From Bacteroidota bacterium (GTDB lineage: Bacteria; Bacteroidota; Ignavibacteria; Ignavibacteriales; Melioribacteraceae), in NCBI GenBank assembly GCA_021812705.1, contig JAKAMT010000013.1, positions 1 to 34,987 of the forward strand: 34,987 nucleotides of DNA, read 5' to 3'. Numbering within the stretch: the stretch's first letter is position 1; each line of letters starts with the position of its first letter. Below the pieces are notes generated by a model that saw only the letters and a list, made by a program, of their open reading frames with translations, did not search any database and was not told where the DNA came from. Shown here piece after piece: positions 1 to 34,987 of this stretch. The position numbers and the translations under genes are program-made.

Positions 1-224
1 AGATTGATATTTATATATCTCCAAGCTGGGTGGGAAATAATCTGATCCTTACAAATTTAAGCGGACACCCTTTGGTTGTGGTTCCAAACGGCTTTTCGGA
101 GAGCGGAACCCCGACAAGCTTCACTTTCGTAGGAAGATTGTTCGACGAGGCGAGACTTATTGCAGCAGCTAAAGTTTACCAGGATGCAACTGAGCACCAC
201 AAAAAGCATCCTTCATTTAAGTAA
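1..224 (+). CDS. Amidase signature enzyme, 3' end only (truncated by window edge)
   Basis: Only about the last 73 codons lie in the window; the frame is open from base 3 to the TAA at 222-224. The peptide aligns closely with the C-terminus of the next gene: both share a SPSW/PSW-x-GNN-x-L-TNL-(S/T)G core, a VVVP-x-GF segment, an FTF/ITF-(V/I)GRLF segment and a QDAT-x-x-HKKHP ending. In amidase-signature enzymes this C-terminal part shapes the substrate pocket, while the catalytic Lys-Ser-Ser lies upstream, outside the window. The family hydrolyses amide bonds; the substrate here is unknown. Only 19 bases separate it from the next amidase start, so the two form a tandem duplicate and are probably co-transcribed. 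The assignment rests on similarity to the neighbour, not on catalytic motifs. Confidence 0.85.
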   Translation, partial: IDIYISPSWVGNNLILTNLSGHPLVVVPNGFSESGTPTSFTFVGRLFDEARLIAAAKVYQDATEHHKKHPSFK

Positions 225-243
225 TAATTTCGGGAATGATAAA

Positions 244-1905
244 ATGAAATCATCATCGGCAACATTATTCTTTTTAATCCTCATCTTAATCTCTTATGCT
301 TCCTATGCTCAAGCGCAGCAGAAAGAGAAGAAAATCAAGAAGGATTTAATTCCGTCCGCAGAAAAAATAATTGGACTTGAATTCACGGATGCGGAAAGAG
401 ATTCAATGCAGGATGCTCTTAATGACCAGCTGGCAAATTACGAAAACATTCGCAAGGTGAAACTGGAAAACAGCACGCCGCCGTCAATTCTTTTCAATCC
501 TATTCCCGTTGGTTTTAAATTCGAAACAAAGCAGAAGCAATTAAAGTTCGGAGATTATTCGCACGTAAAATTTTCAGGGAACATGAATGAAATTACATTT
601 TATTCTATCGGGGAATTGGCATATCTGATAAAGACAAAAAGAATCACTTCCCTGAATCTCACGAAATTTTATTTAGAGAGATTGAAGAAATACGGACCCA
701 GACTGCACTCTGTAATTACACTTACAGAAGAACGTGCCTTGAAGCAGGCACAAAAGATGGACGAAGAAATTTCAAAAGGAAAATACCGCGGACTGCTACA
801 CGGAATTCCTTATGGGGTGAAAGATCTGTTAACGACAGTTGGGTATAAAACAACCTGGGGCGCAGCTCCGTATAAAGATCAATTGATAAATGAGGACGCA
901 ACAGTTGTAAAGAAATTAGATGATGCCGGTGCGGTTCTGTGCGCAAAACTTTCGATGGGCGAACTTGCGATGGATGATGAATGGTTCGGCGGACTGACGA
1001 GAAATCCGTGGGATACCACAAAAGGATCGAGCGGCTCCTCGGCCGGCTCAGCGTCATCCGTATCTGCAGGATTGCTTCCATTTGCGATAGGGACAGAAAC
1101 GTGGGGTTCAATTGTATCGCCGTCAACTGTATGCGGTGTAACGGGTTTGCGTCCTACTTACGGACGCGTCAGCAGAACCGGTGCAATGGCGTTAAGCTGG
1201 TCAATGGATAAAATTGGTCCGATCTGCCGTAATGCTGAAGACCTTGCAATAGTTTTTAATTCTATCTACGGCAAAGACGGAATTGATCCGACTTTATATG
1301 ATGCGCCGTTCAATTACCAGTCCAAAGTGGATTTAAAAAAATTAAAGATTGCATATTTGAAATCAGACTTTTCAAAAAAATATCAGTTTCACGATAATGA
1401 TTCTGTTGTCGTAAAAAAATTCGAAGAGCTCGGCGCAAAATTAATTCCGGTTGAATTGCCGGATATTGCCACGAACGACGTAGCAATAATATTATCTGCG
1501 GAAGCCGGCGCTGCGTTCGATGAATTGACCCGTTCCAATAAAGATGAAATGCTCGCCCGGCAGTTCAAAGGAGCTTGGCCCAACATATTCCGCTCGTCCC
1601 GTTTTATTCCCGCCGTCGAATATATTAACGCCAGCAGAATAAGATATCTGCTGATTCAGGAGATGCAGAAGCTGATGGATAAATATGATTTGTGCATCGC
1701 TCCGTCTTGGGAGGGAAATAATTCCCTGCTCACAAATTTGACAGGCAACCCGTGCGTTGTTGTTCCAACCGGATTTACAAAAAAAGGAGATCTTTCAAGC
1801 ATTACTTTCATCGGAAGATTATTCGGCGAGGAAAAAATAATCGAAGCCGCAAAGGCTTTTCAGGATGCCACGGATTTTCACAAGAAGCATCCTAAGTTGG
1901 ATTGA
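244..1905 (+). CDS. Secreted amidase (amidase signature family)
   Basis: A 553-residue amide hydrolase with an N-terminal Sec signal: a hydrophobic stretch at about residues 7-20, then A-x-AQQ. The amidase-signature triad can be placed as Lys193 (in GVKDLL), Ser266 (in a GSSGSSAG loop standing for the usual GGSSGGS) and Ser289 (in GTETWGS, usually GTDTGGS). The replacements of Gly by Ser and Trp near the nucleophile are mildly unusual. I chose ATG 244 over an upstream in-frame start at 160, because 160 lies inside the preceding amidase gene and 244 gives a clean signal peptide. The family includes glutamyl-tRNA amidotransferase A, fatty-acid amide hydrolases and nylon or peptide amidases. Export argues against a GatA role and for scavenging or wall/peptide amide cleavage. 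The substrate cannot be told from sequence. Confidence 0.92.
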   Translation: MKSSSATLFFLILILISYASYAQAQQKEKKIKKDLIPSAEKIIGLEFTDAERDSMQDALNDQLANYENIRKVKLENSTPPSILFNPIPVGFKFETKQKQLKFGDYSHVKFSGNMNEITFYSIGELAYLIKTKRITSLNLTKFYLERLKKYGPRLHSVITLTEERALKQAQKMDEEISKGKYRGLLHGIPYGVKDLLTTVGYKTTWGAAPYKDQLINEDATVVKKLDDAGAVLCAKLSMGELAMDDEWFGGLTRNPWDTTKGSSGSSAGSASSVSAGLLPFAIGTETWGSIVSPSTVCGVTGLRPTYGRVSRTGAMALSWSMDKIGPICRNAEDLAIVFNSIYGKDGIDPTLYDAPFNYQSKVDLKKLKIAYLKSDFSKKYQFHDNDSVVVKKFEELGAKLIPVELPDIATNDVAIILSAEAGAAFDELTRSNKDEMLARQFKGAWPNIFRSSRFIPAVEYINASRIRYLLIQEMQKLMDKYDLCIAPSWEGNNSLLTNLTGNPCVVVPTGFTKKGDLSSITFIGRLFGEEKIIEAAKAFQDATDFHKKHPKLD

Positions 1906-1944
1906 TGTCGTATATAAATTCAGTTAATTATAGTTTGTTTTAAT

Positions 1945-2007
1945 AAGTCCCTCAAAATATTTTTTAGATAATCTACGTGATATCTTAAAACTACTTTTGA
2001 GGGATTT
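1945..2007. repeat. Long two-part hairpin (inverted repeat) between amidase and kinase-like gene
   Basis: The outer arms TCCCTCAAAA (1948-1957) and TTTTGAGGGA (1995-2004) are perfect complements and extend by a G-T and two A-T pairs to 1945/2007. After a 4x4 internal loop, a second stem pairs 1962-1970 with 1981-1990 (TTTTAGATA / TATCTTAAAA, one bulged T), closing a 10-base loop. It starts 40 bases after the amidase stop. The 3' flank is only ATTTTC, so it is not a textbook intrinsic terminator. It could be a weak terminator, a processed leader for the next gene or a small mobile-type inverted repeat. Confidence 0.7.
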
Positions 2008-2104
2008 TCAATTTCCCCTCTTCAGCTTCACACTTGTTTTTATTTTCATTAATTTAATACCAGCAATTCCCTTTCCTCCAATTAAAACTAATTCGGAGGT
2101 GCGT

Positions 2105-2854
2105 ATGAAAGTCCTCGGATCATATGAAAAAGCCCGCATCTATATCGACAGGCATTACCAGGAAACAAACGAAGAAAAGATTCACAGAAGAAAACTGAAT
2201 CCAGGTCCCGTTATTACAATCTCACGCGAGACTGGAATTGGCGCGGCGGCCATCTGCGAGAAGCTGGTTGATTATTTTAATTCCTGTGCGATCGAAAATT
2301 ACAGCGACTGGACATTTTTCGACCGTTCTCTGATAGAAAAAATTATGGAAGACCATCATCTTCCGGAACATTTCAGAAAATTTCTTTTCGAAGAGAAGCC
2401 CACGAAAATGGATTCCTGGTTTGCAGAACTTCTCGGCATTTCTCCGTCTAAAATTTATCTGCTTCACAAAACAACGCACACAATTATTAAACTGGCAGAA
2501 TATGGCAACGCGATAATTGTAGGGAGAGGATCTCACATCATTCTTGCCGACAAGCCGAACGCCTTTCATATCAGATTAGTAGCGCCGCTAAATTTCAGAA
2601 TTGAGAACGCATCCAGATTATACAATGTTGACAGCAAATCCGCCGCCGAATTCATAAAACGCGAAGACGAGGAACGAAAAAATTATTTGTGGAAATATTT
2701 CCACAAAAATATCGAAGACCCTCTTCTTTATCATTCGGTTATCAACACAAACCTTCTGCAGCCGGAAGAGATAGCGGAGATGATCGGTCACTGTGTCATC
2801 AGAAAATATCCGCAGTATTTTTCTATTAATTCAAAATACGAAGTGAGTGAATAA
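2105..2854 (+). CDS. Cytidylate kinase-like family protein
   Basis: A 249-residue predicted cytoplasmic P-loop protein of the cytidylate-kinase-like family, which resembles CMP kinase but is usually of unknown substrate. The phosphate-binding region is near residues 36-48 (ITISRETGIGAA), with the first Gly of a classical GxxGxGK replaced and no Lys, as is common in this family. A W-x-FFDRSLIEKI segment and an IIVGRGSHIIL strand follow, then an R-rich lid-like region with REDEER. ATG 2105 was chosen over an in-frame codon at 1997 because GGAGG at 2095-2099 sits five bases upstream and the extra N-terminus would be hydrophobic, low-complexity sequence overlapping the hairpin arm. The gene appears monocistronic. 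A nucleotide kinase role is inferred from the fold only. Confidence 0.8.
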   Translation: MKVLGSYEKARIYIDRHYQETNEEKIHRRKLNPGPVITISRETGIGAAAICEKLVDYFNSCAIENYSDWTFFDRSLIEKIMEDHHLPEHFRKFLFEEKPTKMDSWFAELLGISPSKIYLLHKTTHTIIKLAEYGNAIIVGRGSHIILADKPNAFHIRLVAPLNFRIENASRLYNVDSKSAAEFIKREDEERKNYLWKYFHKNIEDPLLYHSVINTNLLQPEEIAEMIGHCVIRKYPQYFSINSKYEVSE

Positions 2855-2890
2855 CTTTATGCAAAGGTCGGTTTCGTTTTTTTCATATAT

Positions 2891-2970
2891 CGTTTCCCGT
2901 TTTACTTTTCACATTTACTTTTTTCCTTTTTACTTCTTCCTTTTTACTTTTTACTTCCCGTTCACTGCTT
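2891..2970. repeat. Degenerate pyrimidine tract with repeated TTTACTT
   Basis: The spacer before the PEBP gene is almost pure pyrimidine on the + strand. It contains TTTACTT five times, starting at 2901, 2914, 2929, 2943 and 2950, spaced 7-15 bases apart with T/C filler. Flanking CGTTTCCCG and CCCGTTCAC blocks look like further degenerate units. The pattern looks like a decayed short tandem repeat rather than a coding or hairpin sequence. Confidence 0.6.
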
Positions 2971-3002
2971 ATTCTCCTCAAAAATTTTTTCACGAGGAGA
3001 AG

Positions 3003-3464
3003 ATGGAATTTAAAATATCGAGCCCCTCTTTCTCGGAAGGCGGGCTTATCCCTTCACGGCACACCTGCGACGGGAAAAATATTTCTCCGGCTTTAGAGTG
3101 GACAAATCCTCCTGTAGGTACAGTTTCATTTGTACTTATTGTTGACGATCCCGACGCACCCGCCGGGGATTGGGTTCACTGGATTGTTTTTAACATTCCT
3201 CCGGGTACTAATAAGCTGAAAGAGGAATCAACTTCAAAAAACCTTCCCGCCGGAGCGGTTGAAGGGATTAATGATTTCAGAAAAAACAATTACGGGGGTC
3301 CGTGTCCACCCTCCGGCACTCACCGTTATTATTTCAAATTATACGCTTTGGATAAAGTGCTTGAATTAAAAGCCTCTGCCGGAAAAAAAGAATTGCTCGC
3401 CGCCATGAAAGGAGATATTTTAGGCAGCGCGACTTTGATGGGAATATATAAAAGAATGCATTGA
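3003..3464 (+). CDS. YbhB/YbcL family Raf-kinase-inhibitor-like protein (PEBP fold)
   Basis: A 153-residue protein covering a complete bacterial PEBP domain. Visible family motifs are SPAL-x-W near residue 28, DDPDAP at 48-53, the W-x-HW segment at 57-60, and GGPCPPSGTHRYYF-x-LYALD at about 98-117, which forms the anion/phospholipid-head pocket. ATG 3003 is fixed by the GAGGAGA ribosome site at 2994-3000; an upstream in-frame codon at 2847 overlaps the preceding gene and would add only the translated pyrimidine tract. Without that extension there is no signal peptide, so a cytoplasmic location is expected. Bacterial PEBPs bind small anions or phospholipids, and their physiological role is largely unknown. 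Context adds nothing clear. Confidence 0.93.
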   Translation: MEFKISSPSFSEGGLIPSRHTCDGKNISPALEWTNPPVGTVSFVLIVDDPDAPAGDWVHWIVFNIPPGTNKLKEESTSKNLPAGAVEGINDFRKNNYGGPCPPSGTHRYYFKLYALDKVLELKASAGKKELLAAMKGDILGSATLMGIYKRMH

Positions 3465-3535
3465 TAGTGCCGCGCGGCTTGCAGTATGAGTAATTTTATT
3501 TTTCATCTCAATTAAAATATTATCCGGAGTATTAC

Positions 3536-5038
3536 ATGAGATTCTCAAAACAACTTTTCTTTTCAATATTATTCTTTTCCGCATTGGCATACTTTAATGC
3601 TTCCGCCCAGCAGGAGAAGATAAAAAAGATCGATGAATTTATAACGCAGGCGATGACCGACTGGAAAATGCCCGGCTTCTCAGTCGCTATTGTAAAAAAC
3701 GATTCCGTTATTTTTGCAAAAGGGTACGGTGTAAAGAATATTAACAAAAAAGATCCCGTTGACGAAAACACTCTTTTTGTTATAGCCAGCTGCAGCAAAG
3801 CATTTACAACCGCCTCACTCGCAACACTAGTCGACGCCGGAAAATTAAAATGGGACGATCCGGTTACAAATTATCTCCCCGACTTTCAAATGTACGACCC
3901 GTGGGTTACGAGGGAGATGACGGTGCGGGATTTGGTTTGTCACAGGAGCGGACTTGCGACCTTCAGCGGCGATTTTTTATGGCTAAGTTCGGACTATGAC
4001 AGAAAAGAAGTTATTCACAGGGCAAGATTTTTAAAACCGACTTCGAGTTTCAGAAGCCGATACGGTTACCAGAATATAATGTTTATAACAGCCGCAGAAA
4101 TTATTAAGTCGATAACCGACACCGCTTGGGCAGATTATGTAAGAGCGCACATTTTAAATCCTCTTAAAATGAATCACACCGACACAAGCTACTCACTCTT
4201 CAATAAAGACGAAAATGCGTCGAAGGCGCATTACATGAAAGAGGGCGTGATGAAAATTTACACGGATGTTCAGCAGGATAATGCGCACGGTGCTCTCGGA
4301 TTGAATTCAAGCGCTATTGAAATGGCTCAGTGGATCAGACTTCAGCTTGGCAGGGGGGTTTACAACAAACAGAGAATTTTCAGCGAAAGACAATCTATGG
4401 AGATGTGGTCCAATCAAACTCCCACCGGGAACGGCAATTATGGTCTCGGCTGGGGAATAGGATACAAAAACGGGAAAAAAGTTTTAAGCCATGGAGGCGG
4501 AATGCCCGGAATGATCTCTCAAGTTACTTTAGTGCCTGAAGAAAATTTCGGATTTGTACTGCTCAGTAATTATGAAGTCGGAATGGTGAGCGCGGTGAAC
4601 AATTATATATTTGATATTATGACTAACGCAGAGCCAAAAGATTACGAGAAGATGACTTTGGAAGCGTATGCAAAAAGGCATGATGCCTACGACAAAGAGA
4701 TCAAACGGCGCGAGGAGATGCGCGCTAAAGATTCTAAGCCCTCTCTTCCGCTTGAAAAATACTGCGGCACATACGAAGATAAAATGTACGGCAAGGCAAC
4801 CGTATCCATAAAAGACTCGAAGCTTTTTCTTCAATTTGCCCACACGCCTACATTCCGCGGAAAACTGGATCATTATCAGTTCGATACTTTCCAGATCGAT
4901 TGGGAAGATGAATTTCTTACGCGGGGATATGTTAAATTCGATATGAACTTCAAAGGCGATATAAAACAGATGACCTTCGAGGTTCCCAATTCGCCTGATT
5001 TTATTTTCACCGAGCTGCTGTTCGAAAAAATAAATTAG
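3536..5038 (+). CDS. Secreted serine hydrolase, class C beta-lactamase family, with DUF3471-like C-terminal domain
   Basis: A 500-residue exported serine hydrolase. A Sec signal covers residues 1-25 (NASAQQ at the cleavage region). The beta-lactamase/DD-peptidase fold spans about 30-365 with nucleophile motif S85-x-x-K88 (SCSK), Y178-Q-N180 (the class C Y-x-N motif) and H319-G-G-G in the third motif position (HxG type rather than KTG). Residues about 400-500 resemble the DUF3471 beta-barrel domain often fused to such esterases or D-amino-acid peptidases (LEKYCGTYED onward). GGAG at 3526-3529 supports ATG 3536. True beta-lactamase activity is unlikely to be its main function, since relatives act on D-amino-acid peptides or esters. 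It is followed by a strong terminator, so it is probably monocistronic. Confidence 0.92.
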   Translation: MRFSKQLFFSILFFSALAYFNASAQQEKIKKIDEFITQAMTDWKMPGFSVAIVKNDSVIFAKGYGVKNINKKDPVDENTLFVIASCSKAFTTASLATLVDAGKLKWDDPVTNYLPDFQMYDPWVTREMTVRDLVCHRSGLATFSGDFLWLSSDYDRKEVIHRARFLKPTSSFRSRYGYQNIMFITAAEIIKSITDTAWADYVRAHILNPLKMNHTDTSYSLFNKDENASKAHYMKEGVMKIYTDVQQDNAHGALGLNSSAIEMAQWIRLQLGRGVYNKQRIFSERQSMEMWSNQTPTGNGNYGLGWGIGYKNGKKVLSHGGGMPGMISQVTLVPEENFGFVLLSNYEVGMVSAVNNYIFDIMTNAEPKDYEKMTLEAYAKRHDAYDKEIKRREEMRAKDSKPSLPLEKYCGTYEDKMYGKATVSIKDSKLFLQFAHTPTFRGKLDHYQFDTFQIDWEDEFLTRGYVKFDMNFKGDIKQMTFEVPNSPDFIFTELLFEKIN

Positions 5039-5045
5039 CTTTGTA

Positions 5046-5095
5046 CATGCGGAATTACTTCCGGGGAATTCCGGAAGCAATTCCGTATGATTTTT
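5046..5095 (+). terminator. Intrinsic terminator after the serine hydrolase
   Basis: An 18-pair stem runs from 5046-5064 to 5071-5089: CTTCCGG pairs with CCGGAAG and GGAATT with AATTCC across one A/C mismatch. The outer CATGC/GTATG extension contains one G-T pair. The loop is GGAATT, and T5091-5095 follows one base after the stem. It begins eight bases after the stop codon. Confidence 0.85.
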
Positions 5096-5217
5096 ACACT
5101 CAATCCCCCGCAGAGCAGGATTCGGAAGAAAAGTATCTTTGCAGCCGGTAAAAAGATAAAACAAAAAGAATCCAGAGCCGTCTCAATGAGCACTTAAATG
5201 GCAGAAGGAACACCCTG

Positions 5218-6996
5218 ATGAAAAAACATCTTCTCTTTTCTGTGTTAATAAGTTTTCTCTTATTATCCGCCGCCGGAACAACTCTATCCCAGCAGAAATT
5301 TTTTGTGAATCTGAATGACCGCGCAGATAATTTATTCAAAGTGACTTTGGTGCCGGACAGGCTTACCGACGAAAATAAAATTTTTCAATTTGCCGCTACT
5401 GCACCGGGGACTTATCAGACTATGGATATCGGCAGATACGTCCGTTCATTCAAGGCATTTGATGCTGCCGGCGCCGAAATTTCTGCAAATCAAATATCAA
5501 CCGACCAATGGAAAATTGATGAGCCGTCAAGGGCTGCAAAAATTATTTATACGATAGCCGAGACGTGGAATACGCCGGTTAGTGGGAACCAGGTTTATGC
5601 GATGTGCGGAACAACTCTTGAAAAAGATAATGCCGTTATTAACGGTCAGGCAGTGTTCGGATATTTTCTCGGAAGGCAGAAAGATCCCGTCAAAATTAAA
5701 TTGGATTATCCTTCTGACTGGTCGGTTGGAACTGCATTGAGTAAAGACAGCGATGGATTTTATAACGCGGCGGATTTTGATGAAGTGGTGGATTCTCCGA
5801 TAATGCTTGGAGCACTTACAAAAGCGACAACCAAAATCGAAAACAGTTCAATTGATATTTATACATATTCCAAAACCGGCAAAATTAAATCCGAACAGAT
5901 TATGTCACTTCTGGAAGATATACTTAATGCCACAAGCCGGTTTACAGACGGATTGCCGATAAAAAATTACACGTTCCTGTTTCATTTCGAAAATTTCTCT
6001 GCGGGGGCGTGGGAACATAATTACAGCTCATTCTATGTTTATCAGGAATCAGACTTGACGGATCAGATGGTCTCTTCGCTTAAATCCACTGCGGCACACG
6101 AATTTTATCATATCATAACGCCGTTGAATATTCACAGCGAGCTGGTCGGAAACTTCAACTATGAAAAACCAACAATGTCTCAACACATCTGGCTTTACGA
6201 AGGTGTAACGGAGTGGGCGTCTCAAATGCTTCAGCTGCGCGATTACCTCACAACTCTGGATGAGTTTATACAATCGACAAAAAATAAATTATATTCGAAC
6301 GATAATTACAGTCAGTCAATTTCTCTTACCGATCTTTCCCTTCACTCAACCGAACTGCAGGATCAGTATCCCAACATTTATCAAAAAGGGTCCATTGTTG
6401 CAACTCTGCTGGATATCCGCCTGCTTGAACTTTCGAAAGGCACAAAGGGATTGCGCGAAGTTATAAATCAACTTTATAAAGATTACGGGGTAAACAAATC
6501 TTTCAGCGAAAAAGATTTTTTCGAAGAATTTGTTAAAAGGACCTATCCGGAAATCGGAGATTTTATTAACAGATATATAAAAGGAACCGAAAAACTTCCG
6601 GTGGAAGAATATTTTTCAAAAATCGGTATCGGCTATAAAGAACTGGCAGGTGTCGACAGCTCAAAAATTTCAGTCGGATTTGGAGTTGGATTGAAAGAGA
6701 ACAAATTATACGTTCTTACGGCCGACGAAAAAATTGAAAACGGGATACGCGCGGGCGACTTTCTGATAAAAGTAAACGGCGAAGACCTCACACTTCAAAA
6801 TGTCCAGAGCAAATTCGGATTTATCTCCCAAATGAAAGTCGGAGACACCTTCAATGTAACCGTGCAGCGGGACGGGGAAGAGAAAGAGGTGAAAGTTATA
6901 ATACAGCCGAGAAAAATAAAGCATCAGTTCACCGTGCTCGATGATGCCGGAGATGAACAATTGGAACTGAGAAGCGCCTGGATGAAAAATTTGTGA
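5218..6996 (+). CDS. Secreted M61 family (glycyl-aminopeptidase-like) metallopeptidase with PDZ domain
   Basis: A 592-residue exported zinc peptidase. Residues 1-25 are a Sec signal (ending TTLSQQ). An N-terminal beta-sandwich domain (about 27-200) precedes the catalytic domain. The zinc motif is H294-E-F-Y-H298 with the third ligand probably E328 in LYEGVTEW. The upstream GAWEHNYSS matches the family's G-x-x-EH-x-xS pattern. A C-terminal PDZ domain lies at about 475-570 (GIRAGDFLIKVNGEDL). M61 peptidases cleave N-terminal Gly or Ala or act as endopeptidases, and the PDZ helps bind substrate. The start has AGAAGGA at 5203-5209. It stands between two terminated or single genes, in a run of exported hydrolases. 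Confidence 0.9.
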   Translation: MKKHLLFSVLISFLLLSAAGTTLSQQKFFVNLNDRADNLFKVTLVPDRLTDENKIFQFAATAPGTYQTMDIGRYVRSFKAFDAAGAEISANQISTDQWKIDEPSRAAKIIYTIAETWNTPVSGNQVYAMCGTTLEKDNAVINGQAVFGYFLGRQKDPVKIKLDYPSDWSVGTALSKDSDGFYNAADFDEVVDSPIMLGALTKATTKIENSSIDIYTYSKTGKIKSEQIMSLLEDILNATSRFTDGLPIKNYTFLFHFENFSAGAWEHNYSSFYVYQESDLTDQMVSSLKSTAAHEFYHIITPLNIHSELVGNFNYEKPTMSQHIWLYEGVTEWASQMLQLRDYLTTLDEFIQSTKNKLYSNDNYSQSISLTDLSLHSTELQDQYPNIYQKGSIVATLLDIRLLELSKGTKGLREVINQLYKDYGVNKSFSEKDFFEEFVKRTYPEIGDFINRYIKGTEKLPVEEYFSKIGIGYKELAGVDSSKISVGFGVGLKENKLYVLTADEKIENGIRAGDFLIKVNGEDLTLQNVQSKFGFISQMKVGDTFNVTVQRDGEEKEVKVIIQPRKIKHQFTVLDDAGDEQLELRSAWMKNL

Positions 6997-7091
6997 AGCA
7001 GTGCGGGAAGGCGGAAGGTAAAACAAAATCCCTTTTCTTCCAGATTTTTTTCGGTTAAATTACTTATAGAATAAATACGCCGGAGATGGCC

Positions 7092-8174
7092 ATGCGCGGG
7101 AAAAGCAGACTAAAAATATTGTTCTCTGCCCTATTAATTCCATTTCTTTTCTCCTGTGCTTCCGCCTCCGTCTTTGATAAAGTTTACCCGGCATTAAATG
7201 ACGGCAAGTACGACAGTGAATTCCCATATAAAAATTCCTCCTCGCAGCTGGAGGAAATCAGCGGATCGATACGACTCCTGAACAGTATCGCCTTCTATAC
7301 CAGTTATGTCTTTGATCCATCGAGTAAAATTCTCGCCAGCCAGGTCAGTTCAATCAATCCAGGTAAAAAAGCCGTAGAGCAAATCAGTTTCAACCGATCT
7401 GCTTCCGGGACTGCAACTATTATTGCGGAAGATCAGGGGAGCGTGGCCCTAATTTCTGTTGCTCACATAGTCTCATTTCCTGATACTATTATTTCACATT
7501 TCATAAATGAGGACGGCTCTTTTTCCCCTTATATTCAGAGCGTTTCAATAAAAACCAAGCAGACAAACTACATTCCGGATTTTCCCGACAACGGTGAAGT
7601 AGAGATCATTTTAATCGACAAATCACAGGATGTGGCTCTACTTGGAAGACATTTTCTTCCCAGCGCCACGGTTTCTCTTCCGGTTTTCAAATATCCGTGG
7701 GGAAAATCATCCGAGCTTGAATGGGGCAGTTTTGTTTACGTCTTCGGATTCCCGATGAATTATAAAATGATTTCCAAGGCAATAGTGAGCAGCCCTCATA
7801 AGGAAAAGCATTCTTTTGTTATCGATGCGGTGTTCAACCGAGGGTACAGCGGCGGAATTGTTCTGGCTATAAGAGACGGGGTTCCGAATTTTGAACTGGT
7901 AGGCTTGGTGCGCTCGGTGCCGGCAGAATTCCAGTCAACTTTAAGGCCGCTCACTAAAGATCAGAATTTTGATTTTAATCCATTGCTTCCCTACAAGGGG
8001 GAATATTATGTCGATAAAGAGCAGGTCATCAGAACCGGCATTACAAAAGTGATAGGCATTGAAGTGCTTATAGATTTTCTGATCGAGAACAAAGAGAAAC
8101 TCATATCCAAAGGATATCCGATACGGAGCTTATTCAACGCTCCCGATAATCCGGTCATCAAATTTGTTCATTAA
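7092..8174 (+). CDS. Trypsin-like serine protease, probable lipoprotein
   Basis: A 360-residue protein with a chymotrypsin-fold protease core. The triad can be read as H125 (ISVAHIV), D180 (SQDVALLG) and S253 (RGYSGGIVL), the usual order and spacing for PF13365-type trypsin-like proteases. The N-terminus has basic residues, a hydrophobic core and L-F-S-C22, a plausible though non-ideal lipobox, so it is probably anchored on the periplasmic face or outer membrane. There are two in-frame ATGs, 7086 and 7092. I prefer 7092 because CGGAG at 7081-7085 abuts 7086 but lies six bases before 7092. No PDZ is visible, unlike DegP. The substrate is unknown. It faces the convergent aminotransferase gene. 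Confidence 0.82.
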   Translation: MRGKSRLKILFSALLIPFLFSCASASVFDKVYPALNDGKYDSEFPYKNSSSQLEEISGSIRLLNSIAFYTSYVFDPSSKILASQVSSINPGKKAVEQISFNRSASGTATIIAEDQGSVALISVAHIVSFPDTIISHFINEDGSFSPYIQSVSIKTKQTNYIPDFPDNGEVEIILIDKSQDVALLGRHFLPSATVSLPVFKYPWGKSSELEWGSFVYVFGFPMNYKMISKAIVSSPHKEKHSFVIDAVFNRGYSGGIVLAIRDGVPNFELVGLVRSVPAEFQSTLRPLTKDQNFDFNPLLPYKGEYYVDKEQVIRTGITKVIGIEVLIDFLIENKEKLISKGYPIRSLFNAPDNPVIKFVH

Positions 8175-8176
8175 GC

Positions 8177-8191
8177 CGGAATATTTTTCCG
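8177..8191. terminator. Weak bidirectional hairpin between convergent genes
   Basis: CGGAA (8177-8181) pairs with TTCCG (8187-8191) around a TATTT loop in the 27-base gap between two convergent stop codons. T- and A-rich flanks lie on both sides, but the stem is only five pairs, so this is a tentative shared terminator. Confidence 0.35.
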
Positions 8192-8201
8192 ATGTATTAT
8201 T

Positions 8202-9512
8202 TTATTTCAGAACTTCTTTCACTTCTCCTTTGGCTACTTTCTCCAACACATCCGCAAATAGATCCATTTCTGAAACAAGCGTGTAAACATTCGGCGTTAT
8301 CCGCAATCCGTTGAACTCTTCAAAAATAATTGCCACGGTAAAAATTCTGTGATTGTTAAACAGATAGCTTTGAAGTTTTGCCGTATCCACTCCTTCGATG
8401 TAAAAATTTACAATGCCTGCCCAGTTTGATTCATTATTGATATCGAGAAGGAATTTTACATTGTCGTATTTCTTTAATCTGTTGATCCATCTTTTGTGAA
8501 GATAGCGGAACCGTTCCGCTTTTCTTTCGATTCCGATCTCCTCGTTGAACGCAAGAGCCTCTCCTATCGCATTGTGATTGGCCGCGGGATGTGTTCCAAT
8601 CTCTTCAAATTTTCTGATGTTTTCGTCCATCTCTTTGGGTGCCGCCATAAGCGGCCAGATTTTTTTAATCAGATTTTTTTTGACGTAGAGCATTCCGGTT
8701 CCGACAGGCGCGTATGTCCACTTGTGAAGAGAAGTGCCGAAGTAATCACATTCAAGATCTGAAAGTTTATAAGGGAAATGATTGAACGAATGAGCTCCGT
8801 CTACAATCACCTCAATTCCCTTTTCGTGCGCCGCGCGGCAAACATCCCTTACCGGAAGTATCTGCCCGGTAAGAAAGCAAACGTGGCTTATCAGTATAAC
8901 TTTTGTATTCGGTGTAAAACCAGATTTAAGCGCATCCACATAATCGCTGTTTTTAAATAATGGAGTAGGATATTTAACTTGTCTGACTTTTACTCCCAGT
9001 CTTCTTTCCATCTGATTAAAAGTTGTAAGCATGCGGGGATAATCCTGAGTGGTCGTAAGTATTTCGTCCCCCGGTTTAAAATCCATTCCCTGCTGAACAT
9101 TCTGAAGCGATTCGCTGTCGTTTCTTGTTATGGCTATCTCTTCCTTATCGCACCCGAAAAGAATTGCGAGTTTTTCTCTAACAGTTTCTATTTTCGGTTC
9201 GACATGCTGCCACATGTAATAAGAGGGTGCCTGATTGGAATAATCGAGATAGCGTTTAAAAGCATTCATTACGACCGTAGGTGAAGGAGATACCCCTCCG
9301 TTATTTAAATTTATCATCGACCGGTCGACATCAAATGCGGATTGGATCTGCGTCCAGAAATTTTCATCTGCGGCAGTTGCCCCGGCAGAAAGCGACGGAT
9401 TCAATTTAGAAACTGCTTTGGCTGCAACGGCCAATGCATCGTTTCTCATAAAAAAATAAGCTCCTCCTGCGGAAATCATAAAACGGTTCAAAAACTGCCG
9501 GCGAGAAAACAT
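8202..9512 (-). CDS. Tat-exported class V aminotransferase-like PLP enzyme (isopenicillin-N-epimerase-like)
   Basis: A 436-residue fold-type I PLP protein. Near the N-terminus, SRRQFLNRF followed by a hydrophobic segment is a twin-arginine export signal. The core carries INLNNGGVSPSP (about 67-78), D238-x-x-H241 in the cofactor-binding strand and K264 in SLHKW, the expected Schiff-base lysine. Relatives include isopenicillin N epimerase and cysteine-desulfurase-like enzymes, but the reaction is not predictable. On the minus strand ATG 9512 was chosen: GGAGG lies six bases upstream, while the alternative ATG at 9530 would place GAGG directly against the start. Tat export fits a protein folded with PLP before transport. 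It is divergent from mgsA. Confidence 0.9.
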   Translation of the reverse strand: MFSRRQFLNRFMISAGGAYFFMRNDALAVAAKAVSKLNPSLSAGATAADENFWTQIQSAFDVDRSMINLNNGGVSPSPTVVMNAFKRYLDYSNQAPSYYMWQHVEPKIETVREKLAILFGCDKEEIAITRNDSESLQNVQQGMDFKPGDEILTTTQDYPRMLTTFNQMERRLGVKVRQVKYPTPLFKNSDYVDALKSGFTPNTKVILISHVCFLTGQILPVRDVCRAAHEKGIEVIVDGAHSFNHFPYKLSDLECDYFGTSLHKWTYAPVGTGMLYVKKNLIKKIWPLMAAPKEMDENIRKFEEIGTHPAANHNAIGEALAFNEEIGIERKAERFRYLHKRWINRLKKYDNVKFLLDINNESNWAGIVNFYIEGVDTAKLQSYLFNNHRIFTVAIIFEEFNGLRITPNVYTLVSEMDLFADVLEKVAKGEVKEVLK

Positions 9513-9601
9513 TTTTATCCTCCTTTTCATCCTCTTTTAGCAACTTTCACAATTCTTCTCAAAAAAGCAATCTCATTTTTTAAAATAATTTTGCACCTTG
9601 A

Positions 9602-9661
9602 TCTGATTTGGATAGACAATCAGAAACCTGTTTCATAATTTATATGGCAACAATAAACAGG
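9602..9661. promoter_or_regulatory. Two consecutive perfect dyads in the leader region of methylglyoxal synthase
   Basis: TCTGATT (9602-9608) and AATCAGA (9618-9624) form a 7+7 dyad with a 9-base spacer. CCTGTTT (9627-9633) and AAACAGG (9655-9661) form a second 7+7 dyad with a 21-base spacer. They lie back to back, two bases apart, 36 bases upstream of the chosen mgsA start. They could be operator sites or two hairpins in the 5' leader. Confidence 0.5.
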
Positions 9662-9696
9662 CAAACGGATTTTAGAACTTCTTGCAAAGGAAAGTG

Positions 9697-10155
9697 ATGA
9701 GAAAATTTATTGATGTGGGGATGGAGAACAAAAAAAGAATTGCGTTAGTTGCTCATGATAATAAGAAACAGGATTTGATGGAGTGGGCAAAATTCAACCG
9801 CGTAAATCTAGGCAATCACGAAATTTTTGCCACAGGCACAACCGGCAAATTGCTTGAAGAAGGATTGGGACTTAAAGTCAACCGGCTCAAAAGCGGTCCG
9901 CTGGGCGGTGATCAGCAGATAGGGGCAAAAATATCTGAGAGTGAAATTGACGTTCTGATTTTTTTCTGGGATCCGCTGGAGCCCCAGCCGCATGATCCGG
10001 ATGTAAAAGCGCTTCTGCGGATTGCCGTGGTATGGAATATTCCAATCGCCTGCAACAGAGCTTCTGCAGATTTTATTTTTTCCTCCCCTCTTATGAAAGA
10101 AAAATATTCCAGAATAGTTCTGGATTATAACGATTACCTAAAAAGAAGCATATAA
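9697..10155 (+). CDS. mgsA: Methylglyoxal synthase
   Basis: A 152-residue protein that converts dihydroxyacetone phosphate to methylglyoxal and phosphate, a bypass of lower glycolysis that releases phosphate under imbalance. Diagnostic stretches are IALVAHD at 15-21 (His20), TGTTG at 46-50 for phosphate binding, SGPLGGDQQIGA at 66-77 with the catalytic Asp72, and WDPLEPQPHDPDV with His99 and Asp100, then IPIACNRASADF. The length equals that of the Escherichia coli enzyme when ATG 9697 is used, and AAAGGA at 9686-9691 lies five bases upstream. An in-frame TTG at 9682 would overlap that ribosome site. It is cytoplasmic. The stop is followed after ten bases by the DinB-like gene, so the two are probably one operon. 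Confidence 0.95.
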   Translation: MRKFIDVGMENKKRIALVAHDNKKQDLMEWAKFNRVNLGNHEIFATGTTGKLLEEGLGLKVNRLKSGPLGGDQQIGAKISESEIDVLIFFWDPLEPQPHDPDVKALLRIAVVWNIPIACNRASADFIFSSPLMKEKYSRIVLDYNDYLKRSI

Positions 10156-10165
10156 AAGGAGGCTT

Positions 10166-10681
10166 ATGAAACGCCCGAGTAAATCTGAGTATGCAGCGTA
10201 TTATCACACTTATGTTGAAACAGTTCCCGAAGGCGACATAATCAAAATAATGAAGAAGCAGTGCGATCAGATTAAAAAAAGTCTCGGAAAAGTTTCAAAG
10301 AAGAATTCGCTGCACCGCTACTCGCCGGACAAGTGGAGTGTACGCGAGGTTGTAGGCCACATGATTGACACAGAGCGGGTATTTGCATACCGCACTCTTC
10401 GATTTGCACGCAACGACGAAAATGATCTGCCTGGATTTGACGAAAACGAATATATCAGACAGTCAAATTATTCAGAAGTAAATTTAAAAGAACTGGTTGA
10501 GGAATTTTGCGCGCTGCGGAATTCTACTCTGATAATGTTTAAAAATTTTCCGGAAGAATTCACGCTAAGAACAGGCAGAGCCAACGGAAATCGGTTTACT
10601 GTTAGAGCAATGGCTTACATTATGTGCGGACACGTAAACCATCATCTGCATATGCTTAAAGAGAGATACGGAATTAAATAG
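10166..10681 (+). CDS. DinB/YfiT-fold putative metal-dependent protein
   Basis: A 171-residue four-helix-bundle protein of the DinB superfamily. Family motifs are YSPDKWSVREVVGHMIDTE (52-70), RTLRFARND, LPGFDENEY and the C-terminal GHVNHHLHMLKERY. The expected metal ligands are His65, His156 and His160. Relatives include YfiT hydrolases and bacillithiol S-transferases, which act in the cytoplasm; the substrate here is unknown. It lies ten bases after mgsA, with the ribosome site AAAGGAGG (10155-10162) overlapping the end of the mgsA stop, which suggests co-transcription. A link to electrophile handling is plausible from this context but is inference. Confidence 0.88.
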   Translation: MKRPSKSEYAAYYHTYVETVPEGDIIKIMKKQCDQIKKSLGKVSKKNSLHRYSPDKWSVREVVGHMIDTERVFAYRTLRFARNDENDLPGFDENEYIRQSNYSEVNLKELVEEFCALRNSTLIMFKNFPEEFTLRTGRANGNRFTVRAMAYIMCGHVNHHLHMLKERYGIK

Positions 10682-10692
10682 CTGCGAAAGGA

Positions 10693-10729
10693 GTGCCGGC
10701 AGTTGAATTAGTCAAATTATTGCCGGCAC
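10693..10729. terminator. Bidirectional terminator-like hairpin between convergent genes
   Basis: GTGCCGGCA (10693-10701) pairs perfectly with TGCCGGCAC (10721-10729), with a small inner TTGA/TCAA stem (10703-10706 with 10712-10715). It lies between the stop of the DinB-like gene and the stop of the minus-strand cytochrome gene. The + side continues ATAATATTATTTT, a loose T-rich tail. Confidence 0.65.
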
Positions 10730-10735
10730 ATAATA

Positions 10736-11155
10736 TTATTTTGTGAGCAGATACTCTGCAATCTTACCCAATTCCTTCACGTCAATGTTTCCATATGAAG
10801 GCATTATAACATTTTTATATTTTTCCCTGTACGCATTAAACCGCTCATCGCGGCTGTAAGACTGCGGATTGCGCATATAATTTATGAGCCCGTCTCGCGA
10901 CCAGTATTTTTTAAGTTCGGCAAGCGCCGGGGCCAGTTTTGTTCCGTTCAAATTCTCACCGTGACAGCTGACGCATCCGATTCTTTTTATTAAACCGGCT
11001 CCATCCGTTTCACCCGACTGCTGCGCCGCCTGTTCGGTCATTTGAGATGGAATAGGAGGCATTTGAGCTTCCTCTTTTTTAGTAAGTCTTTCAAGCAAAA
11101 AAAGAAGAAGAAACAACCCTAGAAACAGAGCAACCCATTTTTGAGCATTCGTCAT
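10736..11155 (-). CDS. Membrane-anchored mono-heme cytochrome c
   Basis: A 139-residue c-type cytochrome. Residues about 6-22 form one hydrophobic helix that is probably an uncleaved anchor, followed by a Pro/Gln-rich linker. The haem site is C61-V-S-C64-H65, and M118 in VIMPSYG is the likely sixth ligand, giving a low-spin Met-His class I fold. The haem domain faces the periplasm and should carry electrons between membrane complexes. The partner is not evident in the window. A GGAAAGG site lies upstream of the minus-strand ATG. It follows the muramoyl amidase gene by 99 bases and may have its own promoter there. Confidence 0.9.
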   Translation of the reverse strand: MTNAQKWVALFLGLFLLLFLLERLTKKEEAQMPPIPSQMTEQAAQQSGETDGAGLIKRIGCVSCHGENLNGTKLAPALAELKKYWSRDGLINYMRNPQSYSRDERFNAYREKYKNVIMPSYGNIDVKELGKIAEYLLTK

Positions 11156-11217
11156 ATTAAAAACCTTTCCAAGAAATTTGATTTGTAAAATTAGTACCGC
11201 TTGTTTTGAATACCAAA

Positions 11218-11247
11218 TCTATAGTTGTGCGCATTAGTTTAAATCAA
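11218..11247 (-). promoter_or_regulatory. Candidate sigma-70-like promoter for the cytochrome gene
   Basis: On the minus strand, TTGATT (plus positions 11242-11247) and TATAGA (11218-11223) are separated by 18 bases and lie about 63 bases upstream of the cytochrome start. This is a motif match only, in AT-rich sequence. Confidence 0.3.
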
Positions 11248-11254
11248 AAAACAT

Positions 11255-12856
11255 TCAATTACCGAATTCTTTGTCGTAATTCTCTTTATATTTTTTAACC
11301 GATTCAAATATGGCGCCGGCTATTTCGCGCTGACCCTCGGCGCTTGCCAAACGAGCCTCATCTTTTCTGTTGGAAAGGAAACCGGTTTCCACAAGCACTC
11401 CCGGCATTGAGGCGCCTACGAGCACATAAAATCCAGCCTGTTTAATTCCTAGGGAGGGAATTTCCACGCTCTTTTTCCATTCATTATTTAGAATATCGGA
11501 AAAAGATTCAGAGTAGCGCATATATTGAGAATGGGCCATGCTTACAAGTATAAAATTTTCGTCTGTCAATTTCTGATACCGGTTCGGGTTGTCTTCGTAT
11601 TTGATTACACTGTTTTCAAACTCCGCAATAGAGATGGCTTTTTGAGTTCTGCCCGGTCTTAGAAGATAAACCTCGAATCCTCTGTAACTAATATCTTTCT
11701 GTTCCGTTGAATTGCAATGGATGGAGATAAAAAGTTTTCCCCCGTATTCATTGGCAATCTTACCGCGCTTGTACAGTTCCACAAATTCATCGTTATCGCG
11801 TGTGTAAATTACTTTTATTCCCGGAAGATTTTCGGAAATAAGTTTTCCTAATTTAAGAGCGATGGCAAGATTTACCGTTTTTTCTTTTACTCCAGTCACT
11901 CCAATTGCGCCCGGATCTTTGCCGCCATGCCCCGCATCAATTACAACCGCGTCAAAATTCCATTTTGATTTTGTTCCGGGAGATACGGACGATGCCGTTT
12001 CTATCTGCTTGTTCCGGATGGTGACCATTATGTCATTGCTCTCTACATCCTGAAACGCTTCGGAATTTGCGTACCCATCCGCAAGCGCAAACTCGAGCTG
12101 AATATTTTTTGCCGAGACAACCGTTTTCTTAATCCTCTTTACAAGTCCGGCCGGTTTCACCTGATTGATGATGTCGGGTGCGATAGTCACACCCGGAAGA
12201 AAAAGAAATAAGTTGCCGTTGCTTATTGAGTGACGCGGAATCGGAATTTTCCGATTTGCTTTCAAACGTATCAGTGTGCCGTTGGATTTATCTTCAATTG
12301 TTATCGATTCAACATCATATTTCCCGGCGGGTTTTTCAGAAACGGTTTTAGCTTCGCTCTTTTTCGATCCTTCGGTTATTGTTTCTCTAGGAACGCCAGG
12401 CGGTTCGCCGCCGTACGGTACATCCGTAACCGTAAGGTTCTTGTTCGGCGAATCATAAATTATATTTTTGCCGTAAGCGAGTTTCAAAAAGTCGATAAAA
12501 TATGCGAGCGGAACAAATATATCGTCCCGGATCAGAAGCGTAGACAGCGGCATCTGATATGTTTTCTGATTATTATCTTTTTTTCTGTTAAGAACAACAA
12601 ATTGACTTTTTGCTGTGACTTTTAGAGAATACTCTCTGAATTTTATTTCGAATTTAGCCGCATCTGAATTATAGAATTGGCTTTCTGCGAGGAGAGAGGA
12701 GATTTCTTTTGCGGAGGCATAATCTGCACCGTTTCTCTCAATATAAGAGAGTGTAGTTTCTCTGCCGTTTATAAAGGTTGTAATTTTATAAAGCCGCTGT
12801 GGATAAACAGAACCGCAGATCAAGATGATTAAAAGAAAATAAATTATTCTCTTCAT
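11255..12856 (-). CDS. N-acetylmuramoyl-L-alanine amidase (AmiC-like, Amidase_3) with N-terminal binding domains
   Basis: A 533-residue exported peptidoglycan hydrolase that cleaves the bond between N-acetylmuramic acid and L-alanine. A signal peptide covers about residues 1-19. Residues about 20-145 resemble a copper-amine-oxidase-like N-domain, and about 180-285 an AMIN-like domain thought to target septal envelope. The C-terminal Amidase_3 domain has zinc ligands H310 (IDAGHGG), E325 (GVKEKTVN) and H380 (SIHCNS), with catalytic E490 (VLVETGFLSN). ATG 12856 was chosen; a TTG one codon earlier is also in frame. The start lies four bases after the stop of the upstream methyltransferase, with no strong ribosome site, so translation is probably coupled. 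Confidence 0.92.
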   Translation of the reverse strand: MKRIIYFLLIILICGSVYPQRLYKITTFINGRETTLSYIERNGADYASAKEISSLLAESQFYNSDAAKFEIKFREYSLKVTAKSQFVVLNRKKDNNQKTYQMPLSTLLIRDDIFVPLAYFIDFLKLAYGKNIIYDSPNKNLTVTDVPYGGEPPGVPRETITEGSKKSEAKTVSEKPAGKYDVESITIEDKSNGTLIRLKANRKIPIPRHSISNGNLFLFLPGVTIAPDIINQVKPAGLVKRIKKTVVSAKNIQLEFALADGYANSEAFQDVESNDIMVTIRNKQIETASSVSPGTKSKWNFDAVVIDAGHGGKDPGAIGVTGVKEKTVNLAIALKLGKLISENLPGIKVIYTRDNDEFVELYKRGKIANEYGGKLFISIHCNSTEQKDISYRGFEVYLLRPGRTQKAISIAEFENSVIKYEDNPNRYQKLTDENFILVSMAHSQYMRYSESFSDILNNEWKKSVEIPSLGIKQAGFYVLVGASMPGVLVETGFLSNRKDEARLASAEGQREIAGAIFESVKKYKENYDKEFGN

Positions 12857-12860
12857 CAAT

Positions 12861-13457
12861 TTACCCGACGAAAGGAATCATGAAGCCGCTTCTTTTTTTG
12901 TAAGCGCTAAATTCATCGCCGAAATATTTCTGAAGAATTTTTTCTTCCAGCATAGCGCGCATAACAAAAAGAGGAATCTCAATAAGAAGAACCGCCGGAA
13001 GCACAAAATAACTCAGCAGCGCCAGTCCAGCTCCCAGATCGCTCAAAATCTGCGAGAGATATTGCGGATGACGAATGAATTTATAAAGTCCTGACCGTTT
13101 TAATTTATGTCCTTTCAAAATCACCACATCCGGTGCATAGATCTCTCCCATCGATTTATAAGCCGCCACCTGAACCCAGGAAAAAATTATGAACAATATA
13201 AGTCCAGCAATCCTGACAGATGGAAATGCAGTTTCATACTCAACCGGCAAAGTTCCAATTTTAAATATGCCAAGGATTGTAAGGATCAATATAAAAGCGG
13301 CGGCATTTGGGGGATATTTCTGGAGGAATGAGACGGGCCTCTCTTCCACTTTGGCAATCGAAGTTTTTAATCCCTTCTTGGCTCCGGAAAAATTAGCGCT
13401 CATCGACACAAAAAGATTCACGGCAACCAGGATATTTATTCCGTTTTGCGTATCCAT
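12861..13457 (-). CDS. Isoprenylcysteine carboxyl methyltransferase (ICMT)-like membrane protein
   Basis: A 198-residue integral membrane protein with about four to five hydrophobic segments (near 7-20, 52-68, 83-100, 135-168). The C-terminal half carries the family signature: RSGLYKFIRHPQYL at 121-134, a paired EE at 171-172 and FGDEFSAY, which together bind S-adenosylmethionine in ICMT/PEMT-type enzymes. Bacterial members methylate lipids or small molecules; the substrate is unknown. I chose ATG 13457 because GAGGAA (13461-13466) precedes it at good spacing; an in-frame TTG at 13493 has no such support. It heads a minus-strand operon with the muramoyl amidase, whose start is four bases beyond its stop. 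Confidence 0.85.
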   Translation of the reverse strand: MDTQNGINILVAVNLFVSMSANFSGAKKGLKTSIAKVEERPVSFLQKYPPNAAAFILILTILGIFKIGTLPVEYETAFPSVRIAGLILFIIFSWVQVAAYKSMGEIYAPDVVILKGHKLKRSGLYKFIRHPQYLSQILSDLGAGLALLSYFVLPAVLLIEIPLFVMRAMLEEKILQKYFGDEFSAYKKRSGFMIPFVG

Positions 13458-13549
13458 TCGTTCCTCAAATATCCATCTATTTTTTTCTGCCAATATAAGA
13501 ACTTTACGGTAATTTTATTACGATACGGCTCATTTTAAGGCAGTTGTAC

Positions 13550-13564
13550 GTGTAAAAGTTACAC
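13550..13564. promoter_or_regulatory. Operator-like perfect dyad in divergent intergenic region
   Basis: GTGTAA (13550-13555) and TTACAC (13559-13564) form a perfect 6+6 inverted repeat around AAG. It lies in the 252-base spacer between the divergent ICMT-like gene and the pilin-like operon, a natural place for a dimeric regulator. An overlapping AAAAGT/ACTTTT arrangement also exists. No regulator family is assigned. Confidence 0.4.
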
Positions 13565-13709
13565 TTTTATTAAAAATATTGTCATTTTGTTGCAGAACAC
13601 ATCAATACAACGAGCACGATTTTTGATTAGAAAAAGTTGTGATTTTTCTATATGTTTTAGCAGAACTAATAGATACGGTCTTCAAAAGAAAGGAATAATC
13701 CGGCTCCTT

Positions 13710-14192
13710 ATGGGATCATCTCAAATGATAATGCTTATAGGAGGGTTGCTTTTATTGACAGCGCTCTCTGCAACTTTTTACAGCTCATTCAGAGGCAAGT
13801 CTGATGTGGAAGTTTATAATCAGTCGCTGGTCACCGGAACGGGTCTGGCACAATCTCTTATTGATGAGATCTCCACAAAATCGTTTGATGCGAAGACTGC
13901 ACTTAAAAGTTATACAACTCCGGATTCTCTTACATCTCCGGGTTCATTGGGACCGGAATCGGGCGAAACGTCGGCTTCACAATTTAATGATGTCGATGAT
14001 TACAATAATTACGTTCGGCAAGATACCCTGGTGATGGGAGTCTTTACTTCGAAAGTAAAAGTAAAATATGCGCAGAGAATGAATCCGAATCAGTACAGCT
14101 CTGTCAGAACTTTTTCGAAGCGGATCGACATATATGTAACCAATACTTATCTTCCCGATACACTTAAGATGAATTATATAATTACTTACTAA
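13710..14192 (+). CDS. Small pilin-like protein 1 of a three-gene cluster
   Basis: A 160-residue protein not assigned to a named family. It begins Met-Gly followed by a polar SSQ and one strongly hydrophobic helix (about 6-22), then a soluble part rich in Ser, Thr, Asp and Tyr with a mixed beta-type pattern (VFTSKVKVKYAQR; FSKRIDIYVTNTYL). This architecture resembles type IV pilin or pseudopilin subunits, where the helix sits in the membrane before assembly. The canonical prepilin glutamate five residues after the cleavage site is absent. ATG 13710 was chosen because the upstream open frame (to 13587) is not protein-like; GAAAGGA lies rather far upstream. The next gene begins 13 bases after the stop, so this heads an operon. 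Confidence 0.7.
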   Translation: MGSSQMIMLIGGLLLLTALSATFYSSFRGKSDVEVYNQSLVTGTGLAQSLIDEISTKSFDAKTALKSYTTPDSLTSPGSLGPESGETSASQFNDVDDYNNYVRQDTLVMGVFTSKVKVKYAQRMNPNQYSSVRTFSKRIDIYVTNTYLPDTLKMNYIITY

Positions 14193-14205
14193 AGATCAGA
14201 AAAGT

Positions 14206-14799
14206 ATGGGCCAGCTTTTAGAGTTAATAGGTGCATCAATAATCGGCGCTATGATAATGCTGATCGGCATTGGTTTGAATTTTCAGATCAACGAATCTTC
14301 CCGGGAAATTTTTCAGAACACATATAATCAGCGCGCGGCAATTACATCCGGACAGGTAATTGAATATGATTTTTACAAAGCCGGGTATAAAGCAACAAGC
14401 GAAAAATTAATTCAGGCAGATTCAAGCACGATTAAATTCAAATCGGATATTGATGATAACGGGACCGTAGACACTGTTTACTACTATCTGGGCTCGAAAG
14501 ACAGTTTAAAGAGCACAACAAATCCGAACGACAAAAAATTGTTTCGTAAAATTAACAGCCAGACGGCAAATACCGTGGCTCTAGTGACACGATTTCTTTT
14601 GACATATAAAGATTCAATCGGCAATACTCTTTCTTATTCAAGTTTAACCAATGCGGCAACACGCGCAAAGGTGAGGTCCATACGGGTCTATATCAAGACA
14701 GAGCTTCCGGATCCGGTTTACACAACCAGCAACAGAGATATAAAATCATACAATCCTCTTGACTGGAAAAAAACTATAAGACCAAAAAATTTATTTTAG
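14206..14799 (+). CDS. Small pilin-like protein 2
   Basis: A 197-residue protein starting MGQLLELIGASIIGAMIML, a hydrophobic helix to about residue 25, followed by a long soluble domain. Gly2 followed by QLLEL resembles a very short prepilin leader with an acidic residue near position +4/+5, though the usual basic leader is absent. The soluble part contains SDIDDNGTVDTVYYYLG, which looks like an acidic calcium-type loop, and repeated beta-strand patterns, as in PilW-like minor pilins. No catalytic motif is seen. It sits 13 bases after protein 1 and seven bases before protein 3. A minor-pilin or pseudopilin role is inference from topology and gene order. Confidence 0.7.
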   Translation: MGQLLELIGASIIGAMIMLIGIGLNFQINESSREIFQNTYNQRAAITSGQVIEYDFYKAGYKATSEKLIQADSSTIKFKSDIDDNGTVDTVYYYLGSKDSLKSTTNPNDKKLFRKINSQTANTVALVTRFLLTYKDSIGNTLSYSSLTNAATRAKVRSIRVYIKTELPDPVYTTSNRDIKSYNPLDWKKTIRPKNLF

Positions 14800-14806
14800 G
14801 TAATTG

Positions 14807-15928
14807 ATGGGCAAAGCGGTTTTAATATTTGTTCTTGGCAGTGTGGTCATGTTCACAGTTATAAATGTTAATATGAACACCAGCGTCGGCGCCGCGTCTT
14901 CGGAAGCATTTACGCGCTTCAACCAAACAAACGCCAGGAATGTTGCAAACAGCGTTGCAGAAATGCTTCTCTCCAGAATCGCGGATTCAACCACGTACCG
15001 GGCATCTTCATCTCAGACTATGAACAATATTTTTAACGCGGCCGGATCCGCTCTATACAGAGTTGTTGATACCACCGTTGGAGGGAAAAATCTAATAAAG
15101 GTTGCCGTAAAGGGAAAGTATATGGATGCGGTTGCTTATGTAAATGTTTATGCAACAGTGGCATCTAACGGATACATTCCCTCAACGGTTAAAGGAGCAA
15201 TTTCAACAAACAACCCTGTTTCCACGGGCGGCGGATTGGTTGTTGACGGAAGGGACCATGACCTCAACGGGAATCTTATAGCGGGAACAACAGGCACCCT
15301 AGGCATCTGGACAACAGAAGGACTTGCGCAAGGAGGAACTTCTTTTATAGGAGGAACAACCTCGGGAACAAATTACGCCCCCGCAAGCCCCGCGCCTGCA
15401 GGAACAGTAAGCACAGATCAGACTTTTCCGGGCGGATATCCCAATACACCGGACAGCCTTCTAGGAGGAACGGCAAAGGGTTTTCCTCCCGGCAAATTAA
15501 AAAGCTTAGCCCAGAGCGGCATCGCAGGAAGCCAGTACACGACAAATCCAAACACTCTTACTCATCCATTTAGAGGGGTTACATACGTTGAATTGCCTTC
15601 CGGTTCATCTTGGATCTCATCAAATATTGACGGCTCCGGAATTTTAATTATTCACAACACTTCCACAAATGCGATAATTAAAAACGAAAATCTTGGAGTG
15701 TTTAAAGGTTTGATTATAGCCGATGATATTATTCATATCCACACGGAAATCATAGGTGCGGTAATTGGTTTATCGCCGCATCCCTCGGAGGGAAACAGTA
15801 TAGGTAACGGCAGCGGTGAAGTTTATTATTCAAGCCAGGCAATTTCCGACGCATTAGGATCGATTATAAATTCCGGGAATTACGGTTTTGCAAAGCACAG
15901 GCTGAACATTATCAATTGGCTGGAATAA
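14807..15928 (+). CDS. Larger pilin-like protein 3 (PilX-like architecture)
   Basis: A 373-residue protein starting Met-Gly-Lys with a hydrophobic helix (about 4-23) and then an amphipathic, Asn/Ala-rich helix (FTRFNQTNARNVANSVAEML), as in PilX-type minor pilins that continue the N-terminal helix into the periplasm. Residues about 125-373 are Gly/Ser/Thr-rich and probably beta-helical (GGLVVDGRDHDLNGNLIAG; GSGILIIHNTSTNAIIKNENLGVFKGLIIADD), compatible with a surface-exposed tip or adhesin domain. ATG 14807 is preferred over the adjacent in-frame TTG 14804. It is the last gene of the trio and converges on the TIGR01777 gene. No named family is claimed with certainty. Confidence 0.72.
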   Translation: MGKAVLIFVLGSVVMFTVINVNMNTSVGAASSEAFTRFNQTNARNVANSVAEMLLSRIADSTTYRASSSQTMNNIFNAAGSALYRVVDTTVGGKNLIKVAVKGKYMDAVAYVNVYATVASNGYIPSTVKGAISTNNPVSTGGGLVVDGRDHDLNGNLIAGTTGTLGIWTTEGLAQGGTSFIGGTTSGTNYAPASPAPAGTVSTDQTFPGGYPNTPDSLLGGTAKGFPPGKLKSLAQSGIAGSQYTTNPNTLTHPFRGVTYVELPSGSSWISSNIDGSGILIIHNTSTNAIIKNENLGVFKGLIIADDIIHIHTEIIGAVIGLSPHPSEGNSIGNGSGEVYYSSQAISDALGSIINSGNYGFAKHRLNIINWLE

Positions 15929-15957
15929 TTTTCTTCTAACAAAAATTTTTTTCATTC

Positions 15958-16869
15958 TTAGTTTTTTAAAAGATCTCTCAATGCCTCTTTTAAATCCCCG
16001 TGCTTGAAACAAAATCCCGTCTCGACTGTCTTTTGGGGAATAACACAAGCTCCTTCGAGCAGAACATCGGCTCTTTCACCGAGAAATAATTTCAATATAA
16101 ATTCGGGGACTTTCATTGCGGCCGGTCTATTCATCTCTTTGCCAAGAGTTTTACAAAAGCGATCCATACTTACTATGCCCGGCGAAACAGCGTTCATCAC
16201 TCCGCTAATTTTTTTGCTGTCGATTGATAGAAGATAGATCTCAATCAGATCATCTATATGAATCCACGGGAACCATTGTTTTCCGCTTCCAAGCGGACCG
16301 CCTAAAAACAACTTAAAAGGAATTATTAATCTGGCTAGTGCACCGCTTGCTCTATCGAGCACAATTCCCGTTCTGATATTTACGCGTCTAACGCCGATCG
16401 TGTCGATTTTTTTTGATTCATCCTCCCAGGCTTTGGTTACACGCGCAAGAAAATCGGTGCCAGGATTTGAATCTTCGTCAACAGGATGAACCGAATTGCC
16501 GTAATAACCCACTGCCGAGGCTGCAATGAACGATTCCGGTTTTACTTTTGCTTTTTTGATTGCTTCAATTAGTTTTGAAGTTGATTTAATTCTGCTCTCA
16601 TAGATTTTTTTCTTTTGCCGCTCGGTCCATCTTGCGGAAAAGACATTTTCTCCGGCCAGATGAATCACCGCAGCTGCATTTTCAACCTCTCCGAACCAGT
16701 CATCGTTCGAATAATTCCACCGGACATATTTCGCCGCACCGGGTACATTTTTTTTCGCCGATTCTATATCTCTTGTAAACAAGACAACTTCATCTCCACG
16801 GTCCATGAGACGTTTAGACAATCTTTTGCCAATAGCCCCCGTTCCGCCCGTTAATATTATCTTTTTCAT
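15958..16869 (-). CDS. TIGR01777 family NAD(P)-dependent epimerase (SDR39U1/YfcH-like)
   Basis: A 303-residue extended short-chain dehydrogenase/reductase. The N-terminal nucleotide-binding motif GGTGAIG is at 8-14, followed by a VIHLAGENV segment with the WTERQKKKIYESRI helix typical of TIGR01777, then SAVGYYG near 118-124 containing the active-site Tyr region. PWIHIDDL and a C-terminal DUF1731-like end (VPEFILKLFLGERADVLLEG) complete the family pattern. It is cytoplasmic and its substrate is unknown throughout the family. A GGAAGG ribosome site precedes the minus-strand ATG. It is divergent from the DUF5686 gene and convergent with the pilin-like operon, so it is probably monocistronic. Confidence 0.93.
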   Translation of the reverse strand: MKKIILTGGTGAIGKRLSKRLMDRGDEVVLFTRDIESAKKNVPGAAKYVRWNYSNDDWFGEVENAAAVIHLAGENVFSARWTERQKKKIYESRIKSTSKLIEAIKKAKVKPESFIAASAVGYYGNSVHPVDEDSNPGTDFLARVTKAWEDESKKIDTIGVRRVNIRTGIVLDRASGALARLIIPFKLFLGGPLGSGKQWFPWIHIDDLIEIYLLSIDSKKISGVMNAVSPGIVSMDRFCKTLGKEMNRPAAMKVPEFILKLFLGERADVLLEGACVIPQKTVETGFCFKHGDLKEALRDLLKN

Positions 16870-16940
16870 TAACGCCTTCCTTTTTCAGAGGTTTGTTTTT
16901 AAATACAATATAAGACGGCTTCTTAATTATACGAACTTTT

Positions 16941-16967
16941 TTGATATCAGATTATGTTATATTTTTG
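16941..16967 (+). promoter_or_regulatory. Candidate Bacteroidetes-type promoter for the DUF5686 gene
   Basis: TATTTTTG (16960-16967) matches the TAnnTTTG minus-7 pattern of Bacteroidetes, with a TTG (16941-16943) 16 bases upstream. It lies about 50 bases before the TTG start at 17019. This is a motif match only; the spacing is slightly short for the consensus. Confidence 0.3.
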
Positions 16968-17018
16968 GCATGCAGCCGGTCTATTTTATAAAATACTGGT
17001 ATCAGCAAAGAGGCGTTA

Positions 17019-19448
17019 TTGAGTAAACAGACATTGCTATTCATTCTGATCCTATCTTCAAAAATATTTTCGCAGAAATATACTTTGAAGGGTTCGGTAT
17101 CGGATAAATCAACTCTTCTTCCGTTAAGTTTTGCAAGCGTTCAAATTGCAGGAACATATTCGGGAACCACCACAAATCGCGAAGGAAATTTTGAACTCCG
17201 CCTAAAGCCGGGCAATTATTTTTTGACTACCACATTCATCGGGTATAAATCGGATACTCTTAAAATCGAACTGGACGGCAACAAAGAGGTAAAATTCAAT
17301 TTGGAACCGATACCGGTCAGGTTATCAGAAATAAAAGTTCTGCCCGGAGAAAATCCCGCGCTTAAAATTATCCGGGCGGCAATTGAAGCAAAAAAAGAGC
17401 GCTCTAAAAAATTAAACTCTTATGCTTTCAGCGCCTACACAAAAGGGATTATAAAGACCACAAAAGATTTTTCGAGTTCCGGAGGGGGAATTAATTTATC
17501 TATCGGCTCAAAAGACACCGCCAAACTTAAAATTACAGGAATAATTGAAAATGAAAGCCGCGGCTATTTTAACAAACCGGGCAAATACAAAGATGAGATA
17601 GTAGCCCGGAAACAGAGTGCAAACACACCCTCTTCAGTTAATATTTTAACCGGCGGCAGAATAATTCAAAATTTTTATACGGACGATATTCTATTCCTCG
17701 GGAAACAGATTCCAAGCCCCATCGCAGACGACGCAATAGATTATTATGATTATCTCATAGAAGATACTCTTTCAATAAACAATCAAAACGTTTTTCAGAT
17801 ACACATTAATCCTTTAAGAAAATCCGATCCCGGCTTCACCGGCGATATTTTTATTACGGACAAATCATATTGCCTCCTAAAACTAGATCTTGATCTCAAC
17901 AGCCCGGCAAATCCCGCGCGGCTGTTCGACAGAGTGAACGTGTTCCAGCAGTTCAACCGGTTCGGCGAAGACATATACATGCCCATCGACTACCGAATAT
18001 TTGCTTACGGAAATTTTTTGGGCATTGCGAAGTTCGGCTTTGAACTGAATACCGTTTTTTACGACTACAAAATAAACGAAGCTATCGATGATGATATTTT
18101 TGGGATGGCAATTGTAAAAGTAATGCCGGACGCGGATAAAAAAGATTCCCTCTATTGGAAATCTACCCAGACAATCGCCAATACAATAGAAGAACAGAAT
18201 GCTTATAAAAGGATAGACAGTTTAGAAACCGTTCCAAAAACTTTTTGGGATAATTTTTCATTTTTGTCCACCACAGTAAATTTAAGTAAATATTTTTCTG
18301 TGACGGGTCCGCTTTCCCTCTATTCATTCAACAGGATCGAAGGGCACACATTAAATTTCGGAATTGGTTTTTCCCAGCCGGAAGAAAAAAGATTTTTGGT
18401 CAACTCCGATTTTTCCTACGGATTTTCAGACAAAATACTTAAAGCTGATTTTTCCGCAACATATCTTCTGGGAGAATACAGAACAACCTCGGTCTCATTT
18501 TCCGCTAACAATAAATTAACAGATCTTTTCCGCGAATCGATAAAATTCAACAAACTTACTTCCACGCTTACCAACCTATTGGGCAAGTATGATTTCAGGG
18601 ATTACTATTACACAAAAGGATTTTCTTTTAAATTTTTGAGTGAAGTATTTCCCATTCTTCGCATCGGTGCTGGCATTTTAAACAGAACCGACAATTCCGG
18701 GAACGCCAATTCCGATTACTCAATCTTGAATATGAATAAGCGTTACAATGTTAATCCTTCCATTTGCGAGACAAAAATAAACGCCATCACAGCAGCTATA
18801 CAGATTGATAGCAGAAAATATATTGAGGACGGTTATTTCAGAAGGAGAGTGGGAACGAATCAGCTTGCGGCAGTGCTGTCTGGTGACGCAATATTCAGTC
18901 TTAAAAATTTACTTAACAGTTCAATGAGTTTTAATCTTTACCGGTATACTTTAAATGGCTATATGCCAACGGTCAAATCGGGCGGAATTAATCTTATATT
19001 GAGCGGGGTTTATTCCTCCGGCGCGGTTCCGATGCAGATGCTTTTCTCGCTTCCGGGAAACATTGAAAGCGCGAGTCAGTCATTCACAATGAGGACGCTT
19101 AGAACGGGTGAAGTTTTTGGCGATCGGGCACTTGTTCTGTCAATTGAAAACAATGTAAACGATGAATTGTTTCGCCTTCTGGGTCTCACTTTTTTATGTG
19201 AGCTGCAGATAAATTTGAATTTTCATTTCAACGCGGCGGTGATTGAAGTTTCCGCAGAAAGCAAAAACATCCTCCCCTCCTTTTATAATAATAACTCTCA
19301 TCCGCTTACCGAGTATAAAAGTCCATTCTATGAACTTGGTTTCGGAATCGGTCATCCGCTCGTACCATTCCGTATTGAATTTACATGGAAGCTGAATTAC
19401 TTGGGAAATGAAAACTTCTTCGTAGGAATAAACACGCCGGTTTTGTAA
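17019..19448 (+). CDS. DUF5686 / carboxypeptidase-regulatory-like domain outer-membrane protein
   Basis: An 809-residue exported protein. After a Sec signal (about 1-18, ending KIFSQ), residues about 20-100 form a carboxypeptidase-D-regulatory-like beta-sandwich (YTLKGSVSDKSTLLPLSFA; TTTNREGNFELRL; FIGYKSDTL). The rest matches the DUF5686 type that commonly follows this domain in Bacteroidetes and relatives: A-x-x-IIRAAIEAK near 120 and a long beta-rich C-terminal part with outer-membrane-barrel character. No TonB plug is obvious. The start is TTG at 17019, supported by AGAGG at 17009-17013 and by an immediate signal peptide; no ATG offers an alternative. The function is unknown, probably surface or outer-membrane. 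Confidence 0.85.
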   Translation: MSKQTLLFILILSSKIFSQKYTLKGSVSDKSTLLPLSFASVQIAGTYSGTTTNREGNFELRLKPGNYFLTTTFIGYKSDTLKIELDGNKEVKFNLEPIPVRLSEIKVLPGENPALKIIRAAIEAKKERSKKLNSYAFSAYTKGIIKTTKDFSSSGGGINLSIGSKDTAKLKITGIIENESRGYFNKPGKYKDEIVARKQSANTPSSVNILTGGRIIQNFYTDDILFLGKQIPSPIADDAIDYYDYLIEDTLSINNQNVFQIHINPLRKSDPGFTGDIFITDKSYCLLKLDLDLNSPANPARLFDRVNVFQQFNRFGEDIYMPIDYRIFAYGNFLGIAKFGFELNTVFYDYKINEAIDDDIFGMAIVKVMPDADKKDSLYWKSTQTIANTIEEQNAYKRIDSLETVPKTFWDNFSFLSTTVNLSKYFSVTGPLSLYSFNRIEGHTLNFGIGFSQPEEKRFLVNSDFSYGFSDKILKADFSATYLLGEYRTTSVSFSANNKLTDLFRESIKFNKLTSTLTNLLGKYDFRDYYYTKGFSFKFLSEVFPILRIGAGILNRTDNSGNANSDYSILNMNKRYNVNPSICETKINAITAAIQIDSRKYIEDGYFRRRVGTNQLAAVLSGDAIFSLKNLLNSSMSFNLYRYTLNGYMPTVKSGGINLILSGVYSSGAVPMQMLFSLPGNIESASQSFTMRTLRTGEVFGDRALVLSIENNVNDELFRLLGLTFLCELQINLNFHFNAAVIEVSAESKNILPSFYNNNSHPLTEYKSPFYELGFGIGHPLVPFRIEFTWKLNYLGNENFFVGINTPVL

Positions 19449-19459
19449 AAAAACCGGCG
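19435..19459. terminator. Hairpin overlapping the DUF5686 stop codon, between convergent genes
   Basis: CGCCGGTTTT (19435-19444) pairs with AAAACCGGCG (19450-19459) around a five-base loop that includes the TAA stop of the + gene. The minus strand has a T-run within the hairpin and TGTTTATT after it, so it may serve the minus-strand DUF1684 gene as well. Confidence 0.6.
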
Positions 19460-19486
19460 CGCCAAATATTTTAAGGCTAAAAGCTG

Positions 19487-20395
19487 TTAATGACCTGCTC
19501 CGTGAAACATCTTTTCGCCCGCTGTAATATTCATTTTGAGATAGTTCTGTTGTGGAGGAAGAGGACAAGTGGCGTATTTTGTAAATGCACACGGGGGATT
19601 ATATGCTTTATTAAAATCGATTATTATTTTCCCTGTCGAATCGGTCTTGTCTGCATATAAAAATCTTCCTGATCCGTATGTTTCATTACCGCTGGTCTCG
19701 TCGGCGAACAGTATAAAATATTGACGCCCTGCATCAAGAGGGTCTATTCTATATACTATTCCCTCTTTTTCGAATTTCAATGCGGCAGGAACTAAAACCG
19801 AATCTATCTGCCCAAGAACGTTTTGAATCAGAACTTTTTTGGGAGCAGGATACGGTTCAAGGCTTGCTTCGAAGCGCCAATTTGAATTTACCGGGTAAGT
19901 GTCTATGCCAGTAAAATTTTTGAGCAAATCCGAATTAAGATCTCTCAGCCGCACTCCGTATTTATCTCCCCTTTTAATTATGAACCACCTCAATGATCCT
20001 GATTCGAGAACAGTCTCCCCGTGAAGATCGTCTTTTAATTTCAGAGAAATAATTTTCACACCCCCGCTTTTTACTTCTGCATCCGGATTTATTTTTGCGG
20101 TTACCGTTGAATCTTCAAGAATTAAACTTCCGATAAACTTTGGAGCTTTTCCTTCAGGGAAAATTATATCATTGCTTTTATCGCTGCCGAATTTATTATC
20201 CCCCTTTTTAAGCCAGTAAAGCCCAACAAGGTTCAGCCAGCCGTTTTCCTTTTTAAGATTCTCAATTCTTTCTTTGTGCCAATTATTAATTTTTGCGATA
20301 TACTCCGGCGAACCGTTTTCTCTATAATCCTTTGAACAGCTTGAAAAAATGAAAAACGCAATAATCAACCCGAGAATTGTTTCATATTTTTTCAT
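19487..20395 (-). CDS. DUF1684 family lipoprotein
   Basis: A 302-residue protein with a lipoprotein signal: a hydrophobic core at 7-18 and lipobox F-S-S-C20. The DUF1684 pattern is clear: WHKERIENLKKENGWLNLVGL near 40-60, GVRLRDLNS, and the highly characteristic C-terminal block with FNKAYNPPCAFT, ATCPLPP and QNYL followed by AGEK. The conserved Asn/Pro/Cys/Phe and Cys-Pro residues near the end are probably functional, but the family's activity is unknown to me. It is expected to be anchored in the cell envelope. The minus-strand ATG is preceded by AAGGGGATG. It is divergent from the PLP decarboxylase across about 100 bases. Confidence 0.93.
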   Translation of the reverse strand: MKKYETILGLIIAFFIFSSCSKDYRENGSPEYIAKINNWHKERIENLKKENGWLNLVGLYWLKKGDNKFGSDKSNDIIFPEGKAPKFIGSLILEDSTVTAKINPDAEVKSGGVKIISLKLKDDLHGETVLESGSLRWFIIKRGDKYGVRLRDLNSDLLKNFTGIDTYPVNSNWRFEASLEPYPAPKKVLIQNVLGQIDSVLVPAALKFEKEGIVYRIDPLDAGRQYFILFADETSGNETYGSGRFLYADKTDSTGKIIIDFNKAYNPPCAFTKYATCPLPPQQNYLKMNITAGEKMFHGAGH

Positions 20396-20496
20396 TTACA
20401 TCCCCTTAATTAATTTATTATAAAGTATAATAAAGATTTGTAATTTATCTGCCGAAAAATACGCAATCATCCGTTCATCTCACAAAAGGACCCAAA

Positions 20497-21942
20497 ATGA
20501 ATTCCATTATTGATGAAGCTTTTAGTACAGAACTTTTCCGCATCGAAGGGCATAAACTTATAGATCAAATCGCGGAATACCTGGACGCCTGCTACGATAG
20601 AAAAATTGAAAAGGCTATTCCCTGGAGTGAGCCCGATGATCTTCTGAAATTCTGGCAGAATAAATTGTCCGGCGAAAGAATCCCTTTCTCCGAAATAGTT
20701 GCAGCTGCGCTTGATAATTCGGTTCATCTTCATCATCCCCGTTACATCGGGCATCAGGTTGCGGTACCGGCTCCTCTTACAATACTAAGCGAGATGGTCT
20801 CTTCTCTCTTGAATGCGGGCATGGTGATTTATGAAACGGGACAGACTTCTACAGCCATGGAAAAAATTGTTACCGACTGGATCTGCAGTAAAATCGGGTA
20901 CGAAAGTAATAGCGGCGGAGTTTTGACTTCCGGCGGGTCTCTGGGAAATTTGACCGCTCTCTTGGCTGCGCGCCAAAAAATGGGCGATAATGATATTTGG
21001 GAAGATGGCGTTATAGATGGTGAAAAATATATTATACTGGTTTCCGAAGAAGCGCATTACAGCATAGCCCGCGCCGGTAAAATTCTCGGCTTGGGTAAAG
21101 GTGTCGTTAAAGTGCCCGCCGATAAGCATTTTCAGATGGATATGGATCAGTTAAAAAAACTTTATTCGGAATTTTCCAATCAGAATAAAAAAGTGATTGC
21201 AGTTGCGGCAAGCGCCTGCACCACTTCCACCGGCACTTACGACAGGTTAAACGATATTGCGGATTTCTGCGCTGAAAATAATTTGTGGCTTCATGTGGAC
21301 GCAGCGCACGGAGGAGGGGCAGTGCTTACTGATAAATATAAACATCTTGCCGAAGGAATCGACAGAGCCGATTCAGTGGTTATAGATTTTCATAAAATGT
21401 TTGTATCGCCCGGACTTATAACATCCGTTAGTTTTAAGGATAATGATGATTCGTATTCGGCATTTGCGCAAAAGGCTTCCTATCTGTGGAGCAAAGATCA
21501 CGAGAAAGAGTGGTTTAACATCGGCAAACGCACAGTTGAATGTACCAAGAAGATGATGAGTCTAAAAATATTTGTCCTTTTAAAAATTTACGGTGAAGAA
21601 CTTTTTAAGGAATATATAGAGTCGCGTTACAACGCAGCACGAGAATTTGCCGAACTTATTAAGCAAAGGAAAAACTTCGAAATTCTCACCGAGCCGCAAA
21701 GCAATATTCTTTGTTTCCGCTACAATCCCGGTGCAATGGACGACGCTTCTCTGAACAAACTTAACTCGGCCTTGAGAAGAAAAATGCTGGAAAACGGAAA
21801 ATTTTACATTGTTCAGACAACTGCAAAAGGAAACATATATCAGCGGGTTACGGTGATGAATCCATTCACAAACAGTATAGATTTCGGCAGCCTGCTGGAT
21901 GACATTGACCGCAATTATTTTGAAAATTTTATTCAACATTGA
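20497..21942 (+). CDS. Group II PLP-dependent amino-acid decarboxylase
   Basis: A 481-residue fold-type I PLP decarboxylase related to aromatic-L-amino-acid, 2,4-diaminobutyrate and glutamate decarboxylases. Visible signatures are HHPRYIGH (79-86) in the substrate pocket, TSGGSLGN (144-151) for the phosphate, H187 in SEEAHYS stacking on the cofactor ring, D268 in HVDAAHGGG contacting the pyridine nitrogen, and K300 in DFHKMF as the Schiff-base lysine. It has no signal peptide and is cytoplasmic. AAAAGGA lies at good spacing before ATG 20497. Substrate specificity cannot be assigned; family members make amines from L-amino acids. A terminator-like hairpin follows, so it is probably a single-gene unit. 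Confidence 0.9.
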   Translation: MNSIIDEAFSTELFRIEGHKLIDQIAEYLDACYDRKIEKAIPWSEPDDLLKFWQNKLSGERIPFSEIVAAALDNSVHLHHPRYIGHQVAVPAPLTILSEMVSSLLNAGMVIYETGQTSTAMEKIVTDWICSKIGYESNSGGVLTSGGSLGNLTALLAARQKMGDNDIWEDGVIDGEKYIILVSEEAHYSIARAGKILGLGKGVVKVPADKHFQMDMDQLKKLYSEFSNQNKKVIAVAASACTTSTGTYDRLNDIADFCAENNLWLHVDAAHGGGAVLTDKYKHLAEGIDRADSVVIDFHKMFVSPGLITSVSFKDNDDSYSAFAQKASYLWSKDHEKEWFNIGKRTVECTKKMMSLKIFVLLKIYGEELFKEYIESRYNAAREFAELIKQRKNFEILTEPQSNILCFRYNPGAMDDASLNKLNSALRRKMLENGKFYIVQTTAKGNIYQRVTVMNPFTNSIDFGSLLDDIDRNYFENFIQH

Positions 21943-21997
21943 CCCCATTTTTCTCGATTATAAACATAGACTCATTAAACATGGCGGGTAAATAAGC

Positions 21998-22027
21998 GCC
22001 GGGTTTAATAACCGGCAACCAATTTTT
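21998..22027 (+). terminator. Probable terminator after the PLP decarboxylase
   Basis: GCCGG (21998-22002) pairs with CCGGC (22012-22016), with two further T-A pairs after a bulged G, and a T5 run ends at 22027 after a six-base gap. The distance to the T-run is longer than ideal. Confidence 0.5.
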
Positions 22028-22144
22028 GTGTCTATTTCACATAAAATTGTTTTCCGGGTTTATTTAATAATTACGGTTTAAGTTAGTGTATATTTTTTTA
22101 TATTAACTTTAGCTTGATATTTAACTTCGTCTTCGGAATTTAAG

Positions 22145-24601
22145 ATGAGACGTAAAATCAAAACTGAATTAAAAAAGTCCGGAATGGAATCAAAGAGAAA
22201 GAAAGCTCCCGTTAAATCCGCGAGGAAGGAAATTCTGCCACCAAAAGAGAACCCGAATTTTGAAGCGAATTTCAAAGCTGTAATAGAGAATGCGGGGATT
22301 GGAATCGCTGTAATTTCGAAAGATGGCAAAATCTCGATAGCTAATTCTGCCCTTTCGAAAATGCTCGGCTACTCTCCCAAAGAATCGCTCCGCCTATCTC
22401 TGCGCAAACTTTCTCATCCCGGAGACTTTGCCGCCGTGGTTCAAATTTTCCGCGATGTAATGAGAGGGAAAAAATCCAAATTCCAGACGGAAGAAAGATT
22501 TTTAACCAAATCCGGCGAAGTAAGAAATGCAAAACTTACTGTGTCGGCCGTTGATGATAAGAAGACTAAATCAAAAAATATTATTGTAATCGTAGAAGAT
22601 ATTACAGATCAGAAGAAAATTTCGGAAACATTTGAGAAAGAACAAAATCTTTTTACAAAACTTTTGGAACTGCTGCCGGAGTCTATATACTTCAAAGATT
22701 TGGAAAGCCGGTTTATTAAGACCAATAACGCGCTTGCTTTAAAACACGGATTCAGATCGCCGGATCTTATAATTGGCAAATCAGATAAAGACACATTCGG
22801 TACCGAACATGCAAGCGAAACAAAAATCGACGAACAGAATATTATTAGAACCGGAGAACCAATAATTGGGAAAGAAGAAAAAGAGGATTGGCCAGACGGA
22901 AGGACAACCTGGGGCTTGACCACAAAACTTCCATTATATGATAAGAACAATAAAATTATAGGCACCTTCGGAATAACAAGAGACATTACTCATACAAAGC
23001 AGATGCAGGAATCGCTTCATGAAAGCGAACAAATTTATCATTCCTTATTCGACGGCTCCGACGATGGAATGCTCCTCATCTCGAGTGGAAAAATTATCGA
23101 CTGCAATCAGGCGTTGCAGGACATTTTTAAATACGACCGCGAATCTATTCTTGGAAAAACACCAGCTTATTTTTCGCCGGAATTTCAGCCGGACGGAAAA
23201 TCTTCTCTCGAAGAATCGCATGTTAAAATGGATCTCACTTTAGTAGGACTTCCGCAGAGGTTTTACTGGAGACACAAAAGAAAAGACGGTTCATTCGTAG
23301 ATTGCGACATATCTTTGAGAACGCTGATTATTTCGGGGAAAAAAATTATTCACGGCACTGTACGTGATATTACCGAAATAAAACGCGCCGAAAAATTCAG
23401 ACAAATACTGTACGACATTTCCGAAACTGTATATACTGCGCCAGACATGGACTCTATGTACAGACAAATTCACGAAAAAGTTGCACAGTTAGTCCCCGTT
23501 AAAAATATTTATATCGCTCTTTTTGACGAAAAGACAGATATGATCTCCTTCCCTTATTTTGTTGATGAATTCGATCCTCCTCAAAAGCCCAAAAAACTTG
23601 GTACCGGACTAACGGAATATATTCTTAGGAAGGGAGAGGCAGAATTAATAAACGCTCAAAGAGACCTTGATTTAAGGAGGTCCGGCGAAGTGGAACTTAT
23701 TGGCGAACCGGCGGCAATCTGGCTTGGTGTACCGCTTAAAGTTTATGGAAAAACTATAGGCGTTATTGTTGTTCAGGATTATGAAGACGAAAACGCATAC
23801 GGTGAAGAAGAGATGCAGGTGCTTATATTTGTTTCAGAACAAATTGCACATGCTATTGAAAGAAAAAGAGCATCGGAGTCCATAAAAACATATGCCGAGG
23901 AATTGAAACAGCTAAACAACACAAAAGATAAATTCTTCTCGATAATAGCACACGATTTAAGAAATCCATTTATTACTATTTTAGGTTTTTCTGATCTTCT
24001 GGTTTCGGACTATGAGGATTTATCGGATGAAGAAAAATTATTTTATATCTCGGAAATGAAAAAATCTGCCGAGACATCTCACAATTTGCTCCAGAACCTT
24101 CTCCAATGGTCGCGCTCTCAAACCGGAAGAATTGAATACAATCCGGCGGCACTGAATCTTGCAGAGTTAGTATTAAGCAACGTCAATCTTCTTAATCCGC
24201 ATGCATCCAGAAAGAATATTACCATCCGGTCGTCGGTTCCCGAAAATCTGAGCATTACAGCCGACGAGGATATGCTGAATACGATTATGCGCAATCTTAT
24301 AACTAACGCCATAAAATTCACAGAAACAAACGGAAGAATAGATATCAACTGCGGGGAGGAACAGGATAAAATTACGGTTTGTGTAGCCGATACGGGCGTT
24401 GGAATGAGCGCATCCGTAAAAGAAAAATTATTCAAAGCAGATGAGACACGTTCAACCGCAGGGACGGCACAGGAATCCGGAACGGGACTGGGATTAATAC
24501 TTTGCAAAGAATTTGTTGAAAAACACGGCGGTAATATTACAGTTGAAAGCGAGATTGGAAAGGGGAGTAAATTCTGTTTCTCGCTTCCCAAAACCGTTTA
24601 A
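22145..24601 (+). CDS. Soluble PAS-PAS-PAS-GAF sensor histidine kinase
   Basis: An 818-residue kinase with no transmembrane segment, so a cytoplasmic sensor. The order is: a basic N-terminal tail, PAS at about 40-155, PAS at about 165-283 (with a P-x-SIYFKDLESRF pattern), PAS at about 293-413, GAF at about 420-575, then HisKA with the phospho-accepting H603 in FFSIIAHDLRNPF. The HATPase domain follows, with N717/N721 in the N box, DTGVGM at 749-754 and GTGLGL at 779-784. All catalytic elements look intact. The ligand or cofactor of the PAS and GAF domains is not evident. No regulator of matching type is adjacent, because the next gene is another kinase, so this may be an orphan or share the downstream receivers. 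Confidence 0.92.
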   Translation: MRRKIKTELKKSGMESKRKKAPVKSARKEILPPKENPNFEANFKAVIENAGIGIAVISKDGKISIANSALSKMLGYSPKESLRLSLRKLSHPGDFAAVVQIFRDVMRGKKSKFQTEERFLTKSGEVRNAKLTVSAVDDKKTKSKNIIVIVEDITDQKKISETFEKEQNLFTKLLELLPESIYFKDLESRFIKTNNALALKHGFRSPDLIIGKSDKDTFGTEHASETKIDEQNIIRTGEPIIGKEEKEDWPDGRTTWGLTTKLPLYDKNNKIIGTFGITRDITHTKQMQESLHESEQIYHSLFDGSDDGMLLISSGKIIDCNQALQDIFKYDRESILGKTPAYFSPEFQPDGKSSLEESHVKMDLTLVGLPQRFYWRHKRKDGSFVDCDISLRTLIISGKKIIHGTVRDITEIKRAEKFRQILYDISETVYTAPDMDSMYRQIHEKVAQLVPVKNIYIALFDEKTDMISFPYFVDEFDPPQKPKKLGTGLTEYILRKGEAELINAQRDLDLRRSGEVELIGEPAAIWLGVPLKVYGKTIGVIVVQDYEDENAYGEEEMQVLIFVSEQIAHAIERKRASESIKTYAEELKQLNNTKDKFFSIIAHDLRNPFITILGFSDLLVSDYEDLSDEEKLFYISEMKKSAETSHNLLQNLLQWSRSQTGRIEYNPAALNLAELVLSNVNLLNPHASRKNITIRSSVPENLSITADEDMLNTIMRNLITNAIKFTETNGRIDINCGEEQDKITVCVADTGVGMSASVKEKLFKADETRSTAGTAQESGTGLGLILCKEFVEKHGGNITVESEIGKGSKFCFSLPKTV

Positions 24602-24669
24602 AGAGCAACGGATTTTCGAGTTGTTTTTTTTATCCGCAGAATATTATTTTTTAAAAAGCAGACTGACCG

Positions 24670-27132
24670 ATGCCCGACAAAAAAAAATTATTTCGCAATA
24701 CTGTTTTAACTAACAGTCCTCTTAAAATAGTTCTTGTGTATTGTGTCTTCAGTCTATTGTGGATCCTTTTTTCCGACGATCTAATGTTTTCAATTTTTGC
24801 CACTCTGCGCGCTCATAAAATTATTTCTCTTTTAAAAGGCTGGTTCTTCGTCATTGTTACATCTCTTCTTCTTTACCGGTTAATTTCTTCTGCCATTCGC
24901 AAAACTATAGATGCCGAAGAAAAGCTGTTGGCGCTTGAAAAATACTCGCGAAATTTATTTGATAAATCGTCAATGGGATTGGCGTTAACCGCTTTCGACG
25001 GAAAATTTGTTGACGTCAATTATGCGTTCGCCGAAATAACCGGAAGAAGCGTTGAAGATTTTTTGAAAATAAATTCCGGTGATATTACACCCAAAAAATA
25101 TTCCTCGCTGGAAAAAGAGATAGTTGCCCTGCTCATGAAAAACGGCCACTACGGTCCTATTGAGAAAGAGTACATTCACAAAAAAGGACACCTGGTGCCT
25201 GTCAGGCTTCAAGGCTCACTGATTGAGAGAGGCGGTGAAAAATTCATCTGGTCCAGCGTAGAGAACATTACGGAGCAAAAAAAATCGGAAGAGCTTTTGA
25301 GCAGAACCCAAAAATTTTTGAATGAATTCATGAATCATACACCGGCGGTTGTCTATGCAGCAGACGCCGATGGAAAAATTATTTTAACGAATAACCAGTT
25401 TGAAAGCGTAACCGGTTCGGTAAAAGAAAAGATTATAGGCAGCACGCGGGAATCATTTTTGCCTCCGGAAATTGCCGCCGAGCACAGGGCAAATGATTTA
25501 AATGTAATCCGGTCGAAAGAGGCCATTACTATTGAAGAGACAAATATTCAGCAGGACGGGCTTCATTACTACATTTCATCCAAATTCCCGCTGACGGACA
25601 GCAAAGGGAATGTGTATGCCGTAGGCGGTATTTCCACGGAAATTACTGAACGAAGAAAATCCGAGGAGGCCTTAAAACTTTCGGAAGAAAAATTTCACAA
25701 GGCGTTCCAAAATTCGCCCGATGCCATTATGATCTCCCGGATGTCGGATGGCGTTTTTTATGAGGTGAATGAAAACTTTTATAAAATTTCCGGATATACC
25801 CGCAATGAAGTAATAGGTCATTCATCAACCGAAATTAATTTTTGGCTCTCGCCCGAGGAGCGGAACAATTATGTTTCCGGACTTGTGCAGAATGGGCGGG
25901 TGGAAAACATGGAAGTCTCTTTTAGAACCAAAGATGGAAGTATAAAAGATTTTGTTCTTTCGGGCGAGGCAATTGACCTGAATGGAGAGAAATACATTAT
26001 TGGTACTGTCAGGGATGTCACTGAGAAAAAGTTAACAGACCAGATTCTTAAAGAGAGCGAAGAAAAATTCCGTAAAATGGTTGAAGAATTGCCAAGCGGT
26101 ATTATTATCATCAATCACGAAGGTACAATAATAGGATGGAATAGAGCGCAGGAAAAAATAACAGGTATTACAAGCGAAAATGCTATCGGCAAAACTAGCT
26201 GGGATTTGCAATTGTCTTTGATGCCTAATTCTATTGTGACGGAAGATCTTAGAAATTATACAAAAAAAGCCATTCTCGAACTCTTTACGGAGATTCCCAA
26301 AGATTACCTTAGGCTTCCGATTGAAAGAAAAGTTCAGCGCAGAGACGGTCGGCTGGTTACTATTGAGTCCATTGTTTTTATTTACAAAACAAAAACCGAT
26401 TCCATTGCAGTAACAATATCAACAGATATTACCGATAGAAAAAAAATAGAAGAAGATTTAAGGAAATCTCATTCGCAATTAAGAGCTCTAACTTCGCACA
26501 TCGAAAAAATCATAGAAGAGGAACGCGCCTCCATTGCAAGAGAGATGCACGACGAGCTGGGACAAATACTTACATCTCTAAAGATGAATATCGCATTTAT
26601 CAGAAAAGAGATTGAATCCGGCATATTGGAATCGAAACGGGAACATATGCTGAGTGAATTAATCGAGATCAATTTAAAGATAGATACCGCCGTCGCCCAA
26701 GTAAGAAGGCTTATTACACAACTTAGACCCGATATACTTGATAAATTGGGATTGCTGGCAGCTCTGGAATGGTATGCGGAAGAATTTAGCAAATCCTCAA
26801 AAATTAAGTGTGTCTTGAATTCAGAATTTGAAGAGCTCTCAGTAAACGCAGATAAAGATTTGGCAATTTTCAGAATTGTTCAGGAAGCAATGACAAACAT
26901 ACTAAAATATGCCAACGCAAAAATTGTAACTATCACTCTAAAAAAAGAGGGAGACGTTCTTCTGGTTGAAATTAAAGATGACGGCAGAGGGATCTCCGAC
27001 CTTGAGATCAAGGGGGATAAATCATTCGGGCTGCTTGGAATGAGAGAGCGTGCGGTTTTGATTGGCGGCACTATAGACATATACGGAGAATCAGGCAAAG
27101 GAACCACCGTTAAACTGAGAGTAAAACTTTAA
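24670..27132 (+). CDS. Membrane-bound multi-PAS histidine kinase of the NarX/HisKA_3 type
   Basis: An 820-residue kinase. Two transmembrane helices (about 17-35 and 53-72) enclose only a short loop, so sensing is probably cytoplasmic. Four PAS domains follow (about 88-203, 213-330, 337-453, 463-592). The HisKA_3 dimerisation region has EEERASIAREMHDELGQ with H627, and the ATPase domain has the N box around N743, DDGRGISD and FGLLGMRER typical of LuxR/NarL-partner kinases. This type phosphorylates NarL-family regulators, and one is encoded 76 bases downstream. The start at 24670 lacks a clear Shine-Dalgarno, and the 13 bases AGACTGACCGATG at its start recur at the nitroreductase gene start (31520). 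Confidence 0.93.
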   Translation: MPDKKKLFRNTVLTNSPLKIVLVYCVFSLLWILFSDDLMFSIFATLRAHKIISLLKGWFFVIVTSLLLYRLISSAIRKTIDAEEKLLALEKYSRNLFDKSSMGLALTAFDGKFVDVNYAFAEITGRSVEDFLKINSGDITPKKYSSLEKEIVALLMKNGHYGPIEKEYIHKKGHLVPVRLQGSLIERGGEKFIWSSVENITEQKKSEELLSRTQKFLNEFMNHTPAVVYAADADGKIILTNNQFESVTGSVKEKIIGSTRESFLPPEIAAEHRANDLNVIRSKEAITIEETNIQQDGLHYYISSKFPLTDSKGNVYAVGGISTEITERRKSEEALKLSEEKFHKAFQNSPDAIMISRMSDGVFYEVNENFYKISGYTRNEVIGHSSTEINFWLSPEERNNYVSGLVQNGRVENMEVSFRTKDGSIKDFVLSGEAIDLNGEKYIIGTVRDVTEKKLTDQILKESEEKFRKMVEELPSGIIIINHEGTIIGWNRAQEKITGITSENAIGKTSWDLQLSLMPNSIVTEDLRNYTKKAILELFTEIPKDYLRLPIERKVQRRDGRLVTIESIVFIYKTKTDSIAVTISTDITDRKKIEEDLRKSHSQLRALTSHIEKIIEEERASIAREMHDELGQILTSLKMNIAFIRKEIESGILESKREHMLSELIEINLKIDTAVAQVRRLITQLRPDILDKLGLLAALEWYAEEFSKSSKIKCVLNSEFEELSVNADKDLAIFRIVQEAMTNILKYANAKIVTITLKKEGDVLLVEIKDDGRGISDLEIKGDKSFGLLGMRERAVLIGGTIDIYGESGKGTTVKLRVKL

Positions 27133-27208
27133 GTTTGTTTTGCGCGTGGAACGTGTGGATTTTTGTTTCTTTCGAATATAAATTACTAGGGAATTAACAG
27201 CACCGGTT

Positions 27209-27841
27209 ATGATAAAAGTATTTATTGCAGATGATCATGCGCTTATCCGGGAAGGTGTAAAAAATCTGGTAAGCCAATCAAATGAGATACAGATAGTTGG
27301 TGAAACCGCAAGCGCTGTTTCATTAATCGAATCGCTGCGCAAAGTGAAATGCGATGTGCTGATTCTTGACCTGTCTATGCCCGGAAAACACGGCTTGGAC
27401 CTGCTGAAAGAAATTAAAATCATTTTTCGCGATCTCAAAATTTTGATAATGACTATGCTGCCGGAGGATCAGTTCGCAAAAAGAACTTTCAAAGCCGGTG
27501 CCGCGGGGTATCTTTCCAAAGAAAGCGCCCCGGATGAACTTATAAAAGCGATTATAAGAATCGCATCGGGTAAAAAATATATAACGCCGTCCCTGGCGGA
27601 ACTGCTTGCGAATGATCTGGACGGAGACTCGGAAAAACCGGTGCACGATCTGCTTTCCGACAGAGAATTTCAGATAATGAAAATGATTGCAGCCGGAAAG
27701 TCGCAAACCGAAATAGCGAACGAGCTTTCAATCGGCGTCACCACGGTTAATACTTATAGGGGAAGAATATTGAGGAAACTGGACCTTGGCTCAAACGCCG
27801 AACTTATCCATTTTGCCTATCGGAACCATCTAATCAAATAA
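27209..27841 (+). CDS. NarL/FixJ-family response regulator
   Basis: A 210-residue two-domain regulator. The receiver (1-120) has the acidic pair D8-D9, the phospho-acceptor D54 in LILDLSMPG, T81 in MTM and K103 in YLSKES. The C-terminal LuxR-type helix-turn-helix spans about 145-208 (LSDREFQIMKMIAAGKSQTE onwards), with the typical conserved Glu and recognition helix containing TTVNTYRGRI. It acts as a DNA-binding transcription factor after phosphorylation. It is almost certainly the partner of the HisKA_3 kinase just upstream; target promoters are not identifiable here. A good terminator follows seven bases after the stop. Confidence 0.96.
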   Translation: MIKVFIADDHALIREGVKNLVSQSNEIQIVGETASAVSLIESLRKVKCDVLILDLSMPGKHGLDLLKEIKIIFRDLKILIMTMLPEDQFAKRTFKAGAAGYLSKESAPDELIKAIIRIASGKKYITPSLAELLANDLDGDSEKPVHDLLSDREFQIMKMIAAGKSQTEIANELSIGVTTVNTYRGRILRKLDLGSNAELIHFAYRNHLIK

Positions 27842-27847
27842 AAATCC

Positions 27848-27871
27848 GTAGTATTTATACTACATTTTTTT
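27848..27871 (+). terminator. Intrinsic terminator after the NarL-type regulator
   Basis: GTAGTAT (27848-27854) and ATACTAC (27857-27863) form a perfect hairpin, followed after one A by T27865-27871. It separates the HisKA_3/NarL pair from the downstream receiver/kinase pair. Confidence 0.85.
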
Positions 27872-28015
27872 CATAACTATTCCTATATAGACAAAAATAT
27901 ATCTCTCCTATCTTTCATCAATAAATATTCCGGATACACTACTATTCCCTATGATTTTGGTTTAACCGAAGTTCAGAACAAAAAAAATTCATGATAAATT
28001 TTTGGAATAAATAAT

Positions 28016-28408
28016 ATGAGCATGGAAAATCTGAACACATCCCGCAAAAGACTTCTGATAGTAGACGACTCACTTGAAATTAGAAAAGGTCTTATCCGCT
28101 TCATCTCCGAAATACCGACTGTTAATATTGTAGGCGAAGCCGGCGATGCAGAGACAGCTTTAACTTTAGTGGAGGAATTAAAACCGGACTATGTAACGCT
28201 CGACATCAAGATGCCCGGAGAAGGGGGCATAATTACACTGACGGAGATTAAGAAAAGGCATCCTCAAATAATTGTTATGATGTTGACCAATTTTCCTTTT
28301 GATCACTATAGAAAAGCTTGCAAAAATGCGGGCGCCGATTATTTTTTTGATAAATCGCACGAATTTGAAGAAATGGTTAATACAATCAAAAATTTATCCG
28401 ATAATTAA
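28016..28408 (+). CDS. Stand-alone response regulator receiver protein
   Basis: A 130-residue protein consisting of one receiver domain with no output domain. The acidic pair is D17-D18 (LLIVDDS), the phospho-acceptor is D63 in YVTLDIKMPG, and the switch Thr (MLTN) and Lys (FFDKS) are present, so it should be phosphorylatable. Such proteins work by binding partners or as phosphorelay intermediates in the cytoplasm. Only 18 bases separate it from the large PAS kinase downstream, whose own receiver-like domain has lost the phospho-acceptor, so the two are probably one operon and one functional unit. ATG 28016 is used; a second in-frame ATG is at 28022. Confidence 0.93.
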   Translation: MSMENLNTSRKRLLIVDDSLEIRKGLIRFISEIPTVNIVGEAGDAETALTLVEELKPDYVTLDIKMPGEGGIITLTEIKKRHPQIIVMMLTNFPFDHYRKACKNAGADYFFDKSHEFEEMVNTIKNLSDN

Positions 28409-28426
28409 TTTTAATCTACAGGAAAG

Positions 28427-31400
28427 ATGGAAAAGGAATCAAAAAAAGTGGTGGAAGTTTTAATTATTGCCGACAAACCCGAAGAGCTTTCATCAATAAA
28501 AAAAAGCATGACCAACAATTCAGCGATGAAAATTAATTTACATCATTGCGATGATGTAAACAGTTTGATGCCATTCCTTTCATCCAGATCCGTTTCCCTC
28601 ATTCTTCTCTCCTTAAAATCAGATTCTAAAGAGGAATTGAGCAAAATTGAATTTATAAGTACCATTATTCCTTCATTGCCGATTGTGGCATTAATAGATT
28701 CAGACGATGATGAGTTCGGACTCCGGGTAATAAGCGCCGGAGCTGAAGAATATTTAATCAAGAATAAAATTGAAAAAGAAATTACAGCCAGAGCCTTCCG
28801 CTATGCAATTGAGAGGAAAAAAACATCTTTGCACGCCAGCGAGAGTGAGACCAAGTACAAAGAACTTGTAAATCTCTTGCCTCAGATCGTATTTGAGATG
28901 GACTTAAAAGGAGATATAACATTCGCCAATAATCTCGCATTTGAACTTTTTGGTTTTAGCAGCGAAGATTTTGCCGGACGATTTTCCGCGCTGGATCTTA
29001 TAGCCCCAAAAGATCGGCCCAGGGCTCTTGAGAATATTAAAAGGTCCTTATCCGGCGAAAAAATTAAAAACAACGAATATGAATTGATCGGTAAAAATGG
29101 AAAAACTATTCCCGCACTCATTTACAGTAAAGTGATATTGAGAGAGGGTAAACCCGCCGGATTGAGAGGCGTAATAATTGATATTACCGAACGGAAACAA
29201 GCCGAAAAACAGATACAATTTTCAGAACAGAAATTCAACAAATCCTTTTTTAACTCGCCCATCTCAATGACGCTTCAGGATGAAGACGGTCTATTCATAG
29301 ATGTGAACGATGCGTTTTTAGAAATGACCGGCTACACCCGGGAGGAAATTGTTGGATTTAAAGGACGGGACTTAAATCTCTGGGCAGACATTAACGAAAG
29401 AGAAAAAGCGCAGAGAGAACAGAATGCTACAGATTCATTAAAAAATTATGAGTTTCGTTTCAGAAAAAAATCGGGTGAAATTGGAACCGGAATTTTATGG
29501 ACGGATACATTCATTGTTGATAACGCCAAAACGGTTCTTTCGTCGACATTCGATATAACAGCAAAGAAAAGAGCAGAAGCCGCTTTGCTAAGCAGCGAAT
29601 TCAAATACACTAAAATTTTTAATGATGCTCCAGTTGGAATTTACCAATCAACTCTAGACGGGAAATTTTTACGCGTCAACGACCGGCTGGTTCAAATATT
29701 AGGGTACGGCAGCAAGGAAGAGCTTCTTCAATGCAATCTGGAAAATGACATCTATTTTGATAAGGAGGACCGGTTAAAGAGTATTTATGCGTATCAGAAT
29801 TCAGATGACTTTGCAGACATTGAACTGTGCTGGAAGAAAAAGGATGGCAACCCCGTGTGGGTGCAACTTACAGCAACGGGTTTTAAAGACAATAGCGGGA
29901 ATATTCTATACTTCGACGGTTTCATCAGAGATGTTTCTGAAAAACGAGAAGCCGAATTGAATTTGCGTGAAAACCAAAAATTATTAAGCACCGTCATTCA
30001 AAACATACCCGTCGGAATTTTTCTTCTGGATAACAAAGGTAAAATTGTTCATGCAAACAGCGCGGGTCAGCTTATTTGGGGCGGCGTTAAATATGTCGGC
30101 CCGGATAATTATGATGAATACACAGGGTGGTTTGCTGCCACCGGAGAAAGAATACAAAAAGATCAGTGGGGTGCTGCACGCGCAATTACTAAAGGGGAAC
30201 ATGTAATTAACGAAGAGATTGAGATCGAAACTTTTGAAGGAAAGAAAAAACTTATCTATCACTCCGCAGTGCCGATACTCAATTCCAAAAAAGAAATAAC
30301 CGGGGCTATAGTTGTTAATCAGGATATTACTCAGCAGCGGGTTGCAGACTTACAGGTGAAGCGCCTTTCACGTGCCGTTGAACAAAGCCCCGTTTCAGTT
30401 GTTATAACAGACACATCCGGAATGATTCAATATGTTAATCCTAAATTCGAGAAGGTAACCGGATATACTTTGGCTGAATCGATCGGAAAAAATCCCAGAT
30501 TTTTAAAATCAGGATATACTTCGCCGGCAACATACAAAGAGATGTGGGATACAATAAAAACAGGCAACGAATGGCGTGGGGAATTTCATAATATCAGCAA
30601 AAAGGGAGATAAATTCTGGGAACTCTCCGTAATTTCCCCAATCAGAAATTCCAGCGGAAAAATCACAAACTTCCTTGCGGTGAAAGAAGATATAACCGAA
30701 CAGAAAAAAATGACTCTTGAACTCATCAGCGCCAAAGAAAGAGCAGAACATTCTGATAACTTGAAAACAGAATTTCTGGCGCAGATGTCTCACGAAGTGC
30801 GCACACCGCTGAATGTTCTGCTAAGTTTTTCCACTTATATTAAAGATGAACTCGAGTCGAGACAGCATCTTACTGAAGACCTGAAAGGATATTTTAACAC
30901 GGTCTCCGAAGCAGGAAAAAGAATAATTAGAACTATTGAACTTATTTTGAACATGTCCGATGTAAAATCAGGGAGCTATGCTTATAATCCTGCGAAAACA
31001 GATATAGTCGGAGAAATTTTAAAGCAGGTCTTTTACCAATTTAGTCACATTGCCGAAGAAAAAAGTTTACGGTTCGAATTAATTCAAAACTGCGACATTA
31101 TTTATGCATTTGCCGACCATTATTCCGTTGAACAAATTTTAATTCAACTCATAAGCAATGCCGTAAAATTTACGGATTCAGGACACATTAAAATTTTCGT
31201 CAACAGGTCGGCCGCCGGCAGTTTGGAAATTAAAATTGAAGATACCGGCGTGGGCATAAGTGGTGAATATATGAATAAACTCTACACTCCTTTTTCACAG
31301 GAAGACCAGGGATTCTCCAGAACATTCGAAGGAAACGGATTGGGTCTAGCCCTTGCTAAAAAATATTGTGAACTAAACGGCATCGATATCCACGTTGAAA

Positions 31401-31456
31401 GCGAAAAAGGAAAAGGCACAACTTTCACACTCACCTTTCCTTCACTATCCAACTAA
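28427..31456 (+). CDS. Large histidine kinase: degenerate receiver, five PAS domains, HisKA, HATPase
   Basis: A 1009-residue cytoplasmic kinase. Residues about 8-130 form a receiver-like domain: VLIIADKPEE keeps one of two acidic residues (A15-D16), S62 replaces the phospho-acceptor Asp in LILLSLKS, and K112 of YLIKNK remains. This is a pseudo-receiver. PAS domains lie at about 137-258, 263-383, 388-508, 514-636 and 645-760. HisKA has H789 in FLAQMSHEVRTPLN, and the ATPase domain has N911, DTGVGI (939-944) and GNGLGLALAK (969-978), all intact. No transmembrane segments are seen. The N-terminal receiver is the input end, not a hybrid C-terminal relay. The stand-alone receiver upstream may be its partner. 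Confidence 0.92.
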   Translation: MEKESKKVVEVLIIADKPEELSSIKKSMTNNSAMKINLHHCDDVNSLMPFLSSRSVSLILLSLKSDSKEELSKIEFISTIIPSLPIVALIDSDDDEFGLRVISAGAEEYLIKNKIEKEITARAFRYAIERKKTSLHASESETKYKELVNLLPQIVFEMDLKGDITFANNLAFELFGFSSEDFAGRFSALDLIAPKDRPRALENIKRSLSGEKIKNNEYELIGKNGKTIPALIYSKVILREGKPAGLRGVIIDITERKQAEKQIQFSEQKFNKSFFNSPISMTLQDEDGLFIDVNDAFLEMTGYTREEIVGFKGRDLNLWADINEREKAQREQNATDSLKNYEFRFRKKSGEIGTGILWTDTFIVDNAKTVLSSTFDITAKKRAEAALLSSEFKYTKIFNDAPVGIYQSTLDGKFLRVNDRLVQILGYGSKEELLQCNLENDIYFDKEDRLKSIYAYQNSDDFADIELCWKKKDGNPVWVQLTATGFKDNSGNILYFDGFIRDVSEKREAELNLRENQKLLSTVIQNIPVGIFLLDNKGKIVHANSAGQLIWGGVKYVGPDNYDEYTGWFAATGERIQKDQWGAARAITKGEHVINEEIEIETFEGKKKLIYHSAVPILNSKKEITGAIVVNQDITQQRVADLQVKRLSRAVEQSPVSVVITDTSGMIQYVNPKFEKVTGYTLAESIGKNPRFLKSGYTSPATYKEMWDTIKTGNEWRGEFHNISKKGDKFWELSVISPIRNSSGKITNFLAVKEDITEQKKMTLELISAKERAEHSDNLKTEFLAQMSHEVRTPLNVLLSFSTYIKDELESRQHLTEDLKGYFNTVSEAGKRIIRTIELILNMSDVKSGSYAYNPAKTDIVGEILKQVFYQFSHIAEEKSLRFELIQNCDIIYAFADHYSVEQILIQLISNAVKFTDSGHIKIFVNRSAAGSLEIKIEDTGVGISGEYMNKLYTPFSQEDQGFSRTFEGNGLGLALAKKYCELNGIDIHVESEKGKGTTFTLTFPSLSN

Positions 31457-31529
31457 CACTTTCTAAAATCCGTTGTTTCATCTACGGTGCAGTTTTTTTA
31501 AATTGCCTGAAATATCTTGAGACTGACCG

Positions 31530-32198
31530 ATGACACCAAACAAATCCGGACCTATAAACGGTCGTGTAGTATTATCAGAAACTGAATTAATTAATAAGTC
31601 CGCAGATTTTAATTCATTCATGCAGAAACGCAGAAGCGTGCGCTCTTTTTCGGATAAAAATATTTCGCCGGAAATTATTAAAAATTGTATCCGCGCCGCG
31701 GGCTCGGCCCCCAGCGGGGCAAATAAACAACCATGGCAATTCGTAATCATCGGCGACTCAGCACTCAAAAGAAGAATCAGAAAAAAAGCCGAGGAGGAGG
31801 AGAGGAATTTTTATTCCGAACGGGCTCCTCAAAAATGGCTCGATGATCTTAAGCCGCTTGCAACAAATGCCGATAAACCTTTTTTGGAAGAAGCGCCTTA
31901 TCTGTTAGCGGTGTTTGAAAAAAAGTACGAGATGACAGGCGGCATTAAAAACATATCCTATTATTCAAAAGAATCTACCGGTATAGCAACGGGAATTTTA
32001 ATTGCGGCGATACACAACGCCGGACTTTCATGTTTGACTTATACCCCAAGCCGGATGAATTTTCTTAACGAAATATTGAACAGACCCGCGCATGAAAGAC
32101 CTTTTCTGATTTTGGCCGTGGGCTATCCTTCTCCGGAATACATTTATCCTGATATAAAAAGAAAAGGGCTGGACGATATTGCGTTATTTATTTTGTAG
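31530..32198 (+). CDS. Iodotyrosine-deiodinase-like FMN nitroreductase-family protein
   Basis: A 222-residue nitroreductase-fold flavoprotein. FMN-binding elements are KRRSVRSFSD (33-42) and SAPSGANKQPWQF (59-71). The lid region has E91, Y95 and K116, with the spacing (Glu, +4 Tyr, +21 Lys) of the substrate-zwitterion triad that defines iodotyrosine deiodinases. Other family matches are QKWLDDLKPL near 101-110, HNAGL, RPAHERP and VGYPSPE followed by PDIKRKGLDDI. Such enzymes reductively remove halogen from halotyrosines. The physiological substrate in bacteria is unclear. The N-terminal 30 residues also match the family, supporting ATG 31530. No signal peptide, so cytoplasmic. The mu-crystallin-like gene follows after 52 bases. 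Confidence 0.88.
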   Translation: MTPNKSGPINGRVVLSETELINKSADFNSFMQKRRSVRSFSDKNISPEIIKNCIRAAGSAPSGANKQPWQFVIIGDSALKRRIRKKAEEEERNFYSERAPQKWLDDLKPLATNADKPFLEEAPYLLAVFEKKYEMTGGIKNISYYSKESTGIATGILIAAIHNAGLSCLTYTPSRMNFLNEILNRPAHERPFLILAVGYPSPEYIYPDIKRKGLDDIALFIL

Positions 32199-32250
32199 AA
32201 AATTTATCTCTTTAAAAATAATTCCAAAATTTTAACGGATTAAAATTAAT

Positions 32251-33237
32251 ATGACAAAATTAATTTCCAGGGATGAAGTAATTAAACTCCTGAAGATGGC
32301 CGACGCAATTGAAATATTAGAGAAAGCGTTTGCGGATCTTTCCGATGGCAAAGCAGCGTTGCCGCCGCGCACCGCAATTCAAGTACCCGGATATAATGGA
32401 CTTGCGTTGTACATGCCGGGATATATAGAAGGAACCGGGGCTCTCGGAATAAAGATAGTGACGGTGTACAAAGAGAACTCAAAAAAATTCAATCTCCCCA
32501 CAATCCAGGGAACAATAATGCTTTTAGATGAAAAGAAAGGCACGCCCCTGGCAATTATGGATGCCGGATACCTGACGGCAATCAGAACAGGAGGCGTTTC
32601 GGGTCTGGCCACAAGTTTGCTTGCGCGAAAAAATGCTAAAGTTCATTCACTTTTCGGTACAGGCGGAATGGCAAGAGCACATGCGTGGGCAATTGATTCG
32701 GTCCGCGAGATAGAAAAACTTATTATTTTCTCGACAGATCCGCCGGAGGCGAAGAACTCTTTCAAAGACTCTTTGAAAGAAATTTTGAAATGTGAAATCG
32801 TAATTGCAGATAAAGCCGAGGACGCCGCGCGCGAGGCAGATATAATTACACTGATTACAACAGCGAGAAGTCCGGTTATACGCGGAGAATGGATCAAACC
32901 GGGTACTCACATTAACGGCGCCGGTTCGCACGAGCCGGAAGCCAGAGAAATTGACACGGAAACTGTATTGCGTTCAAAAATTGTATGCGATCTTGTGGAG
33001 GCGTGCAAACCGGAAGCGGGAGATTTGATTATCCCGGTAAATGAAAATAAATGGAGCTGGGATAAAGTGCATGCTTCCCTGGGCGACATAATTACAAAGA
33101 AAAAAGAGGGAAGATCAACAGACGAAGAAATTACACTCTTTAAAACAGTCGGCATTGCGATACAGGATGTCTCTGTTGCGCTTCATGTTTTTAATAAAGC
33201 GGTCGAAATGAAGGTAGGTACAGATTACGCTTTTTAA
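32251..33237 (+). CDS. Ornithine cyclodeaminase / mu-crystallin family NAD(P)-dependent enzyme
   Basis: A 328-residue Rossmann-fold protein of the OCD/mu-crystallin family. Visible elements are K68 in ALGIKIVTVY (substrate carboxylate), AIMDAGYLTAIRTGGVSGLAT (101-121), the dinucleotide motif FGTGGMA (135-141), GEWIKPGTHINGAGS (212-226) and the C-terminal FKTVGIAIQDVSVA. The Asp that cyclodeaminases use in the G-x-D-x-PG loop is replaced: here the loop reads GSHEPE with H227. This argues against true ornithine cyclodeaminase and for a ketimine or imine reductase or alanine-dehydrogenase-like role, as in mu-crystallin. It is cytoplasmic and probably co-transcribed with the deiodinase-like gene. 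Its stop codon overlaps that of the convergent outer-membrane gene. Confidence 0.88.
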   Translation: MTKLISRDEVIKLLKMADAIEILEKAFADLSDGKAALPPRTAIQVPGYNGLALYMPGYIEGTGALGIKIVTVYKENSKKFNLPTIQGTIMLLDEKKGTPLAIMDAGYLTAIRTGGVSGLATSLLARKNAKVHSLFGTGGMARAHAWAIDSVREIEKLIIFSTDPPEAKNSFKDSLKEILKCEIVIADKAEDAAREADIITLITTARSPVIRGEWIKPGTHINGAGSHEPEAREIDTETVLRSKIVCDLVEACKPEAGDLIIPVNENKWSWDKVHASLGDIITKKKEGRSTDEEITLFKTVGIAIQDVSVALHVFNKAVEMKVGTDYAF

Positions 33238-34922
33238 ATTTCGAACATCAGCTTCAGATAAGCGTAACTTTGATTTTCGGAAAAGCCGTGAGTTACGGAT
33301 CTCTTCATTATCTCTTTAAAGACAAAATCAAAAACAAACTGGCGCACCGGCTCCAACCGCAAACCGAATGTAATCACATTTGTATTAGTTCTGTCACCGT
33401 CAAGAAACAGAATATGAACCGGATCAACATCAAGCCTGTGGGTAACAAACGGATCCCCGCCGGAATTGAAAACCAAATTTCCCTGTGAATCGTAAATATT
33501 GTCACCGTGTCTAATAAACTGATAATCAAAATTCAAACGGAGCCGTTCGCTGTAATTGTACGAAATGCGGGCAAGTATCTCGTCGGAATTCGGACCTATC
33601 TCGTGGCCCAGAACCTGATTCCATGAGGTGTAGCTGTCCATGTAATTCACATGCGAATAAACATATGGTCTTATTCTTGTGTATTCAAACACAAAAGAGA
33701 GATCGTTCAATGAAAAAGGGGAATACCAAAAAGCGCCAAGCTGATATCCCGTTTTATTAATATAGTTTGAAAGATCCTGAAGATTGCCCAGAGGATCATC
33801 ATCCAGAAAAAATGTTCCCTGAAGTTCCAGTCCCGGAAGAATTCTCGTTTGCATATCAAGCCACAAAACACCGTTGTCTCTATCCTGCAGCGACATCTCT
33901 TCGAATTTATAAAACGCAAAAGGATTGAGGTAGGCAAGATCGAGCCCTCTTCCCGAATAAACCACTCCTTCCCCGAGGCCAAACTCAATTGAATTGCCGA
34001 AATGAAGTTTGAATCTGTTGATTGCAATGAATTTTGTGTAATCCAATGCGCGGTTAACATTAAAATTTCCGACCGTAGAAGCGTGTATGGAAGTGAAATC
34101 AAAAATGCCGTAGTTAAAATTTAATTTTATAAAATCGAGTACCGGATGATTGCCGGACAGAACCAGGTTGCTACCGTATCCGTAGCCGAATTTTATTTTT
34201 TCCCTTCCCATCTGTAGAGAAACGGTCATCTCTTTAACCGGTTCCATTTTATAGCGCAGATATCCTTCGGTAAAATCGTAGTTGTTTATATTCTCGTAAT
34301 CTTCCACATATTTAAAATTATACGAAAGTCGCGGATCGAGAGTGACCGCAAAATTGCGGGATCCGCTTACGCCTCCCTTTTGAACCGTCAAACTGTAGCC
34401 GAGTTTATCGAAGAGAGTTCCGCGGAAACGGAATCCGATATCATATAACTCTGCGTTGTTAATCCTCGGTTTAAAAGACTGCCCGTAATAAACCCTTCCC
34501 AGAATATTCAGATAATAATTCGCGTCTTCGTTTTTAAAGGCGTAGGTATATTTTATTTTATCGGACAAAAAATCCCCACCTTGTTTAGAAAAACCGGCTT
34601 CGCTTCCGAACATCTGAAAAGTATTATTGCTGTCTGCAGCCGTATCGTCGAATTCATCAATGTATTTTTTAAGTGTTTTCTTTTCGGTGCCGCTCAATTG
34701 CGAAGAGTTTTCCGATATCTGATTGAGGTTTTTTAATATTTCTTCCCGGGACATACCGGGATTATCGTTATGAATATATCCCGTAAGGTTTTTCACATTC
34801 ATCTCTTTAATAAAAACATAGACCGGATGATCGATGGGAACATTCTCCTGCTGGGCTTTTAATTGTGAAAAAGCGAAAAGGAGTGAGAAGAGTAAAATTA
34901 TTTTCCGACTGATATTATTCAT
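33234..34922 (-). CDS. Outer-membrane beta-barrel protein, Wzi-like (capsule assembly family)
   Basis: A 562-residue exported protein. Residues 1-23 form a Sec signal (SQLKAQ before the cleavage site). Residues about 25-100 are helical and charged (MSREEILKNLNQISE), as found before the barrel in Wzi-type proteins of Bacteroidetes. The rest alternates amphipathic beta strands ending in aromatic residues, with GREKIKFGYGYGSNLVLSG and HPVLDFIKL near 250-280, a stretch characteristic of the capsule-assembly Wzi family. It is expected to be an 18-strand-type outer-membrane barrel. A role in surface polysaccharide attachment is possible, but no polysaccharide genes are near. The minus-strand start lacks a strong ribosome site. 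Confidence 0.8.
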   Translation of the reverse strand: MNNISRKIILLFSLLFAFSQLKAQQENVPIDHPVYVFIKEMNVKNLTGYIHNDNPGMSREEILKNLNQISENSSQLSGTEKKTLKKYIDEFDDTAADSNNTFQMFGSEAGFSKQGGDFLSDKIKYTYAFKNEDANYYLNILGRVYYGQSFKPRINNAELYDIGFRFRGTLFDKLGYSLTVQKGGVSGSRNFAVTLDPRLSYNFKYVEDYENINNYDFTEGYLRYKMEPVKEMTVSLQMGREKIKFGYGYGSNLVLSGNHPVLDFIKLNFNYGIFDFTSIHASTVGNFNVNRALDYTKFIAINRFKLHFGNSIEFGLGEGVVYSGRGLDLAYLNPFAFYKFEEMSLQDRDNGVLWLDMQTRILPGLELQGTFFLDDDPLGNLQDLSNYINKTGYQLGAFWYSPFSLNDLSFVFEYTRIRPYVYSHVNYMDSYTSWNQVLGHEIGPNSDEILARISYNYSERLRLNFDYQFIRHGDNIYDSQGNLVFNSGGDPFVTHRLDVDPVHILFLDGDRTNTNVITFGLRLEPVRQFVFDFVFKEIMKRSVTHGFSENQSYAYLKLMFEI

Positions 34923-34987
34923 ATAATTTATTACGCATCAATATTTTTAGGTGCCAAATATTTATTAAAAAGAAGAAGACCTGCAAT

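Follow-up and report, generated by a model that had tools for sequence, protein, structure and literature searches.

An iodotyrosine deiodinase family gene in a Melioribacteraceae genome and the amino-acid-related genes linked to it among relatives

Iodotyrosine deiodinases (IYDs), known from the thyroid as the enzymes that remove iodine from tyrosine, work with reduced FMN. They place the phenolate of the substrate near the flavin, close a lid by way of a Glu-Tyr-Lys triad, the binding site of the substrate zwitterion, and release halide. Two groups of solved structures frame the family, those of the membrane-anchored enzymes of human and mouse (IYD or DEHAL1; PDB codes 4ttb, 4ttc, 3gb5 and 3gfd) and those of the bacterial enzyme HhIYD from Haliscomenobacter hydrossis (PDB codes 5ko7, 5ko8 and 5krd), together with a shorter IYD of 185-192 amino acids crystallised with L-Tyr (6pz0). 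The biochemistry of these enzymes has been reviewed (PMC5499721), and the family is already known from mammals to bacteria (PMC13078365). No statement on the physiological role of bacterial IYDs was found in the literature searched.

The window, the whole stretch of 34,987 nucleotides that was analysed, belongs to a Melioribacteraceae draft genome of 3.16 Mb in 277 contigs (91% complete). It carries an intact IYD gene whose landmarks are the following:

31530..32198, forward strand: IYD family gene, ATG start, 222 amino acids, no internal stop
31719..31721, forward strand: codon of A64, invariant in 97 of 97 IYD rows
31800..31802, forward strand: codon of E91, first triad residue, aligned to HhIYD and human and mouse IYD
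31812..31814, forward strand: codon of Y95, second triad residue, aligned to the same enzymes
31875..31877, forward strand: codon of K116, third triad residue, aligned to the same enzymes
32043..32045, forward strand: codon of T172, invariant in 97 of 97 IYD rows
32052..32054, forward strand: codon of R175 (CGG), Arg in the window protein alone of 98 rows and Pro in 94

HhIYD is the closest described relative of the window protein, with ~50% identity (51% in one comparison), the same numbering of E91, Y95 and K116, the same fold and no membrane anchor in either protein. The two differ at R175 and Y171 of the window protein, where HhIYD has Pro and His, respectively. Human and mouse IYD are 41-43% identical to the window protein over the structural alignment and share the triad, the equivalents of A64 and T172 and a PDIKRKGLDDI-type carboxyl terminus. 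Unlike them, the window protein lacks an amino-terminal transmembrane anchor, belongs to a bacterial subclade and has no known thyroid-type role. The shorter IYD 6pz0 has the same fold (Z 24.7) and is only ~35% identical, farther than HhIYD.

Searches of the solved structures with phmmer rank the IYDs first: HhIYD 5ko7 (E-value 1.4e-63), the human and mouse enzymes (7e-52 to 5e-50; human IYD 6.7e-52) and 6pz0 (2.3e-28). The first matches that are not IYDs are unassigned nitroreductases from 9e-15 onwards, and BluB is found at 9.4e-4. At these values the resemblance to IYDs exceeds chance. The alignment to 5ko7 has no gap from residue 17 through 116 and beyond, so the triad numbers coincide in the two proteins. 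Both the triad residues and the sequence blocks that the preliminary description had likened to the vertebrate enzyme are present in the translation, the residues at the numbers given there, and the blocks align to human and mouse IYD. The triad, A64, T172, W103 and R34/R35/R38 are invariant in 97 IYD rows, which were drawn from 57 related genomes and from a scan of one genome per species (80 of at least 576 confirmed loci kept). The columns of A64 and T172 are aligned to human IYD and HhIYD. We take A64 to be human A130 by spacing, with a backbone contact to the substrate phenolate, and T172 to be human T239 and HhIYD T173, with a contact to flavin N5. The complete triad is found in none of 13 other proteins of the nitroreductase superfamily, BluB, NfsA, NfsB and RutE included, and its combination with A64 and T172 is likewise confined to the IYDs in this comparison; a fourteenth row, L163, does not count here because it proved to be the L065 IYD under another record.

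The structural alignment with human and Haliscomenobacter IYD that had been proposed earlier was run on an AlphaFold2 model built from 32 sequences (pLDDT 89.7, pTM 0.85). The best match is 5ko8, HhIYD with I-Tyr (Z 27.8, rmsd 1.8 over 216 residues), followed by human 4ttc and mouse 3gfd (both Z 27.6), while BluB reaches Z 19.0 and other nitroreductases 19 and below. Foldseek also places substrate-bound IYDs on top (5ko8, E-value 3.3e-26). The predicted fold agrees with HhIYD in its closed state with ligand bound, and the matched range covers lid residues 91-116, which carry the triad. A shared fold is by itself no proof of activity, though the triad-bearing lid matches in the model.

A tree inferred by maximum likelihood (LG+C20 PMSF, quick search) gathers the IYDs in one clade (SH-aLRT 97) that includes human and mouse IYD and HhIYD and leaves BluB and the E. 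coli proteins NfsA, NfsB and RutE outside. Grouping with BluB or classical nitroreductases had been named as the outcome that would contradict an IYD assignment; the window protein lies inside the IYD clade, where it pairs with that of congener G002 (support 97) on a branch of 0.95 compared to 0.44 for its sister. The outgroup branches are long, so that their relative order means little. The separation of the IYDs also rests on scores and residues, which concur with the tree.

Sequence, tree and predicted structure thus concur with the initial reading of a bacterial iodotyrosine deiodinase homologue. The window protein is a true enzyme of this family, probably with ortho-halotyrosine as the substrate, as expected from its relatives, and with a salvage or detoxification role, as suggested by gene context. 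Dehalogenation of halotyrosine appears to be the best inference for its function. By analogy with the family, E91, Y95 and K116 would hold an L-tyrosine that carries a halogen in the ortho position (iodo-, bromo- or chlorotyrosine), its phenolate would lie against A64 and the ribityl chain of FMN, and reduced FMN would supply it with electrons. T172 would tune the flavin to one-electron chemistry, and the products would be tyrosine and halide.

The alternative that survives best, though we consider it unlikely, is an IYD-fold enzyme for which deiodination is incidental and whose physiological substrate is a different phenolic amino acid or amine with an ortho substituent, for instance 3-nitrotyrosine or a halotyramine. 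The zwitterion site is conserved, yet none of the features tested is diagnostic of iodine. The window protein also carries three residues of its own, L126, R175 and Y206, at positions otherwise conserved in IYDs, and R175 sits beside the T172 loop that presumably contacts the flavin. The unusual R175 and the longer branch could point to a drift in specificity; the three residues may also stem from sequencing error in this draft assembly. No gene of the Trp-halogenase family (PF04820) was detected in the same genome, which gives no sign of own halotyrosine production. A review suggests that iodotyramines are perhaps also deiodinated by IYD (PMC5499721). Against this alternative, the full zwitterion triad favours an amino acid over an amine, as judged from the family, and I-Tyr is the ligand in a crystal structure (5ko8) of HhIYD, the nearest relative that has been characterised.

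The nitroreductase domain (PF00881) of the window protein, one of just two PF00881 proteins of its genome, would also fit a general-purpose NAD(P)H:flavin oxidoreductase or nitroreductase that serves no particular substrate. This is quite improbable for a protein with an invariant triad that is separated from all tested nitroreductases with support 97 and falls far short of the curated score thresholds for every nitroreductase equivalog. For NfsA, NfsB and RutE, also discarded by the tree, the models PRK10765, PRK11053 and PRK05365 give 24.8, 25.8 and 43.6 bits compared to cut-offs of 223, 227 and 152, respectively. Identity as a BluB-like 5,6-dimethylbenzimidazole synthase can be dismissed with near certainty: the fold is shared and TIGR02476 (BluB) is the best NCBIfam match, but at 63.4 bits for a cut-off of 150, and the genuine BluB L159 (297.6 bits) falls outside the IYD clade.

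The enzyme reading preferred here, an IYD active on halotyrosine, gains a setting from the gene that follows 52 bp downstream:

32251..33237, forward strand: ornithine cyclodeaminase (OCD)/mu-crystallin superfamily enzyme, 328 amino acids (PF02423, 3.3e-74)

The PF02423 match is full-length and well over the gathering score (250 bits compared to 24). Within this superfamily the best solved relative is the delta1-pyrroline-2-carboxylate reductase 6t3e (7.1e-85), followed by archaeal alanine dehydrogenase and then mu-crystallin (2i99). The gene product matches 6t3e and 2i99 over the full length and differs from these described proteins in scoring below every NCBIfam equivalog cut-off. It also has a His, present in six orthologues, where archaeal alanine dehydrogenase 1omo has an Asp at the catalytic position. 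The label ornithine cyclodeaminase/alanine dehydrogenase was rejected on these two grounds. The product is probably a ketimine (imine) reductase, preferred over a deaminating enzyme because the alanine dehydrogenase Asp is a His. Ketimines derived from alpha-amino acids are substrates of OCD/mu-crystallin superfamily members (PMC4113996). A promoter and terminator scan found no terminator-like site on the forward strand in the gap between the two genes, with counts near shuffle expectation.

The two genes are adjacent in four genomes (G000, G002, G012 and G030). Orthologues of the reductase-like gene with at least 52% identity occur in six of the 391 genomes of the class searched and all six have an IYD (6/6, p 1.5e-4, shared ancestry ignored). 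The order IYD, Wzi-like gene and MFS gene is kept in G022, where the reductase-like gene is on another contig. A universal pairing was rejected, as none of 80 distant IYD loci has a relative of this gene nearby.

A second recurrent partner in Melioribacteraceae is an APC permease of ~697 amino acids with EIIA and TrkA-C domains. It lies directly 5' of the IYD gene on the same strand in 13 genomes: G023, G025 (IYD cut at the contig end), G028 (permease cut at the contig end), G030, G031, G040 (a different family of the order), G117, G125, G161, G233, G288, G303 and G351. The permease and IYD genes frequently abut or overlap, and overlap of the reading frames by 1-8 bases in L107, L109, L111 and L205 suggests translational coupling in several relatives. 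Permease, IYD and reductase-like gene are consecutive in G030, while permease and reductase-like gene are adjacent in G380 with the IYD elsewhere. A full-length IYD is present in 23 of 35 permease-bearing genomes compared to 69 of the 356 others of the class (Fisher p 2.5e-8, shared ancestry ignored). The family-type permease is absent from the genome of the window at E 1e-60, in an assembly that is 91% complete; this genome has five other APC-permease matches, and of the three linked genes only the IYD and the reductase-like gene adjoin there.

Beyond the class, the genes around IYD are varied and mostly say little. A conserved neighbour was discarded there since no partner recurs strongly, and no general pathway emerges. 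The linkage of permease and reductase-like gene with IYD is lineage-specific. The context supports amino-acid salvage over general flavin reduction.

Other neighbours in the window include PAS-rich sensor histidine kinases and response regulators directly 5' of the IYD gene (22145-31456; reading frames at 22145, 24670, 27209, 28016 and 28427). A related kinase also stands before the IYD gene in G002 and two genes upstream in G022. A Wzi-like capsule-assembly protein (PF14052) is encoded on the reverse strand at 33234-34922, convergent with the reductase-like gene, and a relative of it also adjoins the IYD and reductase-like genes in G002 and the IYD gene in G022. The segment 20497-21942, 9.6 kb upstream of the IYD gene, codes for a pyridoxal-dependent (group II) decarboxylase (PF00282, 1.3e-60), possibly an amino-acid decarboxylase. 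Three successive short reading frames at 13587-15928 have, by eye, the look of prepilin-type or surface proteins.

The scan of one genome per species yielded at least 576 confirmed IYD relatives. The genome of the window carries one IYD. Presence within the class is patchy, as IYD is found in 92 of 391 class genomes and in only 1 of 11 congeners searched. A viral or plasmid origin was set aside: viral contigs gave one partial IYD match and plasmids eight, all below 60% identity. E. coli DNA gave no match. Among other genomes, G041 (another family) has two IYD copies, and in both places (L113 7048-10602 and L114 5624-8540) genes for an M19 membrane dipeptidase and an aldo/keto reductase come immediately before the IYD gene. 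In L079 and L035 the gene directly 3' of IYD encodes an M19 dipeptidase, and a small rhodanese-domain protein is encoded directly 5' of IYD in L105 (7734-8111) and L112 (7854-8231).

The preliminary description had remarked on a tyrosine dehalogenase in such a genome. The family was correctly recognised, but a bacterial IYD is unsurprising given its occurrence in 92 of 391 class genomes and in earlier records (PMC13078365). The protein adds one sequence to a known, widespread family; what is new here is the gene context in Melioribacteraceae, bacterial IYDs themselves being common. The same description saw no obvious role for the enzyme; the linked genes for an amino-acid permease and an imine-reductase-like protein supply part of an answer. 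As suggested by this context, the role may be salvage or detoxification of halogenated, possibly nitrated, tyrosine imported as an amino acid. In the relatives, uptake of the amino acid would fall to the APC permease linked to IYD, and the ketimine-reductase-type enzyme would use a related amino or imino acid as its substrate.

We tentatively propose, as a possibility that at present we would not favour, that in Melioribacteraceae the APC permease, IYD and imine reductase of the mu-crystallin superfamily are encoded in an operon dedicated to halotyrosine import and catabolism. IYD and mu-crystallin are both tied to thyroid-hormone biology in vertebrates. If the proposal is true, the two families would be joined in one operon, and bacterial IYD would gain a physiological role that can be tested genetically. 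The recurrent linkage of permease, IYD and imine reductase directs such tests to concrete partner genes and to a phenotype in growth or transport.
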